Source: Flavicella marina (GTDB lineage: Bacteria; Bacteroidota; Bacteroidia; Flavobacteriales; Flavobacteriaceae). Taken from it: a stretch of 64,000 bases of DNA. The stretch covers positions 124,001 to 188,000 of the forward strand of contig NZ_VYVA01000006.1 of NCBI RefSeq assembly GCF_009193215.1. The letters run 5' to 3'. Of this stretch, positions 1 through 64,000 are shown one piece after another. The notes under the pieces are model-generated. The model worked only from the letters and a program-made list of their open reading frames with translations. It had not been told where the DNA came from and ran no database searches. The translations under genes and the position numbers were made by a program. Positions within the stretch are counted from its first letter, which is position 1; every line of letters begins with the position of its first letter.

Positions 1-276
1 TCAGAGATGTATAATAACTTGCATTATGCATTTGCTCGATGGTCTGAAAACGAGCAGTTAATCATTTTTGTGAATTTTGATAAAAATATTACAAATCAAC
101 TCGTGCTGCACCTTCCAAAAGACTTAATTACAACATTTAATCTAAATGACGGAACATATACTTTGAAGGATCAGTTAGGTGGTAATGCAAAGCATAAATT
201 GGTTGTGAAAAATGGTTTGGGTTTTATTAGGATCCATGCAAATGGCTTAGACGGATTTATTTTTAAAATTCAATAA
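1..276 (+). CDS. Probable alpha-amylase family (GH13) protein, C-terminal fragment
   Basis: The reading frame is open from the first base of the window, so the gene begins upstream and only its last 91 codons are seen. The piece has the look of the C-terminal beta-sandwich that follows the barrel in GH13 glycosidases: alternating hydrophobic strands, a stretch reading LIIFVNFDKN, then a short domain ending in FIFKIQ. No catalytic residue lies in this part, so the assignment rests on general resemblance only. A BadF-type sugar kinase follows in the same direction with its own promoter. A different small beta-sandwich protein cannot be excluded. Confidence 0.45.
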   Translation, partial: SEMYNNLHYAFARWSENEQLIIFVNFDKNITNQLVLHLPKDLITTFNLNDGTYTLKDQLGGNAKHKLVVKNGLGFIRIHANGLDGFIFKIQ

Positions 277-375
277 ATACATTGTTTTTTAAGCGTTGAA
301 AGTACGTTTAATTTTATGGAAATGAGTGATCTGATGTTGTTCATACCTTCGAAAACGATATAGTATCGATAGTTG

Positions 376-406
376 TTGTTAGTTCAAATATGTTATAATA
401 TATTTG
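376..406 (+). promoter_or_regulatory. Bacteroidota-type promoter of the BadF-family kinase gene
   Basis: TTG at 376-378, then a 20-base spacer, then TATATTTG at 399-406, fits the TTG / TAnnTTTG pattern of Bacteroidota sigma-70 promoters. Transcription would start near 413, about 15 bases before the ATG at 428. It also shows why the TTG at 404 is not the start codon: it is inside the -7 box. Confidence 0.5.
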
Positions 407-427
407 AGAAAAATTAAACGAAAACTT

Positions 428-1282
428 ATGATTTTAATAGCAGACGGAGGATCAACTAAAGTAGATTGGATTGCTTTAGATGAGAATAAAAATGAACTTT
501 TTAAGGTAAGAACTCCAGGTTTAAATCCAGCAGTTGTTGATGAGAAAGTATTGAGAGAAAGAGTACTTTCAGCGAAAGAATTTTCTGAAAACTTAGAAAA
601 AGTTACACAAGTTTTTTTCTATGGAGCTGGTTGTGGTACTGTTGTCGCTACTAAAATATTAAAAGATTTATTTGAAGAGCTTTTTTCTAATGCTGAGGTT
701 GTTGTAGAAGAAGATATGTTGGCTGCAGTGTATGCGGCGACAGGAAGTGAACCTGCTATAGTATGTATTTTAGGTACGGGATCAAATAGTTGTTATTATG
801 ATGGAAAAGATATTTATTCTTCGACTGTTTCTTTGGGATATATGTTGATGGATGAAGCAAGCGGTAATTATTTTGGTAAACGTTTGATACGTAATTATTA
901 TTACAAAACTATGCCAGAAGATATTGCAAAAAAGTTTGAAGAATCTTACGATTTATCTCCAGATACGATCAAACATAATTTATACAAAGAACCTAATCCT
1001 AATACGTATTTAGCGGATTTTGCCAGTTTTATGTTCCAGTTTAAAGAGGAACAATTTGTAAAAGATTTAATGGAATCTGGATTTGAAGAGTTTTTTGTCA
1101 CGAGGGTTTTACCTTATAAGAAAGACAAAGCAACTCCGATTTATTTTATAGGTTCGATTGCACATTATTTTTATGATATTCTTGAAAAGGTAGCTCAAAA
1201 ACACGGATTGAATTTAGCGGGAGCTATTCAACGTCCAATAGATAATTTAATCAAATACCACAAAGAGCATTTAATCAAATAA
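428..1282 (+). CDS. BadF/BadG/BcrA/BcrD-type ATPase; N-acetylglucosamine kinase-like
   Basis: A 284-residue actin-fold (ASKHA) kinase. The phosphate-1 loop is DGGSTK at residues 6-11, and a second loop GTGSNS lies near residue 115, followed by an LGY...DEASGNYFG stretch typical of the N-acetylglucosamine kinase branch. The family phosphorylates amino sugars or related small molecules in the cytosol. The open frame begins at a TTG at 404, but that codon lies within a good -7 box, and ATG 428 gives the compact N terminus MILIADGG expected for the fold. The 3' end overlaps the convergent murF by 12 bases. The exact sugar is not shown by the sequence. Confidence 0.8.
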   Translation: MILIADGGSTKVDWIALDENKNELFKVRTPGLNPAVVDEKVLRERVLSAKEFSENLEKVTQVFFYGAGCGTVVATKILKDLFEELFSNAEVVVEEDMLAAVYAATGSEPAIVCILGTGSNSCYYDGKDIYSSTVSLGYMLMDEASGNYFGKRLIRNYYYKTMPEDIAKKFEESYDLSPDTIKHNLYKEPNPNTYLADFASFMFQFKEEQFVKDLMESGFEEFFVTRVLPYKKDKATPIYFIGSIAHYFYDILEKVAQKHGLNLAGAIQRPIDNLIKYHKEHLIK

Positions 1283-2524
1283 CGCTAATGTTCTTTCTAA
1301 AGCCATTCCTCTAGAGCCCTTTATGAGATAGGTGCAAGGAGTTGGTTCAAATGATTTACTAAAAGCCTCAAAAGAAGTATGCAAATTACCTTTTGAGGTT
1401 TTTACTTTTGAGAAATGTTCACCGATAAAATGTAATTGTTCGAAATCGAGTGATTGGGCATATTCTACAATATCTTGATGTTCTTTTTCGCTGTCAACAC
1501 CGAGTTCAAACATATCACCTAAAATCACGACTTTATTTGCTGAACTCATTCTTGAGAAGTTGTCAAGAGCTGCTTTCATGCTAGTAGGGTTTGCATTGTA
1601 TGCATCCAAAATAATTTTCGTCCCTTTTTTTTCTATTATTTGTGATCTGTTATTATCTGGGGTATAGTTCTCGATAGCAGATTTGATTTGTTCTGTGGTT
1701 ATCTTGAAATGTTTTCCTATGGTAATTGCGGCCTTAATATTTGAAAAGTTATAGGTTCCTATTAAGTTTGTTTTTATTCTAGTTTTATCCAATGCAATCT
1801 CAAGAAATGGATTGGAATCAAGTAGCGTTATATTCTCGTAAAAATTGATGGAGGTGATATTTTCTGTTTTCGATACCTGGATGTGATCTTCAGGATTTAC
1901 AAATGCAGTTTTTTCGTTCTTTTGTAGGTAAGTATATATTTCTGATTTACCTTTGATTACACCTTCAACGCCACCAAAACCTTCTAAGTGTGCTTTTCCA
2001 AAGTTTGTGATATATCCAAAATTTGGTTCGGCAATTGAACACAATAATTCAATTTCTTTTTGGTGATTTGCTCCCATTTCAACGATACCTATCTCCGTTT
2101 TATCTGAAAACGATAACAATGTTAAGGGCACTCCAATATGATTGTTGAAATTTCCTACTGTAGCTGTTGTTGTGTATTGGGTAGATAAAACACAATTAAT
2201 TAACTCTTTTGTAGTTGTTTTTCCATTGCTGCCTGTAAGTGCAATGACTGGTATGTTTAGTTTTTTTCTATGATAGTTTGCAAGAGTTTGTAGGGTTGTT
2301 AAAACATCTTTTACTTGAATTAATTTACTATGTTTTTTGGTAGAGTCTACCTCGTCTACCACAGCATATGTAGCACCTGACTCTATGGCTTTTAATGCAA
2401 ATTCATTTCCGTTAAAATTAGCTCCTTTTAGGGCGAAAAAAATACTATTGTTTTTAATTTTGCGTGTGTCTGTAGCGATGCCGCTTGATGCTATAAAAAG
2501 CTGATACAACTCAGAAATGTTCAT
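1271..2524 (-). CDS. murF: UDP-N-acetylmuramoyl-tripeptide--D-alanyl-D-alanine ligase
   Basis: A 417-residue Mur ligase that adds D-Ala-D-Ala to the UDP-MurNAc tripeptide, the last cytoplasmic step of peptidoglycan precursor synthesis. The ATP loop GSNGKTTTKE lies near residues 98-107. The central ligase signature follows (VEMGANHQKEI, then NFGKAHLEGFGG), with LDAYNANPTS late in the protein, the MurF-type C-terminal motif. Two codons upstream there is a TTG in frame; the ATG at 2524 is preferred. It lies downstream of gldJ on the same strand, but a terminator hairpin sits between them, so murF probably has its own start site. A TACGTTTG box abuts the ATG. Confidence 0.95.
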   Translation of the reverse strand: MNISELYQLFIASSGIATDTRKIKNNSIFFALKGANFNGNEFALKAIESGATYAVVDEVDSTKKHSKLIQVKDVLTTLQTLANYHRKKLNIPVIALTGSNGKTTTKELINCVLSTQYTTTATVGNFNNHIGVPLTLLSFSDKTEIGIVEMGANHQKEIELLCSIAEPNFGYITNFGKAHLEGFGGVEGVIKGKSEIYTYLQKNEKTAFVNPEDHIQVSKTENITSINFYENITLLDSNPFLEIALDKTRIKTNLIGTYNFSNIKAAITIGKHFKITTEQIKSAIENYTPDNNRSQIIEKKGTKIILDAYNANPTSMKAALDNFSRMSSANKVVILGDMFELGVDSEKEHQDIVEYAQSLDFEQLHFIGEHFSKVKTSKGNLHTSFEAFSKSFEPTPCTYLIKGSRGMALERTLALFD

Positions 2525-2545
2525 TTGCAAACGTATTTATAATAA

Positions 2546-2574
2546 AAAACCTCACTAAGTTATAGTAAGGTTTT
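2546..2574 (-). terminator. Intrinsic terminator after gldJ
   Basis: Arms at 2546-2557 and 2563-2574 pair over 12 bases with one mismatch around a 5-base loop. On the minus strand the stem is followed by a T run. It sits between gldJ and murF, 22 bases before the murF start. Confidence 0.6.
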
Positions 2575-2594
2575 ATTCAGTTAATTTTATCTTC

Positions 2595-4301
2595 TTATTT
2601 GTAATAAGGAGTTTTTTTAGATTCTGTCATGTTCCCTACTTTGTCTAAAGCACATCTAAATCCAATAAACTCAGTGGCCATATATTGTGGTAGGTATCTT
2701 CTTTGGGCTGGATCTAGCCAAAATTCTCGATCTCTCCAAGAACCTCCTTTGTATACTCTTGTTCTATCTCCAATTAAAGTAGTTCGTTTTTTGTCGTCAA
2801 ACTTCGTCTCAAGTTCTCCAGTTTCATAGTCGAATGTAGTTACTGGGTCTAAAGGTGAATTGTACATTCTAGGGATAACTTCCATTTCGGTAATGTCTTT
2901 GTTGTAATATCTAGAATTCGTCAAATCCCCATCTCCTAAACTAGAATTGTCTGATTGAGTATAGTTAAAGCGAAGTTGTGCATCCTCTTCAGTTATAGGT
3001 TCGTAGATAACCCTACCAGGAATGTTTTTAGCCACGATTTTTCCGTTAGGTAGTGTATCATATAAAACATCATCGTAATCTGCAATCACAACTCTTCCTG
3101 TTTCATCTATAGATTTTTTCATAAATAGATTTCCTCGTACGTAGTTGAAGTCATTCATCTCAGTGTCGATATGAGGACGATATACGTCATACACCCATTC
3201 AGCAACATTTCCGGCCATGTCATACAAACCAAAAGCATTTGGAGGATAAGATTTTATGCGATTCGTAATGTCTGCACCGTCATTACTCCAACCAGCAATT
3301 CCACTGTAATCACCTCTTCCTTGTTTGAAGTTTGCTAGTTGGTCACCTCTATTGCTTCTAGAATTGTTTCTAGTGTATTTACCATCCCAAGGATATTTTT
3401 TTCTACCTCTAATGTTGTTGTATTCTCTGTTCTGAATAATTGCTTTCGCTGCATATTCCCATTCAGCCTCTGTTGGAAGTCTAAAATCTGGGTATAATAT
3501 ACCATCATGTGGTTTTACGTGTCTTCCTTTGAAGCCTTTTCTACCTTTAATAGTATCTTTTGTGATATCAGATCTTCTAATACTTTTTAATCCTTTGTTA
3601 TAAATGCTTGAATCTCCATCAAAAAGGATATCTGGACTTGAATAATAAGCTTCTGTGTTGAAGTGGTTTTTACCTTCTACTAAAATAGAATCTTCATTGA
3701 ATAGATTTTTAATGATTCCTAAGTCCATTAATATTTTTTCGTTCACACGATCGGTTCTCCATTCACAATAATCATTTGCTTGAGACCAACTTACTCCAAC
3801 TACAGGGTAATTTGCATATGCAGGGTGACGTAAATAAGTTTCACTTAACGACTCATTACTACCTAATGCATTTCTCCAAACTAAAGTATCAGGTAAAGCC
3901 GCTTCATAAATATGACTATAATCATCGACTCTAGGAGGGAAAACTCTTTCTAACCACAGCAAATAAAATAAGTATTCTGAATTTGTAACTTCCGCTTCAT
4001 CCATATAAAAAGAACGAATTTGCATTCTTCTAGGAGTTGTATTCCAATCAGACATAATATCATCCTGTACACTACCCATGGTAAAAGTACCTCCTTCAAT
4101 CAAGACCATTGCAGGCGGTGTTTTGTGTTCTTTATACTTGTTATTTACAGCAAAGCCTCCATAATCTGGATCATTAAATTTCCAACCTGTTAACGTAGAG
4201 GTAGTTGAGCTTTTGTTTGAATTTGAATTTTTACTACAGCTTGAAATTCCTATGCTTAGAAGAACAAGGGCGAAAAATTTTATTTTAAACAATTGATTCA
4301 T
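2595..4301 (-). CDS. gldJ: Gliding motility / type IX secretion lipoprotein GldJ
   Basis: A 568-residue lipoprotein with the fold of formylglycine-generating enzymes. The ATG at 4301 gives MNQLFKIKFF followed by a hydrophobic run and the lipobox ISSC, with the acylated Cys at residue 22; the longer frame to 4334 would spoil this signal. The FGE-like domain starts near residue 60 (VLIEGGTFTMGS) and runs to GFRCALDK at the end, but the paired catalytic cysteines of true FGE are absent, as is known for GldJ. GldJ works at the outer-membrane/periplasm side with GldK and is required for gliding and type IX secretion in Flavobacterium. It is divergent from porU, the arrangement I recall from other flavobacteria. 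Confidence 0.92.
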   Translation of the reverse strand: MNQLFKIKFFALVLLSIGISSCSKNSNSNKSSTTSTLTGWKFNDPDYGGFAVNNKYKEHKTPPAMVLIEGGTFTMGSVQDDIMSDWNTTPRRMQIRSFYMDEAEVTNSEYLFYLLWLERVFPPRVDDYSHIYEAALPDTLVWRNALGSNESLSETYLRHPAYANYPVVGVSWSQANDYCEWRTDRVNEKILMDLGIIKNLFNEDSILVEGKNHFNTEAYYSSPDILFDGDSSIYNKGLKSIRRSDITKDTIKGRKGFKGRHVKPHDGILYPDFRLPTEAEWEYAAKAIIQNREYNNIRGRKKYPWDGKYTRNNSRSNRGDQLANFKQGRGDYSGIAGWSNDGADITNRIKSYPPNAFGLYDMAGNVAEWVYDVYRPHIDTEMNDFNYVRGNLFMKKSIDETGRVVIADYDDVLYDTLPNGKIVAKNIPGRVIYEPITEEDAQLRFNYTQSDNSSLGDGDLTNSRYYNKDITEMEVIPRMYNSPLDPVTTFDYETGELETKFDDKKRTTLIGDRTRVYKGGSWRDREFWLDPAQRRYLPQYMATEFIGFRCALDKVGNMTESKKTPYYK

Positions 4302-4337
4302 ATTTAATATTAAATTATGGGGTATTACAATCAAGAC

Positions 4338-4367
4338 GCAATTTACACTATTTATGTTTTTTCACAA
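4338..4367 (-). promoter_or_regulatory. Possible gldJ promoter
   Basis: On the minus strand TTG (4365-4367) is followed after 19 bases by TAAATTGC (4338-4345), an imperfect match to TAnnTTTG. It lies in the 202-base divergent gldJ/porU gap. I see no clean -7 box for porU in the same gap. Confidence 0.25.
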
Positions 4368-4503
4368 TAAATTCATCATAAAATAGTTCATTATAAATGA
4401 ATGCTAATTTTTAGTTGCGCTTTGTTTATAACGTTTGCTTTTTTTCTTTATTATGTATTATCTTGCAGACTTTATTGAAATTCGTACTGTAACCAAACTT
4501 TAT

Positions 4504-7500
4504 ATGTGTTTTAAGAGATTTGTTTTGTTGATGTTTTTGTGTAGTACCCTATTTGGTTATGCTCAAAAATCAGTTGTAAAATCAATAAGTTTGGAATGGG
4601 ATATGTCCTCTGTTTTAGAAACATCTCAAGGGAATAAACAGTTGTTGCCTCTTGTAAAAGGTGGTTTTGTTGATGAAAACGGGGTTCCAGTTTATCAAAT
4701 GTTTTGGGAGGTTCCTGAAGAAATGAATAATGTATCGTATACTTTAGAAAATATCGTATCCGAAACTGTTGATTCGAAATATTTAAATGCCATAGATAAG
4801 TCAAATTTATCTACTGAAGTTTCCAATAAATTGACGATTTCAAAGTCTCCTAAGCTATATGGACTGTCATTAGTCATCAATCCTTTGGTAAACATTAACG
4901 GTGAGGTTAAAAAACTCATTTCTTTTGATGTAGTTTATCAATTAACGAATAGAGCTCAAAAATTAAGTACTACGGCTAATTTTGGAGATTCTGTTTTGAA
5001 AGATGGTAGGTGGTTCAAATTTGCCATTGACAGAACAGGAGTGTTTAAGATTGACGCTGCATTTTTGAACAGTATTGGTTTGTCAACAGAAGGGTTAAAC
5101 CCTAGAAATATTAGGATATATGGTAATGGTAGTGCTTTACTTCCAAATCTGAACAGTGATTTTAGGTATAATGACTTGCAAGAAAATGATATTCTAGTTG
5201 TTGGAGAAGAAGATGGTGCTTTTGACGAAAGTGATTATATATTGTTTTATGGAATAGGACCCGATGATTGGATCAATGATAGCGAAAGTACGATTCGGCA
5301 CAGAAAAAATATTTATACCGAACGTGGTTTTTATTTTATTACTGTAGATAAAGGACCTGGTGCTCGAATTGCAACCAATGAACCGCTGATTTTTGATGCC
5401 ACTGAGAGGGTAACAACATTTAAAGATTACATTTTTAAAGAAGACGAATTCGTAAATCTACTAGGAGGTGGCCAACAATGGTTTGGAGATGCTTTTGATG
5501 AGCAAAATATTCGAAACTATAGTTTGAATTTCGAGAATATCGATATATCTAAAGATATTCAGGTAAGAATTCGTGCTGCTGCTAGTTCTAATACAACGAC
5601 ACAATTGAGTGCAACGTTAAATGGTTCTCCTCTAGAAACCATGAATTTCTCTGCAATTAGTGTAGGAGCTGTTCGAAAGTATGATGATGATACCGTTGAT
5701 GAATTTGTATCTGTGGATACTCCGAATATAAATATAAGCCTAAATTACAACAATAATGGTCTTCCAAATTCTCTATGTTATTTGGATTATATTGAAATAA
5801 TTGGAGACAAATTGTTACGAGCAAATGGAAGTCAATTCGGATTCAGAAATTATTCTTCTCAAGATGTAGGTAAGGTACTTGAGTATTCAATTGAAAACAA
5901 AAATGCAATTTCTATGGTATGGGATGTAACTGATTTTTTGCATCCAAAAAGTATTTCAAATGAAAAACCCGAAGAAGCTTCTTATGACTTTAAAGCTTTG
6001 TCAGGGGTTTTTAGAGAATATAGAGTATTGAATACTAATGATTATTATGCTCCAATCGCAATAGAAAACGCTCAAATAGGAAATCAAAATTTACACGGAT
6101 TACGAGATATTCAATACTTAATAATTACTAGAGAAGAGTTGGTAAGTCAGGCACAAAGAATCGCTAATTACCATCAGAATAATTCTGCTTTAAATTGTCG
6201 TGTTGTATCTCTTAAGCAGATTTATAATGAATTTGGCTCTGGTTCTCCAGATATTACTGCAATTCGTGATTTTGTAAAATATTTATACGATAATGCAACC
6301 TCTGAAGATAATAAAGTAAAATATTTATGCTCGTTTGGAGATTCGACTTATGATTATAAAGATAGATTAACAAACAATAATAATATAGTACCAGTTTATT
6401 TGTCATACGATAGTTTTAGCTTGGTAACGTCTTATGTTACTGATGATTATTATGGAATGATGGATTCTTGGGAGGGAACGATGCTTTCCACAGATAAACA
6501 GGATGTAGCTACAGGTAGAATATTAGTTTCTGATAATATTGAAGCCGAAATTGTGGTTAGTAAACTATTAAATTATTACACGAAAAATTCTTTTGGAGCA
6601 TGGCGAAATTCTATCGTGATGTTTACCGATGATATGGATAATGCAAGTGAAGTTGTGTTTATGGAGGACATGGACAGGATTGCAGAAGCTGTAGTACTTC
6701 AGAAACCGCAATTGAATATCAAAAAGATTTATGCAGATGCCTATGTTCAATTAGAGACAGCAGGTGGAAGTAGATATCCGGATGTTAATGCTGCCGTCTC
6801 AAACTCAGTAGAGAAAGGAAGTCTAATGATCAATTACTTCGGGCATGGAGGAGAACAAGGTTTGGGTAGTGAACGTTTGATGACGATCAATGATATCAAA
6901 TCATGGGTGAATTATGATAAGCCACCGCTTTTTGTGACCATTACTTGTGATTTCACTAGATTTGATAATCCATTCGTCTTTACAGCAGGAGAAGAAATGG
7001 TAGTTGCTAGAAATGGCGGAAGTCCAACATTGATAACAACAACGAGAGAAGTTTATATCAGGGAAGGGAGAAGATTTAACCAAACTTTGATGCCAAAAGT
7101 TTTAGACGTAAATAACGAAGGATATACGATTTCTGAAGCTTTAATGCATGCCAAAAATGAAACTCCGCTAGCAAGTAAACAGCATTTCTTCATTTATTCC
7201 ATAGGTGATCCTGCAATGAGATTGGGAATTCCGGAACCAAATATAAAAGTCACACATATAAATGATAAAGATGTTACAGTTTCTCGTGATACTTTAAAGG
7301 CTTTGTCTAAAATAAAAATTACAGGTATCATTACTGATGGGGCTGATAATAAACTAACCGATTTTTCGGGAGAGCTTTCATCAACAATTTTTGATAAAAT
7401 ATCGCAAAGGTCTACCTTAAATAATGATGGATTTACCGAAGTTATTGACGGGGTTAGAGTTCCTATTATTAGAGATTTTAATGTGCAAGAAAGTAATGTC

Positions 7501-8346
7501 TACAGAGGTAAAACGAAGGTGGTTAACGGTGAATTTTCATATGAATTTATAGTTCCAAAAGACATAAAACTGTCTTTCGGGAAATCAAAAATTAGTTTGT
7601 TTGCAACCAATGATATAGATAATAAAGGAGGCGTTGATATTGAAACTATCATTGGAGGTTTGAATGAAAATGCAGAAGAAGACATTGAAGGTCCGGAAAT
7701 AGCTCTGTATATGAATGATGAAACTTTTGTAGATGGAGCGAATACAAGTGCAACACCAAATTTAATAGCTCAATTTTCAGATGCAAGTGGTATCAATACT
7801 TCTTCTGGGGCAATAGGTCATGCAATTACAGCAGTAATTGATGGAGATGAGGGGAATCCGATTGAGTTAAATGAGTTTTATGAATCCGAAACAGGAGATT
7901 TTACAAAAGGTACTTTAACTTATACATTAAGAAATTTAGAACCAGGTCCACATACTTTGAAATTAAAAGTTTGGGACACATACAACAATGTCTCAGAAAA
8001 ATCGTTATCTTTTACCGTGACTGAAGCATCTGAATTTCTTTTGGAGAATGTTTTGAATTATCCAAATCCATTTTTAGATTACACACAATTTTGGTTTACA
8101 CATAACCAGCCAAATCAATTGTTAGATGTAAAAATATATATTTATACCGTTTCAGGTAAATTGATAAAATCTATAAACGAAGTTATTCAAACTCCAGGAA
8201 GTTTGTCTCGATCTATCTCATGGAATGGTCTTGACGATTTTGGAGACAGAATAGGAAAGGGAGTTTATGTTTATAAATTAGAAGTAAAAAATATTACAAC
8301 GGGTGTAAAAGCCGAAAAATTTGAAAAATTAGTAATGCTTCAATAG
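4504..8346 (+). CDS. porU: Type IX secretion system sortase PorU (C25 gingipain family)
   Basis: A 1280-residue exported protein with a peptidase C25 domain. The ATG at 4504 begins MCFKRFVLLMFLCSTLFGYAQ, a typical signal peptide; the open frame reaches back to 4435 but that extension carries no signal features. The catalytic pair is visible: His781 in FGHGGEQG and Cys815 in TITCDFTRF. The last 120 residues, from NYPNPFLDYTQF on, form the FlgD/Ig-like C-terminal domain seen on type IX cargo. In this family PorU sits on the cell surface, removes the C-terminal signal of secreted proteins and links them to lipid. It is followed at 18 bases by porV, its outer-membrane partner, so the two are surely co-transcribed. 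Confidence 0.95.
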   Translation: MCFKRFVLLMFLCSTLFGYAQKSVVKSISLEWDMSSVLETSQGNKQLLPLVKGGFVDENGVPVYQMFWEVPEEMNNVSYTLENIVSETVDSKYLNAIDKSNLSTEVSNKLTISKSPKLYGLSLVINPLVNINGEVKKLISFDVVYQLTNRAQKLSTTANFGDSVLKDGRWFKFAIDRTGVFKIDAAFLNSIGLSTEGLNPRNIRIYGNGSALLPNLNSDFRYNDLQENDILVVGEEDGAFDESDYILFYGIGPDDWINDSESTIRHRKNIYTERGFYFITVDKGPGARIATNEPLIFDATERVTTFKDYIFKEDEFVNLLGGGQQWFGDAFDEQNIRNYSLNFENIDISKDIQVRIRAAASSNTTTQLSATLNGSPLETMNFSAISVGAVRKYDDDTVDEFVSVDTPNINISLNYNNNGLPNSLCYLDYIEIIGDKLLRANGSQFGFRNYSSQDVGKVLEYSIENKNAISMVWDVTDFLHPKSISNEKPEEASYDFKALSGVFREYRVLNTNDYYAPIAIENAQIGNQNLHGLRDIQYLIITREELVSQAQRIANYHQNNSALNCRVVSLKQIYNEFGSGSPDITAIRDFVKYLYDNATSEDNKVKYLCSFGDSTYDYKDRLTNNNNIVPVYLSYDSFSLVTSYVTDDYYGMMDSWEGTMLSTDKQDVATGRILVSDNIEAEIVVSKLLNYYTKNSFGAWRNSIVMFTDDMDNASEVVFMEDMDRIAEAVVLQKPQLNIKKIYADAYVQLETAGGSRYPDVNAAVSNSVEKGSLMINYFGHGGEQGLGSERLMTINDIKSWVNYDKPPLFVTITCDFTRFDNPFVFTAGEEMVVARNGGSPTLITTTREVYIREGRRFNQTLMPKVLDVNNEGYTISEALMHAKNETPLASKQHFFIYSIGDPAMRLGIPEPNIKVTHINDKDVTVSRDTLKALSKIKITGIITDGADNKLTDFSGELSSTIFDKISQRSTLNNDGFTEVIDGVRVPIIRDFNVQESNVYRGKTKVVNGEFSYEFIVPKDIKLSFGKSKISLFATNDIDNKGGVDIETIIGGLNENAEEDIEGPEIALYMNDETFVDGANTSATPNLIAQFSDASGINTSSGAIGHAITAVIDGDEGNPIELNEFYESETGDFTKGTLTYTLRNLEPGPHTLKLKVWDTYNNVSEKSLSFTVTEASEFLLENVLNYPNPFLDYTQFWFTHNQPNQLLDVKIYIYTVSGKLIKSINEVIQTPGSLSRSISWNGLDDFGDRIGKGVYVYKLEVKNITTGVKAEKFEKLVMLQ

Positions 8347-8364
8347 AAGCCAAACCATAATTAA

Positions 8365-9513
8365 ATGAGAATACAAAAAGCAGCAATACTATTTTTGCTA
8401 TTACTAGGGGTAAATAATAATATCGTATCTCAGGCTCCTGAGCCTAATCCAATTTCTACAGTTGCACCTTTGATGATGATTAATTCTGATGCGAGGTCAG
8501 CAGGTCAGGGTGATGTTGGTGTAGCCACAACTTCTGATGCAAGCTCAATTTACCACAACTCGGCGAAAATGGCCTTCAATACTTCAGAATATACCGTAGG
8601 AGTTAATTATACACCTTGGTTGCAAAACCTTGTTGACGGTTTGTTCGTGGGTGGTTTTTCAATTATCAATCGTATTGATGAAAGAAGTGCTTGGGGAGCA
8701 AATTTGAGGTATTTTTCTTTGGGGACTATTGATTTATATGATGATATAGGTATTCCGCAGGGTGTTGAGAACCCAAATGAGTTAACTGCAGCAGTTTCTT
8801 ACGCATTAAAATTGAATGATTATTTCTCTATGGGAGTTGCATTGCGTTATATTCGATCTGATTTGTCGATAAAGTCTTCCAATACAGATATTTCTCCAAT
8901 CAATGGTTTTGGGGTAGATGTAAATGGATTTTACCAATCTCCTGAAAAAAATTATGGAAGTTTCAATGGTCGAATAAGAGCTGGATTTAATATTTCGAAT
9001 TTAGGACCTAAAGTTTCGTATACATCAGGAGTAGAAAATTTTATTCCAACTCGTTTGCGTTTAGGAGGTGGATTTGATTTTATTTTAGATAATTATAACA
9101 CGATTGCAGTAACTACGGAGTTTTCTAAATTATTGGTTCCAACACCGCCAATTAGAGATTCTTCAGGTAATATTATTAAGGGACAAGATGATAATGTTGG
9201 TTGGGTTGAAGGTATGTTCCAGTCTTTCTCTGATGCACCTTATGGTTTCGGTGAAGAAATGCAAGAAATTACTGTAGGTTTGGGGGCAGAATATTTATAT
9301 AATAATTCTTTTGCTTTACGAGCTGGTTATTTTCATGAAAGTGAGATGAAAGGTAATCGTCAATATTTTACTATGGGTGGTGGAATCAAAGCAAAATCAT
9401 TTAATATAGATTTATCTTATTTGGTGAATACGGCTTCTGCTTACAATCCTTTAGAAAGTACACTTCGTTTTTCTTTATCATTTGATATTGGAGATATTTA
9501 CGATAATTTTTAA
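8365..9513 (+). CDS. porV: Type IX secretion outer-membrane protein PorV (LptO)
   Basis: A 382-residue outer-membrane beta-barrel of the FadL-like PorV family. The N terminus MRIQKAAILFLLLLGVNNNIVSQ is a signal peptide. After it comes the family hallmark of a low-charge segment around INSDARSAGQGD and TTSDASSIYHNSAK, then alternating barrel strands ending in LRFSLSFDIGDIYDNF. PorV shuttles type IX substrates from the translocon to the sortase PorU, the gene just upstream. Length and order agree with the family. The next gene, a truncated haemoglobin, starts nine bases past the stop and is probably in the same transcript. Confidence 0.95.
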   Translation: MRIQKAAILFLLLLGVNNNIVSQAPEPNPISTVAPLMMINSDARSAGQGDVGVATTSDASSIYHNSAKMAFNTSEYTVGVNYTPWLQNLVDGLFVGGFSIINRIDERSAWGANLRYFSLGTIDLYDDIGIPQGVENPNELTAAVSYALKLNDYFSMGVALRYIRSDLSIKSSNTDISPINGFGVDVNGFYQSPEKNYGSFNGRIRAGFNISNLGPKVSYTSGVENFIPTRLRLGGGFDFILDNYNTIAVTTEFSKLLVPTPPIRDSSGNIIKGQDDNVGWVEGMFQSFSDAPYGFGEEMQEITVGLGAEYLYNNSFALRAGYFHESEMKGNRQYFTMGGGIKAKSFNIDLSYLVNTASAYNPLESTLRFSLSFDIGDIYDNF

Positions 9514-9522
9514 ATTATTTTT

Positions 9523-9906
9523 GTGGATATAGATTCTCGTGAAGATTTGCATAAAATCGTGTCGCTTTTTTATCAAAAATTATTTGATGATAGTGAAATG
9601 AAGCAATTTTTTACGGATTTTTTGGAGCCAACTTTTCTTGAGAAACATCTTCAAGTTTTAGTAGATTTTTGGTATGGTGTATTATTCCATTCCGGAACGT
9701 ATTCTAAAAATGCTATGGCACCTCATATGCAAAAGCATCGCGAAATGCCTTTTAACTCTAAACATTTTAAAAAGTGGATGTTGTTATTTTCTGATTCAAT
9801 TGATGCTCTTTTTGAGGGAGTTAATGCAGAAACCTTAAAAAACAGAGCTCAATCCATTGCGACTGTAATGGAGTTGAAGATTTTACACAAGCCAGAGGAT
9901 GTTTAA
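9523..9906 (+). CDS. Group III truncated haemoglobin
   Basis: A 127-residue protein with the 2-over-2 globin pattern: VSLFYQKLFDDSEMKQFF at the B helix/CD region, FWYGVLFHSGTYSKN, a histidine-rich segment PHMQKHREMPF that includes the likely haem-binding histidine, and HFKKWMLLFSDSI typical of the group III (P) class. Such proteins bind O2 or NO; their physiological job is often unclear. The start is GTG at 9523, nine bases after porV, with no ribosome-binding sequence, which suggests read-through expression from the porU-porV transcript. Presence in this operon need not mean a role in secretion. Confidence 0.8.
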   Translation: MDIDSREDLHKIVSLFYQKLFDDSEMKQFFTDFLEPTFLEKHLQVLVDFWYGVLFHSGTYSKNAMAPHMQKHREMPFNSKHFKKWMLLFSDSIDALFEGVNAETLKNRAQSIATVMELKILHKPEDV

Positions 9907-9918
9907 ACGATCATTTTG

Positions 9919-9948
9919 TTGTCATTTGTATAGATGTATGTATTTTTG
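9919..9948 (+). promoter_or_regulatory. Bacteroidota-type promoter of the FabH-like gene
   Basis: TTG at 9919-9921, a 19-base spacer and TATTTTTG at 9941-9948 match the full TTG / TAnnTTTG pattern. The start site would be near 9955, leaving a leader of about 48 bases before ATG 10003. Confidence 0.55.
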
Positions 9949-10002
9949 CAACTGAAATATTTTCTGGCGATAAAATCGTTTGGTGGAATTAAAAAATAAA
10001 TT

Positions 10003-11073
10003 ATGTCGGTTTATTCTGTTATTACTGGAACTGGAAGCTGTATTCCAACTCTTATCAAAAAAAATTCTGATTTTTTAGATAGTACTTTTTTAAATGAGGA
10101 TGGTACAAGTTTTTCAAATGACAATGAGACCATTGTTCAAAAATTTAAAGAAATAACTGGTATTGAAGAAAGAAGGTATGCTGAAAGTGGAGTCAATGCT
10201 TCTGATCTAGGTGCGGCGGCTGCTGAAAAGGCTATCGTAAAAGCTGGCATTGACAAAAATACGATAGATCAGATAATTGTTGCACATAATTTTGGTGATG
10301 TCGCTGAAGGAAGTATTCAAGGTGATACATTGCCGAGTGTTGCTTCAAAAATTAAAAATAAATTAGGAATACAAAACACTTCATGTATTGCTTATGATTT
10401 GCTTTTTGGTTGTCCTGGTTGGGTTCAAGGGGTTATTCAAGCCGAGGCTTTTATTAAGTCTGGTATGGCGAAGAGAGTATTGGTTATAGGAACAGAGACA
10501 TTATCGAGAGTAGTCGACGATTACGATCGAGATTCAATGATATATGCAGATGGTGCAGGTGCTGTAATTATTGAAGCAGTCGAGAGTGATGAGCCAATTG
10601 GTGTTTTAAGTCATGGAGCGCAAACGTTTACTGAAGAAGAAACGAATTATTTGTTTTTTGGAGAATCTTATAAAGACGATGTGAAAAACACGACGCGATA
10701 CATTAAAATGTACGGTAGAAAGATTTATGAATTTGCATTGAATAATGTGCCTAATGCAATGAAACAAGTACTTGATAACAGTGGTGTTTCTATTGATCAA
10801 GTGAAAAAAATCTGCATACATCAAGCCAATGAGAAAATGGATGAGGCAATTGTAAAAAGATTCTTTAGATTGTATAAAGCTAAAGTTCCAAAAGGCGTTA
10901 TGCCTATGAGTATCCATAAATTAGGGAATAGTTCTGTAGCTACAGTTCCTACTTTGTTAGATTTAATCTTAGAAGGAGAAATGGAAGGACAAGAAATCAA
11001 CAAAGGTGATGTGATTATTTTGGCATCAGTAGGGGCTGGTATGAACATTAATGCTGTTGTTCATAAATTTTAA
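10003..11073 (+). CDS. 3-oxoacyl-[ACP] synthase III family protein
   Basis: A 356-residue thiolase-fold condensing enzyme of the KAS III (FabH) type. The catalytic triad is seen as Cys137 (LLFGCPGWVQG), His273 (CIHQAN) and Asn309 (LGNSSVAT). The oxyanion-loop segment VGAGMNINA lies near the C terminus. FabH starts fatty-acid synthesis by joining an acyl-CoA to malonyl-ACP. This protein is longer than E. coli FabH and lacks neighbouring fab or acpP genes, so it may be a specialised KAS III rather than the housekeeping one. It ends five bases from the convergent lipB. Confidence 0.85.
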   Translation: MSVYSVITGTGSCIPTLIKKNSDFLDSTFLNEDGTSFSNDNETIVQKFKEITGIEERRYAESGVNASDLGAAAAEKAIVKAGIDKNTIDQIIVAHNFGDVAEGSIQGDTLPSVASKIKNKLGIQNTSCIAYDLLFGCPGWVQGVIQAEAFIKSGMAKRVLVIGTETLSRVVDDYDRDSMIYADGAGAVIIEAVESDEPIGVLSHGAQTFTEEETNYLFFGESYKDDVKNTTRYIKMYGRKIYEFALNNVPNAMKQVLDNSGVSIDQVKKICIHQANEKMDEAIVKRFFRLYKAKVPKGVMPMSIHKLGNSSVATVPTLLDLILEGEMEGQEINKGDVIILASVGAGMNINAVVHKF

Positions 11074-11077
11074 GCTA

Positions 11078-11779
11078 TTATTTCTTCACAAATTCGATAT
11101 CGAAAAGATTTGTCAAGTGTTTGAGTGTTTTTTCTTTCACTTCGTTTTCTGATATTTTTTTACCTAACTCAGCTTCCATGGAAGTAACAGCTTTCCCTTT
11201 TATACCGCAAGGAATAATATTATCGAAATAACCCAAGTCGACATTTACATTTAATGCAAATCCATGCATGCTTACCCATCTACTGCATCGTACGCCTAAA
11301 GCGCAAATTTTTCTAGCAAACGGAGTTCCAGTATCAAACCAAACTCCAGTTTCTCCATCACTGCGTTCCCCTTTTAATCCATACTCAGCTAAGGTTAAAA
11401 TGATAGCTTCTTCTAGAAAGCGTAAATATTTATGAATGTCTGTGAAAAAATTTTCCAAATCAAAAATAGGGTATCCTACGATTTGTCCAGGTCCATGGTA
11501 GGTAATATCACCGCCTCTATTGCTTTTATAAAACGTAGCTCCTTTGGCTTCAAGTTGCTTTTCGTTCAGTAAAAGATTGCTCAAATCACCGCTCTTCCCT
11601 AATGTGTATACATGAGGATGCTCTACAAATAAAAAATAGTTTTCTGTTTCAATAGAAGTTTCGTTATTTCGATTTTCCATTTTTTTAGCAACAATCGCAT
11701 CAAACAGTTCTACTTGGTAATCCCAAGCTTCTTGGTATCCTTTTTTGCCAATATCTTCTATGTAAACCTTTTTATTCAT
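11078..11779 (-). CDS. lipB: Lipoyl(octanoyl) transferase LipB
   Basis: A 233-residue enzyme that moves octanoyl from ACP to the lipoyl domains of 2-oxoacid dehydrogenases and the glycine cleavage H protein. The family motif RGGDITYHGPGQIVGYPI is complete. The catalytic lysine lies in ARKICALGVRCSRWVSMHG and the acyl-carrying cysteine in IIPCGIKGKAVTSM. ATG 11779 (MNKKVYIEDIG) is preferred; the frame reaches 11809 through ten further codons with no family match. It points towards the FabH-like gene and has no partner on its own strand. Confidence 0.95.
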   Translation of the reverse strand: MNKKVYIEDIGKKGYQEAWDYQVELFDAIVAKKMENRNNETSIETENYFLFVEHPHVYTLGKSGDLSNLLLNEKQLEAKGATFYKSNRGGDITYHGPGQIVGYPIFDLENFFTDIHKYLRFLEEAIILTLAEYGLKGERSDGETGVWFDTGTPFARKICALGVRCSRWVSMHGFALNVNVDLGYFDNIIPCGIKGKAVTSMEAELGKKISENEVKEKTLKHLTNLFDIEFVKK

Positions 11780-11897
11780 CTTCAGTATGCCAATTCTATT
11801 GCAATGCAAAGGTCTGAAAAAATAACGAGTTTTAGCTTTAGATACTAAGACTTGTTTTTTTAAGTTATCTATATGAAAATACTTACCTTGAATAATG

Positions 11898-11905
11898 TAT
11901 TTTTG
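11898..11905 (+). promoter_or_regulatory. -7 box of the gldA promoter
   Basis: TATTTTTG fits TAnnTTTG exactly and would start transcription about 12 bases before the gldA ATG. No TTG is found at the expected -33 distance. Confidence 0.35.
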
Positions 11906-11923
11906 TTTAAAATTTGTTGATCA

Positions 11924-12817
11924 ATGTCAATTAAAGTAACAGATATTAGCAAGTATTATGATGCACAAAAGGCGTTAGATACTGTTGGTTTTTCAATCGA
12001 AAAAGGAGAGGTTGTTGGGTTTTTAGGACCAAATGGTGCTGGTAAGTCTACATTGATGAAAATTCTCACTGGTTTTTTGTTACCGGATGAAGGATGTGTT
12101 ATGGTATGTGGAATAGATGTTGAACTAGATCCTATCAATGCGCAAAAGAAAATAGGCTATTTACCTGAACAGAATCCGTTGTATGAAGAAATGTACGTAC
12201 GTGAATATTTACTTTTTGTGGCAGAATTACATGGCGTTCAGAAAAACAATATTGAAACACTTGTCGAACGAATTGGATTGACGCCAGAAGCAAACAAAAA
12301 AATAAAAGAACTTTCTAAAGGGTTCAAGCAAAGAGTTGGTTTGGCTGCAGCTTTGTTGCATGATCCTGAAGTGTTGATTCTCGATGAACCGACCACAGGC
12401 TTAGACCCAAACCAATTGATAGAAATTAGAGAGTTGATAAAAGAACTTGGTACAAACAAAATTGTTTTATTCTCAACACACATCATGCAAGAAGTGGAAG
12501 CTGTTTGTGATAGAGTACTGATTTTAAAAAATGGGAAGATAATTGCTGATGAGAATTTGCAAGAGCTAAAGGCACAACAGCAACAGGTTATCGAAGTAGC
12601 TTTTGATTTTCAAATTGAAGAACGTTTCTTGAAAGAGATACCATATCTTGAAAAATGTATATGTGTGAGCGGAAGTAATTGGGAGTTGTATTTCTCAACA
12701 GCAGAAGATATGCGTTCAGAGGTTTTTGATTTTGCTAATAAAAATGGGTTGAAAATTATTCAGCTAAACACTCAAAATAAAAATTTAGAAAGTTTGTTTA
12801 CAGAATTAACTAGTTAG
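11924..12817 (+). CDS. gldA: Gliding motility ABC transporter ATP-binding subunit GldA
   Basis: A 297-residue ABC ATPase. Walker A GPNGAGKST is at residues 35-43, the signature is LSKGFKQRVGLAAALL, and Walker B LILDEPTTGLDP with the switch STHIMQEVEAVCD follow. About 80 residues of C-terminal domain come after the nucleotide-binding fold. Length and sequence fit GldA, which in Flavobacterium pairs with the permease GldF and the accessory GldG. Those two genes are not in this window, so the complex must be completed from elsewhere. A generic CcmA-type ABC ATPase is the alternative. The last 8 bases overlap the convergent tsaD. Confidence 0.85.
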   Translation: MSIKVTDISKYYDAQKALDTVGFSIEKGEVVGFLGPNGAGKSTLMKILTGFLLPDEGCVMVCGIDVELDPINAQKKIGYLPEQNPLYEEMYVREYLLFVAELHGVQKNNIETLVERIGLTPEANKKIKELSKGFKQRVGLAAALLHDPEVLILDEPTTGLDPNQLIEIRELIKELGTNKIVLFSTHIMQEVEAVCDRVLILKNGKIIADENLQELKAQQQQVIEVAFDFQIEERFLKEIPYLEKCICVSGSNWELYFSTAEDMRSEVFDFANKNGLKIIQLNTQNKNLESLFTELTS

Positions 12818-13844
12818 TATCATTTACTTTCAATCTTGCATTGGCCGTTATTGCTACTTGACTAAAGTTGTTGTCTAAATATTTGTAATAGCCTGCAATA
12901 GCTATCATTCCTGCATTGTCTGTCGTGTATTCGAATTTTGGAATGTAAGTAGTCCATCCATATTTGTTTTCAGCTTCTTGAATTCTTTTTCGAACTTCAG
13001 AGTTGGCAGAAACGCCCCCTGCAATAGCGATATGTTTGATACCTGTTTCTTTCACGGCATTTTTTAATTTGTCCATCAATATAGTAACAATTGTATGCTG
13101 TAATGAGGCACAAATATCATGTAAGTTTTCTTTGATGAAATTCGGATTTGTTTTTTCTTCTTTTTGAATGAAGTACAAAAAAGCGGTTTTCAAACCACTA
13201 AAGCTAAAATCCATGGCACCTACTCGAGGTTTTGTAAACTTGTATGCTTTGGGGTTTCCTGTCTGAGCGTATTTGTCAATTAAGGGGCCACCTGGATAAG
13301 GAAGGTCTAATATTTTGGCCGATTTATCATATGCCTCTCCAACAGCATCGTCGATAGTTTCACCCAATACCTTCATCTCAAAGTAGTTTTCTACTTTTAC
13401 AATTTGTGTATGCCCCCCGCTAATGGTTAAACAGATAAATGGAAAAGGAGGTTTTTTACTGTTTTCTTCCTCTATAAAATGAGCCAAAACGTGCCCTTGC
13501 ATGTGGTTGATATCTAACAAAGGTATGTTCAAACTTTGCGCTAAAGATTTTGCGAATGAGGTACCAACAAGTAAAGATCCCATTAAACCAGGTCCGCGTG
13601 TAAAAGCTATGGCATTTAAGTCTTTTTTGTCGATATTTGCTTTTTGAATCGCTTGTTGAACAACAGGTACTATATTTTGCTGATGAGCACGTGAAGCTAA
13701 TTCTGGAACGACACCACCGTATTCAGCATGAATTTCTTGATTGGCTACTGTATTTGATAAAATTCTATCATTACAAATAACGGCAGCACTCGTATCGTCA
13801 CAAGATGATTCAATGGCAAGGATGTAAACAGGTTTATTCGACAT
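12810..13844 (-). CDS. tsaD: tRNA N6-adenosine threonylcarbamoyltransferase TsaD
   Basis: A 344-residue enzyme that transfers threonylcarbamoyl from the adenylate to A37 of ANN-decoding tRNAs, working with TsaB and TsaE. It begins with AIESSCDDTSAAV. The metal-binding HMQGH motif is near residue 112, and DFSFSGLKTAF and AIAGGVSANSEVR follow. The frame is open to 13895, but ATG 13844 (MSNKPVYILAIESS) fits the family. It is divergent from the TamB-like gene, with 96 bases between the two annotated starts. Confidence 0.96.
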   Translation of the reverse strand: MSNKPVYILAIESSCDDTSAAVICNDRILSNTVANQEIHAEYGGVVPELASRAHQQNIVPVVQQAIQKANIDKKDLNAIAFTRGPGLMGSLLVGTSFAKSLAQSLNIPLLDINHMQGHVLAHFIEEENSKKPPFPFICLTISGGHTQIVKVENYFEMKVLGETIDDAVGEAYDKSAKILDLPYPGGPLIDKYAQTGNPKAYKFTKPRVGAMDFSFSGLKTAFLYFIQKEEKTNPNFIKENLHDICASLQHTIVTILMDKLKNAVKETGIKHIAIAGGVSANSEVRKRIQEAENKYGWTTYIPKFEYTTDNAGMIAIAGYYKYLDNNFSQVAITANARLKVNDTN

Positions 13845-13881
13845 ATATAACGGTTTAGGCATTCTTTTTGCAAACAGAGAA

Positions 13882-13889
13882 CAAAAATA
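13882..13889 (-). promoter_or_regulatory. -7 box of the tsaD promoter
   Basis: The minus strand reads TATTTTTG here, a full TAnnTTTG match, placing the start site about 30 bases before the tsaD ATG. No clear -33 TTG. It also lies within the open frame that extends the TamB-like gene upstream. Confidence 0.35.
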
Positions 13890-13940
13890 AAGCATATCAA
13901 ACGAATAAGAAAAATACTCATCAGGTTTTTAGCAATTGTT

Positions 13941-16900
13941 TTGCTTTTATTGGTTGTTCTTAGTTTTTTATTGACACTACCTTCAGTTCAAACAAAAATC
14001 GGGACGAAAGTTTCACAGTTTTTAAAAGAAAAGTACGATACTGATATTACGGTAGACCAAATAAAAATAGCGGTAGTTGGTGACCTTGAATTAAAAGGGA
14101 TATTGATAAAAGATCACCATAATGATACCTTGATTGCTGCTAAGAAGTTAACAACAGGCCTGAAAGAGATAAATTCTCTTTTGCGAAATAGACTGTCATT
14201 AGGTGAAGCAGATATTTTCGATGGCGTATTTCATATGATCACATATGAGGGAGAAGAAACTAATAATTTAACTGTTTTTTCTAGAAAATTCTCTAATAAA
14301 AACAAAACGAAAAAGAAATCATTCCGTCTGAATGCTCCAAGAATTGGACTCCATAATATCAATTTTGATATCGTCAATCAGAACAAAAAAAAATCGCCAA
14401 TTGTTTATTACAATAAAATTGAGGGAGATGTAAAAGATTTTAATCTTAATGGTACTTTACTTGATTTAAAAGTAGTAAACACTAGTTTTGTTGAAAATCA
14501 TGGTTTAGAGGTGGAAAACCTATCTACAGGGTTTACGTATTCACCGACAAAAATGGAATTTGAAGATGCCGTTTTAGAAACATCACATTCTAAATTAAAT
14601 GCGAAAATAGATTTTGATTATTCGGGGACAGATATGCAAGATTTTATAAATAAAGTAAAAATCGATGCTGCGTTTTCTAATTCTAAGGTTTCTATTAAAG
14701 ATTTAAAAAAACTATACAAAGAACTTGGTGGTAATGAAACGTTTTTTGTGAAGAGTAGGTTTAGAGGTACGTTGAATAATTTTAAACTTTCAAATTTTAA
14801 TTTAACGTCGACTTCTCAATTTGTTGTAAAGGGCAATTATCACTTTAAACAAGCAATTTCTCAAGGAAATTCTTTTAGTATCAATGGTATAAGCGAACAG
14901 GTTACAGCAAATTATTCTCAGTTAAAAGCATTGTTACCAAATATTATTGGTAAAAATATTCCCTCGGAGTTTAAGAAAATTGGAAAGTTTACGTTAACCG
15001 GCTCAACTTTAATAACCAAAAGCCTTTTAGACTTGGCAATTGATATTAAATCAAGTGTTGGAAAAGCAAGCGTTGATTTGGAATTGCAAAATTTTGATAA
15101 TATTGATGAAGCTTCTTACGAAGGTTATGTAAATGTTACAAATTTTCAGTTGGGTAAAATGGTCGGTAATCCGCTGATTGGAAAGTTGTCTTTCGAAGGT
15201 GAAGTAAGTGGAGCAGGGTTTAGAATAGATAACATTAACACCTCATTGATTGGAATCGTTTCGAAACATCAATACAAAGGATATACTTATCGGGGGATTC
15301 AAGTAGATGGTTTCTTTCAAAACAACTTATTCAACGGTCATATGAATGTCAATGACCCAAATATAAGAATGGAGTTTACGGGGTTGGCAGATTTATCTTC
15401 AGAAAAAAACAAATTCGATTTTAGTGCCAAAATAGAGAAGTTCGATTTAAAAAAACTCAATCTTTTTGAAAGAGATAGTGTCTCACTAGTTAGAGGTAAT
15501 ATTGATATCGATTTAGTGGGGAACTCTATAGATGACATTGTTGGATCAGCCAGTTTTTCTGATGCTACTTATATCAACGAATACCAAGAACATCGTTTTG
15601 AGAATTTTTATTTAAAATCTGAAATGAATGAAAAAGTTAGGGTACTAACTTTCGATTCACAAGATATTATTAATGGTCAAGTAAAAGGTGAGTTTCAATT
15701 CAAAGATTTGAAACATTTGGTTGAAAATTCATTGGGTAGTATGATGACAAATTATGCACCACATGAAATAAAGCAAGATCAATTTATTGAGTTTGATTTT
15801 GAAATTTTCGAGCAAATTATTCCTGTGATCTCTCCAAAAGTTAGTTTGCTGTCGAGTGCTAGTTTGAAAGGTAAAGTGGTTGGTGAAAACAATGAAATAA
15901 AAATGCTTTTCGAAACACCAAAATTACGTGTCAATAAAACTTTTGTAGATAGTGTTAGTCTTAAGTTGGATAATAAAAACCCATCTTTAAACACCAATTT
16001 TATTGTCAAGAAAATTAAGACGCCAAAATATACATTCAGAGACATCAACCTTTACAATAAGAAAATAAACGACACCTTATTTTTTAGAACGGATTTTACT
16101 GGTGGCGCAGAGAATAAAGAGCGGTTCGGAATGGTATTTTATTATACGATTGATAAAAATAAAAACTCTGTTCTTGGAATTTTGGAATCGAAAATTTTAT
16201 TCAAAGACAAAGAATGGAAAATTAACCCTGAAGGAAATAAAGAAAATAAACTGGTTTTTGATTTATACAAACAAGAGTATCAAATTAAAGAAATTGAATT
16301 GTTGACAGAAGGTCAAGAAATTCGATTTGAAGGGGTGATTCGAGATTCTACTTATAAAAATTTGAACATGAAGTTCAATAACGTAAATCTCGATCAAGTA
16401 ATGCCAAAAATAGATAGTCTTTCTTTGAGTGGTATTATCGATGGAGATTTAAACTTTAAACAAGAAGATGGTATCTACAATCCTTTGGGTAATTTGCAAA
16501 TCAAAGAATTTACGATCAATGAATCTTTTCAAGGTGATTTGAATATGCATATCAATGCAAAAGATTCTTACGAGAAATACAAAGTAGATATTTCTTTATT
16601 AGATGATTCGTTCAAAAGACTAAACGCGACAGGGTTAATTGATATCAGTCCAAAAGTCCCAGCGATTGATTTGAATGTGAGTTTAGACGCTTTTAATTTA
16701 AATGCATTTAGTCCGCTAGGTAAAAATGTATTATCTCATTTACGAGGCGTAGCCAATGGCGGTTTTAGTGTTAAAGGACCACTTTCTAATCCAAATATGG
16801 ATGGGGTGTTGTATTTAAAAAATGCAGGTTTTACATTTCCGTATTTAAATGTTGATTACAACTTGATACAATCTCCTCGAGTGTTGTTGAAAGGACAATC

Positions 16901-18347
16901 TTTTGTTTTTGATAATCTTTCGTTACAAGACACCAAGCATTTGACTAGAGGAACAATAAATGGTTCTATAGAACATTCATTCTATAAAAATTGGGAGTTA
17001 AATTTAAGTTTAAAATCAGATCGAATTCTTGTTTTAGATACAGAAGATGGAGAAAATGTTGCCTATTATGGAACAGGGTATATATCAGGAGAATCAAAAA
17101 TTTCTGGTACAACGAATGATTTAAAAATTGATGTAAAAGCAAAAACATTAGAAGGGACGAAGTTTGTTATACCATTGAATGATGTCAAAGCTGTAGAGAA
17201 TTCTAATTTGATACATTTCAAATCTTTGACAAATGTAGATTTCGAAAATTCATTTTTGAACAATGACTTTTTGATTGAAAAATTTCAAGGTTTGTCTCTT
17301 AACTTTGATATTGATGTAACTCCAGATGCCGAGGCCGAAATTGTAATTGATAGGGTTTCTGGTAGTTCTTTGAAAGGTACAGGTTCGGGTAATTTGTTGA
17401 TAGAAATCGATACCAAAGGAAAATTTAATATGTATGGTGACTATCTCATCGATAAAGGGAACTACAATTTTATCTATGGAGGAATCATTAATAAACCTTT
17501 CGAAATTCAAAAAGGAGGAACTATTTCTTGGGACGGTGACCCAATGAATGCGAACCTAAATATTCAAGCAATACACACCGTAAAGGCAAATCCAAAAGTA
17601 TTGTTGACGGACTTAAATACCAACAGGAAAATTTCGGTCGATTTGATTACTGATATCAGTGGGGGACTTTTTAATTCTCAAGAAGATTTTAGTATAGTAA
17701 TACCCAATTCAAGTTCAACAGTAGCCTCAGAGTTGTCTTTTGTTTTAAATAACGATGATGAAAACGCCACCTTAAGACAGTTTTTTTCATTGCTAATTAC
17801 TAAAAGTTTCTTTAATGAAGATAATGCAGTTTCTACAAGTAGTTCTGCAATTACGGGTACTACTTCAGATATTATTTCTGGAGCGTTGTCAGATATATTT
17901 AACGAAGAAGGAGATAAGTTTCAAATCGATTTAGGATATACTTCAGGTGATAAAAGTAATGTTGAAGAATATAATATAGACAACCAGGTAGATATTTCCT
18001 TAAAAACGCAAATAAATGATCGAATATTGATTGATGGAAATTTAGGAGTACCTGTAGGTACAAAAACGCAATCGAATGTCATTGGAGAAGTGAAAGTTGA
18101 AATTTTGGCCGATGATGATGGGAATTTAAGATATACAGTATTTAATAGACAAAACGAAGTTCAATATTCTCAAGAAGAAGAAGGTTATACCCAAGGGATA
18201 GGTTTGATTTATCAAATTGATTTTAATAACCTAAAAGAAATGTTTACAAAATTAGGATTTAGAAGAAAAAAAAGAAATACTTTTGATGCGCTTGATAAGG
18301 AGCAATATTCAGATGAATTAATTTTGGTTGTTCCTTCTATATTATAA
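13941..18347 (+). CDS. tamB: TamB-like translocation and assembly module protein (DUF490 C terminus)
   Basis: A 1468-residue protein of the TamB/AsmA-like bridge family: one N-terminal membrane helix, then a very long run of short beta strands forming a periplasmic groove, and a C-terminal TamB domain (about the last 450 residues, with LIDKGNYNFIYGGIINKPFEI and GGTISWDGDPMNANLNIQA). Such proteins carry lipid or help outer-membrane protein assembly between the two membranes. The only standard start in frame is TTG 13941, which cuts into the membrane helix. Upstream the frame stays open to 13851 and encodes a basic segment (KHIKRIRKILIRFLAIV) that looks like the true N terminus, but with no ATG, GTG or TTG. 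The start is therefore unsettled. Confidence 0.85.
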   Translation: MLLLVVLSFLLTLPSVQTKIGTKVSQFLKEKYDTDITVDQIKIAVVGDLELKGILIKDHHNDTLIAAKKLTTGLKEINSLLRNRLSLGEADIFDGVFHMITYEGEETNNLTVFSRKFSNKNKTKKKSFRLNAPRIGLHNINFDIVNQNKKKSPIVYYNKIEGDVKDFNLNGTLLDLKVVNTSFVENHGLEVENLSTGFTYSPTKMEFEDAVLETSHSKLNAKIDFDYSGTDMQDFINKVKIDAAFSNSKVSIKDLKKLYKELGGNETFFVKSRFRGTLNNFKLSNFNLTSTSQFVVKGNYHFKQAISQGNSFSINGISEQVTANYSQLKALLPNIIGKNIPSEFKKIGKFTLTGSTLITKSLLDLAIDIKSSVGKASVDLELQNFDNIDEASYEGYVNVTNFQLGKMVGNPLIGKLSFEGEVSGAGFRIDNINTSLIGIVSKHQYKGYTYRGIQVDGFFQNNLFNGHMNVNDPNIRMEFTGLADLSSEKNKFDFSAKIEKFDLKKLNLFERDSVSLVRGNIDIDLVGNSIDDIVGSASFSDATYINEYQEHRFENFYLKSEMNEKVRVLTFDSQDIINGQVKGEFQFKDLKHLVENSLGSMMTNYAPHEIKQDQFIEFDFEIFEQIIPVISPKVSLLSSASLKGKVVGENNEIKMLFETPKLRVNKTFVDSVSLKLDNKNPSLNTNFIVKKIKTPKYTFRDINLYNKKINDTLFFRTDFTGGAENKERFGMVFYYTIDKNKNSVLGILESKILFKDKEWKINPEGNKENKLVFDLYKQEYQIKEIELLTEGQEIRFEGVIRDSTYKNLNMKFNNVNLDQVMPKIDSLSLSGIIDGDLNFKQEDGIYNPLGNLQIKEFTINESFQGDLNMHINAKDSYEKYKVDISLLDDSFKRLNATGLIDISPKVPAIDLNVSLDAFNLNAFSPLGKNVLSHLRGVANGGFSVKGPLSNPNMDGVLYLKNAGFTFPYLNVDYNLIQSPRVLLKGQSFVFDNLSLQDTKHLTRGTINGSIEHSFYKNWELNLSLKSDRILVLDTEDGENVAYYGTGYISGESKISGTTNDLKIDVKAKTLEGTKFVIPLNDVKAVENSNLIHFKSLTNVDFENSFLNNDFLIEKFQGLSLNFDIDVTPDAEAEIVIDRVSGSSLKGTGSGNLLIEIDTKGKFNMYGDYLIDKGNYNFIYGGIINKPFEIQKGGTISWDGDPMNANLNIQAIHTVKANPKVLLTDLNTNRKISVDLITDISGGLFNSQEDFSIVIPNSSSTVASELSFVLNNDDENATLRQFFSLLITKSFFNEDNAVSTSSSAITGTTSDIISGALSDIFNEEGDKFQIDLGYTSGDKSNVEEYNIDNQVDISLKTQINDRILIDGNLGVPVGTKTQSNVIGEVKVEILADDDGNLRYTVFNRQNEVQYSQEEEGYTQGIGLIYQIDFNNLKEMFTKLGFRRKKRNTFDALDKEQYSDELILVVPSIL

Positions 18348-18364
18348 GAATTAAAATAAAACAA

Positions 18365-19273
18365 ATGAAAAAGCACACGTTAGTAATTCTGGCTGCTGGT
18401 ATGGGAAGTCGTTATGGAGGTTTGAAACAATTAGATCAAATGTCTGAAGATGGAGACACGATTATAGATTTTTCTCTTTTCGATGCGATTGAAGCAGGCT
18501 TTAAAAAAGTCGTATTTATCATTCGTGAATCTTTTAAAGAAGAGTTCGTTAAAATATACGACGAACGTTTGAAAGATAAAGTAGAGGTCGCTTATGTATG
18601 TCAAGAATTAGATAAAATACCAAGTGGATATGAAGTAAGCAAAGATCGTGTGAAGCCTTGGGGAACCGGACATGCCACTTTAATGATTAAAGACGTGGTA
18701 GACGGAAACTTTATCGTGATTAATGGAGACGATTTTTACTCTAAAGGTGCATTTAGAACAATTATAAAACAATTAGATGTTTTAGATGCTAACTCTTACG
18801 ATATGTGTATGGTTGGTTACAACTTAAAAAATACGATTTCTGAAAATGGATACGTTTCTCGAGGTGAGTGTTTTGTGAACGAATCTAATGAGTTAACAAA
18901 TATTATTGAAAGAACTCATATCGAAGAAGTGAATGGTCAAATTCAAAGAAAAGATGATCAAGGTAATTTTGTTCCTATGGATGAAAATTCAATAGTATCG
19001 ATGAATTTTTGGGGATTTACACCGAAATATTTAGAAGTATTAGAGCAAGAATTTGAAAGCTTTCTTGTAAAGCGTTCTAAAGAACTGAAAAGTGAATTTT
19101 TTATACCAACTGTAGTAAATAAGATTATCGAATCGGGTAAAGGTTCAGTAAAAGTTCTTACATCTGATGCGAAATGGATGGGAGTAACCTATGCAGAAGA
19201 TAGACCTATTGTAGTTGAAGCAATTGCTAAATTAAAATCAGAAGAAATTTATCCAAAAAATTTCTGGTCTTAG
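18365..19273 (+). CDS. Sugar-phosphate nucleotidyltransferase family protein
   Basis: A 302-residue Rossmann-like NTP transferase. The nucleotide-binding loop LAAGMGSRYGGLKQL is at the N terminus, and the metal-binding aspartates appear as INGDDFY after GTGHATLMIKD. These enzymes join a sugar-1-phosphate to an NTP to give an activated sugar. The loop differs from the common GxGTRLxPxT form, as in a Bacteroidota subgroup often found with a phosphotransferase partner, which is not present here. It follows the TamB-like gene at 17 bases and is probably co-transcribed. A strong terminator follows. The sugar cannot be told from sequence. Confidence 0.8.
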   Translation: MKKHTLVILAAGMGSRYGGLKQLDQMSEDGDTIIDFSLFDAIEAGFKKVVFIIRESFKEEFVKIYDERLKDKVEVAYVCQELDKIPSGYEVSKDRVKPWGTGHATLMIKDVVDGNFIVINGDDFYSKGAFRTIIKQLDVLDANSYDMCMVGYNLKNTISENGYVSRGECFVNESNELTNIIERTHIEEVNGQIQRKDDQGNFVPMDENSIVSMNFWGFTPKYLEVLEQEFESFLVKRSKELKSEFFIPTVVNKIIESGKGSVKVLTSDAKWMGVTYAEDRPIVVEAIAKLKSEEIYPKNFWS

Positions 19274-19298
19274 TTTATTGCTTTGACAACTAATCCAT

Positions 19299-19343
19299 AA
19301 AAAGACTAAGAGACCATTAATCGGGGTTTTTAGTCTTTTTTTG
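19299..19343 (+). terminator. Intrinsic terminator after the nucleotidyltransferase gene
   Basis: Arms AAAAAGACTAA (19299-19309) and TTAGTCTTTTT (19330-19340) pair perfectly, with a 20-base loop able to pair further inside, followed by T residues. Confidence 0.75.
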
Positions 19344-19420
19344 TTATTAATAAGTTAATTATTAGTGAGTTTCAAAAATAAAATATCGCTTTGTAAGAAT
19401 AAAATCTTATTTTAGTACTT

Positions 19421-19456
19421 CTGTAAAATTAACAAAAAATCTAGGGGGTTTTACAG
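19421..19456 (+). repeat. Inverted repeat in the pfkA upstream region
   Basis: CTGTAAAA at 19421-19428 is the exact reverse complement of TTTTACAG at 19449-19456, with 20 bases between. It lies 21 bases upstream of the palindrome at 19477. It could be an RNA hairpin or a second protein site. Confidence 0.35.
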
Positions 19457-19476
19457 TAAAAAACATGTGTTTTAGC

Positions 19477-19490
19477 CGAAAACGTTTTCG
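19477..19490. promoter_or_regulatory. Perfect 14-bp palindrome, LacI-family operator-like, upstream of pfkA
   Basis: CGAAAACGTTTTCG is a perfect palindrome with a central CG step flanked by A and T runs, the form bound by many LacI/GalR-family repressors. It is 68 bases before the pfkA start. No LacI-family gene lies in the window. An 8-base half-site CGAAAACG occurs at 350-357, before the BadF-type kinase gene. Confidence 0.5.
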
Positions 19491-19558
19491 TATAAAACTG
19501 TCTAAATAAGTATTACGACCTAATAATAATAGTAATTTTACTACAATATTTTAGAAAG

Positions 19559-20545
19559 ATGAATATACAGTTAAAAAAGATAGCAGTCATGACCTCAGGA
19601 GGAGATTCTCCAGGGATGAATGCAGCAATTAGATCAGTAGTAAGAACATGTGCTTATCACAAAGTAGAATGTGTTGGTATCTATCAAGGATACCAAGGGA
19701 TGATAGAAGGAAATTTTGTGAGTTTAAATGCAAGAAGTGTAAACAATATCATCAACAAAGGTGGTACGATGTTGCAATCTGCAAGATCTATGGAGTTTAT
19801 GACTCCAGAGGGAAGAGCAAAAGCTTATGAAAATTTAGTTGCCAAAGGTATTGAAGGATTAGTGATTATTGGAGGAGATGGTACTTTTACAGGAGGTATG
19901 ATCTTTAATCAAGAACATAATTTCCCAATTATAGGAATTCCTTGTACAATCGATAATGACATCTACGGAACTCAATTTACATTAGGATATGACACAGCAT
20001 TAAATACTGTTGTAGAAGCTATTGATAAAATTAGAGATACCGCTTCTTCTCACAACAGATTGTTTTTTGTTGAAGTGATGGGTAGAGATGCAGGATTTAT
20101 TGCTTTAAACGCAGGTGTTGGAGCAGGAGCAGAGGAGATTTTAATTCCAGAAGAAAATATTGGATTAGAAAAAATGCTTGAGTCTCTGATTAAAAGCAAA
20201 GAATCTGGAAAAACTTCGAGTATTGTGGTAGTGGCTGAAGGAGAGAAAACAGGGAAAAATATTTTTGAATTGGCAGAATATGCTGAAGAAAATTTACCTG
20301 AATACGATATCCGAGTATCTGTTTTAGGACACATGCAAAGAGGAGGAGCACCAAGTTGTTTTGATAGAGTTTTGGCAAGTAGATTTGGAGTAGCAGCTGT
20401 AGAGTTGTTATTGTCTGGATCTTCTAATTTAATGGTTGGTTTTGTAAACAATGAAATCAAATACACGCCATTAGAAAAAGCAGTGAAGGAAAACCACGCA
20501 ATTGATGAAGAACTTTTAAGAGTTTCTGATATCATGACTGTATAA
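19559..20545 (+). CDS. pfkA: ATP-dependent 6-phosphofructokinase
   Basis: A 328-residue PFK that phosphorylates fructose 6-phosphate in glycolysis. The substrate and nucleotide loops are plain: TSGGDSPGMNAAIR near residues 12-25, IGGDGTFTGG, the catalytic TIDNDIYGTQ, MGRDAGFIA and LGHMQRGGAPSCFDR. The GGDGT form, with Gly where pyrophosphate-dependent enzymes have Asp, points to ATP as donor. Length is normal. The long upstream region holds a palindromic operator and an inverted repeat, so expression is likely controlled by sugar supply. gap follows after 34 bases, forming a two-gene glycolytic operon. Confidence 0.96.
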   Translation: MNIQLKKIAVMTSGGDSPGMNAAIRSVVRTCAYHKVECVGIYQGYQGMIEGNFVSLNARSVNNIINKGGTMLQSARSMEFMTPEGRAKAYENLVAKGIEGLVIIGGDGTFTGGMIFNQEHNFPIIGIPCTIDNDIYGTQFTLGYDTALNTVVEAIDKIRDTASSHNRLFFVEVMGRDAGFIALNAGVGAGAEEILIPEENIGLEKMLESLIKSKESGKTSSIVVVAEGEKTGKNIFELAEYAEENLPEYDIRVSVLGHMQRGGAPSCFDRVLASRFGVAAVELLLSGSSNLMVGFVNNEIKYTPLEKAVKENHAIDEELLRVSDIMTV

Positions 20546-20564
20546 ATAAAAATAGTAAGAATAA

Positions 20565-21578
<1,014 letters not shown>

Positions 21579-21603
21579 GAGGCACAATTTTTTTTATTAT
21601 ATT

Positions 21604-21638
21604 AAAATCTCGGTTTTAAAAACCGAGATTTTTTTTGC
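21604..21638 (+). terminator. Intrinsic terminator after gap
   Basis: AAAATCTCGGTTTT (21604-21617) pairs perfectly with AAAACCGAGATTTT (21619-21632), and a T run continues to 21636. Confidence 0.85.
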
Positions 21639-21703
21639 TTTCTAATTAGTAATATACTTGGGTAGAAATGCTTATTTTGCATTAAAATTTATAAGATATA
21701 GAT

Positions 21704-22069
21704 ATGGAAATTGCAATAATTGCACATGATGGGAAAAAAGCCGAAATGGTTCAGTTTTTGTCAAAACACAAAGAGTTGATACTAAAAAATAATATTGAAT
21801 TGATATCTACAGGTACTACTGGTGGACATGCAGAAAACTCTGGATTATCTGTTACAAAGTACCTTTCAGGTCCTATGGGTGGAGATGCACAAATCGCAGG
21901 TAGAGTAGCCGAAGGAAAAGTGTCGATGGTGTTGTTTTTTAGAGATCCTCTTGAAAAACATCCGCATGAGCCAGATGTATTAATGTTGATGCGTTTGTGC
22001 GATGTGCATAATGTGCCATTAGCAACAAACCCAGCAACTGCTGCTCTATTGATGGAGGCTTTAGGGTAA
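21704..22069 (+). CDS. mgsA: Methylglyoxal synthase
   Basis: A 121-residue enzyme that turns dihydroxyacetone phosphate into methylglyoxal and phosphate, a by-pass of lower glycolysis used when phosphate is short or sugar flux is too high. The family motifs are complete: AHDGKK near the start, STGTTG for phosphate binding, the catalytic GPMGGDAQIAGRVAEG, and FFRDPLEKHPHEPDV. It is separated from gap by a terminator, so it is transcribed on its own. It converges with the penicillin-binding protein gene, 20 bases away. Confidence 0.95.
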   Translation: MEIAIIAHDGKKAEMVQFLSKHKELILKNNIELISTGTTGGHAENSGLSVTKYLSGPMGGDAQIAGRVAEGKVSMVLFFRDPLEKHPHEPDVLMLMRLCDVHNVPLATNPATAALLMEALG

Positions 22070-22089
22070 TATTAATTGATAGAAAAAAG

Positions 22090-24360
22090 TTAATTTCTCC
22101 CGAATAAACGGCTGAAGAAATTTCCTTTTTTCTTCTTTTTTTCTTGAGTCGTTGAATCCTTTTTTGTTTTGTTTTTATCGAAAAAATCAAAGAATTTTTC
22201 AACAGTGTTTTCTTCTCTATAGTAGTCACAATTACAAGCTTCTACGATAGCTTCATTGAATTCTGGAAAACCAGCAGAAAGGGTTTTGCTGAGTTCTTGT
22301 TCTTTATATTTGTGAGCAAGAATACCACCTACGATAGGTAATGCTGCTACTGAGCCACCTCCAATACCAGAGCCTAAACTTATACTTGGGTATTTGCAAC
22401 CTACCCAGCTACCAATAATCATATTTTGATTGAATCCGATAAACCAAGAATCACTATATTCTTGAGAAGTACCAGTCTTACCAGCCCAATCTCCTTTTGC
22501 TTTGTATACCGTTTTTAGTTTGTTTGCCGTTCCATTATCAACAACTCCTTTTAGTAAATATTGCATTGTTTCTAAGGTAGAGTTACTAATGTCGTTTGGT
22601 TCGATGGATTGTGGTTTGTGTTCATAAATGATCGTTCCGGTTGCTGTTTTTATAGAACGGATCATATAGGGGGCTATACTATTATTTCTTGTAGCAAATG
22701 GAATGTATGCATGTACCAACTCTTTAAGAGAATAAGTGGTTGAGCCTAAGGCTGTAGAAGGAACATTTCGCAGGGTTTTTGAAAGTCCAAGTGCATCCAC
22801 AGTTTCTTGCATTTTTTTATGTCCCACCTCGAAATAGGTTTCTATAGTAGGGATGTTCATACTTTTTGCCAATGCACCTGGCATAGAATAATAACCACCT
22901 TCTGAGTGATCATAATTTTCTGGTTGCCAACTATCATACTCTTCATATACTTTAAATTCATTGTTGATCCAATCACAAGGATGTTGTCCGTTTTCCAAAG
23001 CTGCTGCATAGACAAATGGCTTAAAGGTTGAAGCGGATTGCCTTTCACTTGTAATAAGGTTGTATGGCAAATATTGATAATTATTTCCTCCTATATAAAT
23101 TTGCACGGCACCTGTATGTACATCAACACCATATACTGCAGCACTTATCATTTTCAAGTAGTGATGAATTGAATCTATTTTTGAAAAATTCTGTGTCGAG
23201 TTTTGCCAATCAAAGATGAATTTCTTTTCTTTCTTTTTTGCAGAATCTATAATAGCGTTGTTGCTGAGTTTTAGTTTTTTGTAGATCCTATAATCTTTCG
23301 TGTTTTCCCATTCTTTTTCAACGATTCTTTTGATTATTTTTTTGCGCTTCAAATAATTCCAATGATTGTCCATTTTCTTTTGAAGTTGCATTAAGTGTTT
23401 TTTTCGAGATGCTAATGCCGTGTTTTGCAATTCAGAAATTAGTGTCGTGGAAATAATCAATCCATCTTGTTCTAAATCCCATTGTTTACCATCCTCTTTT
23501 AAATGGTTTTTAAGAATCGTTTTTGCTTCATTTTTAACTTGATGTAAAAAGTAACCATTAGGGTTTTGTTGCAATAGGTTTTTATAATTCGTCGTTAATG
23601 GTGTTTTACTAGCTTTCGTTTTTTCATTCAAACTAATAAAACCAGCTTTTTCCATTTGAGAGAGTACAACATTCCTTCTTCGTTTGGCGTGTTCAGGATG
23701 TTTTCTAGGGTTGTAATAAGAATTGGCTTTTAGCATTCCTATCAAAACAGCACTTTCTTCTAATGATAAACGTTGCGTAGTTTTGGAAAAATATCTTTGA
23801 GCTGCTGATTCAATTCCATAAACTCCTTCTCCGAATGGAACTGTGTTTAGATACAATTCAAGAATATCGTTTTTACTGTATATAGTTTCTAATCGATTCG
23901 CAAGTATGGCTTCTTTTGTCTTGTTTACAGGCATCGATAAATATGAAAAATTTTTTCTGTGGAATAAATTTTTCGCGAGTTGTTGCGAAATAGTACTTCC
24001 TCCTCCAGCAGAGCTGTTTCTTAGTATTATTGATTTTACCAATACTCGAAGCATTGCTATTTTATCAATTCCATCGTGCTCGTAAAAACGAACATCTTCA
24101 GTTGCAATTAAAGCATTGATTAAATGTTTCGGAATTTTGTCAAAAGTGATTTGTGTGCGATTGGTCAAATAATATTTTCCTAATATTTCATCATCAGCAC
24201 TATAAACAATGCTTGCTTGAGCTTGTTTGATATCAGATAATTCTTTAGAACTCGGTATGGGGCCGAATCCACCAACCAATACGGTACCGATGAATACAGC
24301 AAGTAATACTGACAATAACAGTGCTAGTTTTAAAAAGAAGATGATGATTTTTTTTCGCAT
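22090..24360 (-). CDS. Class A penicillin-binding protein (PBP1A-like)
   Basis: A 756-residue bifunctional peptidoglycan synthase anchored by one N-terminal helix (residues about 5-30). The glycosyltransferase (GT51) domain has its catalytic Glu88 in ATEDVRFYEHDGI, then GGSTISQQLAKNL. The transpeptidase domain has Ser444-xx-Lys447 (STFK), SMN in AKSMNIPTIE, and KTGTS near residue 625. The C-terminal 50 residues are lysine-rich. Length is normal for the family. ridA lies six bases upstream in the same direction. Confidence 0.92.
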   Translation of the reverse strand: MRKKIIIFFLKLALLLSVLLAVFIGTVLVGGFGPIPSSKELSDIKQAQASIVYSADDEILGKYYLTNRTQITFDKIPKHLINALIATEDVRFYEHDGIDKIAMLRVLVKSIILRNSSAGGGSTISQQLAKNLFHRKNFSYLSMPVNKTKEAILANRLETIYSKNDILELYLNTVPFGEGVYGIESAAQRYFSKTTQRLSLEESAVLIGMLKANSYYNPRKHPEHAKRRRNVVLSQMEKAGFISLNEKTKASKTPLTTNYKNLLQQNPNGYFLHQVKNEAKTILKNHLKEDGKQWDLEQDGLIISTTLISELQNTALASRKKHLMQLQKKMDNHWNYLKRKKIIKRIVEKEWENTKDYRIYKKLKLSNNAIIDSAKKKEKKFIFDWQNSTQNFSKIDSIHHYLKMISAAVYGVDVHTGAVQIYIGGNNYQYLPYNLITSERQSASTFKPFVYAAALENGQHPCDWINNEFKVYEEYDSWQPENYDHSEGGYYSMPGALAKSMNIPTIETYFEVGHKKMQETVDALGLSKTLRNVPSTALGSTTYSLKELVHAYIPFATRNNSIAPYMIRSIKTATGTIIYEHKPQSIEPNDISNSTLETMQYLLKGVVDNGTANKLKTVYKAKGDWAGKTGTSQEYSDSWFIGFNQNMIIGSWVGCKYPSISLGSGIGGGSVAALPIVGGILAHKYKEQELSKTLSAGFPEFNEAIVEACNCDYYREENTVEKFFDFFDKNKTKKDSTTQEKKKKKGNFFSRLFGRN

Positions 24361-24366
24361 CGAGGC

Positions 24367-24750
24367 TTATTTATAGGCGATCATTGAAATTTCAACGTTT
24401 ACATTTTTGGGAAGTTTTGCGACTTCTACCGTTTCTCTTGCAGGAGCTGTATCTTCATTGAAATAATTTCCATAGATTTTATTTATGTTTCCAAAATTAT
24501 CCATGTCACTAATAAATATCGATGATTTTATTACATTATCAAAAGTCATGTCAGCAGCTTGTAGAATGGCTTCTAGATTATGCATTACCTGTGTTGTTTC
24601 TGCTTCTATTGAATCTAAAACAAACGCTCCATTCGTTGGGTTGATGGCAATTTGTCCAGAGATATATAAAGTTTTACCTTCAATTAACACAGCTTGATTG
24701 TAGGGACCTAAAGGTGCCGGAGCATTTTCGGTGTTGATAATTTTTTTCAT
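24367..24750 (-). CDS. ridA: RidA family reactive enamine/imine deaminase
   Basis: A 127-residue trimeric Rid protein that speeds hydrolysis of 2-aminoacrylate and related imines made by PLP enzymes. The key Arg105 is present in APARETVEVAKLPKNVNVEI, and GPYNQAV and YISGQIAINP near the N terminus are typical. Length matches the RidA subfamily. It is the first gene of a two-gene unit with the class A PBP; the link between the two is probably only positional. Confidence 0.93.
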   Translation of the reverse strand: MKKIINTENAPAPLGPYNQAVLIEGKTLYISGQIAINPTNGAFVLDSIEAETTQVMHNLEAILQAADMTFDNVIKSSIFISDMDNFGNINKIYGNYFNEDTAPARETVEVAKLPKNVNVEISMIAYK

Positions 24751-24763
24751 ATGTGAGTTTTTT

Positions 24764-24771
24764 CAAAAATA
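24764..24771 (-). promoter_or_regulatory. -7 box of the ridA-PBP promoter
   Basis: TATTTTTG on the minus strand, 13 bases before the ridA ATG, fits TAnnTTTG. No -33 TTG at the usual distance. The rest of the gap (24772-24964) shows nothing I can name. Confidence 0.3.
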
Positions 24772-24964
24772 ATAAATGTAAAAATTATTTCCTTTTGATT
24801 TCTAAGATTTCAAAATGAGAACGGTGATCAAAAAGATGCTCAGAATTTCACATCTGATCGTTGTAGTTGTATTTATAGATTTGAGGTTTTTTTGAGTTAG
24901 GTTTTCTATTCTTACAATCATATTACTAGAACGAATAAAAAAACTTTTTCGTTTCTTTTTTATA

Positions 24965-24996
24965 ATTAAAAAGGGTAGTTATGTAACTACCCTTTT
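24965..24996 (-). terminator. Intrinsic terminator after serB
   Basis: A perfect 13-bp stem, AAAAGGGTAGTTA (24969-24981) with TAACTACCCTTTT (24984-24996), and a T run on the minus strand. It starts four bases past the serB stop. Confidence 0.8.
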
Positions 24997-24999
24997 AGT

Positions 25000-26226
25000 T
25001 TATTCTTCAATTAGGTCAATATGTCTATCGTGGTAACCTAGTAAGTATAGTACTCCATCCAGACCAATACTAGATATTGAGCTTTGCGCATTGTCTTTTA
25101 CTTTTGGTTTTGCATGGAAAGCAATTCCTAAACCGGCTAAATTCAACATCGGTAAGTCATTAGCCCCATCACCAACGGCAATTGTTTGACTGATATTGAT
25201 GCCTTCTTGTGCTGCAATTTGCTTTAGGTATTCTGCTTTTTTGTTACCATCAACAATTTCGCCTAAGTACCCTCCTGTCAAGGCACCGTCTTTAATTTCA
25301 AGTTGGTTGGCATACACATAGTCTATTCCTAGTTCTTTCTGAAGATAATGACCAAAGTACGTAAATCCACCAGATAAGATTGCCGTCTTAAACCCATAGC
25401 TTTTTAATGTGTTGATCAAGCGATGCGCTCCTTTTGTTATAGGTAAGTTTTTAGCTACTTCTTGTAAAACTTCTTCACTTAGGCCCTCTAACAATGCCAT
25501 GCGTTTTTTGAAACTTTCATTAAAATCAATTTCACCCTGCATAGCAGATTCAGTAATGGCTTTTACCTGAGTACCAACACCAGCTAATTCTGCCAATTCA
25601 TCAATCACTTCTGTTTGAATCAAGGTAGAATCCATGTCGAAGCAAACGAGCCTTCTGTTTCTTCTATAAATATTGTCTTCTTGAAAGGCAATGTCAACAT
25701 CTAAGTCTCTAGATATTTGCATGAATTTAGAAGTTACCGATTCTTTGTCTTTTATTTCTCCTCGAATTGAAAGTTGAATTGAAGCTCGAGGGTACGGATC
25801 GTTTTTAACCAATGAAGTTCTACCTGTTAGTCTTTTTATAGAGTCGATATTCAGGTTGATATCAGAAATCACATTTGTCACCGCAGAAATTTGTTCAGCA
25901 GCTAATTTTTCTCCTAATATGGTTACTATATATCTGTTTTTACCTTGAGTAGATACCCAATTTTCATACTTTTCTAAAGTAATAGGCTTGAATTTCGCTG
26001 TGATGCCCAATTCGTATGCTTTAAAAAGTAAATCTTTTAATACAGGAGCAGAGCTTGAGTTTGCTTTGATTTCAAACAAAATTCCAAGTGATAGTGTGTC
26101 GTGAATGTTTGCTTGTCCGATATCTAGTACTTTTGCACCGTATGCTGCTAGTACTCCTGTTAAACTAGCCGTAAGACCAGGTTTGTCTTGACCTGAGATG
26201 TTTAATAAAATGATTTCTTTTGACAT
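25000..26226 (-). CDS. serB: Phosphoserine phosphatase with N-terminal ACT-type domains
   Basis: A 408-residue two-part enzyme for the last step of serine synthesis. Residues about 1-170 carry two ACT-like regulatory units (ISGQDKPGLTASLTGVL at the first). The HAD phosphatase follows with CFDMDSTL (nucleophile Asp), SGGF and GDGANDLPML, the last holding the Mg2+-binding aspartates. ATG 26226 is chosen; the frame runs on to 26283 into lptD but without family similarity. Spacing to the upstream lptD is 31 bases, so it may be co-transcribed with it, though the two are unrelated in function. Confidence 0.94.
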   Translation of the reverse strand: MSKEIILLNISGQDKPGLTASLTGVLAAYGAKVLDIGQANIHDTLSLGILFEIKANSSSAPVLKDLLFKAYELGITAKFKPITLEKYENWVSTQGKNRYIVTILGEKLAAEQISAVTNVISDINLNIDSIKRLTGRTSLVKNDPYPRASIQLSIRGEIKDKESVTSKFMQISRDLDVDIAFQEDNIYRRNRRLVCFDMDSTLIQTEVIDELAELAGVGTQVKAITESAMQGEIDFNESFKKRMALLEGLSEEVLQEVAKNLPITKGAHRLINTLKSYGFKTAILSGGFTYFGHYLQKELGIDYVYANQLEIKDGALTGGYLGEIVDGNKKAEYLKQIAAQEGINISQTIAVGDGANDLPMLNLAGLGIAFHAKPKVKDNAQSSISSIGLDGVLYLLGYHDRHIDLIEE

Positions 26227-26257
26227 GTCATTTGAGTTTATGATAGTTCTTTTATTG

Positions 26258-28945
26258 TTAGAAGAGACGTTGATCTGGTGCACTTCTTTTTTCGTATTTT
26301 AAATCGCTTAACATAGGTGATTTTACACCAATATAAAAATAATAAGATGTTCTGTCTCCAAAAGGAACCCAGTTGAAGTTAACTTTCCAACTGTCTAGAT
26401 CTCGTGAAAATCTAAGTTGTGTATAGGTGAAGCCAGCATTTACAAAATCGTAACCGGATGAAACTCCTACTTTCCATTTTGGAGTTAGTTCTACATCACC
26501 AGTAAACATTAAACTGTTGTTTGTTATCTCGCTTTCTCGGTTGCTATTTGAATAGGTGCTTGAATAAGATAGTCGAAGCGACCAAGGTATACTATTTTTG
26601 TACAGTACAACTTTTTCGTCTTTTCTGGAGTTTTCGTCATCAGGATTATTACCGTTGTTGAACTGGTCATTCGTCATACTTTGTCCAAACAAATCTGTGT
26701 TTTGTTCATTTAGTATTTCGTTCTCGTCTTTGTCTTTATCCTTGTCTTTCTTCTTTTCATCTTTATCGAAGTCCTTATTAGACAAAGAATAACTCATAGT
26801 AATATTCGCTCTAGTCAAACGAAACAAGCTTCCTCCATTGTTTATGTTATAGGTGTCATATCGTTGTCCGTTTGCATTGATAGCATAAGGATCAAGTGAT
26901 GCTCCACCATTTATACTTAGCTTATTGTTGAAAATTTGAGTTCCTGCGGTTACATTCACAGGACTCCATTTCAAACTATCAGCAGCGATGTTATAACTAG
27001 TTGAGAAATTTAAATTATTCAATATAGTTATCTTTTTAAATTCTTCATCACCGGTAGCTTCGTCATCTCTTACTTTGGCTTCAAAATTATTATTCAAAGA
27101 CATTCCAACTGTTTGAGACATTCCTTTCGAAGGTTGCCCATATACACCTCCTTCAAAAGGAGTGTATTCGATTTTGTCCAATGGATCTCCACTTTGTTGC
27201 ACTTCTTCATAATAATACCCAAAGTCTGGTCTGTAGTTGTATGAAATTGAAGGACGAACAGTATGGCGAATGGCTTCTAGTTTCTTTCCTTTGAATTTGA
27301 ACATACCATAAATGTTTGTTGATAAGGAGGCTCCAGCAGAATATTCTCTAAAGGAAGCAAAACCATCTATTGTATCTGTTACAGCAACTTGCTCGTCAGG
27401 ATCGTATGTTTTTTCGATTGATTTAAAATACCAGACTTCTTTATAATTAGCAGAAGGAGAAAGTGTAAAATACTTTAACATTTTCATGTTGGTACTCGCT
27501 GAAACATCTTGTTGTATACCTGCTTTCGCTTCGTCAAACATTTTTGGTGTAAAAAAATCTTCTTCTTTCACAACCATTCGGTTGTCTCCTTTCAAAGCAT
27601 AATTCAACCCGATTTTTTGAAAGGCATTTTTCTGAGTACCCGACTTCGGAGCAAATGGGAAAATACGATCCATGTTGAATTGCAACGAAGGCAAAGTCAT
27701 GGTGATTTCTTCTGTATTTGTGTTTTGAGAATGAGAAGCAGATACAGAAAAATTAAACGGAGTACCAACTATTTTTCTGTAGTATGAAACAGATGAACTA
27801 AGCGTGTTGGTCAAAGCGTTTGAATTGTTGTATTCATTCAAAGATTGACTGTAGTATTTACTACTACCTAAATTTACAGATGCAGAAAGTTTTGAGTTAG
27901 GGTTCGCTTTAGAATCTTGCGTGTGAGACCATCTGATGTTGTAATTTTGACTTTTACTATAGTCATCAAAACCTTGAACACTATAGATTAGATTTTCATA
28001 CCTAAAACTCATATTACCAGAATATTTGTACCTTTTTTTGTAAGATGATGCTAGGTTTACTCCCCAACTACCGTTCGAGTATAAATCTCCTAAAACTGTC
28101 AAATCAAAAAAGTCATTTCCAGCAAAATAATATCCTCCATTCTGAAAAAAGAATCCTTGACTAACTGACTGTCCGTAGGTAGGTACTACGATTCCTGATG
28201 TTTTTGTTGTGGTTAAAGGCAAGTATGCAAATGGTAAAAATACCGGTGTTGGTACATCTGCCACAACAAGGTGTGTAAACCCTACAATAATTTTTTTTCC
28301 TGGAACTATTTTTGCCTTGCTCGTTTGTAGATAATAATCTGGGTTTGCTTTGTCTGATGTTGTAAATCGAATTTTTCGAACATAAATGGTAGAGTCATTT
28401 AATCTTTTCATTTTTTGTCCAAGCGTGTAGATTCCGTCTTGTTCAGTTTTCAAACCATACACTAAAGCTTTGTCAGTTTTGAAATTAAAAACAATGGAGT
28501 CTTGTTCTGATTCTTCGCCGCCTTGATTGAAAACAGGAACTTGCGTGTATTCGCCGACACTGTCTTTGATACCTTTTGCAGTTACCGTATTTGTTTTATA
28601 GTCAATTTTGATGTCACCTGCCTTGATGTTTACATCTTTGTAAGTTATTTCGGCATTATTGTAAAGAGAAACTTTTTTGTTTACCACATCTTCAATAATG
28701 TAATCGTCAGCAGTGTGGTCAATAATAGCGTCAACAGCACCTTTCTGTTCTTCTTGAGGAGCCAGACTATCTTGTTGGATACTGTCGTTTGCAATTAAAT
28801 TTTCAGGAGGAGGGATGCTATCGTTAAGACTAAGTTTTTGGTTCGCTTCTTCTTGAATTTCTTCTTTGGTTTGAGCGTAGCTTTGCGTGGTTGCTATGAA
28901 GATAAACCCCAGTAATAAAAGTATGTATTTTATATTTGTTCGCAA
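26258..28945 (-). CDS. lptD: LPS assembly outer-membrane protein LptD
   Basis: An 895-residue protein of the Bacteroidota LptD/OstA-like family that inserts lipopolysaccharide into the outer leaflet. A signal peptide (MRTNIKYILLLL...SYAQ) is followed by an OstA-type periplasmic domain (DIKIDYKTNTVTAKG), then a large beta-barrel beginning near PTPVFLPFAYLPL. Starts: the frame reaches a TTG at 29008, but TTG 28945 gives an ideal signal peptide and leaves room for a -7 box; no ATG is in frame. A loop late in the barrel is a run of alternating Lys and Asp followed by NEILNEQNTD. It is divergent from the amidase gene. Confidence 0.88.
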   Translation of the reverse strand: MRTNIKYILLLLGFIFIATTQSYAQTKEEIQEEANQKLSLNDSIPPPENLIANDSIQQDSLAPQEEQKGAVDAIIDHTADDYIIEDVVNKKVSLYNNAEITYKDVNIKAGDIKIDYKTNTVTAKGIKDSVGEYTQVPVFNQGGEESEQDSIVFNFKTDKALVYGLKTEQDGIYTLGQKMKRLNDSTIYVRKIRFTTSDKANPDYYLQTSKAKIVPGKKIIVGFTHLVVADVPTPVFLPFAYLPLTTTKTSGIVVPTYGQSVSQGFFFQNGGYYFAGNDFFDLTVLGDLYSNGSWGVNLASSYKKRYKYSGNMSFRYENLIYSVQGFDDYSKSQNYNIRWSHTQDSKANPNSKLSASVNLGSSKYYSQSLNEYNNSNALTNTLSSSVSYYRKIVGTPFNFSVSASHSQNTNTEEITMTLPSLQFNMDRIFPFAPKSGTQKNAFQKIGLNYALKGDNRMVVKEEDFFTPKMFDEAKAGIQQDVSASTNMKMLKYFTLSPSANYKEVWYFKSIEKTYDPDEQVAVTDTIDGFASFREYSAGASLSTNIYGMFKFKGKKLEAIRHTVRPSISYNYRPDFGYYYEEVQQSGDPLDKIEYTPFEGGVYGQPSKGMSQTVGMSLNNNFEAKVRDDEATGDEEFKKITILNNLNFSTSYNIAADSLKWSPVNVTAGTQIFNNKLSINGGASLDPYAINANGQRYDTYNINNGGSLFRLTRANITMSYSLSNKDFDKDEKKKDKDKDKDENEILNEQNTDLFGQSMTNDQFNNGNNPDDENSRKDEKVVLYKNSIPWSLRLSYSSTYSNSNRESEITNNSLMFTGDVELTPKWKVGVSSGYDFVNAGFTYTQLRFSRDLDSWKVNFNWVPFGDRTSYYFYIGVKSPMLSDLKYEKRSAPDQRLF

Positions 28946-28965
28946 TGCTTTATATGCTATTTTTG
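28936..28965 (+). promoter_or_regulatory. Bacteroidota-type promoter of the amidase operon
   Basis: TTG at 28936-28938 (TTTG from 28935), a 19-base spacer and TATTTTTG at 28958-28965 form a full match. The start site would be near 28972, 56 bases before the amidase ATG. It overlaps the 5' end of the divergent lptD. Confidence 0.55.
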
Positions 28966-29005
28966 TGCTATTAGTCTTGCTTTTTTGAGCAACTTCATAA
29001 GTTGC

Positions 29006-29013
29006 CAAAATTA
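29006..29013 (-). promoter_or_regulatory. -7 box of the lptD promoter
   Basis: Minus-strand TAATTTTG fits TAnnTTTG and would start transcription near 28999, compatible with the TTG start at 28945 but not with one at 29008. Confidence 0.35.
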
Positions 29014-29027
29014 ATTAAAAAATATTG

Positions 29028-30143
29028 ATGAACTTGTTACATTCTTCTAAAATTAACCATAAAATCAAACAAATTGTTTTTTTGTTAATTTTTTTTCAAA
29101 CTATTTGTTTTTTGCCTGCAATTTCGGGGCAAGAAAAAATCTTTACAGTGGTGTTAGATGCGGGACATGGCGGAAAAGATCCGGGTAAAGTTGGTTACAA
29201 GAAATACAAAGAAAAAGACATAGCTTTAGATATTGTTTTACGCGTTGGAAAAATCTTAGAAAAAGGTAGGAATATTGAAGTGATTTATACTCGAAAGAAA
29301 GATGTTTTTATCGATTTATGGGAGCGCGGTAGAATTGCAAATCGAGCGGATGCAGATTTGTTTGTTTCGGTGCATTGCAACGCACACAATTCGCAAGCAT
29401 CAGGATCAGAGACTTGGGTTCTAGGATTGCATGCGAATAAAAGAAATTTTGAGGTAGCAAAAGCAGAAAATGAAGTGATTTTGCTAGAGGAAAACTATCA
29501 GGAAAAATACAAAGGTTTTAATCCAAATTCTCCTGAGTCGATGATTGGACTTACTTTAGAACAAGAAGAAAATCTCGATGAAAGTATTTTATTGGCAAGT
29601 TCGATTCAGAAGTATTTTAAATCGAAGTTAAAGCGAACCGATAGAGGTGTAAAACAAGCAGGGTTTGTTGTGTTGCATCAAACTTACATGCCAAGTATAT
29701 TGATAGAAACAGGTTTTTTAACCAATAAAAAAGAAGGGGCCTATCTCTATTCAAAAAAGGGGAAATCAGAAATGGCTTCTGCTATATCTGGAGCCATGTT
29801 GAATTATATAGATGGTATCCGTTTGAACACAGTTTCAGAGGTCGCTACATTGCCTGTATCGACGAATAATATTTCAAAATCACATGAAGAAAAACCTTAT
29901 TTCAAAATTCAAATAGCTTCCGGAAAAACAAAAATTAGTACTGCAAGTTATAATTTCAAAGGACTAAAGAATATAGAACGTGTACCAGTTGGTAGTTATT
30001 ACAAATATTATCTTGGGAATACAGAAAGTTATGATGAAGCGAAATCACTATTAAAAAAGGCTAAGAAAGCAGGGTACAAATCTTCATTTATTGCGGCGTT
30101 TGTTGGCAATGAAAGAATTTCTTTAGCAGACGCAATTAAGTAG
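29028..30143 (+). CDS. N-acetylmuramoyl-L-alanine amidase with C-terminal SPOR-like domain
   Basis: A 371-residue exported zinc amidase (Amidase_3) that cuts the bond between MurNAc and the stem peptide. A signal segment (IKQIVFLLIFFQTICFLPAISG) precedes the catalytic domain. Zinc ligands are seen as the His of LDAGHGGKDPG and the His of VSVHCNAH, and the catalytic Glu lies in LIETGFLTN. The last 80 residues (FKIQIASGKTKIS to FIAAFVG) resemble a SPOR domain, which binds denuded glycan at the septum, so a role in cell separation is likely. A TTG directly before the ATG was not used as start. Confidence 0.92.
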   Translation: MNLLHSSKINHKIKQIVFLLIFFQTICFLPAISGQEKIFTVVLDAGHGGKDPGKVGYKKYKEKDIALDIVLRVGKILEKGRNIEVIYTRKKDVFIDLWERGRIANRADADLFVSVHCNAHNSQASGSETWVLGLHANKRNFEVAKAENEVILLEENYQEKYKGFNPNSPESMIGLTLEQEENLDESILLASSIQKYFKSKLKRTDRGVKQAGFVVLHQTYMPSILIETGFLTNKKEGAYLYSKKGKSEMASAISGAMLNYIDGIRLNTVSEVATLPVSTNNISKSHEEKPYFKIQIASGKTKISTASYNFKGLKNIERVPVGSYYKYYLGNTESYDEAKSLLKKAKKAGYKSSFIAAFVGNERISLADAIK

Positions 30144-30173
30144 TATTTAATTTTTACAGACAGATTTAATTAG

Positions 30174-30181
30174 TAATTTTG
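30174..30181 (+). promoter_or_regulatory. -7 box before the MCE-domain gene
   Basis: TAATTTTG fits TAnnTTTG, 16 bases before ATG 30198. No -33 TTG at the usual place, so read-through from the amidase promoter remains the simpler idea. Confidence 0.25.
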
Positions 30182-30197
30182 TTTTATATTTAAATAT

Positions 30198-31166
30198 ATG
30201 ATTAAGATTAATAGAGAGTTTAAAACAGGTATTGTAGTAATCGTAGTTGTTGCGGTTTTTATTTGGGGGTTTAATTACTTAAAAGGACACAATATCTTCG
30301 ATGGAAATTCAGATACGTATTATACAAGATATCAAAATGTACAAGGCTTGAGCACTTCTAGTGCTGTTACTGTTAATGGTTTTGCCATTGGAAAAGTGAT
30401 TGATATTTCTTTTGATCCGGACCCAGAAAGGAGAGGGGATTTGATTGTGAAGTTTAGCATAGAGAAAAAGTTTGATTTTGGTAAGGAAAGTATTGCTAAA
30501 GTATATAGCGCAAGTTTGATGGGAGGTAAGTCGTTGGCAATTGTACCTTCTTATGATAGTGAGCCTGCAGTTTCAGGAGATTTTTTGAAGGGAGAAATTG
30601 AATCTGATATATTTTCGTCGGTTGGTGAAAAATTAAATCCATTACAGTCGAAACTAGAAAGTGTAATAACAAGTGCAGATTCACTTTTGGTGAATGTCAA
30701 TCATGTATTAGATAAGGAGACTCAAGGACATATTAAAAACTCAATAGCTAGTCTTGATGGAGCGATGAGGAATCTAGAAAGAATGATTTTGAACTCTGAG
30801 ATGATGGTGATAGAAAACAGAAAAACGCTTAACAATTCTATGAAGAACGTTGAAAATGTTTCTCAGAATTTTTCGGCTATTTCGGATACCCTGGCAAATG
30901 CAAACTTAGGAGAATTGATGGCTAAGATCGATTCTACGATGGCAAATTTAGAAGCGATAACAACCACCATTAACAATGGAGACGGTACTATAGGGAAATT
31001 TGTAAATGACCCAGCAGTGTATGATAACTTAGAGAAAGCAACTGGAGAATTAGGAGAACTTTTAGAAGATCTTAAACTAAACCCGAAACGCTATGTGCAT
31101 TTTTCTATGTTTGGTAAAAAACAGAAAGAATACGTTGAGAATGACTCGATTCCAGCAGAGAAATAA
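30198..31166 (+). CDS. MlaD-like MCE-domain protein
   Basis: A 322-residue protein with one N-terminal membrane helix (residues about 11-25) and an MCE domain at about 38-115 (YYTRYQNVQGLSTSSAVTVNG, then VYSASLMGGKSLAIVP). The remaining 200 residues are helical and probably coiled-coil, with asparagine and leucine repeats. MlaD-type proteins form periplasmic hexamers that bind lipid and join an ABC transporter moving phospholipids between membranes. No ABC subunits lie next to it here. Spacing to the Fe-S gene is 21 bases. Confidence 0.88.
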   Translation: MIKINREFKTGIVVIVVVAVFIWGFNYLKGHNIFDGNSDTYYTRYQNVQGLSTSSAVTVNGFAIGKVIDISFDPDPERRGDLIVKFSIEKKFDFGKESIAKVYSASLMGGKSLAIVPSYDSEPAVSGDFLKGEIESDIFSSVGEKLNPLQSKLESVITSADSLLVNVNHVLDKETQGHIKNSIASLDGAMRNLERMILNSEMMVIENRKTLNNSMKNVENVSQNFSAISDTLANANLGELMAKIDSTMANLEAITTTINNGDGTIGKFVNDPAVYDNLEKATGELGELLEDLKLNPKRYVHFSMFGKKQKEYVENDSIPAEK

Positions 31167-31187
31167 ACAAATTCCTTATCTTTAATT

Positions 31188-32501
31188 ATGGAATACTTAC
31201 CTAATATAATTTTTACTTTACTTGCAGTAGCTAGTATTGGTTTTTTTGTGAAAAATGTAAAAAAATTAAAACGAAATATTTTTCTAGGAAAAGATATTGA
31301 TCGGAATGACAGATCAAAAGAAAGATGGGCGAATATGTTTCGTATTGCATTAGGACAATCAAAAATGGTTAGGAGACCTGTATCTGGTTTTTTACATATC
31401 ATTGTTTATGTTGGGTTTATTATCATCAATATAGAAGTGTTAGAAATACTTTTAGATGGGGTTTTAGGTACGCATCGTTTGTTCTTGCCATTGTTAGGTG
31501 ATAACGTCTATGGTTTTTTAATTGGAACATTTGAAGTATTAGCATTTTTGGTTTTTGTGTCTGTCGTAGTTTTTTGGATTCGAAGAAACATTATAAAAAT
31601 CAAACGTTTTTGGAATAAAGAAATGACGAGTTGGCCCAAAAATGATGGAAACAATATTTTGTACTTTGAAATGGTGTTGATGTCGTTGTTTTTAATCATG
31701 AATGCATCGGATGTTCATTTTCAAGAAATCAACATAGGAAATCCGATTAGTCAGTTTTTAGCACCATTTTTTAATTCACTCTCAACTGAAAGTGTCCATT
31801 TTGTTGAGCGAACTGCTTGGTGGATTCATATTTGTGGAATTTTCGTGTTTTTGAATTATTTATACTATTCGAAGCATTTGCATGTGCTGTTGGCATTCCC
31901 GAATACGTTTTATGCAAATTTGAATTCTAAAGGAAAGTTTCCGAACAATCCAACGGTAACGAAAGAAGTACAAACCATGATGGATCCAAACGCTGATCCT
32001 TACGCAATGCCTGAAGAGCCTGAAGGGGAACCTGAAAAATTTGGAGCTAGTGATGTTACTGATTTGAACTGGGTGCAATTGATGAATGCTTATACTTGTA
32101 CAGAGTGCGGTAGATGTACTTCTGTTTGCCCTGCAAATCAAACTGGTAAAGAATTATCACCACGTGCAATCATGATGAAAACTCGTGATCGATTGGAAGA
32201 AGTGGGGAAAAACATTGATTTTAATAAAGGGAGTTTTGTTGATGATGGAAAACAATTGTTGGGTGAAGGATACATTACGCAAGAAGAAATTTGGGCTTGT
32301 ACAAGTTGTAATGCTTGTGTAGAAGAATGTCCTGTCAATATTGATCCTTTGTCCATAATTATGGACATGCGTCAGTATTTGGTGATGGAGCAGTCTGCTG
32401 CGCCTCAAGAGTTGAATTCGATGATGAGTAATATTGAAAATAATGGAGCTCCATGGCCGTACAATCAAATGGATCGTTTGAATTGGAAAGACGAAGCTTA
32501 A
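31188..32501 (+). CDS. Membrane-bound 4Fe-4S oxidoreductase subunit
   Basis: A 437-residue protein with about five membrane segments in the first 240 residues and a soluble ferredoxin-like part holding two 4Fe-4S motifs, CTECGRCTSVCPAN and CTSCNACVEECPVN. Two histidines in the membrane part (HIIVYVGF, WWIHICG) could bind haem, as in HdrE/NarI-like subunits, though this is an inference. Together with the next gene it resembles a heterodisulfide-reductase-type module that moves electrons between a quinone pool and an unknown partner. Substrate unknown. Confidence 0.8.
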   Translation: MEYLPNIIFTLLAVASIGFFVKNVKKLKRNIFLGKDIDRNDRSKERWANMFRIALGQSKMVRRPVSGFLHIIVYVGFIIINIEVLEILLDGVLGTHRLFLPLLGDNVYGFLIGTFEVLAFLVFVSVVVFWIRRNIIKIKRFWNKEMTSWPKNDGNNILYFEMVLMSLFLIMNASDVHFQEINIGNPISQFLAPFFNSLSTESVHFVERTAWWIHICGIFVFLNYLYYSKHLHVLLAFPNTFYANLNSKGKFPNNPTVTKEVQTMMDPNADPYAMPEEPEGEPEKFGASDVTDLNWVQLMNAYTCTECGRCTSVCPANQTGKELSPRAIMMKTRDRLEEVGKNIDFNKGSFVDDGKQLLGEGYITQEEIWACTSCNACVEECPVNIDPLSIIMDMRQYLVMEQSAAPQELNSMMSNIENNGAPWPYNQMDRLNWKDEA

Positions 32502-32542
32502 TAAATAAAAATAATAGAGGAAACTCTTAAAAATATAGAAGT

Positions 32543-33322
32543 ATGAACGTACCTACAATGGCTGAAATGATGACACAAGGAAAACAACCAGAAGTGTTGT
32601 TTTGGGTTGGATGCGCAGGGAGTTTTGATGATAGAGCAAAAAAAATCACCAAAGCTTTTGTTAAGATTTTGAACAATGCAAATATCGATTTTGCTGTTTT
32701 AGGAGCTGAAGAAAGTTGTACAGGAGATCCAGCGAAGCGTTCTGGAAATGAGTTCTTGTTTCAGATGCAAGCGATGGCAAATATTGAGGTGCTGAATGCT
32801 TATGAGGTGAAGAAAATAGTTACTGCTTGTCCTCATTGCTTCAATACGATAAAAAATGAATATCCAGAATTAGGAGGGAACTATGAGGTTGTGCACCATA
32901 CTCAGTTATTGAAAGATTTGTTAGATACTGGAAAAATGACGATTGAAGGTGGGCAATTTAAAGGAAAGAAAATTACATTTCACGATCCGTGTTATTTAGG
33001 TAGGGCCAATGATGTTTACGAGGCACCAAGAGAATTGATTCGTAAACTAGACGTTGAATTGGTAGAAATGAAACGTTGCAAAGTGAATGGATTGTGTTGT
33101 GGAGCAGGAGGCGCTCAAATGTTTAAGGATGCTGAAAAAGGAGATAAAGAAGTCAATGTTTTACGTACAGAAGATGCTATCAAAGTAAAACCAGAAATAA
33201 TTGCAACCGGTTGTCCGTTTTGTAATACTATGATGACGGATGGTGTCAAAAACAAAGAAAAAGAAACAGAAATTGAGGTAATGGATATTGCAGAAATGAT
33301 TGCTAACGCTCAAGATTTATAA
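32543..33322 (+). CDS. CCG-domain (Fe-S)-binding protein, HdrB/LutA-like
   Basis: A 259-residue cytosolic protein with two cysteine-rich (CCG-type) domains. The first has GCAGSFD, ESCTGDPAKR and CPHCFN, with one cysteine of the usual pair missing. The second is complete, with HDPCYLGR, LCCGAGGAQMF and CPFCNTM. Such domains hold a non-cubane or [4Fe-4S] cluster in heterodisulfide reductases, glycolate oxidase GlcF and lactate-utilisation LutA. It lies 41 bases after the membrane Fe-S protein and surely works with it. A terminator closes the operon. Confidence 0.82.
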   Translation: MNVPTMAEMMTQGKQPEVLFWVGCAGSFDDRAKKITKAFVKILNNANIDFAVLGAEESCTGDPAKRSGNEFLFQMQAMANIEVLNAYEVKKIVTACPHCFNTIKNEYPELGGNYEVVHHTQLLKDLLDTGKMTIEGGQFKGKKITFHDPCYLGRANDVYEAPRELIRKLDVELVEMKRCKVNGLCCGAGGAQMFKDAEKGDKEVNVLRTEDAIKVKPEIIATGCPFCNTMMTDGVKNKEKETEIEVMDIAEMIANAQDL

Positions 33323-33368
33323 GGTTTCTTAAGAACAAAGGCATATTACACTATAGTAACTGATTTAT

Positions 33369-33407
33369 AAAAAGTACACTTCGATATGCTCGGTGTACTT
33401 TTTTTAT
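33369..33407. terminator. Bidirectional terminator between the Fe-S operon and mazG
   Basis: AAAAAGTACAC (33369-33379) pairs perfectly with GTGTACTTTTT (33393-33403), with T runs on both strands. The mazG stop codon touches its right end. Confidence 0.8.
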
Positions 33408-34183
33408 TTGAAATACTTTTTTGCTTCGTCCCAAAAAACATCCATCTCTTCAAGTGACATATCAGATAGTTTTTTGTTTTTCTTCTGAGCTGCAGATTCT
33501 AAAAACTGAAATCGTTTTGTGAATTTTTTATTCGTACGCTCTAAAGCATTCTCTGGGTTTACGTTTATAAATCGTGCATAATTGATCATAGAAAATAATA
33601 CATCACCAAATTCTGCCTCAATTTTATCTACGTTTCCATTTTTTACCTCTTCGTTTAACTCACCTAATTCTTCTTGCACTTTTTCCCAAACTTGATGTGG
33701 TTCTTCCCAATCAAAACCAACACCAGCAACTTTATCTTGAATACGGTTGGCTTTTACCAAGGCGGGTAAAGATTTAGGCACTCCTTCTAGAACAGAAGTT
33801 TTCCCTTCCTTTAATTTGAGTTTTTCCCAATTCTTTTTCACTTCTTCTTCATCGGTAACTTTAACATCACCATAGATATGCGGATGCCTATGGATAAGTT
33901 TTTCAACAATGGTGTCAGAAATACTGCCTAAGTCAAAAGAATTTGTTTCTGAACCGATTTTAGCGTAAAAAACGATATGCAGTAATAAGTCACCTAATTC
34001 TTTTTTTATTTCTTCTTTGTCGTCTTCTAAGATTGCATCTGCCAGCTCATAGGTTTCTTCAATAGTCAAGTGACGTAAGGTTTCAAAAGTTTGTTTTTTA
34101 TCCCATGGGCACTTTTCGCGAAGTTCATCCATTACGTCTAATAATTTGTTGAAGGATGCAAGTTGTTTCTCTCTATTCGTCAT
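33404..34183 (-). CDS. mazG: Nucleoside triphosphate pyrophosphohydrolase MazG
   Basis: A 259-residue tandem MazG protein that hydrolyses NTPs to NMP and pyrophosphate and so clears damaged nucleotides. The first domain has CPWDKKQTFETLRHLTIEET followed by the EExxE/ExxD metal motif in EEIKKELGDLLLHIVFYA. The second repeats it in KIEAEFGDVLFSMINYAR. Length is that of the full two-domain form. It is last in a minus-strand group ruvX-def-DUF5606-mazG that I recall from other flavobacteria; a terminator lies between DUF5606 and mazG. Confidence 0.94.
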   Translation of the reverse strand: MTNREKQLASFNKLLDVMDELREKCPWDKKQTFETLRHLTIEETYELADAILEDDKEEIKKELGDLLLHIVFYAKIGSETNSFDLGSISDTIVEKLIHRHPHIYGDVKVTDEEEVKKNWEKLKLKEGKTSVLEGVPKSLPALVKANRIQDKVAGVGFDWEEPHQVWEKVQEELGELNEEVKNGNVDKIEAEFGDVLFSMINYARFINVNPENALERTNKKFTKRFQFLESAAQKKNKKLSDMSLEEMDVFWDEAKKYFK

Positions 34184-34230
34184 GTTGAAATTTTTATAAA
34201 AATAGAAAATACAATTGAGATTAAACCTAA

Positions 34231-34262
34231 AAAAAGCCGATGTATAAACATCAGCTTTTTTT
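34231..34262 (-). terminator. Intrinsic terminator after the DUF5606 gene
   Basis: Arms at 34231-34243 and 34248-34260 form a 13-bp stem with one mismatch and a 4-base loop, with a T run on the minus strand. Confidence 0.65.
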
Positions 34263-34278
34263 ATTTTAACGGAAGAAA

Positions 34279-34698
34279 TTATGCTTCTTCGGTTTCTTCT
34301 GATTCTTTGATTGTAGCAAAGTCAAATTCTGCATTTACTAAGATGTTGTACCATTGAATCACTTTTTTGATATTCGATGCATACACACGTTCTTCATCAA
34401 AATTTGGAAGTACTTCACTGAAATAGTTTAATAATGTTGCATTGTCAGCCTTATGGCTAATTTCGGTTGTTTTACCAGCTTCTTTTTCATGCATTGATAA
34501 GAATACTTCTCTTAAAGGTACTTCTTCTTCATAGGTGTAGATGGCAATATCATTCAATACACTCACATTATGGCTGTTCGTGATAGGAGATTTTTTTTGA
34601 TCTACTAAAGATTGAACTACAAAGCCTCCTTTAGACTGTGAAATGATATTAAATAATCCTGGTTTTCCAGAAATAGCGATAGTTTTAGATAATCCCAT
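34279..34698 (-). CDS. DUF5606 family protein
   Basis: A 139-residue soluble protein found in Bacteroidota between def and mazG. It starts MGLSKTIAISGKPGLFNIISQ, a short beta-rich region of about 60 residues, followed by a helical part (LREVFLSMHEKE, LLNYFSEVLPNFDEERVY, KKVIQWYNILV) and an acidic tail ESEETEEA. There is no signal peptide or membrane segment. Its job is not known to me. It is 18 bases downstream of def, so it is probably co-transcribed with the deformylase, which hints at a translation-related or housekeeping role only by position. Confidence 0.75.
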   Translation of the reverse strand: MGLSKTIAISGKPGLFNIISQSKGGFVVQSLVDQKKSPITNSHNVSVLNDIAIYTYEEEVPLREVFLSMHEKEAGKTTEISHKADNATLLNYFSEVLPNFDEERVYASNIKKVIQWYNILVNAEFDFATIKESEETEEA

Positions 34699-34716
34699 TT
34701 TAAATATTTTAAATTT

Positions 34717-35304
34717 TTATTTTCTTTTAGCATTTGGAAAACGCATTCTATATTCAGAATTTACTTTTCCTTTTGATATGTTTTCTAATTTTTTCTTTAA
34801 TAGTCTTTTTTTCAAAGAAGAAAGTTTGTCTGTAAAAAGAACTCCCTCTATGTGGTCGTATTCGTGTTGAAAAACTCTAGCAGCCAAACCTTTTAATTCC
34901 ATAGTTTGTTTCTCAAAGCTTTCATTTAAATATTCAATTTTTACAGTTTCTTTTCTAAATACATCTTCACGAATATCAGGAATACTTAAACAACCTTCAC
35001 TAAAAGCCCATTCATCACCAGTCTCTTCAATTATTTTTGCATTGATAAATACATGTCTGAAATCTTTTAAAGCAGTTCTGTCTTCTTCTGATAATTCTTC
35101 ATCTTCTGCAAACGGAGACGCATCGATCACGAAAAGTCGAATTGCACGGCCAATTTGAGGAGCAGCCAAGCCAACTCCATGTGCGTTTTCCATGGTTTCC
35201 CACATATTGCTAATAAGCTTTTCTAATTCAGAATATTCAGCATCAATATCTTTCCCTACTTTTCTTAATACAGGATCGCCATAGGCAACAATTGGTAAAA
35301 TCAT
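34717..35304 (-). CDS. def: Peptide deformylase
   Basis: A 195-residue metalloprotease that removes the formyl group from new proteins. All three motifs are there: GVGLAAPQIG near residue 43, EGCLSIPD (metal cysteine) and QHEYDHIEGVLF (two metal histidines and the catalytic Glu). The C-terminal lysine-rich tail is usual for Bacteroidota. It is the first gene of a unit with DUF5606; ruvX lies upstream in the same direction after 76 bases that hold a -7 box. Confidence 0.96.
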   Translation of the reverse strand: MILPIVAYGDPVLRKVGKDIDAEYSELEKLISNMWETMENAHGVGLAAPQIGRAIRLFVIDASPFAEDEELSEEDRTALKDFRHVFINAKIIEETGDEWAFSEGCLSIPDIREDVFRKETVKIEYLNESFEKQTMELKGLAARVFQHEYDHIEGVLFTDKLSSLKKRLLKKKLENISKGKVNSEYRMRFPNAKRK

Positions 35305-35329
35305 CTGTAGATCTTTTTAATTTAGGCTG

Positions 35330-35337
35330 CAAAAGTA
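35330..35337 (-). promoter_or_regulatory. -7 box of the def promoter
   Basis: Minus-strand TACTTTTG fits TAnnTTTG, 25 bases before the def ATG. No -33 TTG seen at the usual distance. Confidence 0.35.
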
Positions 35338-35380
35338 CAAAATATAAGCAGTGTTTTAAAACTTATTTACGAAGAGAAAA

Positions 35381-35791
35381 TTATTTAGAATATAAATAAG
35401 ATTGAAGAATAATAGTAGCACTGATTTCGTCGATTAATGCTTTATCTCTTCTTTTCTTTTTAGAGAGTCCGCTATCGATCATTGTTTGAAAAGCCATTTT
35501 TGATGTAAACCTTTCATCTTCTCTAACGATAGGGATTTTTGGAAATCTAGCTTTTATTTTTTTTATAAATTCTATGATGAGTACTTCACTTTCTGAATCC
35601 GTATTGTTCATTTGTTTGGGTTTGCCAATAACAAAAGACTCAACAGTTTCTTCGTTTGTGTATTTCGATAGAAAATCAAGTAATTTCGGTGTTTCAATGG
35701 TGGTAAGTCCAGATGCTATGATTTGTAAATCGTCTGTAACAGCAATACCTGTTCTTTTTTTTCCAAAATCTAATGCCATTATTTTTCCCAT
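35381..35791 (-). CDS. ruvX: Putative pre-16S rRNA nuclease RuvX/YqgF
   Basis: A 136-residue RNase H-like fold protein. The N terminus MGKIMALDFGKKRTGIAVTD is the family hallmark, with the first catalytic aspartate. VIGKPKQMN, VREDERFTSKMA and the closing ALIDEISATIILQSYL follow, the last with another acidic active-site residue. It trims the 5' end of 16S rRNA in E. coli. The open frame runs to 35896, but the extra 35 codons have no family match, and ATG 35791 (or 35800) gives the normal length. Confidence 0.93.
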   Translation of the reverse strand: MGKIMALDFGKKRTGIAVTDDLQIIASGLTTIETPKLLDFLSKYTNEETVESFVIGKPKQMNNTDSESEVLIIEFIKKIKARFPKIPIVREDERFTSKMAFQTMIDSGLSKKKRRDKALIDEISATIILQSYLYSK

Positions 35792-35854
35792 GATTTTCAT
35801 TTTACAGTCCGATGTAAATTTAAATAAAACCTCGAGAATATGAAGTTTCTTTAA

Positions 35855-38035
35855 ATGAATATATATATTTGTTTTGTGGAAAAAACAACGGAACAAATCA
35901 AAATAAACACTACAAATAAATCAGGTAAGCTTTTATCAATTGTTATTGTGAATTATAGAAGTTGGAGGCATCTAGAAAAATGTTTAGATTCTATATTGGC
36001 TATTGATTCTGCAAAATTTTCGATTGAGGTAATTGTTGTTGATAATGATTTAATGACTGAAGATAGGGCTCAGTTTCAAAAACGTTTTGATTCCGTTTCT
36101 ATTGTCGGGAATACAGGTAATAACGGTTTTGCCAACGGATGTAATTATGGAGCAAATTTGGCAACTGGAGATTTTCTGATGTTTTTAAATCCTGATACTA
36201 TTGTGAATCAAGAAGCATTTGAAAAAATGTTGTTGGCAATTGAAAATAATCCGGAGTATGGAATCGTTTCTTGTACGCAATTAAACAAAAATGGTGATAA
36301 AGAAAAAGAAATACGATTTTTTCCAAATACTAAGGTTTTGTTCGGATTGTTTCGTGCTTTCTATAGAATTTTCAATAAAAAAATACTTCAAGAAAAATAT
36401 CAGGATTCAAAAGCTGTTATTTTTCCAGATTGGGTTTCAGGTTCTTTGATTTTGATTAGAAGAGATGATTTTATCACTGTTGGAGGTTGGAATGAAGATT
36501 ATTGGATGTATTTTGAGGATGTTGATTTGTGTAAAAAAGTGACAGATATCGGTAAGAAGATTGCTTTATTACGTAATGTGAATATTATACACAATCATGG
36601 AGGAGCTTCAAGGATTAATGTTAAGATCTCTGCCATGACTAGATCTCATGTGTTGATTTCACGGCATATTTATGTTTGCAATTATTTTGAAGGACCCACA
36701 AAACTCTTTACTCAATCGTTGTTGGTGCTATATGTTTTGATAAGCAAGTTTGTAGGTGGTTTGTTGGGAATGTTATTTTTCTTTTTACCTAAAATGAGAT
36801 TGCAAACAACTCTGTTGAAAAACATGATCACTTATTATATTTCTGCAACTAAAAATTCTACTTGGTTGAGTCTTTATTCTAGAAACTTTTTTAAAAACAA
36901 AGTTATTGTTGATAGCAATGAGATTAGAATCGGTTTTGACGCTAAACGAATTTACCATAACACAACAGGTTTAGGAAATTATAGTAGAGATTTGGTTTCT
37001 ATTTTGACACGTTTTTTTTCTGAGAATAAGTATTTTTTATACAATCCGAAAGAAAAAAGAATTGATCGGTTAGCGGATAAAAAGAATATTATTGAAGTGC
37101 TTCCGAATTCAAAGTTTTGGAAAAGATATTCTTCTATTTGGAGACAAGGACCTGTAATCAAACAGTTGAAAGAAGATAAAATTCAGTTGTTTCATGGTTT
37201 ATCCGGAGAGGTTCCGAGAGGACTTAAAAAAGCAAATATCAAAAGTATAGTTACGATTCATGATTTGATTTTTATAAGATATCCAAAACTATATTCGTAC
37301 ATGGATCGAAAAATTCATTTCAGAAAATTTTATTATGCAGTTCACAGTGCAGATATTGTTATTGCTATCACAGAACAAACAAAAAGAGATATTGTAAAGT
37401 TCTTAAAAGCAGATCCTTTAAAGATAAGGGTTGTTTATCAAGGTTGTCATGAGAAATTTAAAGCGTCTGTTTCTGATGTTTTTAAATTACAAGTGCGTAA
37501 ACGTTATAAGCTACCGAAAAACTTTATTTTGAATGTTGGAACTATTGAAGAAAGGAAAAACTTATTGTTAGCGGTAAAAGCAATCAGAAAACTAGATACC
37601 ACTTTGGTTGTTGTAGGGGCTAAAACAAAATACTATCAAAAAGTTTGTAACTACATCCAACGAAAAGGCATCGAACATAAAGTACTGTTTTTAGAAAACG
37701 TGGTTCTAGACGACTTAGTTGCGTTGTACCAAATGGCGGGTTTATTTGTGTACCCAAGTGTTTTTGAAGGGTTTGGAATTCCTATTATAGAGGCCCTCTA
37801 TAGCAAGACACCGGTAATTACAAGTACAGGAAGTTGTTTCTCAGAGGCAGGAGGTCCGGCTACAATTTATGTTGCTCCTGATGATTATAGGCAATTGAGA
37901 AAAAAAATATCGGAAGTGTTAACTGATAATAAGTTGCGTGATTCAATGGTCGCTGAAGGATATCGCTTTGTTCAAAAGTTTAACGATGAACAAATTGCTG
38001 AAAATATTATGAAAGTTTATAAAGAGTTGTTGTAG
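35855..38035 (+). CDS. Two-domain glycosyltransferase: GT2 fused to GT4
   Basis: A 726-residue protein with two complete transferase domains. Residues about 27-300 are a GT2 (GT-A) domain of the rhamnosyltransferase type: SIVIVNYRSW, GNNGFANGCNYGA, the DxD-like FLNPDTIV, and WMYFEDVDLCKKV. A hydrophobic stretch at about 285-320 follows. Residues about 350-726 are a GT4 (GT-B) domain with IGFDAKRIYHNTTGLGNYSR, GTIEERKN and the donor-binding YPSVFEGFGIPIIEAL. Such fusions add two sugars in turn to a surface glycan. A TATATTTG box (35864-35871) inside the 5' end, followed by GTG 35876, leaves open a shorter start. Confidence 0.88.
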   Translation: MNIYICFVEKTTEQIKINTTNKSGKLLSIVIVNYRSWRHLEKCLDSILAIDSAKFSIEVIVVDNDLMTEDRAQFQKRFDSVSIVGNTGNNGFANGCNYGANLATGDFLMFLNPDTIVNQEAFEKMLLAIENNPEYGIVSCTQLNKNGDKEKEIRFFPNTKVLFGLFRAFYRIFNKKILQEKYQDSKAVIFPDWVSGSLILIRRDDFITVGGWNEDYWMYFEDVDLCKKVTDIGKKIALLRNVNIIHNHGGASRINVKISAMTRSHVLISRHIYVCNYFEGPTKLFTQSLLVLYVLISKFVGGLLGMLFFFLPKMRLQTTLLKNMITYYISATKNSTWLSLYSRNFFKNKVIVDSNEIRIGFDAKRIYHNTTGLGNYSRDLVSILTRFFSENKYFLYNPKEKRIDRLADKKNIIEVLPNSKFWKRYSSIWRQGPVIKQLKEDKIQLFHGLSGEVPRGLKKANIKSIVTIHDLIFIRYPKLYSYMDRKIHFRKFYYAVHSADIVIAITEQTKRDIVKFLKADPLKIRVVYQGCHEKFKASVSDVFKLQVRKRYKLPKNFILNVGTIEERKNLLLAVKAIRKLDTTLVVVGAKTKYYQKVCNYIQRKGIEHKVLFLENVVLDDLVALYQMAGLFVYPSVFEGFGIPIIEALYSKTPVITSTGSCFSEAGGPATIYVAPDDYRQLRKKISEVLTDNKLRDSMVAEGYRFVQKFNDEQIAENIMKVYKELL

Positions 38036-38039
38036 TTGA

Positions 38040-39050
38040 CTAACGAGGGAGTGAAATTGGAATATTGGGTTGCCTGTCTAAAATGTATTGAATCCAGTTA
38101 CTAAAGGCGTATTTTCTTTTTATTTCATTTTGAATGATATAATCACTTGATAAAAATGATTTTAGTTTAGAAATGTTATCTCCTTTCCAAATAAAAATAT
38201 TGTTTTCGTTGTAAAAATCGTATTTTTTTATCTCTTTGTTGTTCGTTATTAATTTTTTGTCGAATTGAATGGCCTCAAAAACTCGAAAAGATAAACCATG
38301 ATGTGTACCATTTAAAAAATCAAGAATGACTTTTGATTTTTTTATATATGCTATGTTTTCAGAATAGCTAATATGGGTCGATAAATAGTTGATTTCTTCC
38401 TGCTTATATTTGTTAGTTTTATTTTTGTCGGTACAGTAAATATAATATTTGGAGTTTAGATTGAGATATCTAGTTTTGTTGATGAAATCTTCTATAATCG
38501 GCATTCTTTGCGTGATATATGACCCCATGAAATATAGATCAAAATCAAGTTTGATTTCACTAGAATCAGATTCAGAATCGAAATAAAAATTAGTAGTGGG
38601 TAAGTAGCCTTGATTGAAGTCTTTGGGGTCAAAAATAAAAAATCGATCAAAATATGGAATCATTTTATTGATGGCCGGAAAGCGATGTAAACCATCCCAA
38701 TGATATGTGATGAGAGAATTTGATTTCTCTTTTAGTTTAGAGATAATGTCTAAGGGGTAAATGTCTGCTCGAATCAATAAAGTGTATTCTACTTTCCCGT
38801 TGATGGAATTTATTTGATTGATGATATTATTTTTATACGGGGCAAATTTTAAAATGCTTTTATAATTTCTGTCTCCTAAAACTAGTTTTCTGAAAATATA
38901 TATCACGTTTTGCGTGAAAGTTTTTTTTAGTTTTTTGTGTTCTGGATAAGAGATGTTGATGACTTCAAATCCCAATATTTCTAGATTCTTTTGTATGAGA
39001 CTGTTTACTTCAAAAGATTGTGGTAAACCAATAATAATGCGAGGTTTCAT
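38040..39050 (-). CDS. Unrecognised family, paralogue 1 of 3 (possible GT-B glycosyltransferase)
   Basis: A 336-residue protein I cannot place by name. With the proteins at 40143-41156 and 41156-42172 it forms a family sharing, in order: a Rossmann-like start (RIIIGLPQSF), FRKLVLGDRNYKS, LLIRADIYP, YHWDGLHRFP, RFFIFDPKDF, TTNFYFD, HHGLSFRVFEAI, KLITNN and YDFYNENNIFIW. The late HxGLSFRxFE plus KLITNN block resembles the donor-binding end of CgeB-like GT-B enzymes, which fits the locus, but that is an inference. There is no membrane helix. It converges with the GT2-GT4 fusion, five bases away. ATG 39050 is used; a TTG precedes it. Confidence 0.6.
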   Translation of the reverse strand: MKPRIIIGLPQSFEVNSLIQKNLEILGFEVINISYPEHKKLKKTFTQNVIYIFRKLVLGDRNYKSILKFAPYKNNIINQINSINGKVEYTLLIRADIYPLDIISKLKEKSNSLITYHWDGLHRFPAINKMIPYFDRFFIFDPKDFNQGYLPTTNFYFDSESDSSEIKLDFDLYFMGSYITQRMPIIEDFINKTRYLNLNSKYYIYCTDKNKTNKYKQEEINYLSTHISYSENIAYIKKSKVILDFLNGTHHGLSFRVFEAIQFDKKLITNNKEIKKYDFYNENNIFIWKGDNISKLKSFLSSDYIIQNEIKRKYAFSNWIQYILDRQPNIPISLPR

Positions 39051-39098
39051 CAAGTTGTGTTTTGTTTAATAAAAGTAATATAATTATTTAAATATTAT

Positions 39099-39106
39099 TA
39101 AGTTTG
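39099..39106 (+). promoter_or_regulatory. -7 box before the GT4 gene at 39128
   Basis: TAAGTTTG fits TAnnTTTG, with a start site about 15 bases before the ATG. No -33 TTG at the usual distance. This gene needs its own promoter because both neighbours run the other way. Confidence 0.35.
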
Positions 39107-39127
39107 TGTGGCTAAAGAAATGATAAA

Positions 39128-40162
39128 ATGAAAAGAAAACCTACCATATGTATCGATATAGAAAGAATGAAATACAAAAATATTGGTTTGTTTACCTTTT
39201 GTAATGAGTTGGTTTTAGCTCTTAAAGATGGATTTAAATATTCATATTTTGGTACTACAACATTTAGCACAATTAAGCCTAAATGGTATCATAAATATTT
39301 AGACGTACCTGTCAAGAATATTGATATTTGGCATGCGACACATCAAGATACTAATTATTTACCGCAGAGTGATGTTCCCGTTGTTTTGACAATTCACGAC
39401 CTCAATTTTTTATATGCAGATAAATCTAAATCAAAGGTAGACAAACGTTTAAATAAAGTGCAAAGGCTGATTGATAGATCGAGTTTTATAGTGGTTATCT
39501 CAAATTATGTTTTAGAAGATGTAAAGAAATTTCTTGATTTGAAAGGTACACCGATAAAAGTGATTTATAATGGTACAAAAACACCTGAAAAAAATCTTGA
39601 GAAACAGAAGGTATTATCAGAAGAGCCTTTCCTGTTTACAATTGGTACAGTTGTTCCGAAAAAAAACTTTCATGTTTTGTTGTGCTTGTTGATTAATTCG
39701 CCATACAAACTTGTTGTTGCTGGTAATCAAAATGATAAAGATTATTTAGATTCAATTATTTCTGAAGCAACAGCACTTGGTGTTATGGATAAATTAGAGT
39801 TGGTCGGACCTGTATCTGAAAATGATAAGAATTGGTATTATGAAAATTGTCGAGCATTTTTATTTCCTTCTTTGTCTGAAGGTTTTGGATTGCCAGTAAT
39901 TGAAGCGATGAGATTTGGTAAACCCGTGTTTTGCTCGAATTTAACAAGCCTTCCAGAGATAGGAGGGGCTGAAGCTTATTATTTTACTTCTTTTGATGAA
40001 AAGCATATGCAAGATGTTTTTACTAATGGGATGAATGATTACGACAATGATTCTGATAAGAAAAATAAAATTATAGCTTGGTCTAATCAATTCACTTGGG
40101 GAAAAACAGCGCAGCACTATGAAGAAGTGTATTTATCCGTACTTAACGAGGTATGTCAATAA
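39128..40162 (+). CDS. Glycosyltransferase family 4 protein
   Basis: A 344-residue GT-B transferase. The acceptor half starts ICIDIERMKYKNIGLFTFCNE and has WHATHQDTNYLP and LTIHDLNFLY. The donor half has FTIGTVVPKKNF and the GT4 signature FPSLSEGFGLPVIEAMRFGKPV with the two glutamates that hold the nucleotide sugar. It most resembles the GT4 half of the fusion protein at 35855. It is alone on the plus strand between two members of the paralogue family, and its last 20 bases overlap the convergent paralogue 2. Confidence 0.88.
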   Translation: MKRKPTICIDIERMKYKNIGLFTFCNELVLALKDGFKYSYFGTTTFSTIKPKWYHKYLDVPVKNIDIWHATHQDTNYLPQSDVPVVLTIHDLNFLYADKSKSKVDKRLNKVQRLIDRSSFIVVISNYVLEDVKKFLDLKGTPIKVIYNGTKTPEKNLEKQKVLSEEPFLFTIGTVVPKKNFHVLLCLLINSPYKLVVAGNQNDKDYLDSIISEATALGVMDKLELVGPVSENDKNWYYENCRAFLFPSLSEGFGLPVIEAMRFGKPVFCSNLTSLPEIGGAEAYYFTSFDEKHMQDVFTNGMNDYDNDSDKKNKIIAWSNQFTWGKTAQHYEEVYLSVLNEVCQ

Positions 40163-41156
40163 CGGTGTAAGGTTTTTCATTTAAAAGATATTTAATCCAA
40201 TTCTTAAAAGAATATTTTTCCTTTACCTCTTTAGGTATTTCTTGATAAGGAAGCTTTAAAAAATCTTCGAAACCTTCTAAGCTTTCTCCATCCCAGATAA
40301 AAATATTGTTTGGATGGTAGAAATCATACTTTGAAATACTAGGGTTGTTTGTGATTAGTTTTTTTGATAACTGTAATCCTTCGAAAAACCGAAAGGAAAG
40401 TCCTTGATGTGAGTCACTTACCAAGTCAAATATTATAGCACTTCGCTTTACAAAACTGATGTTGTCATCATAAGTTTTATGTTTGTCAATATACTCAATA
40501 TTAGTATTTTCTTGAACATCCACCGAATTAGTGAAATGTAGGAGAAATTTATTATTTAGATTGAGGTGTTCGGTTTTTTCGATAAAGTTGTTAATGTATT
40601 GGACTCTTTTACCACCTGTCGAACCAATATAAAAAATATCAAATTCGTCATTCTTCGAATTTGTGTTTGAGTAATAATCAAAATAAAAATTCGTCGAAGA
40701 AAAGAAATGGTTATTTTGATGTGTGTTAAAATCTTCAGGATCGAAAATAAAAAAGCGATCAAAATATGTTATATAGTCTAATATTTGTGGAAAGCGAGCC
40801 AGTCCATCCCAGTGATATGAAATTAATTGATTGGACTTTGATTTTATTAGTTTGATTACTTTTTCAGGATAAATATCAGCTCTGATTAAAAGCGCTGCAT
40901 CAGCATTTTTTACTGATTTAAGTTTGTTGGTTATTTCGTTTTGATAGGGTTTAAATTTCAGTTTGTTTTTATAATGTTTGTCGTTTAAGAATAATTTTCT
41001 GAACGTATTGGTAATTCTCTCTCCAAAATTGCGATATTGAAAATCATGATTAGGGTAGCTTATATCAATAACTGTATAACCATGGAATTCAAGGTTCTTT
41101 TTTATCGAAGCGTATAAACTAAAAGTTTGAGGTAACCCTAGAATTATTTTTTTCAT
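40143..41156 (-). CDS. Unrecognised family, paralogue 2 of 3 (possible GT-B glycosyltransferase)
   Basis: A 337-residue protein with the same motif order as paralogue 1: IILGLPQTF, FRKLFLNDKHYKN, LLIRADIYP, YHWDGLARFP, RFFIFDPEDF, STNFYFD, HQGLSFRFFEGL, KLITNN, YDFYHPNNIFIW and the end KYSFKNWIKYLL...IDIPR. It is clearly closer to paralogue 1 than to 3 by these motifs. Its ATG shares a base with the stop codon of paralogue 3 (TAATG), so the two are translated together. It is the last gene of the long minus-strand glycan operon. Confidence 0.6.
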   Translation of the reverse strand: MKKIILGLPQTFSLYASIKKNLEFHGYTVIDISYPNHDFQYRNFGERITNTFRKLFLNDKHYKNKLKFKPYQNEITNKLKSVKNADAALLIRADIYPEKVIKLIKSKSNQLISYHWDGLARFPQILDYITYFDRFFIFDPEDFNTHQNNHFFSSTNFYFDYYSNTNSKNDEFDIFYIGSTGGKRVQYINNFIEKTEHLNLNNKFLLHFTNSVDVQENTNIEYIDKHKTYDDNISFVKRSAIIFDLVSDSHQGLSFRFFEGLQLSKKLITNNPSISKYDFYHPNNIFIWDGESLEGFEDFLKLPYQEIPKEVKEKYSFKNWIKYLLNEKPYTVIDIPR

Positions 41157-42172
41157 TAAAATAAAGTTATTGGTTGATGCGGTTCAATGTCTAATACATA
41201 GTTAGACCAATTTGTAAAGCTATATTTGTTTTTTATCGATGCTTCAATTGGCGCAAAAGGTAGTTCTAAAAACGCTTCATAACCATCTAGATTGTAGCCA
41301 TCCCAATAAAAAATATTTTGTGGGTTGTAAAAGTCATACGCTTTTACAAGCGGGTTGTTTGTTATTAATTTTTTGTTATAAAAAATAGCTTCAAATGTTC
41401 GGAATGAAAGTCCATTATGGTCATCTGTTTTAAAGTCTAAAACTATTCTAGCGTCTTTTATATGTGCAATTGTTTCGCCATAACTGATAAATTCGTCAAT
41501 ATAAGTGATTCCATTAATTAGGTATTGAGACGCAACACTTTTTTTCTGATTATAAATAAGTACGTTTAATTTTTGATTTAGCTCTTGAGATTTCTCGATA
41601 AAAGTTTTTATTTTCGGCATTCTTGACTGCAAAAAGGTACCTATAAAAAATATATCTGTGCTGCAGTTTGTATTGTTGTTTGGGTTATCATAGTCAAAAT
41701 AAAAATTTGTTAATGGTAAGAAGTTTTGGTTCTTTGTCAAATCTGATTTGTCGAACACAAAAAATCGTTGGAAATATTTTTGATAATTGTAAATTTCAGG
41801 ATATCTATCCAAACCATCCCATTGATAGCAAATGTTTAGTTTAGCAAGTTTGGTTAATTTTTCTACTACTTCTTTCGGAAACATATCAGGTCTAATAAAA
41901 AAAGTATAATCAAAATTATGTGACATTAATTCTTTTACAGTTTCAGAAGTTTGAAGGGTTTTATATTTATAATACAAGGTTGTACTTTTGTATGTTTTGT
42001 CTCCTAGGCAAGTTTTTCTGAAAAAATTAATAATCTTATCTTTTTTGTTTAGGTATTTAATTTCACCATCAATGATCAACGATGTAACTTCGAAGCCTAA
42101 AAATTCAAAGTTTTTTACAATTGATTTGTACAAGTTGAAATGATTCGGTGCAGCAAATAATATTTTTTTCAT
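41156..42172 (-). CDS. Unrecognised family, paralogue 3 of 3 (possible GT-B glycosyltransferase)
   Basis: A 338-residue member of the same family, the most divergent of the three: ILFAAPNHFNLYKSI at the start, FRKTCLGDKTYKS, FIRPDMFP in place of LIRADIYP, YQWDGLDRYP, RFFVFDKSDL, LTNFYFD, HNGLSFRTFEAI, KLITNN and YDFYNPQNIFYWDG. The invariant core across all three is therefore WDGLxRxP, RFFxFD, TNFYFD, GLSFRxFE, KLITNN and YDFY. It lies 12 bases after the TOD1/MUCI70-like gene, in the same operon. Confidence 0.6.
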   Translation of the reverse strand: MKKILFAAPNHFNLYKSIVKNFEFLGFEVTSLIIDGEIKYLNKKDKIINFFRKTCLGDKTYKSTTLYYKYKTLQTSETVKELMSHNFDYTFFIRPDMFPKEVVEKLTKLAKLNICYQWDGLDRYPEIYNYQKYFQRFFVFDKSDLTKNQNFLPLTNFYFDYDNPNNNTNCSTDIFFIGTFLQSRMPKIKTFIEKSQELNQKLNVLIYNQKKSVASQYLINGITYIDEFISYGETIAHIKDARIVLDFKTDDHNGLSFRTFEAIFYNKKLITNNPLVKAYDFYNPQNIFYWDGYNLDGYEAFLELPFAPIEASIKNKYSFTNWSNYVLDIEPHQPITLF

Positions 42173-42184
42173 TCCATTTAAAAT

Positions 42185-43135
42185 TTAAGTAGTGTGATTT
42201 TTTATCAGTGTTTTAATACTTTGTTTTTTTAGTTTTCCCTTAAATGCTGATTTAACAAAAAAATGATATTTTTTCCAGGCTATAATACTTCTATTTATTT
42301 TGTAGTTCCATATTGGAATTTTAATGATTAGGAATAAGTGTTTTAGAATATATTTTAAGTTGTACCTTATAAATACTCTTGTTTTAGAGTGCTTATTTTC
42401 AAAGGCTACCTGGCTTTTAATCTGTCTGATTTCAGATGAAAAATCTAACTTGTGATCGAACCAGTAAAACCAAGGGTTTCCCGATCTCAAATCACCTTTT
42501 AAGTATTCTAATTTTGTGAAATTTGTTTTCCAAACACAATAATTAAAGCTTAATTGATCCCTTTTACTTCTGTTTTGAACAAAACTCCACCACATATCCA
42601 TTAGTTCAATCAAGTCATTGTCATGATGCTTTCGTATCAAAACTGCGGCAAATATAAGTCCGTTATGTTGTGGATAATTTTCTGATTTAAAAAAATCTAT
42701 TTGACTTTTCATCGTTCTAGGGTCGTCTCTATAGTTTCCTAGGTGTTCTCCAATAGCGACAAGTTCATTGTATTCTTTGTATGCACAATTTCTTGGGTCT
42801 AAGTAGGTTTGATTATGGTCAAAACACAACATAGAGGCGTTGTTCAATTTAGCAAGAAGCTTTTGTCTAAAATCGCGAATGATTAAATAATTAGCGTCGA
42901 TATAAACACTTATCTCGTAATTTTTTAAGTGTTTATGAGGTAAAATTTTATAATATCTATTTGAACGAGTATTGTCTCCCGGAACGGGGGGCGAAACTTT
43001 TATGATATTCCAAGAGTTTGAAGATAGGTCTTGATCAGTATAACAAATATAGTCTATTCCTTCTATTTTGGGCTGTTCAATAAGTCCACTATAATTTCCA
43101 AATAAAGCTGTATAAACAACGATTTTTTGTTTCAT
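42185..43135 (-). CDS. TOD1/MUCI70-like (DUF616) glycosyltransferase with shared C-terminal tail
   Basis: A 316-residue protein. Residues 1-240 match the DUF616/TOD1-MUCI70 type: VVYTALFGNYSGL, YICYTDQDL, NRYYKILPH, the metal motif YIDANYLI, and RDQLSFNYCVWK. These are GT-A transferases. The last 60 residues are different: a hydrophobic LIIKIPIW, then a basic stretch and IAWKKY, fitting KxPxWx8Ix[FW]KxY. The same tail ends the next two genes upstream, whose catalytic domains are unrelated. The gap to the RgpF-like gene is 43 bases. Confidence 0.78.
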   Translation of the reverse strand: MKQKIVVYTALFGNYSGLIEQPKIEGIDYICYTDQDLSSNSWNIIKVSPPVPGDNTRSNRYYKILPHKHLKNYEISVYIDANYLIIRDFRQKLLAKLNNASMLCFDHNQTYLDPRNCAYKEYNELVAIGEHLGNYRDDPRTMKSQIDFFKSENYPQHNGLIFAAVLIRKHHDNDLIELMDMWWSFVQNRSKRDQLSFNYCVWKTNFTKLEYLKGDLRSGNPWFYWFDHKLDFSSEIRQIKSQVAFENKHSKTRVFIRYNLKYILKHLFLIIKIPIWNYKINRSIIAWKKYHFFVKSAFKGKLKKQSIKTLIKNHTT

Positions 43136-43178
43136 GATTGAGTAATATTTAAATCAATATTTTTATCAAGCGTTAAGT

Positions 43179-44156
43179 TTAATTCATTATTTCATTCAGG
43201 TTAGAAATGTAGTTTTTTATATCAGTTTTATTCCAATCAAACTCTAGACAAAAGAAAAAAATTTTTCGATATTCTTTAAAAGATATTACTTTGTTTTTGA
43301 ATTTTAAATGCCAAAGAGGAATTTTAATTAGTAAATATGGTAGAAAAATCAATTTTGAGATATAAGATAAAAGACTATGGCTTTTAACAATGATTTTGTA
43401 CTTCTTAAGATTGTCAGAAATCATAGCTAGGTCATACTTAGGATGAATTGAATGAATTACTTTCTTATATTTATGAAGGTTTTTACGATTATAGGTGTTT
43501 CTTGTAAAAAGGGTTCTCTTGATAAATGGAAAACCTCTTAGAATCATGAGTTCCCAGTCTTTTGCTGGGTCATGCAAGAATGAATTTGGTTTTTCGATAA
43601 AGTAAGTGTCATATGAAAAATTATCTTCTTCCAAAATTCGTGTTAATCCATGTTCGTATTTTAAAATGATATTACGTCTAATTTTTTCTTTTTTAATTGA
43701 TGTAATAAAGTTAGAAAACGTGTCGGATTTAAATGCGTCTTTATTTATAGAAACAAAATAACTTTGTATGTGAGGTGAGCTATCTATCGTGTTGTGAGTG
43801 AAACCCCAAAAGTCAATGTTTTTATTTTCCATTTTGTGAAACACGGCGTCTAGTTTGTAAAATGGCCCATAACATGAATCATTTGCGAGTATTAACCAAT
43901 CATAATTTTTTAGGATATCTAATTCAATAGCTTTTAGATAACTTAATTTATGTGAGCCAAAATCATATTCTCCATGAGATTTACATGTGCTAGTTAATAT
44001 AAATGGATTTATTTTTTCTAATTCAAATTCGCTTAATTCGCAATCTGCAGAAAAAATTATGTCTGAAACGTAATTAAGCTCCTTTAAATAATGTATGACA
44101 TATGTATCAATTTGGTTTTTTGGATCATAAAATGAAAAAAACGTTAATCTTTTCAT
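43179..44156 (-). CDS. RgpF-like (rhamnan synthesis F) protein with shared C-terminal tail
   Basis: A 325-residue protein. The body (residues about 1-240) has the RgpF pattern: FFSFYDPKNQIDTYVIHYL at the start, GEYDFGSHKLSYL, WLILANDSCYGPF, then IDFWGFT and IQSYFVSINKDAF. In rhamnose-glucose polymers RgpF extends or branches the chain. The last 60 residues hold the tail LLIKIPLW ... ISFKEY with the KxPxWx8Ix[FW]KxY spacing. ATG and the stop of the upstream gene overlap as ATGA, so translation is coupled. Confidence 0.75.
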   Translation of the reverse strand: MKRLTFFSFYDPKNQIDTYVIHYLKELNYVSDIIFSADCELSEFELEKINPFILTSTCKSHGEYDFGSHKLSYLKAIELDILKNYDWLILANDSCYGPFYKLDAVFHKMENKNIDFWGFTHNTIDSSPHIQSYFVSINKDAFKSDTFSNFITSIKKEKIRRNIILKYEHGLTRILEEDNFSYDTYFIEKPNSFLHDPAKDWELMILRGFPFIKRTLFTRNTYNRKNLHKYKKVIHSIHPKYDLAMISDNLKKYKIIVKSHSLLSYISKLIFLPYLLIKIPLWHLKFKNKVISFKEYRKIFFFCLEFDWNKTDIKNYISNLNEIMN

Positions 44157-45274
44157 TGTTTTTTGTTTTTGTCAAATTGGCTAATAAAATCTTTGATTTC
44201 ATGGATGTCTAATTTGATATTTGAATTATAACATTTTAATATTATCTGTAGGTATTCTTTGAATGTAATCGTTCTTCTGTTGAAACGATTAAACCAAAAG
44301 GGGCCTTTTACTATTAAGTATAAAAGATTTAGTGTAGATAAGAAAAAATCATCAATCTTAAGTTTCAGATGTCTAAGAGATCTAAAATTTTGTATTTCTT
44401 CGGCTAGTTCAAAATATTTTACTATTTGAAGGTCAATGTTTAAATTCTCCAATGCGTATTCCCGGAGGAACTCCCCGTCTTTAGCATTGTATTGTAGAAA
44501 TTCGTTTTCGAGTTCGTCTGAATTGAATTTTTTCTTAGAAAATCGACCGCTACAATTATTTATTATAAAATTGGAAATGTTTTTTTCTGTTACATAACCA
44601 TCTGCAAATGACTCTGAGTATTCTCTGTTATCAAATATAACAACAGGTCTACCACAAGCCATGGCTTCATATGCTGATCTACCTAATCCTATTACTAAAT
44701 CAACTTTATTGATTATTTGTTCAACATTCCAAGTAGCATTTATATGCTTGTTTAAAATATGCAGTTGTATGCCCATTTTCTCACATGCTGTACGAATCAT
44801 TTTATTTGCGCTCTCAGATTGAGATAGACTTAGAATATTTTTTAAAGAAGAGTTTATGGAGTGATTAGAAAAAAAACGATTACAATCGATACCATTTAAA
44901 ATTAATTTGCTTTTGAACCCTTTATTAGTCAGATGATCCATTACTTCTTGTGATATTGCTACGTGTCTATCAGCATATTTTGATGGCTGCTCAGATTTAG
45001 GAAAAATACCATGACAGGTCTGAATTATTTTTCCTTTTGAATACAAATAGTTAACACAGGTATTATGATTTGCAAAAATAACGTCGTATTTCTTTTTGCT
45101 CATAAATCTTACATTCAAATCTTTTTCAATTTTCGTAGAAGTAATCCCTTTGAAAAACGTAAAATATTCAACGTTATATCCTTTTTCAATAAGTTTTGAA
45201 ATTAAGGTATAGGTAAATGTTTCAGACCCACCTATCTTCTGTAAATGATTATTAGCGACTAATATAGAAGGCAT
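44153..45274 (-). CDS. Glycosyltransferase family 4 protein with shared C-terminal tail
   Basis: A 373-residue GT-B enzyme. The start has HLQKIGGSETFTYTLISKL, the glycine loop of the acceptor half, then FANHNTCVNYLY and TCHGIFP. The donor end has GLGRSAYEAMACGRPVVIFD with the conserved glutamate. After about residue 310 comes the extra tail: a hydrophobic LLYLIVKGPFW, a basic segment and ITFKEY, as in the two downstream genes. ATG 45274 overlaps the stop of the upstream gene (TGATG). A TTG before it is not needed. Confidence 0.82.
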   Translation of the reverse strand: MPSILVANNHLQKIGGSETFTYTLISKLIEKGYNVEYFTFFKGITSTKIEKDLNVRFMSKKKYDVIFANHNTCVNYLYSKGKIIQTCHGIFPKSEQPSKYADRHVAISQEVMDHLTNKGFKSKLILNGIDCNRFFSNHSINSSLKNILSLSQSESANKMIRTACEKMGIQLHILNKHINATWNVEQIINKVDLVIGLGRSAYEAMACGRPVVIFDNREYSESFADGYVTEKNISNFIINNCSGRFSKKKFNSDELENEFLQYNAKDGEFLREYALENLNIDLQIVKYFELAEEIQNFRSLRHLKLKIDDFFLSTLNLLYLIVKGPFWFNRFNRRTITFKEYLQIILKCYNSNIKLDIHEIKDFISQFDKNKKQ

Positions 45275-46068
45275 CAAATAGGAATATTAAATTTATTTTT
45301 CACCTTTTTTATTTTTACAAGATTTTTATAATTACTCGGTGGGTAAACAGGGTTACCTTCCTTCCAATTATTAAAATAATCAACATAAAATTCTATGTTG
45401 TTGTTTTTGTAGACTCCATTTGCGCTAGAGTTAGTTAATTTTGAAGAGATGTTTTTTCGAACCAAGGTCATATGGTGCATTTGAATAACTTTTCTATCAA
45501 ATAAAATGAACTTATTACCTCTGACTCTGCGTGTGGGGTCAACTTTTACTGGATAGTTAATATTATATTTGAATTTTTTGAAACGTTTAATTTTAAAAAT
45601 AAAAGATACGTAATATTCTGGTTGATTTTGGTAAATCATTTCATAAATTGGTTTTTTGAAATAATTTGTTAAACGTACAGCGGTTATATCGTATTTATTT
45701 TTTGAAATTATGGTTTTAGCTTCTTGCAATTGTTTTACATCATAGAATTCATCAGAATCCATTGATAGAAAATGAGTGCATTTGTTTTTTTTGGCAATTT
45801 TTAGACCAATGTTTCGTTTTTTCGTTTCATTAAAATGTTCTGTTTTTGTTAGGTCTGGTGTATATTCGAATAGTTGGTCAATTAATTTTTCTTCTACAAG
45901 TCTATCAAGTATTGGTAACAAATACTCAGAGCAATTTTGCCCCTTATTTGAAATTTTTTGGAAAACGACATTTATATGATTTGTTTCCTCTCTGATAGAT
46001 TTTATAGAAGCTTCCAATAATTCTTCAGTGTCAAATAAATTATAGGAAACACCTAGTTTCATCTTCAT
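45274..46068 (-). CDS. Glycosyltransferase family 2-like protein
   Basis: A 264-residue GT-A type protein. It starts LGVSYNLFDTEELLEASIKSI, then HFLSMDSDEFYD with a DxD metal motif in the second third. An HHM motif (IQMHHMTLVRK) sits where GT-A enzymes often have a metal-binding histidine. Arg- and Lys-rich stretches suggest contact with phosphate or membrane surface. It lacks the shared C-terminal tail of the next three genes. It is 22 bases after the ABC exporter and coupled to the next gene. Either of two ATGs (46068 or 46062) could be the start. Confidence 0.7.
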   Translation of the reverse strand: MKMKLGVSYNLFDTEELLEASIKSIREETNHINVVFQKISNKGQNCSEYLLPILDRLVEEKLIDQLFEYTPDLTKTEHFNETKKRNIGLKIAKKNKCTHFLSMDSDEFYDVKQLQEAKTIISKNKYDITAVRLTNYFKKPIYEMIYQNQPEYYVSFIFKIKRFKKFKYNINYPVKVDPTRRVRGNKFILFDRKVIQMHHMTLVRKNISSKLTNSSANGVYKNNNIEFYVDYFNNWKEGNPVYPPSNYKNLVKIKKVKNKFNIPI

Positions 46069-46090
46069 TGTGTTATTTGTTTGTTTATAT

Positions 46091-47923
46091 TTACCCCTCT
46101 AACTGTTGTAAGTTCACCAAATTCGTATAGGTTCCGTTTAAGGCTAACAGCTCATCGTGAGTTCCTTGTTCAACAGCTTTTCCTTTTTTCATAACTACAA
46201 TCAAATCTGCATTTTGAATTGTCGAGAGTCTATGAGCAATTACCAATGAAGTTCTGTTTTTCATCATGTTTTCGATGGCATCTTGAACTAGTTTCTCTGA
46301 TTCTGTATCCAAAGCAGAAGTAGCTTCATCTAAAATCATGATAGGTGGGTTTTTCATTACTGCTCTTGCGATAGCAATACGCTGTTTTTGTCCCCCAGAA
46401 AGCATACCACCACCATCACCAACAGGACTGTTATACTGTTCAGGTAAATCCATGATAAAGTCATGCGCATTCGCAATTTTCGCTGCTTCGACAATTTTTT
46501 CATGTGTTGGGTTTTCTATACCGAGTGATATGTTATTTGCAATTGTGTCGTTGAATAAAATAGAGTCTTGTGTTACAATACCCATTTGATCTCTTAAAGA
46601 AGTTGTTGTGACATCTTTGATGTTGATTCCATCGATCGTAATTTTACCTTCAGTAACATCCCAAAAGCGAGTGATTAGGTTGGCTAAAGTAGATTTACCA
46701 CTCCCAGATTGACCAACCAATGCTATTTTTTTTCCTTTGGGCACTGCTAATGAAAAATTTTCTAAGACATATTCCTTGTCGTATTTGAAAGAAATATTTT
46801 CGAATTTCACTTCTTTATTGAACCCTTTTAAGTCTTCACTTCCTTCTGAGTCTTTTAATGGGTTATCAGTATCGAGAATTTCAATAACCCTTTCTGCTGC
46901 AGAGTTTCCAATTTTTACAGCATTGCTGGCACTCGATATGGCTTTTGCCGGTGTTAATATGTTATAGGCAAGTCCCATAAAAGCAATGAAAGTACCAGCT
47001 TTTAGAGATTCGTCAATCAAAACCATTCTACCTCCAAACCAAAGTAGAGATGCGATAGTTGCGATGCCTAAGAATTCACTCATCGGAGATGCCATAGAAT
47101 TTCTCTGTGCTAATTGGTTACTAAGGGTTTTGATTCTTTGATTAAAATCTTCATATTTTTTTCCAAAGAATTTTTCCGAGTTAAAGGCTTTAATAACACG
47201 CAACCCAGTTAGAGTTTCTTCAATAATACTCAGCATGTTACCAGATTCTTTAAATAATGTAGCAGATTGACTTTTGATTTTTTTGCTAATTATAGAAATG
47301 ATCCATCCAGAAACAGGAATGAATGTAAAAACAAAAATGGAGAGCTCAACACTTAAGTTCAACATAAAGATTAAGGTAAAAATGATATTCAGAGGCTCTC
47401 GGATAATAACAATTGAAAGGTTCAAAAAAGTTTCGTTTATCGTACCTAAATCACCGGTAGCTCTTGCTATAATATCACCTTTTCTTTTAGTTGAGAAAAA
47501 CGAAATAGGTAAGCTGATTATTTTTTGATAGATTTCATTTCTAAGATCTTTTAATACATTATTCTTTAAAAACACCATGAAAAGACCGGCGAAATAACCA
47601 AAAATATTTTTCAAAAAGAAAACGACAATAACACTAAGAACCATATAAGTGAGAGTGCTTTCTGGTCCGAAATCAGCTGTGTTTTTCGTTATAAAATAAT
47701 TTAGGGATTTTTCTAGAAACTCTTTGTTCAAACTTTCAGAGCCTAAAAAATCAGGTTTTACATATATTTTCTCTGTGTCTCCAAATAATACGTTCAACAT
47801 CGGTATTAGTGTTAAGAATGAAAGTGCGGAAAAAAGAGCATACATTACATTCAAAAAAATACTGGTGATACCTATCCATTTGTATGGAATTGCATAGGCA
47901 AGAAAACGTTTGAAATATTTCAT
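46091..47923 (-). CDS. MsbA-like ABC transporter, fused permease and ATPase
   Basis: A 610-residue half-transporter working as a homodimer. About six membrane helices fill residues 15-320, followed by the ATPase with Walker A GQSGSGKST, signature LSGGQKQRIAIARA, Walker B PIMILDEATSALD and the switch histidine in VIAHRLSTI. It matches lipid A/LPS and lipid-linked exporters of the MsbA type. As the head of the glycan operon it probably flips the lipid-linked core or saccharide made by the enzymes encoded behind it. A multidrug exporter is the other option. Confidence 0.88.
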   Translation of the reverse strand: MKYFKRFLAYAIPYKWIGITSIFLNVMYALFSALSFLTLIPMLNVLFGDTEKIYVKPDFLGSESLNKEFLEKSLNYFITKNTADFGPESTLTYMVLSVIVVFFLKNIFGYFAGLFMVFLKNNVLKDLRNEIYQKIISLPISFFSTKRKGDIIARATGDLGTINETFLNLSIVIIREPLNIIFTLIFMLNLSVELSIFVFTFIPVSGWIISIISKKIKSQSATLFKESGNMLSIIEETLTGLRVIKAFNSEKFFGKKYEDFNQRIKTLSNQLAQRNSMASPMSEFLGIATIASLLWFGGRMVLIDESLKAGTFIAFMGLAYNILTPAKAISSASNAVKIGNSAAERVIEILDTDNPLKDSEGSEDLKGFNKEVKFENISFKYDKEYVLENFSLAVPKGKKIALVGQSGSGKSTLANLITRFWDVTEGKITIDGINIKDVTTTSLRDQMGIVTQDSILFNDTIANNISLGIENPTHEKIVEAAKIANAHDFIMDLPEQYNSPVGDGGGMLSGGQKQRIAIARAVMKNPPIMILDEATSALDTESEKLVQDAIENMMKNRTSLVIAHRLSTIQNADLIVVMKKGKAVEQGTHDELLALNGTYTNLVNLQQLEG

Positions 47924-47949
47924 TAATTTTTTGTTCAGATGTTAAGAGG

Positions 47950-47957
47950 CAAAGATA
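47950..47957 (-). promoter_or_regulatory. -7 box of the glycan operon promoter
   Basis: Minus-strand TATCTTTG fits TAnnTTTG, 26 bases before the ATG of the exporter. No TTG at the -33 place. It is probably the main promoter for 47923-40143. Confidence 0.35.
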
Positions 47958-48020
47958 CTATTTCACATGTTAATAAAAATAAAAAGCTTGTAATTATCTG
48001 ATTTATTCTGTACTTCAATT

Positions 48021-48050
48021 TTGTACAGCGTAGAATATGTGGTAGCTTTG
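48021..48050 (+). promoter_or_regulatory. Bacteroidota-type promoter of the cca gene
   Basis: TTG at 48021-48023 (TTTG from 48020), 19 bases, then TAGCTTTG at 48043-48050: a full match. The start site near 48057 means the TTG at 48059 cannot be a useful start codon and supports ATG 48083. Confidence 0.55.
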
Positions 48051-48082
48051 CAGCGCAATTGAAAAGTGATTACAGATTGATT

Positions 48083-49513
48083 ATGCATCCTATAGATTAT
48101 AAAACTGCTTTAACGCATCCTGTGTTTTCTTATATTACTCGAGCTAGTAGAGAATTAAATTTACAGAGCTATGTAATTGGTGGTTTTGTACGAGATTTTA
48201 TTTTGCAACGTGGTACTGCTAAAGATATTGATGTGGTAGCAATTGGAAGCGGAATTACTTTGGCAAAAAAAGTGGCTCAATTGTTACCCAATAAACCAAA
48301 GGTTCAGGTTTTTAAAACCTATGGTACTGCTATGCTGCGTTACAAGGATATTGAAATTGAATTTGTAGGAGCTAGAAAAGAGTCGTATGCCGAAGATAGC
48401 CGTAACCCAGAGGTTTCAGAAGGTACGCTAGAAGATGATCAGAATAGACGTGACTTTACAATAAATGCATTGGCATTGAGTTTGAATGAAGATTCGTTTG
48501 GAGAATTGTTAGATCCTTTTGGAGGAATTGACGCTATGCATCAAAAGTCAATCCGTACTCCGTTAGATCCAGATATTACTTATTCTGATGATCCATTGCG
48601 AATGATGCGAGCAATTCGATTTGCTACCCAATTAAATTTCCAAATTGATAAAGCTTCTTTAGATGCTATTTCAAGAAATAAAGAACGTATTGATATTATT
48701 ACAAAGGAGCGCATCATTGTTGAGCTGCAAAAAATAATGGAATCACCTGTTCCTTCTATCGGTTTTTTGTTATTAGAACAAACGGGCTTGTTAGAAAAAA
48801 TCATTCCTGAACTTACAGCTTTAAAAGGAGTAGATGAAGTGGAAGGGCAAAAACATAAAGATAATTTTTACCACACGTTAGAGGTGGTAGATAATATTTC
48901 TAGAAATACGGAAGATGTGTGGTTGCGTTGGGCGGCTTTGTTACATGATATAGGTAAAGCTCCTACCAAACGTTTTGATAAAAAAAATGGATGGACTTTT
49001 CATGCACATGAATTCGTGGGTTCTAAAATGGTCTTCAAATTATTCAAGCGTTTGAAGATGCCTTTGAATAATAAAATGAAATTTGTGCAGAAAATGGTGT
49101 TATTGAGCTCAAGACCTATCGTTTTAGCAACTGATGTTACCGATTCTGCAGTACGAAGATTGATTTTTGATACCGGCGAAGATTTAGATAGTTTGATGAC
49201 GCTTTGTGAGGCTGATATTACTACGAAAAACCCGGCGAAGTTTAAGAAATACCATAATAACTTCAAAGTGGTTCGAGAAAAAGTAAAAGAAGTTGAAGAG
49301 CGTGATCGAGTTCGTGATTTTCAACCTCCAATCTCAGGAGAACTTATCATGGAAACTTTTGATTTAAAGCCGTGTAGAGAAATTGGTCAAATAAAAGAAG
49401 CTATCAAAGAAGCCATTCTAGATGGTAAAATTCCGAACGAATACGAGCCTTGTTTTCAGTTTATGGTTGAGAAAGGACAAAAATTAGGACTTACTTTTAA
49501 CAAGCTTAATTAG
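48083..49513 (+). CDS. cca: tRNA nucleotidyltransferase / poly(A) polymerase family protein with HD domain
   Basis: A 476-residue class II nucleotidyltransferase that builds or repairs the 3' CCA of tRNA. The catalytic head has VIGGFVRDFIL and the metal pair in DIDVV. RRDFTINALAL and DDPLRMMRAIRFATQL complete the core, and PVPSIGFLLLEQTGLL marks the body. A C-terminal HD domain is present (FYHTLEVVDN, then ALLHDIGKAPT). ATG 48083 (MHPIDYKTALTHPVF) is preferred over TTG 48059. It is divergent from the MsbA-like gene and converges with a glycosyltransferase gene five bases away. Confidence 0.92.
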   Translation: MHPIDYKTALTHPVFSYITRASRELNLQSYVIGGFVRDFILQRGTAKDIDVVAIGSGITLAKKVAQLLPNKPKVQVFKTYGTAMLRYKDIEIEFVGARKESYAEDSRNPEVSEGTLEDDQNRRDFTINALALSLNEDSFGELLDPFGGIDAMHQKSIRTPLDPDITYSDDPLRMMRAIRFATQLNFQIDKASLDAISRNKERIDIITKERIIVELQKIMESPVPSIGFLLLEQTGLLEKIIPELTALKGVDEVEGQKHKDNFYHTLEVVDNISRNTEDVWLRWAALLHDIGKAPTKRFDKKNGWTFHAHEFVGSKMVFKLFKRLKMPLNNKMKFVQKMVLLSSRPIVLATDVTDSAVRRLIFDTGEDLDSLMTLCEADITTKNPAKFKKYHNNFKVVREKVKEVEERDRVRDFQPPISGELIMETFDLKPCREIGQIKEAIKEAILDGKIPNEYEPCFQFMVEKGQKLGLTFNKLN

Positions 49514-49518
49514 GTAAT

Positions 49519-50268
49519 TTATTTTAAGTGTTGAAACCAGGTGCTTTGTTGGTTTGATGTACTTATGTAGTATTGATTTTCTTCAGAGAGGTTGTTATCG
49601 TCAATATACCAAGGTAAGTGTTTTACTTGAAAAGGGGCAGCAGCTCTATATATTTTAGAATGCTCAGAGCGTATATGCTTAAAAGAATAAGGTCTGTACA
49701 ATGCTAATGTGGTATCAATAGGAGCTTTGTAATATTTTTTGTCTAGCGACGGTTTTGAGTAGAATTTTTTTTCCCAAGCTATTACTGTTTGTTTCTGATT
49801 GTAATGATCAGGTAAATCATCGATTTTTAATGAAAAACCAACCTTGCTACACATCTTGTCATTTGTCAATTTGTTCCTAAATATTTCAAGAAAATTTTCA
49901 GGGCAATCGTCAATGATTTCTAGATCAGAGTCCGTATAAACAAAATAATTTCCTGTAAATTTTTTATACAATTTAGATTTCCAAAGTGCTCTGAATCCAT
50001 AATTTTTTTCAAGAAAAATAACATGATGTTTTGTCGCTTTATAAAAATCTAAAAGAGGAGGATAAGTTGACTGATTGTCCAATATGTAGATGTTCGTATA
50101 ATTTCTCTTTTCTAAGCCATCAAGTAATATTTTTAAATATTCAAGCCTGTTGAAATTGTTAATTATTATAGGAATTTCGTGATAAGGAATGTTCGCAGGA
50201 GGAGAAATAAATTCCCTTAGATACATAATGAGAGAAATAATAAAGTGTTTTATTTTTTCGATAATCAT
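49519..50268 (-). CDS. Glycosyltransferase family 2-like protein
   Basis: A 249-residue GT-A type protein with a hydrophobic N-terminal segment (HFIISLIMYLREF) that may touch the membrane. The fold markers are PIIINNFNRLEYLKILL, YILDNQSTYPPLL, EKNYGFRALWKS and the DxD motif in YTDSDLEI. It lacks the usual C-terminal half of larger GT2 enzymes, so it is a short form. It lies 36 bases after the phosphohexomutase gene and may be transcribed with it, although it seems more related in role to the glycan locus on the other side of cca. Confidence 0.75.
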   Translation of the reverse strand: MIIEKIKHFIISLIMYLREFISPPANIPYHEIPIIINNFNRLEYLKILLDGLEKRNYTNIYILDNQSTYPPLLDFYKATKHHVIFLEKNYGFRALWKSKLYKKFTGNYFVYTDSDLEIIDDCPENFLEIFRNKLTNDKMCSKVGFSLKIDDLPDHYNQKQTVIAWEKKFYSKPSLDKKYYKAPIDTTLALYRPYSFKHIRSEHSKIYRAAAPFQVKHLPWYIDDNNLSEENQYYISTSNQQSTWFQHLK

Positions 50269-50304
50269 AAAAATATCTAAGAGAGTTATGGTATAGTCAA
50301 AGAA

Positions 50305-52020
50305 TTATAAATTTAATTCTTTAATAATTCTTTGGATTTTAGCATCCAATTCCTTTTCTGTTTGTTCTGCCGTTTCTACAGAATCACATTTGTTATTTAC
50401 ACTAAAATAAAACTTAATTTTGGGCTCAGTTCCACTTGGTCTTGCAGCAATTCTAGTTCCATTTTCCGTATAAAAAATCAATACATTAGATTTTGGCATG
50501 TCAATAGTTGTTTCTTCGCCAGATATGATGTTTTTACAAATAGAAGAATCATAATCGTATGCAAATAATACTTTTTCGCCATCGATTTCTTTAGGAGCAT
50601 TTGCACGCAAATCAACCATCATTTGTTGGATCTGTGCAGCACCATCCATTCCTTTTTTGGTAATAGAGATCAAATGTTCTTTGAAGAAGTTGTGTTTTGT
50701 ATATAATTGTAACAATTCATTGTAAAAAGAACTTCCTTGTCCTTTTGCGTAAGTTGCAATTTCACAGGCCAATAGGGCAGAAGTAATAGCATCTTTATCA
50801 CGGACAAAATCACCAACCATATAACCGAAACTTTCTTCACCACCACCGATAAATTCTAATTCAGGAAAGTCAACAATCATTTTGGCAATCCATTTGAAAC
50901 CGGTCAAGCAAATTTTTGTTTCAACACCATACGATTTTGCAACTTCTTCAACCATGTCTGTTGACACAATGGTGGTTCCTACAAATTGTTTTCCATTCAG
51001 TTTCCCTTCTTTTTGCCATTTTTTCATCAAGAAATCAGTCATTACTACCATCGTCTGATTTCCGTTTAGTAATTTTAAATTACCTTCTAAATCTCTTACA
51101 GCAATTCCTACTCTGTCACTGTCTGGGTCTGTTCCAATAACAATATCAGCATTTTCTTTTTCTGCCAACTCCAATGCCATTTTTAATGCAGCAGGTTCTT
51201 CTGGGTTGGGAGACGCAACCGTTGGGAAATTCCCATCAGGTTTGCTTTGTTCTTCAACGATATAAACATTTTTATATCCTGCTTTTTCCAGCGTTTGTGG
51301 CATTGCAGTAATTGAAGTTCCATGTAAAGAAGTAAAAACGATTTTTAAGTCATCTCTATTCGTTAATTCTAAGCTTCCATTCGCAACTGAAGCGTCTGTG
51401 AAAGCATTGTCAACTTCTTCACCAATATATTCTAATAAATTTTCGTTTGCGTCAAATTTTATTTCTGAAAAATCTAATTTGTTTACCTCATTGATAATTG
51501 CAGAATCGTTTGGTGGCACAATTTGCCCTCCATCTTTCCAATATACTTTATATCCATTGTACTCTGGCGGGTTATGAGAAGCTGTCAAAACAATACCAGC
51601 ATCACAGTTTAAGTAATTCACTGCAAATGATAGTTCTGGAGTTGTTCGTAAGGCTTCAAATAAAAACACTTTGATTCCGTTCGCAGTTAAAACATCAGCT
51701 ACAGTTTTAGCTAAAGTATCACTGTTATGTCGACAATCATAGGCGATAACAACACTAGAATTTCCTTCGTTATTTATTTGTAAAATATAATTAGCAAGAC
51801 CTTGAGTGGCTTTACCTAAAGTATATTTATTGATACGATTTGTACCAACACCCATCAAACCTCTCATACCTCCGGTACCAAATTCTAAATCTTTGTAAAA
51901 GCTATCGGCCAATACATCAGAATTAGCATCAAGTAGTGCTTGAACTTTTTTTTGTGTGTTTGCGTCAAAAGTTTGAGATAACCATTTTTTGGCTGCTGTC
52001 TGGATTTCTTGCGTATTCAT
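50305..52020 (-). CDS. Phospho-sugar mutase (phosphoglucomutase/phosphomannomutase family)
   Basis: A 571-residue alpha-D-phosphohexomutase that moves phosphate between C6 and C1 of glucose or mannose, giving the precursor for nucleotide sugars. The catalytic serine is in LTASHNPPEYNGYK, metal binding in GTDPDSDRVGIAV, sugar binding in GGEESFGYM and phosphate binding in RPSGTEPKIKFY. The start GTGGMRGLMGVGTNRIN is typical of the larger PGM2-like form. It can feed glucose 1-phosphate or mannose 1-phosphate to the glycosyltransferases around it. Confidence 0.93.
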   Translation of the reverse strand: MNTQEIQTAAKKWLSQTFDANTQKKVQALLDANSDVLADSFYKDLEFGTGGMRGLMGVGTNRINKYTLGKATQGLANYILQINNEGNSSVVIAYDCRHNSDTLAKTVADVLTANGIKVFLFEALRTTPELSFAVNYLNCDAGIVLTASHNPPEYNGYKVYWKDGGQIVPPNDSAIINEVNKLDFSEIKFDANENLLEYIGEEVDNAFTDASVANGSLELTNRDDLKIVFTSLHGTSITAMPQTLEKAGYKNVYIVEEQSKPDGNFPTVASPNPEEPAALKMALELAEKENADIVIGTDPDSDRVGIAVRDLEGNLKLLNGNQTMVVMTDFLMKKWQKEGKLNGKQFVGTTIVSTDMVEEVAKSYGVETKICLTGFKWIAKMIVDFPELEFIGGGEESFGYMVGDFVRDKDAITSALLACEIATYAKGQGSSFYNELLQLYTKHNFFKEHLISITKKGMDGAAQIQQMMVDLRANAPKEIDGEKVLFAYDYDSSICKNIISGEETTIDMPKSNVLIFYTENGTRIAARPSGTEPKIKFYFSVNNKCDSVETAEQTEKELDAKIQRIIKELNL

Positions 52021-52043
52021 ATTTTACTGTCTAAAATTTTTTA

Positions 52044-52051
52044 CAAAAATA
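52044..52051 (-). promoter_or_regulatory. -7 box of the phospho-sugar mutase promoter
   Basis: Minus-strand TATTTTTG, 23 bases before the ATG at 52020, fits TAnnTTTG. No -33 TTG at the usual place. Confidence 0.35.
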
Positions 52052-52107
52052 TAGTTTTTGAAACGGTTTATTCTTTTTGCTCAATAAAAAATTACTAAAA
52101 CGGTTTC

Positions 52108-53061
52108 TTAAATTTCTTTCGTTATTTGATAGTTCGGAATGTTCTTTTTAGTTCTTAAAATTAACTCGCCAATAAACCCTGCTAAGAATAATTGAGTTCC
52201 CAAAATCATTGTAGTTAGCGATATATAAAAAAATGGTGTATCAGTTATCAAAGGAGAAGGTTTCTCAAAGTAAAATACATTCAATAATTTAATTGCTCCT
52301 ATGGTAAATGCGGCAAAAAAACCGATTACAAACATTAATGTGCCTAGCAAACCAAATAAATGCATAGGTCTTTTGCCAAATTTGCTTACAAACCAAATAG
52401 TTAATAAATCTAAAAAACCATTGATAAAACGTTCCATGCCAAATTTAGTATGACCATATTTTCTGGCTTGATGTTTTACCACTTGTTCACCAATATTTGA
52501 GAACCCTGCATTTTTTGCTAAGACAGGTATATATCGATGCATTTCACCATGTACATCAATTGTTTTCACAACATTGCTTTTGTAAGCTTTTAACCCACAA
52601 TTAAAATCATTCAATTGAATACCTGAAGTTTTTCTAGCTGCCCAGTTAAATAGTTTTGAAGGAATGTTTTTTCTGATTTTTGAATCGTATCTTTTTTTCT
52701 TCCATCCACTTACTAAGTCGTAACCTTCTTCTGTTATTTTTTTGTAGAGAGAAGGAATTTCATCCGGAGCATCCTGTAAATCTGCATCCATGGTGATGAC
52801 AACCTCACCTTTTGTTTTTTTAAATCCCGCGTTTAAGGCTTGAGATTTTCCATAGTTTTTAGAAAAACGTAGTCCTAAAACATGTTGATTTTTAGCTTGT
52901 AGTTCTTCAATAATTTCCCATGATTTATCTGTGCTTCCATCATCGATAAACAATACCTCATAACTCAATGCATGCTCCGTCATTACTTTTACAATCCAAT
53001 CATGAAGTTCTCTTAATGACTCTTCTTCATTTAATAATGGGATAACCAAAGAAATTTGCAT
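52108..53061 (-). CDS. DPM1/GtrB-type family 2 glycosyltransferase with two membrane helices
   Basis: A 317-residue polyprenyl-phosphate glycosyltransferase. The GT-A domain has SLVIPLLNEEESL, FIDDGSTDKSW, LRFSKNYGKSQALNAG and the metal motif MDADLQDAP, then FNCGLKAY and HRYIPVLA. Two membrane helices at about residues 230-255 and 270-300 are the GtrB/ArnC arrangement. Such enzymes load one sugar onto undecaprenyl phosphate on the inner face of the membrane for use outside. The DUF4199 gene is six bases upstream. Confidence 0.9.
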   Translation of the reverse strand: MQISLVIPLLNEEESLRELHDWIVKVMTEHALSYEVLFIDDGSTDKSWEIIEELQAKNQHVLGLRFSKNYGKSQALNAGFKKTKGEVVITMDADLQDAPDEIPSLYKKITEEGYDLVSGWKKKRYDSKIRKNIPSKLFNWAARKTSGIQLNDFNCGLKAYKSNVVKTIDVHGEMHRYIPVLAKNAGFSNIGEQVVKHQARKYGHTKFGMERFINGFLDLLTIWFVSKFGKRPMHLFGLLGTLMFVIGFFAAFTIGAIKLLNVFYFEKPSPLITDTPFFYISLTTMILGTQLFLAGFIGELILRTKKNIPNYQITKEI

Positions 53062-53067
53062 AGCAGA

Positions 53068-53586
53068 CTAGTTTTTGTTTTCATTTATTTTGATAAAAAT
53101 AACCGTGGTAATTGCCGAAAAAACAAATCCGAGAAAAGCGGTGAAAACAATTCCTATAGCAGGTGTGATAAACGAGTTCGCACCTTCTTTTAACTTTTCT
53201 ATTCGTTTGTCTATTTGTTCAGTGGTTAATTCTCCTGAGGATTCCATCGCTTTACGCTGGACCTCACCGAGTTGATTTACAAAGTCAGGCTCGATATAAC
53301 TAGTAAAAATATAGTTGTACACAGTAATTACAATGGCTCCAACTACAGCAATACCAATACCAATCTTTAATCCTTCGCCAAAAGTTAATTTCCCAAATTT
53401 CGAAAATGTTTTTATTCCTAAAATGATGGCAGCAAGAATAAATAAGATACTGATAATTCCTACGGCTTGATTTTGTTCTAAGTGTTTGTCTAATGCGTAC
53501 AATATAACACTCATAAGAACCGAAATGGCACCTAAAAGCAAACCATATTTTAAGATAATGCTTTTGCTGATTTCTTTTGGACTCAT
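53068..53586 (-). CDS. DUF4199 family membrane protein
   Basis: A 172-residue integral membrane protein of unknown function, confined mostly to Bacteroidota. Four hydrophobic segments are seen: about residues 12-30, 42-58, 74-92 and 142-165. Between the third and fourth there is a soluble helical stretch (QLGEVQRKAMESSGELTTEQ) rich in charged residues. It is six bases upstream of the GtrB-like transferase gene and surely co-transcribed, so it may be a partner for the lipid-linked sugar, as small membrane proteins often are next to GtrB; that is a guess from position. Confidence 0.78.
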   Translation of the reverse strand: MSPKEISKSIILKYGLLLGAISVLMSVILYALDKHLEQNQAVGIISILFILAAIILGIKTFSKFGKLTFGEGLKIGIGIAVVGAIVITVYNYIFTSYIEPDFVNQLGEVQRKAMESSGELTTEQIDKRIEKLKEGANSFITPAIGIVFTAFLGFVFSAITTVIFIKINENKN

Positions 53587-53605
53587 ATTTTATTTTTTTG
53601 TTGCA

Positions 53606-53613
53606 CAAATATA
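53606..53613 (-). promoter_or_regulatory. -7 box of the DUF4199-GtrB-like operon
   Basis: Minus-strand TATATTTG, 19 bases before the ATG, fits TAnnTTTG. No -33 TTG at the usual place. Confidence 0.35.
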
Positions 53614-53691
53614 CTTATTTAGCTCAAAGAATATTTCGTTTCTATAAAATGTTTTAATAGAATTTCTTGTCACAATCAGTGAGTTTTGACT

Positions 53692-53722
53692 TTGAACATT
53701 GATTTAGTTTGCTGTATCTTTG
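53692..53722 (+). promoter_or_regulatory. Bacteroidota-type promoter of gldC
   Basis: TTG at 53692-53694 (TTTG from 53691), a 20-base spacer and TATCTTTG at 53715-53722 match the full pattern. The start site near 53729 makes ATG 53748 the first usable start and rules out the upstream TTG at 53709. Confidence 0.5.
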
Positions 53723-53747
53723 CACGATATATAAAAATGAAAATATT

Positions 53748-54086
53748 ATGGCAATAGCACATACATCTAAAATAGAATTTGAAATAGGATTAGACGAGAA
53801 CAAAGTTCCCGAAAAAATTAAGTGGAATGCTGAAGATGGAGGAGTGGCAAGTGAAGAAACAAAATCCATTATGCTATCTGTTTGGGATCCGAAAAAAAAG
53901 GATACTTTAAGAATTGATTTATGGACAAAAGACATGCCGGTAGATGAGATGAAGCAATTTTTTCATCAAACTTTAGTGTCAATGAGTCATACTTTCGAAA
54001 GAGCAACCAATGATGATAAAATGGCTGCAACCATGCGAGATTTTTGTGACTATTTCGAAGAAAAATTGGAATTGAAGAAAAAATAA
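53748..54086 (+). CDS. gldC: Gliding motility protein GldC
   Basis: A 112-residue small soluble protein. The N terminus MAIAHTSKIEFEIGLDENKVPEKIKWNA and the ending FERATNDDKMAATMRDFCDYFEEKLELKKK (both cited by their ends at residues 1-28 and 83-112) fit GldC in length and order. There is no signal peptide. In Flavobacterium, loss of GldC lowers but does not abolish gliding; its molecular job is unknown. It is usually next to gldB, which is absent here: neighbours are DUF4199 and the OmpA-like gene. ATG 53748 is set by the promoter. A 20-bp terminator stem follows. Confidence 0.85.
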   Translation: MAIAHTSKIEFEIGLDENKVPEKIKWNAEDGGVASEETKSIMLSVWDPKKKDTLRIDLWTKDMPVDEMKQFFHQTLVSMSHTFERATNDDKMAATMRDFCDYFEEKLELKKK

Positions 54087-54096
54087 AATTTTTCAT

Positions 54097-54139
54097 AAAC
54101 AAAAAATCCCCTAAGCTTTGCTTAGGGGATTTTTTGTTT
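54097..54139. terminator. Bidirectional terminator shared by gldC and the OmpA-like gene
   Basis: The arms 54097-54116 and 54120-54139 pair perfectly over 20 bases with a 3-base loop. The GC-rich core CCCCTAAGC is flanked by A and T runs, so it should stop transcription from both sides. Confidence 0.9.
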
Positions 54140-54153
54140 TCAATATCTTCTTG

Positions 54154-57100
54154 TTAATTATCTCTAAAATTAAACTCAATTCTATTGTTTAATTCACTGG
54201 TCGCTAAATCTCCAGTATTAGAGTATTTAGGTTGTGTATCTCCATATCCTTCAGAAGTAAGTCTATCTTCATTGATCCCACCATCTACTAAATATTTTAG
54301 GATAGCATTCGCTCTTCGTTTCGATAGAAACAAACTATATTTCTCGTTGTGTTTGTTGTCTGTATGCGAAGCAATTTCAAACTTTGTAGCTGGATACTCT
54401 TCCATGATTTTTAAAATATCATCCAAAATTTCCATAGTGCTATTTGTTAAAGTGTTTTTCGTTCTTTCGAATTTGATTTTTTGTGCTAAACCTTCAATTC
54501 TTAAATAAACACTTTTGTCGAAATTTTTGTCTGGGCACCCTTTGTTTGCTTCTGTTCCAGGTACATCAGGACATAAATCATCTGCATCCGCAACACCATC
54601 TCCATCTAAATCTTCGTCTTTCGGACATCCTTCATTTTCAGTTAGACCTTTGATTTTCGGACATCTGTCTTTGTAATCTGGTACTCCATCTTTATCTGAA
54701 TCTAACGAAACTCCGTTTGAATAAACCTTAACACCATAAGGTGTATCTGGTTCTTTGTCATATAAATCAATTACACCGTCTTTGTCAGAATCTTTTGTGT
54801 TGGCTTCAACAGCTCCTTCAATTTCAGGACACCCTTTGTTTTCTTTTGTACCTGCTTTGAAAGGACAATCGTCGATGTGATCTGGTACATCGTCATAGTC
54901 TGAATCAACAGCCACTCCATTTCCATAAACTCTTGCATTGGCAGGAGTGTTTGGCTCTTTATCAAATTCATTTACAACACCATCATTGTCATCGTCATTC
55001 CAATCAAATTCTTTTTCGGATTTAGGACAACCTTCATTTTCAACAGGACCCGCTTTCAAAGGACATTTATCTTTGTAGTCAGGCAATCCATCTCTATCAC
55101 TATCGATAGGAATTCCGTTTCCGTATACCAATGCACCTGCTGGTGTATTTGGATCTTTGTCAAATTGATCTATTACGCCATCGTTATCTGTGTCAATCAA
55201 CTCTAATTGCTGTACTTCTTTTTGAGCAACCTCCTCTTTGCAACCATCTAATTTTTTAGAACCAGCAACCAATGGGCATTTGTCAGAATGGTCTGGAATA
55301 CCATCATTGTCTGTGTCCATTGATACTCCATTTCCGTAAACTTTTGCTCCTTTAGGAGTGTTTTTTTCTTGATCAAATTGATCCATAACACCATCACCAT
55401 CAGAATCATTCATTTCAACGGTTGAAGAATTTGTCGTTCCGTTTACTGCGATACCTGCTCCTACATTGATGTCTGTTTGTTTTTGTTTCGGTGCACATCC
55501 TTCTAAATCTTCAGTACCTGAAATGTTTGGACATTTGTCTGAGTGGTCTGGAATTCCATCATTGTCAGAATCTACAGATACACCATTACCATATACTTTT
55601 GCGCCTGCAGGAGTGTTTGGTTCTACATCAAATTGATCCATAACTCCATCTTTGTCTGTATCTGTCAATTGAACTGTAGCACCTGATGATTCTTCAGTAA
55701 TTTCAGGACAGCCTCCTTTTGAACTTGGTCCTGGTTGCAATGGACAAGCATCTCTATGGTCTGGTGTGCCATCGCTATCTAAATCCATCGCTACTCCATT
55801 ACCATACACTTTAACACCAAATGGAGTGTTAGGCTCTTTGTCGTATTCATTTGGTACTCCATCACCATCGCTGTCTGGAGAAAGTGGACACCCATCGTTT
55901 TCGATAGTACCATATTCTAAAGGACATCCATCTTTGTAGTCAGGAATGCTATCTCCATCTGTATCAACAGCAACTCCGTTCCCGTAAACTCTAGCATCTA
56001 AAGGAGTGTTAGGTTCTTTGTCAAGAGAGTCAATTACACCATCACCATCGGCATCATTGATGCTTATTTTACCACCACTTGAAGCAATGTCAATATTCTC
56101 TGGACAACCTTCGTTTTCTAAAGTACCTTGTTTTAATGGGCAGTTATCATGTAGATCAATAACCCCGTCGTTGTCTGTGTCAATAGCTACACCGTTACCA
56201 TAAACTTTGGCACCAAGTGGTGTTTCATTGTCTTTGTCTAAGGCATCCATAACACCATCACCATCCATATCGTTGATACTAATTGGTTGAGTGTTGTTTG
56301 CTTCAGAGGCAACATAGTTTTCTGGGCAGCCTTCGTTTTCTGAAGTTCCAGGTAGTAATGGACATTTGTCATACAAGTCAATTACACCATCTTTATCTGT
56401 ATCAATCGCAACTCCATCCCCATAAACTTTAGCTCCTTCAGGAGTGTTAGGTTCTCTGTCTAACGCATCAACAACTCCATCTTTGTCACTATCATTGATT
56501 GTGATAGATTCTCCGTTTTCGTTCGTAACAGAAATAGTTTCTGGACAACCTTTGTTTTCTGTAGTACCATAGTCAAAAGGACATTCGTCTGCATAGTCTG
56601 GAATTCCATCTTTGTCTGTGTCAATCGCAACACCATTACCATAAACTAAGGCACCTTTAGGCGTGTTTGGTTCTTGGTCTAAAATATCGGCAACACCATC
56701 ACCATCAGAGTCACTAAAGTCACCAGCGATATTAGGTTGAACTACTTCCATTGATTCGGTTGGATTGATGCCTTCTTCATAAACCTCTTTTCCTCTGTCA
56801 GAGTCTGGTTGGATGTAGTTAATTTCTACACGACGGTTTCTTTTTCTTCCTTCAGCAGTTTTGTTACTGTGTGTAGGTTGTTCAATACCATATCCGAAGG
56901 CAAATAAACGTTCTTCGTTTACACCTTTCTCAGCCAAATAATTCAATACGCTAGAGGCTCTTTTTTCAGATAAATACAGGTTGTAATCTGGTGTACCTGT
57001 GTTATCTGAATGCCCATCAATCGTAAATTTAGTGTTTGGATATTGCAACATAATATTAGCAATCTCATTTAAGATGGTATATGAATCTCCTAAGATTTGA

Positions 57101-58239
57101 TCACTGTTTGTTTTGAAATAAATGCTTTTCGCTAAAAGGAAAATTCTATTTGAAATATCGTCGGCAGCATTTTCTCTCGGACAACCTAAATTCTCTGCAA
57201 CTCCTTTTACATCAGGACAAACATCATCGTAATCGTAAACGCCATCGCCGTCTCGGTCTTCTGGACACCCTTCATTTGCTTCAATACCTTTTAAGAATGG
57301 ACATTTATCTATGTGGTCAGGAATACCGTCCATATCACTATCGATAGCTATACCGCTTCCGTAAACCATAGCTTCAGTAGGCGTGTCTGGTTCTTTGTCT
57401 ACTTCATCAATTACACCGTCTTCATCTGTATCAACAACTTGAAATCTTTCGTCTCCAATGTCTTCATTGTTGGCCCAAGCAGCATGTCTTTTTTCTTTAC
57501 CAAATTTATATACAATACCTAAATGTGTTGCTAAATAGGTTTCATAGTTGTGTTTTGAAGAGACCGCAGCGTCTATGTTATCTTGATGATTTAGATACAA
57601 AGAAGGACGCAGTTGAACATCAAATCTATTATTTATCCTATATTTTAAATCCAATCCTACGTTTACAAAACCAGATTTCGCACGGTTATTGTTTCCTATA
57701 TTGTAAATTTCAGTATCTGCCTCATCATATAAAGTAGCTTGGTACGAATTGAATCCGAAACCAGCAAGAAATGCCCAATTCCACTGAGTGCTGTTCAACT
57801 TCCACAGATTACTCAAATTAAGGATTCCACTAAATTCGATGCCATATTTATTTCCATCCATGCTTAAGATTTGTGACCCATATAATGTTTCATCAATTCC
57901 TCGAATAGCATTGTACCCCGTAAAACCTTGCCCTGAAGCTCCCAGGTTGGTGTAGTCAAATTTCATTTCCATTCCTAAAATAGGATTGAACATTTTACTT
58001 CCATAGATGTAAAAACCTAAGTTGGTGTGGTTTTTTATATCTCCATTCAATCTTGAAGACAGATCTCCAAACGAATTTTGGTTGATGAGTCCTAACCCTA
58101 AAGACCAAGTGTTATAAGAATCCTTAACTTCTTTAGCGGGTTCTTTTTCAGAGGAGTCTTTTTGAGCTTTTTGAGAAAAAGCGGCATTGGCAATGCATAG
58201 GAAAACCAAAAAGTGAAAGGTTTTGTTTTTTAAAGACAT
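54154..58239 (-). CDS. Giant OmpA-family protein: beta-barrel, TSP3 repeats, OmpA domain, ten more repeat units, second OmpA domain
   Basis: A 1361-residue outer-membrane protein. Signal peptide (MSLKNKTFHFLVFLCIANAAFSQ). Residues about 40-255 look like an 8-strand barrel. Residues about 265-350 hold a first thrombospondin type 3-like unit. Residues about 355-480 are an OmpA domain with FTIDGHSDNTG and RKRNRRVEI. Residues about 509-1235 carry ten units of about 73 residues, each with DxDxDGVxDxxD, EPNTPxGAxVYGNGV, DxDxDGxPD, a CP and a GCP. The end (about 1240-1361) is a second OmpA domain with FEIASHTDN and LNNRIEF. TSP3 units bind Ca2+ and OmpA domains bind peptidoglycan, so it may tether the outer membrane at two sites. 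It has its own -7 box. Confidence 0.9.
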   Translation of the reverse strand: MSLKNKTFHFLVFLCIANAAFSQKAQKDSSEKEPAKEVKDSYNTWSLGLGLINQNSFGDLSSRLNGDIKNHTNLGFYIYGSKMFNPILGMEMKFDYTNLGASGQGFTGYNAIRGIDETLYGSQILSMDGNKYGIEFSGILNLSNLWKLNSTQWNWAFLAGFGFNSYQATLYDEADTEIYNIGNNNRAKSGFVNVGLDLKYRINNRFDVQLRPSLYLNHQDNIDAAVSSKHNYETYLATHLGIVYKFGKEKRHAAWANNEDIGDERFQVVDTDEDGVIDEVDKEPDTPTEAMVYGSGIAIDSDMDGIPDHIDKCPFLKGIEANEGCPEDRDGDGVYDYDDVCPDVKGVAENLGCPRENAADDISNRIFLLAKSIYFKTNSDQILGDSYTILNEIANIMLQYPNTKFTIDGHSDNTGTPDYNLYLSEKRASSVLNYLAEKGVNEERLFAFGYGIEQPTHSNKTAEGRKRNRRVEINYIQPDSDRGKEVYEEGINPTESMEVVQPNIAGDFSDSDGDGVADILDQEPNTPKGALVYGNGVAIDTDKDGIPDYADECPFDYGTTENKGCPETISVTNENGESITINDSDKDGVVDALDREPNTPEGAKVYGDGVAIDTDKDGVIDLYDKCPLLPGTSENEGCPENYVASEANNTQPISINDMDGDGVMDALDKDNETPLGAKVYGNGVAIDTDNDGVIDLHDNCPLKQGTLENEGCPENIDIASSGGKISINDADGDGVIDSLDKEPNTPLDARVYGNGVAVDTDGDSIPDYKDGCPLEYGTIENDGCPLSPDSDGDGVPNEYDKEPNTPFGVKVYGNGVAMDLDSDGTPDHRDACPLQPGPSSKGGCPEITEESSGATVQLTDTDKDGVMDQFDVEPNTPAGAKVYGNGVSVDSDNDGIPDHSDKCPNISGTEDLEGCAPKQKQTDINVGAGIAVNGTTNSSTVEMNDSDGDGVMDQFDQEKNTPKGAKVYGNGVSMDTDNDGIPDHSDKCPLVAGSKKLDGCKEEVAQKEVQQLELIDTDNDGVIDQFDKDPNTPAGALVYGNGIPIDSDRDGLPDYKDKCPLKAGPVENEGCPKSEKEFDWNDDDNDGVVNEFDKEPNTPANARVYGNGVAVDSDYDDVPDHIDDCPFKAGTKENKGCPEIEGAVEANTKDSDKDGVIDLYDKEPDTPYGVKVYSNGVSLDSDKDGVPDYKDRCPKIKGLTENEGCPKDEDLDGDGVADADDLCPDVPGTEANKGCPDKNFDKSVYLRIEGLAQKIKFERTKNTLTNSTMEILDDILKIMEEYPATKFEIASHTDNKHNEKYSLFLSKRRANAILKYLVDGGINEDRLTSEGYGDTQPKYSNTGDLATSELNNRIEFNFRDN
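54533..56714 (-). repeat. Ten in-frame repeat units of about 218 bp within the OmpA-like gene
   Basis: The tract encodes ten imperfect copies of a 66-83 residue unit whose core is two acidic calcium-loop segments around a VYGNGV turn and a Cys-Pro ... Gly-Cys pair. Core parts are strongly conserved, while the linkers (for example SVTNENGESI or GAGIAVNGTT) differ in length and sequence. An eleventh, earlier copy lies before the first OmpA domain (about 57180-57440). Confidence 0.85.
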
Positions 58240-58280
58240 GCGTAATTTTTATTAGGTTTTATTGTTTTAGGTAATTGCTG

Positions 58281-58288
58281 CAAAAATA
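58281..58288 (-). promoter_or_regulatory. -7 box of the OmpA-like gene
   Basis: Minus-strand TATTTTTG fits TAnnTTTG, 41 bases before the ATG. No -33 TTG at the usual place. Confidence 0.35.
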
Positions 58289-58352
58289 ATTATATTATTT
58301 TTATTTAAACTGTAAATCTGTCAATTAAAAAAACGACAAATTGTTCGTTTTA

Positions 58353-58886
58353 TTATGTTTGATAGCCTTTTTGAGGAGTTTCTAATACTTGCGATGAGAC
58401 CTTTTCAATAGGACTTTTGTCAATACAATGATCAATTAATTTGTCAATATTTTTTCTGTTGATTGATGCGTTTTCTAAAGAAAGTATTTCTCTAAGTGGA
58501 TATAAAACAAATTTTCGATCAACAGCCTTCGGATGTGGCAGTGCTATAAAGTCAGTGTTTATCTCTATGTTTTCATACAAAACCATATCAATATCTATCA
58601 ATCTGTCTTGGTATCCTTCAGTTAGACCTCTTTTGCGTCCTAACAATGTTTCTATCTCAAGCAGTTTTTTCAGTAGGGGTGATGCTGGTACATTGCTTTG
58701 TAATTCTATACAGATGTTGTAGAAATCTTCACCCTCAAAACCCCAAGAAGGAGTCTTGTATATAGACGAAATATTTGTGATTTCACCTGTAGTAAGGTGA
58801 ATTTCATCTATGGCGGCTTGTAAGTTTGCTTTTTTGTCTAGCAAGTTGCTCCCAATTGATAAGTAGACTCTCTTGTAATCTGTCAT
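58353..58886 (-). CDS. folK: 2-amino-4-hydroxy-6-hydroxymethyldihydropteridine diphosphokinase
   Basis: A 177-residue HPPK that passes pyrophosphate from ATP to the pterin in folate synthesis. The family pattern is complete: LSIGSNLLDKKANLQAAI, KTPSWGFEGEDFYN, LLGRKRG, then the metal-binding and catalytic stretch RLIDIDMVLYE, and LPHPKAVDRKFVLYPL. Normal length plus a short C-terminal extension. It is divergent from sppA, with 111 bases between the starts. No partner folate gene is near. Confidence 0.95.
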   Translation of the reverse strand: MTDYKRVYLSIGSNLLDKKANLQAAIDEIHLTTGEITNISSIYKTPSWGFEGEDFYNICIELQSNVPASPLLKKLLEIETLLGRKRGLTEGYQDRLIDIDMVLYENIEINTDFIALPHPKAVDRKFVLYPLREILSLENASINRKNIDKLIDHCIDKSPIEKVSSQVLETPQKGYQT

Positions 58887-58972
58887 GCGTTTCTATTTTT
58901 TCGAAGAAAAAACATCTTTGGGGGTAGCGACTAATAATTTAAAACAAAGAAACAAAAGAAAAATTGAATAGT

Positions 58973-58980
58973 TATATTTG
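58973..58980 (+). promoter_or_regulatory. -7 box of the sppA-pxpABC operon
   Basis: TATATTTG fits TAnnTTTG and puts the start site about 11 bases before the sppA ATG. No TTG at the -33 place. Confidence 0.35.
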
Positions 58981-58997
58981 TTCATTAAAAAAAAGAC

Positions 58998-60749
58998 ATG
59001 AATTTTCTGAAAAATATTATTTCATCAGCCATTGGTTTCTTTATGGCTTTTGGTTTACTGCTAATTGGGTTGGTAATTATTGGAGTTTCTTTAGGTGGAG
59101 AGTCTGAGGTGAAGCTTCAAAACAACAGCATTTTACGAATTAAATTAGAAACACCAATTAAAGATTATGTGGCAAATGAAATTGATCCTTTTTCTGAGTT
59201 GTTAGGGTTGCCTGCTGAATACATTGGAATGAATTCAATTACAAAGGCTATTCGACGCGCGAAGAATGACCCTAAAATTAAAGGAATTAGTATCGAGCCA
59301 ACGATGATGACAGTTGGTATGAGTCAGTTGAACGAAATCAGAAAAGAGCTTATTGATTTTAAACAATCTGGTAAGTTGGTTTATGCATATGCTGATTTTT
59401 ATGGTCAAAAAGAATATTTTTTGAGTACCGTTGCCGATTCGATTTTTGTGAACCCGGTGGGGCAAGTTGAGTTGAAAGGCTTGTCTTCAGAAGTTTTGTT
59501 TTTTAAAGATTTTCAAGATAAGTACGGAGTGAAAATGGAAGTCGTACGTCACGGAAAATACAAAAGTGCTGTTGAACCGTTTTTAGAAAATGAAATGAGT
59601 GAGTCGAATCGAGCTCAGATAAAAGCCTTGTTAGAATCTTTGTGGGGTGATATTGCTTATATGACTGCTACTTCAAGAAAAATTTCTGAAGAAGATGTGA
59701 ATAGAATAGCAGATGAATTAGGTGGTCGTAACGCGGACTTGGCTCTAGAAAATAATTTGGTTGATGCTGCAATATATTATGATGCGTATAAAGAAAAGAT
59801 CCAAGAAAGTTTGTCTTTAGATAACTTTCATACCATAAGTCTCCAGGATTATACCAAAACAGAATTGAATTTTGAGTTAGAAACAAATCCAGACCAAAAT
59901 AAAATTGCTGTGATTTATGCACAAGGAGAAATAATTTACGGTGATGGTGATGAAAATGTAATCGGTCAAAGAATGATGGTCAAAGCAATCGATAAAGCAG
60001 CAAGTAATGAAGCTGTGAAGGCTATTGTTTTTAGAGTAAACTCACCTGGAGGGAGTGCCTTGTCATCAGATATAATTTGGAGAGCATTGGAGAATGCCAA
60101 AAGTAAAAAACCATTGGTAGTCTCTATGGGAAATTATGCAGCGTCGGGTGGTTATTACATTGCTTGTAATGCAGATAGGATTTATGCTGAATCAACTACG
60201 ATTACAGGTTCAATTGGAGTTTTCGGAATTTTGCCTAACGTTAATAAATTCTCTAAGAATATCGGAATCAATTCAGAAAGAGTGAGTACTAATAAAAACC
60301 CTCATTACAGTGCTTTTTCAAAATTAGATCCCAAATTTTACGAAGTTACCAAGCAAGGTGTAGATTTTATTTATAAAACTTTCGTTTCTAAAGTTGCTGA
60401 AGGAAGAGGTATGACCTATGACCAAGTACACGAATTAGCTCAAGGTAGAGTGTGGTCAGGTAAAGAGGCAAAAGAAAATGGTTTGGTAGATGAAATAGGA
60501 GGTTTGTCACAAGCTATTTTATCAGCGGCTTCTTTAGCAGAGGTTGATGATTATAAGATTCAGAATTTTCCGAATTACGAAAAAGAATTGAAAGACTCTT
60601 TCAAAAGTATGCCATTTATGAAATCGGAAGAAACAATTGTAAAAGAATTGTTAGGTGATTCAAATTTTGTGTTGTTTCAAAAATTAAACGCATTGAAGCA
60701 CAAAAAGGGTATTCAAATGGCAATGCCATACGTGTTAGAAATTGAATAA
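58998..60749 (+). CDS. sppA: Signal peptide peptidase SppA, 67K type
   Basis: A 583-residue membrane-bound protease that degrades cleaved signal peptides. One N-terminal helix (residues about 10-32) anchors it. The long form holds two SppA domains: the catalytic lysine (Lys189, in HGKYKSAVEPF) lies in the first and the catalytic serine (Ser383, in YAASGGYYIA) in the second, the Ser/Lys dyad split across the tandem repeat as in E. coli SppA. Also typical are FRVNSPGGSALSSD and GSIGVFG. pxpA begins three bases after its stop, so they form one operon. Confidence 0.95.
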   Translation: MNFLKNIISSAIGFFMAFGLLLIGLVIIGVSLGGESEVKLQNNSILRIKLETPIKDYVANEIDPFSELLGLPAEYIGMNSITKAIRRAKNDPKIKGISIEPTMMTVGMSQLNEIRKELIDFKQSGKLVYAYADFYGQKEYFLSTVADSIFVNPVGQVELKGLSSEVLFFKDFQDKYGVKMEVVRHGKYKSAVEPFLENEMSESNRAQIKALLESLWGDIAYMTATSRKISEEDVNRIADELGGRNADLALENNLVDAAIYYDAYKEKIQESLSLDNFHTISLQDYTKTELNFELETNPDQNKIAVIYAQGEIIYGDGDENVIGQRMMVKAIDKAASNEAVKAIVFRVNSPGGSALSSDIIWRALENAKSKKPLVVSMGNYAASGGYYIACNADRIYAESTTITGSIGVFGILPNVNKFSKNIGINSERVSTNKNPHYSAFSKLDPKFYEVTKQGVDFIYKTFVSKVAEGRGMTYDQVHELAQGRVWSGKEAKENGLVDEIGGLSQAILSAASLAEVDDYKIQNFPNYEKELKDSFKSMPFMKSEETIVKELLGDSNFVLFQKLNALKHKKGIQMAMPYVLEIE

Positions 60750-60752
60750 AAC

Positions 60753-61511
60753 ATGAAGTTTTCTGTTGATATTAATTGTGATGTTGGTGAAAGTTATTTC
60801 GATCGAAAGATTGGCAATGATGCAGCTTTGATTCCTCTCATAAGTTCTTGCAATATTGCATGTGGATTGCATGGGGGAGACCCATTAACAATTCAAAATG
60901 CAATTGATTTGGCAATTGAACACAATGTATCTATTGGAGCGCATCCTTCGTTTCCTGATTTAGAAAACTTCGGAAGAAAGTTTATGACTTTACCAGAGAA
61001 AGAATTAAAAGCATGTATTAGATTTCAGATATCAAGTTTGTATCATTTTACTTCTTTAAGAGGAGGTGTGCTGCGTCATGTAAAACCCCACGGGGCTTTA
61101 TACAATGCTGCTGCTGCAGATTCAAAGCTTTCTAGAGCTATTTTAGAAATTATGCAGGAGATTGATCCTAAATTAGCGTTGTTAGGGTTGGCGAACTCAA
61201 AAATGGAAGAAGCTGCAATGGAAATGGGAACTGAGTTTATTTCAGAGGTTTTTGCCGATAGAAGCTATACAATAGAGGGGAATCTTGTTTCTAGAGAAGA
61301 ACCCAATGCGGTGATAGACGATGCGGTTTTAGTGAAAGAAAGATGTTTGCAGATGGTGCGAGATCAACAAGTGTTGACTGAAGAAAACACCTATGTGAAG
61401 TTAAACGCACAAAGTATTTGTGTTCATGGAGATAACAATGCTGCTTTAGCGTTGGTCAAGTCGCTGAGAGCTGCATTTATAGAAAATGAGATAAAAATTC
61501 AGTCATTTTGA
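60753..61511 (+). CDS. pxpA: 5-oxoprolinase subunit A (LamB/YcsF family)
   Basis: A 252-residue protein of the ATP-dependent 5-oxoprolinase PxpABC, which opens 5-oxoproline to glutamate. The family start DINCDVGESYF is clear, with SSCNIACGLHGGDP, IGAHPSFPDLENFGRK and VKPHGALYN giving the conserved Asp, His and Lys residues, and CVHGDNNAA at the end. Its stop overlaps the pxpB start. The set of three genes is complete here, whereas in many genomes it is with a permease. Confidence 0.95.
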   Translation: MKFSVDINCDVGESYFDRKIGNDAALIPLISSCNIACGLHGGDPLTIQNAIDLAIEHNVSIGAHPSFPDLENFGRKFMTLPEKELKACIRFQISSLYHFTSLRGGVLRHVKPHGALYNAAAADSKLSRAILEIMQEIDPKLALLGLANSKMEEAAMEMGTEFISEVFADRSYTIEGNLVSREEPNAVIDDAVLVKERCLQMVRDQQVLTEENTYVKLNAQSICVHGDNNAALALVKSLRAAFIENEIKIQSF

Positions 61512-62185
61512 AGCCCTTGAAAATTGAGCCTTTTGGAGATGCTGCACTTTTGGTTACCTTAGGAGAGGTAATTTCGTTAGAGGTGCATCAAAAAGTTGTT
61601 TCATTTGTTAGAGCAATAGAAAGCTCTTCTATAGTTGGTGTTGGTGAGTTAATTTCGAGTTATAACACCGTCACCGTTTATTATGATTTTCTGCAAATTC
61701 CATATAGCGAACTAAAGTCTCAACTAGAAGAACTTGATATTGAGAAAATTTCAATTCCCGAAAAGAATATAGTGCAAATACCTGTGTGTTATGATGAGGA
61801 ATTTGCTTTAGATATGAAAGAAGTAATTTCGAAAACGAATTTATCAAAAGAGGAAATTGTAAAGCTGCATACGTCAAAAGAATATCTTGTATACATGTTG
61901 GGTTTTATGCCGGGTTTTTTTTACTTAGGTGGTATGGATACTCGATTGCGCTGTGAAAGAAAAGAAAAACCAAGGTTAAAAGTCGCCTCTGGGTCAGTTG
62001 GAATTGCAGGAGGGCAAACAGGAGTTTATCCATTAGATAGTCCTGGAGGTTGGCAGATTATTGGTAAATCTCCAGTAAAGTTTTTTGATAAATCGAATTC
62101 ATCAAATTATTTCAAGATACAACAAGGTGATGGGATTCGATTTTATGAGATTTCAAAAGATGAATTTATCAACACATTCCAATGA
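61508..62185 (+). CDS. pxpB: 5-oxoprolinase subunit B (KipI family)
   Basis: A 225-residue KipI/allophanate hydrolase subunit 1-type protein that pairs with PxpC. Family stretches are IEPFGDAALLVTLGE at the start, SYNTVTVYYD, VCYDEEFALDM, LGFMPGFFYLGGMD and GSVGIAGGQTGVYPLDSPGGW. The start is a TTG at 61508 overlapping the stop of pxpA (TTGA), a coupled start; no ATG lies nearby in frame. It overlaps pxpC by four bases (ATGA). Confidence 0.94.
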   Translation: MKPLKIEPFGDAALLVTLGEVISLEVHQKVVSFVRAIESSSIVGVGELISSYNTVTVYYDFLQIPYSELKSQLEELDIEKISIPEKNIVQIPVCYDEEFALDMKEVISKTNLSKEEIVKLHTSKEYLVYMLGFMPGFFYLGGMDTRLRCERKEKPRLKVASGSVGIAGGQTGVYPLDSPGGWQIIGKSPVKFFDKSNSSNYFKIQQGDGIRFYEISKDEFINTFQ

Positions 62186-63135
62186 TTGAAGTTGTAAAGT
62201 CAGGTTTGTATACTACGATACAAGATGTAGGTAGATTTGGATTTCAAAAATATGGAATGCCTGTTTCTGGTGTATTAGATAAAGATGCTTTTAGGTTGGC
62301 GAATTGGTTGGTGGGTAACGCAATAAATGAAGCGGTATTAGAAATTACCTTAACTGGACCTGTTTTGCGTTTTCATAAAGAAGTTGTAATAGGTATTACT
62401 GGAGCCGATATGCAACCCAAGATTGACGGAAAATTGGTAGAAATGAATTCCGCAATTAAAGTATCCAAAAACAGTATGCTTAGTTTTGGAAAGCTTAAAA
62501 ATGGTTGTAGAACTTATTTATCGGTTTCAGGTGGATTTGATGTTGTTCACGAAATGAATAGCAAAGCTACGTATGATTATGCCAAATTAGGAGGACTTAA
62601 CGGGCAGGCATTGGCCGCAGGAGATTCTTTATTGTTGGGAAATGTAGATGCAAGTTTTGAAGAGAAAAAAGTTCCAGTTCATTTAGTACAAAATTCATAC
62701 AGCACTATGCCTGTTCGGGTGATAGAAGGACCGGAGTTTCATCTTTTATCGAAAGCAGGAAAAGAGGTTTTGTTTACTTGCGGATTTACAGTTGGTTCAG
62801 CTAGTAATAGAATGGGAGTGCGTTTAAATGAAGTTGTGGAGCTTGATTTAGGTTCTGAAATGATTTCATCAGGGATTGTACAGGGTACTGTACAACTTCC
62901 ATCAAGTGGTATGCCGATTGTATTGCTAGCCGATGCACAAACCACAGGAGGGTATCCTAGGGTATTAAATGTGATTAAGGCCGATCTATCTATTTTGGCA
63001 CAACAGAAACCAGGTGATAAAATTAGGTTCAGGAAAATTTCTTTAGAGAAGGCTCAGGCAGTTTATTACAATAAAGAAACAGAGTTTACAAAACTTGCTT
63101 TACATATTGAGCATAAAAAAAGAGACCTATACTAG
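62182..63135 (+). CDS. pxpC: 5-oxoprolinase subunit C (KipA / biotin-dependent carboxyltransferase family)
   Basis: A 317-residue KipA/allophanate hydrolase subunit 2-type protein that completes the 5-oxoprolinase. Typical parts are GLYTTIQDVGRFGFQKYGMPVSG (residues 7-29), LANWLVGN, LEITLTGP, YLSVSGGFDV, IEGPEFHLL and the closing QTTGGYPRVLNVIKADLS (residues 253-270). The stop codon TAG is itself part of the right arm of the terminator hairpin, so the gene ends with no spare DNA. Confidence 0.94.
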   Translation: MIEVVKSGLYTTIQDVGRFGFQKYGMPVSGVLDKDAFRLANWLVGNAINEAVLEITLTGPVLRFHKEVVIGITGADMQPKIDGKLVEMNSAIKVSKNSMLSFGKLKNGCRTYLSVSGGFDVVHEMNSKATYDYAKLGGLNGQALAAGDSLLLGNVDASFEEKKVPVHLVQNSYSTMPVRVIEGPEFHLLSKAGKEVLFTCGFTVGSASNRMGVRLNEVVELDLGSEMISSGIVQGTVQLPSSGMPIVLLADAQTTGGYPRVLNVIKADLSILAQQKPGDKIRFRKISLEKAQAVYYNKETEFTKLALHIEHKKRDLY

Positions 63136-63146
63136 GTCTCTTTTTT
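63115..63146. terminator. Bidirectional terminator between pxpC and mdh
   Basis: GAGACCTA (63122-63129) and TAGGTCTC (63133-63140) pair around a 3-base loop, extended by A7 on the left and T6 on the right. The stem overlaps the last codons and stop of pxpC. Confidence 0.8.
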
Positions 63147-63166
63147 ATTTGATCCGGGAAAAGATG

Positions 63167-64000
63167 TTAGATTTCTAATAAAGAATTCGTTTTCTTTACA
63201 GCGGCAGCACTATTCGCTAATTTGTCTTTTTCTGCATCGCTTAATGCAATCTCAACGATTTTTTCAATTCCGTTTTTACCTAATACAACTGGTACTCCAA
63301 TACAAAGATCGTTTAATCCGTATTCGCCATCTAACAAAGTTGAACATGGGAAAATTTTCTTTGTATCACAAGCAATTGCTTGAACCATTGCAGAAACTGC
63401 AGCGCCAGGTGCATACCAAGCAGAAGTACCTAGCATACCAGTTAATGTAGCTCCACCAACCATCGTTGCTTTAGCAACTTCTTCTAGTTTTTCATTTGAT
63501 AAAAATTCACTTACGGGTACAGAGTTTCTTGTTGCCAAACGAGTTAAAGGAATCATTCCAGTGTCACTGTGACCACCAATAACCATTCCGTCAACATCAG
63601 AAGCTGGAGCTTCCAAAGCTTCGCTTAATCTGTATTTGAAACGTGCACTATCTAAAGCTCCTCCCATACCTATGATTTGGTTTTTAGGCAAGCCTGTAGC
63701 TTTGTGAGCTAAATACGTCATAGTATCCATTGGATTACTAACAACAATTATAATTGCATTCGGAGAGTGTTTGATGATGTTTTCAGATACCGTTTTTACA
63801 ATTCCAGCATTGATACCAATTAATTCTTCGCGAGTCATTCCTGGTTTACGAGGAATACCACTTGTAATAACCGCTATTGAGCTATTGGCAGTTTTTTCGT
63901 AGTCATTCGTACTACCTGTAATTTTTGTGTCAAAGCCATTCAAAGAAGCTGTTTGCATAAGGTCCATTGCTTTTCCTTCTGCGTAATTTTCTTTAATATC
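63167..64000 (-). CDS. mdh: Malate dehydrogenase, 3' part
   Basis: The last 277 codons of a malate dehydrogenase, running off the right edge; the frame is open to the last base, so the N-terminal NAD loop is outside. Visible parts: VITSGIPRKPGMTREELI, VSNPMDTMTYLA, GMGGALDSARFKYRL with a substrate-binding arginine, and the catalytic histidine in VIGGHSDTGMIPL. The form is that of the LDH-like, tetrameric MDH of the TCA cycle. A terminator lies just past the stop. Confidence 0.95.
   Translation of the reverse strand, partial: DIKENYAEGKAMDLMQTASLNGFDTKITGSTNDYEKTANSSIAVITSGIPRKPGMTREELIGINAGIVKTVSENIIKHSPNAIIIVVSNPMDTMTYLAHKATGLPKNQIIGMGGALDSARFKYRLSEALEAPASDVDGMVIGGHSDTGMIPLTRLATRNSVPVSEFLSNEKLEEVAKATMVGGATLTGMLGTSAWYAPGAAVSAMVQAIACDTKKIFPCSTLLDGEYGLNDLCIGVPVVLGKNGIEKIVEIALSDAEKDKLANSAAAVKKTNSLLEI

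Follow-up and report, generated by a model that had tools for sequence, protein, structure and literature searches.

Three consecutive glycosyltransferases on the reverse strand of the 64,000-nucleotide stretch analysed here (the window) carry homologous C-termini of about 60 residues, as judged by pairwise alignment and profiles, and it is about an even bet that a single small accessory domain was acquired, in three copies, by consecutive enzymes of an LPS-type operon. The first enzyme, P1 (42185..43135, 316 aa), is a TOD1/MUCI70-like glycosyltransferase of GT-A type (Pfam TOD1_MUCI70, PF04765, E 3.6e-7); the second, P2 (43179..44156, 325 aa), is RgpF-like (RgpF, PF05045, E 2.5e-31); the third, P3 (44153..45277, up to 374 aa with the TTG start of the ORF list), is a GT4-type GT-B enzyme (Glyco_transf_4, PF13439, E 1.8e-9) whose gene overlaps that of P2 by 4 bases. 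The tails comprise residues 257-316 of P1 (42188..42367, net charge +15), 265-325 of P2 (43182..43364, net charge +5), and 310-374 of P3 (44156..44350, net charge +5), all on the reverse strand.

A preliminary description of this DNA had proposed that the three neighbouring genes end in the same tail with an invariant core, K-x-P-x-W-x8-I-x-[FW]-K-x-Y, and both points were confirmed. In a six-frame translation of the window the pattern matches exactly three times, as LIIKIPIW-x8-IAWKKY in P1 (42266..42330), LLIKIPLW-x8-ISFKEY in P2 (43269..43333), and LIVKGPFW-x8-ITFKEY in P3 (44252..44316), again on the reverse strand; the spacing between W and I is exactly eight in 3/3, and a relaxed form of the motif found no extra matches in the same translation. 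The DNA version of the motif likewise gives 3 matches in the window vs none in 100 shuffles. The three tail pairs gave alignment scores of 80, 67, and 86, where shuffles averaged 27-30 (SD 5-6), and for each of the three pairs not one of 5000 composition-preserving shuffles reached the observed score. Leave-one-out HMMs, each profile built from two tails, recovered the third with E values of 4.7e-9, 1.3e-9, and 2.8e-6. Twelve alignment columns are invariant in the three tails (L, L, L, K, P, W, I, K, Y, I, K, and I), including the IKxxI of the later helical segment, which had been noticed before and does belong to the shared region. The earlier estimate of about 50 residues was somewhat short, as the homology extends to the very C-terminus. 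Only three copies of the tail are present in the whole genome, on P1, P2, and P3. The tail has no Pfam match above cut-off, in agreement with the prior statement that no named domain fits. An EF-hand pair (PF13499) was suggested on the P3 tail alone at 17 bits, against a cut-off of 30, and the best hits of the tail profile among PDB sequences were Centrin-2 and flavodoxin (best E 0.87); both candidates were rejected.

The catalytic parts tell a different story from the tails. Their pair scores of 46, 28, and 33 compare with shuffle means of 35-38 and are at most barely above shuffles, the highest being P1 vs P2 (46 vs a mean of 37, SD 6), which bears out the claim that the catalytic domains are not homologous. 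Four P1 homologues from genomes of the same family, 59, 58, 52, and 46% identical and 250-270 aa long, end where the tail begins. Positional counterparts of this locus are found at three of the loci with such homologues, since cca lies beside the P1 homologue in L112, L114, and L115, and in L114 and L115 an msbA-like gene adjoins as well. P3 homologues that are 60, 52, and 48% identical have different C-terminal ends. For P2 the closest relatives found are RgpF proteins encoded on Brachyspira plasmids; their identity is about 39% as far as residue 251, after which the ends differ, and a TOD1-like protein near such an RgpF gene matches only up to residue 243 and is without the tail. Because relatives of P1, P2, and P3 lack it, the tail is an exchangeable unit outside the catalytic folds. 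The detachability claimed earlier is thus seen in homologues that are 46-60% identical in the catalytic part, and the close P1 and P3 homologues without the tail answer in the negative the question whether the aligned residues are part of the catalytic fold. As a separate observation, one B. hyodysenteriae plasmid (L087, 507-2545) has two adjacent RgpF proteins beside a TOD1-like protein, so that the families of P2 and P1 are paired there too.

The four tail-less P1 orthologues stop at the junction with a short basic stretch, namely KVFKVKLKRFFGFE, KMFKIKFKKFFKSKSN, KYKIKRFFGIKKHP, and KYKIKRFLGIKKHP, with net charges of +5 to +10 (examples of the basic ends are KVKLKRFFGFE and KIKFKKFFKSKSN), and the P3 homologues finish in other basic tails of net charge +9 to +13. 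From these ends it appears that the junction position already serves as the site of a basic, membrane-like end in homologues. Another C-terminal extension on a TOD1-like catalytic domain was seen in homologues from another family of the phylum (L099, L100, L101, and L102), where the end is basic and has S-x-x-W-[RK] ahead of a helix rich in lysine.

Next to P1-P3 lie further genes of the same strand and direction. The run begins with an MsbA-like ABC transporter (46091..47923; TIGR02203, 511 bits against a cut-off of 602) and continues with a GT2-like protein, P4 (45274..46068; weak PF00535 match, below cut-off), which overlaps P3 by 4 bases and belongs to the same operon, then P3, P2, P1, and two WaaS/CpsH-family glycosyltransferases (41156..42172 and 40143..41156, both NF053598), with overlaps or gaps of no more than 43 bases throughout; neither P4 nor the WaaS/CpsH enzymes have the tail. 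We infer from the consecutive order of P3, P2, and P1 that it fits successive steps on one acceptor. The glycosyltransferase cluster (38040-46068) is 28.9% G+C vs 33.2% for the window, which fits a foreign origin of the cluster without proving it, and few genomes of the phylum sample have relatives of RgpF (3 of 394 besides this one). Three WaaS/CpsH-type paralogues occur in this one cluster (38040-39053, 40143-41156, and 41156-42172; the two tested match NF053598), and an opposite-strand GT4 gene (39128-40162) sits between two of them, overlapping one end by 20 bases. A 726-residue protein encoded at 35855-38035 joins a GT2 domain to a GT4 domain, and the GT4 half shares about 61% identity with proteins that stand alone at the same locus of relatives (L114 and L115).

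We examined whether tail sharing of this kind is common in comparable loci. Sixty regions around cca from genus and family genomes and 10 around P1 or P3 homologues were collected, and the last 70 residues were compared for all gene pairs of each region (9,436 pairs in 71 loci including the window). The pairs of this window stand out and are the only ones to behave so, and the test yielded no further tail members in the 70 other loci. Other high scorers with weak similarity in the body of the protein were mostly GT-B pairs with a common C-terminal fold (L114, L152, and L158), and a low-scoring L136 pair was read as chance. Since the window pairs stand out and the others are mostly explained by the common GT-B C-terminal domain, tail sharing within such loci is unusual.

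Beyond these loci, the tail profile had no match above chance in 299 family and 395 phylum genomes (overlapping samples, with a share of the candidates scored per genome); the best foreign matches, of about 20 bits, mostly fell in short frames or across stop codons and were taken as chance. The tail is likewise absent from the five other genomes of the genus that were included. When the motif pattern was run against 84,980 species genomes, 36 matches were returned, with 0 in glycosyltransferases, the stretches being out of frame, interrupted, or unrelated; the same is true of 3 stretches matching the DNA motif pattern in viral contigs, and a separate related-locus search of genome contigs gave 293 pattern matches of which 0 were confirmed. 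The pattern detects only tails that keep the motif, and the homologue test, which is independent of the pattern, points in the same direction. No hits were obtained for the tails against plasmids (tblastn, E up to 1) or for P3 against phages. The sole C-terminal pattern match among the species genomes is in a Geosporobacter GerA-type germination protein (L063, 1362-2984, reverse strand), whose C-terminus FLIRAPLWLMKSKPKTVTWKSY resembles the tails in containing the whole motif pattern and lies just after a membrane segment; however, this is an unrelated protein in a different setting. As a relative of the tail it was rejected at 16.8 bits in favour of chance or convergence, possibly convergence on a membrane-exit sequence. 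The expectation of many profile matches on diverse Bacteroidota glycosyltransferases was not borne out, with none in the 299 and 395 genomes, the 84,980-genome motif scan, or the 70 loci. The tail seems to be confined to this genome, or else to some lineage outside the sample.

The three copies do not look young. Codon-aligned identity of the tails is 0.53 at first positions, 0.60-0.65 at second positions, and 0.28-0.35 at third positions. Saturated third positions, which retain no sign of recent copying, together with conserved second positions show that the copies are old and selected as protein. That such old copies are nevertheless absent elsewhere suggests either that they came in from a lineage not yet sampled or that they diverged fast in the present one.

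The tails are basic with Trp/aromatic and hydrophobic content. The maximum 19-residue Kyte-Doolittle mean of the tails is 0.95-1.39, below the 1.6 usual for a transmembrane helix, so that a transmembrane anchor was rejected, the hydrophobic lead-in being too weak to span the bilayer. When the P2 tail was modelled on the three-row alignment, the prediction had helices at residues 2-14, 29-42, and 46-54 and the K-x-P-x-W turn, at a pLDDT of 64 that falls below 50 in residues 8-21, through the motif; it has no Foldseek match. A full-length P2 model from three rows reached a pLDDT of 41 and was left out.

We propose, with a probability of roughly 0.5, that the tail acts as a small helical cap, basic in charge, by which successive enzymes are seated at the inner membrane next to a single lipid-linked acceptor. 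In this low-confidence model a hydrophobic-rich first helix would be followed by the K-x-P-x-W turn and two more helices, and the tail would lie flat on the inner leaflet via the hydrophobic helix, the Trp/aromatic residues, and the lysines. Each active site would thereby come to lie next to one shared acceptor in the membrane. This acceptor is probably either lipid A-core or a different lipid-linked glycan, and its export would fall to the MsbA-like transporter. A need met by short basic ends in the tail-less P1 orthologues would be met here by a larger unit. Membrane seating is made plausible by the charge and the aromatic and hydrophobic content of the tail, by the msbA-led operon, and by the basic ends of the tail-less orthologues. 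Against it, 12 invariant residues in register are more than a nonspecific anchor would call for and would be in keeping with a binding surface, and the tail-less orthologues presumably reach the same membrane without a tail. The modest hydrophobic moments of the P2 tail, the low pLDDT of its model, the lack of a structure match, and the MsbA-like score below the curated cut-off also count against seating.

C-terminal appendages of membrane-associated glycosyltransferases are a known kind. TagA, of the WecB/TagA/CpsF family (GT26), has a three-helix C-terminal appendage that tethers the enzyme to the membrane (PMC6493773). The tail resembles this unit in being small and C-terminal and, in the low-confidence prediction, in having about three helices; in the membrane-associated TagA the unit has exposed non-polar residues (PMC6493773). 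The TagA appendage is confined to one enzyme family and conserved throughout, whereas the tail occurs on three unrelated families of one operon and is missing from relatives. In KpsC the C-terminal membrane-directed segment is an amphipathic helix whose removal leaves an active soluble enzyme (PMC10148158), as would be expected here if the tail is dispensable for chemistry. The KpsC element is a single tethered helix in one family, present in all identified KpsC enzymes, in contrast to the ~60 residues with conserved K-x-P-x-W and W-x8-I described here. The ruler helix of PglH, an amphipathic membrane helix inside the GT-B fold (PMC5792488), can be likened to the proposed role of the tail in that a basic-hydrophobic helix holds the enzyme at the membrane, close to an acceptor that is lipid-linked (PMC5792488); it lies within the N-terminal catalytic domain, whereas the tail is separate and C-terminal. 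No characterised appendage related by sequence was found in Pfam or among PDB sequences, and TagA and KpsC are set beside the tail by description. What is unusual in the present case is one appendage on three unrelated families, and we found no literature precedent for one tail on unrelated glycosyltransferases.

The main alternative, possible though on balance doubtful, is docking: a protein partner bound by all three tails (the MsbA-like transporter, a further glycosyltransferase, or a scaffold) would bring the enzymes into one assembly, with the conserved K, P, W, I, K, Y, and IKxxI as contact surface. Specific invariant residues in fixed register are what docking would call for, as are conserved second codon positions beside saturated third ones; moreover, the tail is restricted to three consecutive genes of one operon and is found on no other gene in the genome, and the 4-base overlaps suggest co-translation. 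However, four other genes of the run (msbA-like, GT2, and two WaaS) are without the tail, and a membrane would be at least as good a match for the strong basic charge and the aromatic residues. The fuller version, which is rather unlikely, is an operon-specific docking domain on a common partner: one homologous module would join three glycosyltransferases that differ in fold into a complex for glycan building, in a lineage that is unsampled elsewhere. It is improbable that the tail instead folds back over the active site with its basic residues binding a phosphate or a Kdo-like group on the acceptor that the enzymes share. Lys residues are conserved, the operon order makes it probable that the three enzymes act consecutively on the same growing acceptor, and the TagA appendage does supply an arginine (PMC6493773); but a single tail would then need to suit the dissimilar active-site geometries of GT-A-, RgpF-, and GT-B-type enzymes, and homologues work without it. 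Convergence of basic Ile/Phe/Lys-rich C-termini, or recombination-spread copies kept without function, would find some room in an AT-rich locus (28.9% G+C vs 33% for the window) where homologues commonly have basic tails at the junction, but is very improbable given 0/5000 shuffles, leave-one-out E values of 3e-6 to 1e-9, the fixed W-I spacing, purifying selection on the protein (third positions 0.28-0.35, second 0.60-0.65), and the fact that only these pairs stand out among 9,436 in 71 loci.

Little is understood of how the successive glycosyltransferases of a surface glycan are brought to a single lipid-linked acceptor. A tail common to three unrelated enzymes, together with natural tail-less orthologues at the same chromosomal locus of relatives, provides a ready-made comparison. 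If either membrane seating or docking is true, other glycosyltransferases could be positioned by means of the tail, which would serve as a portable tag.
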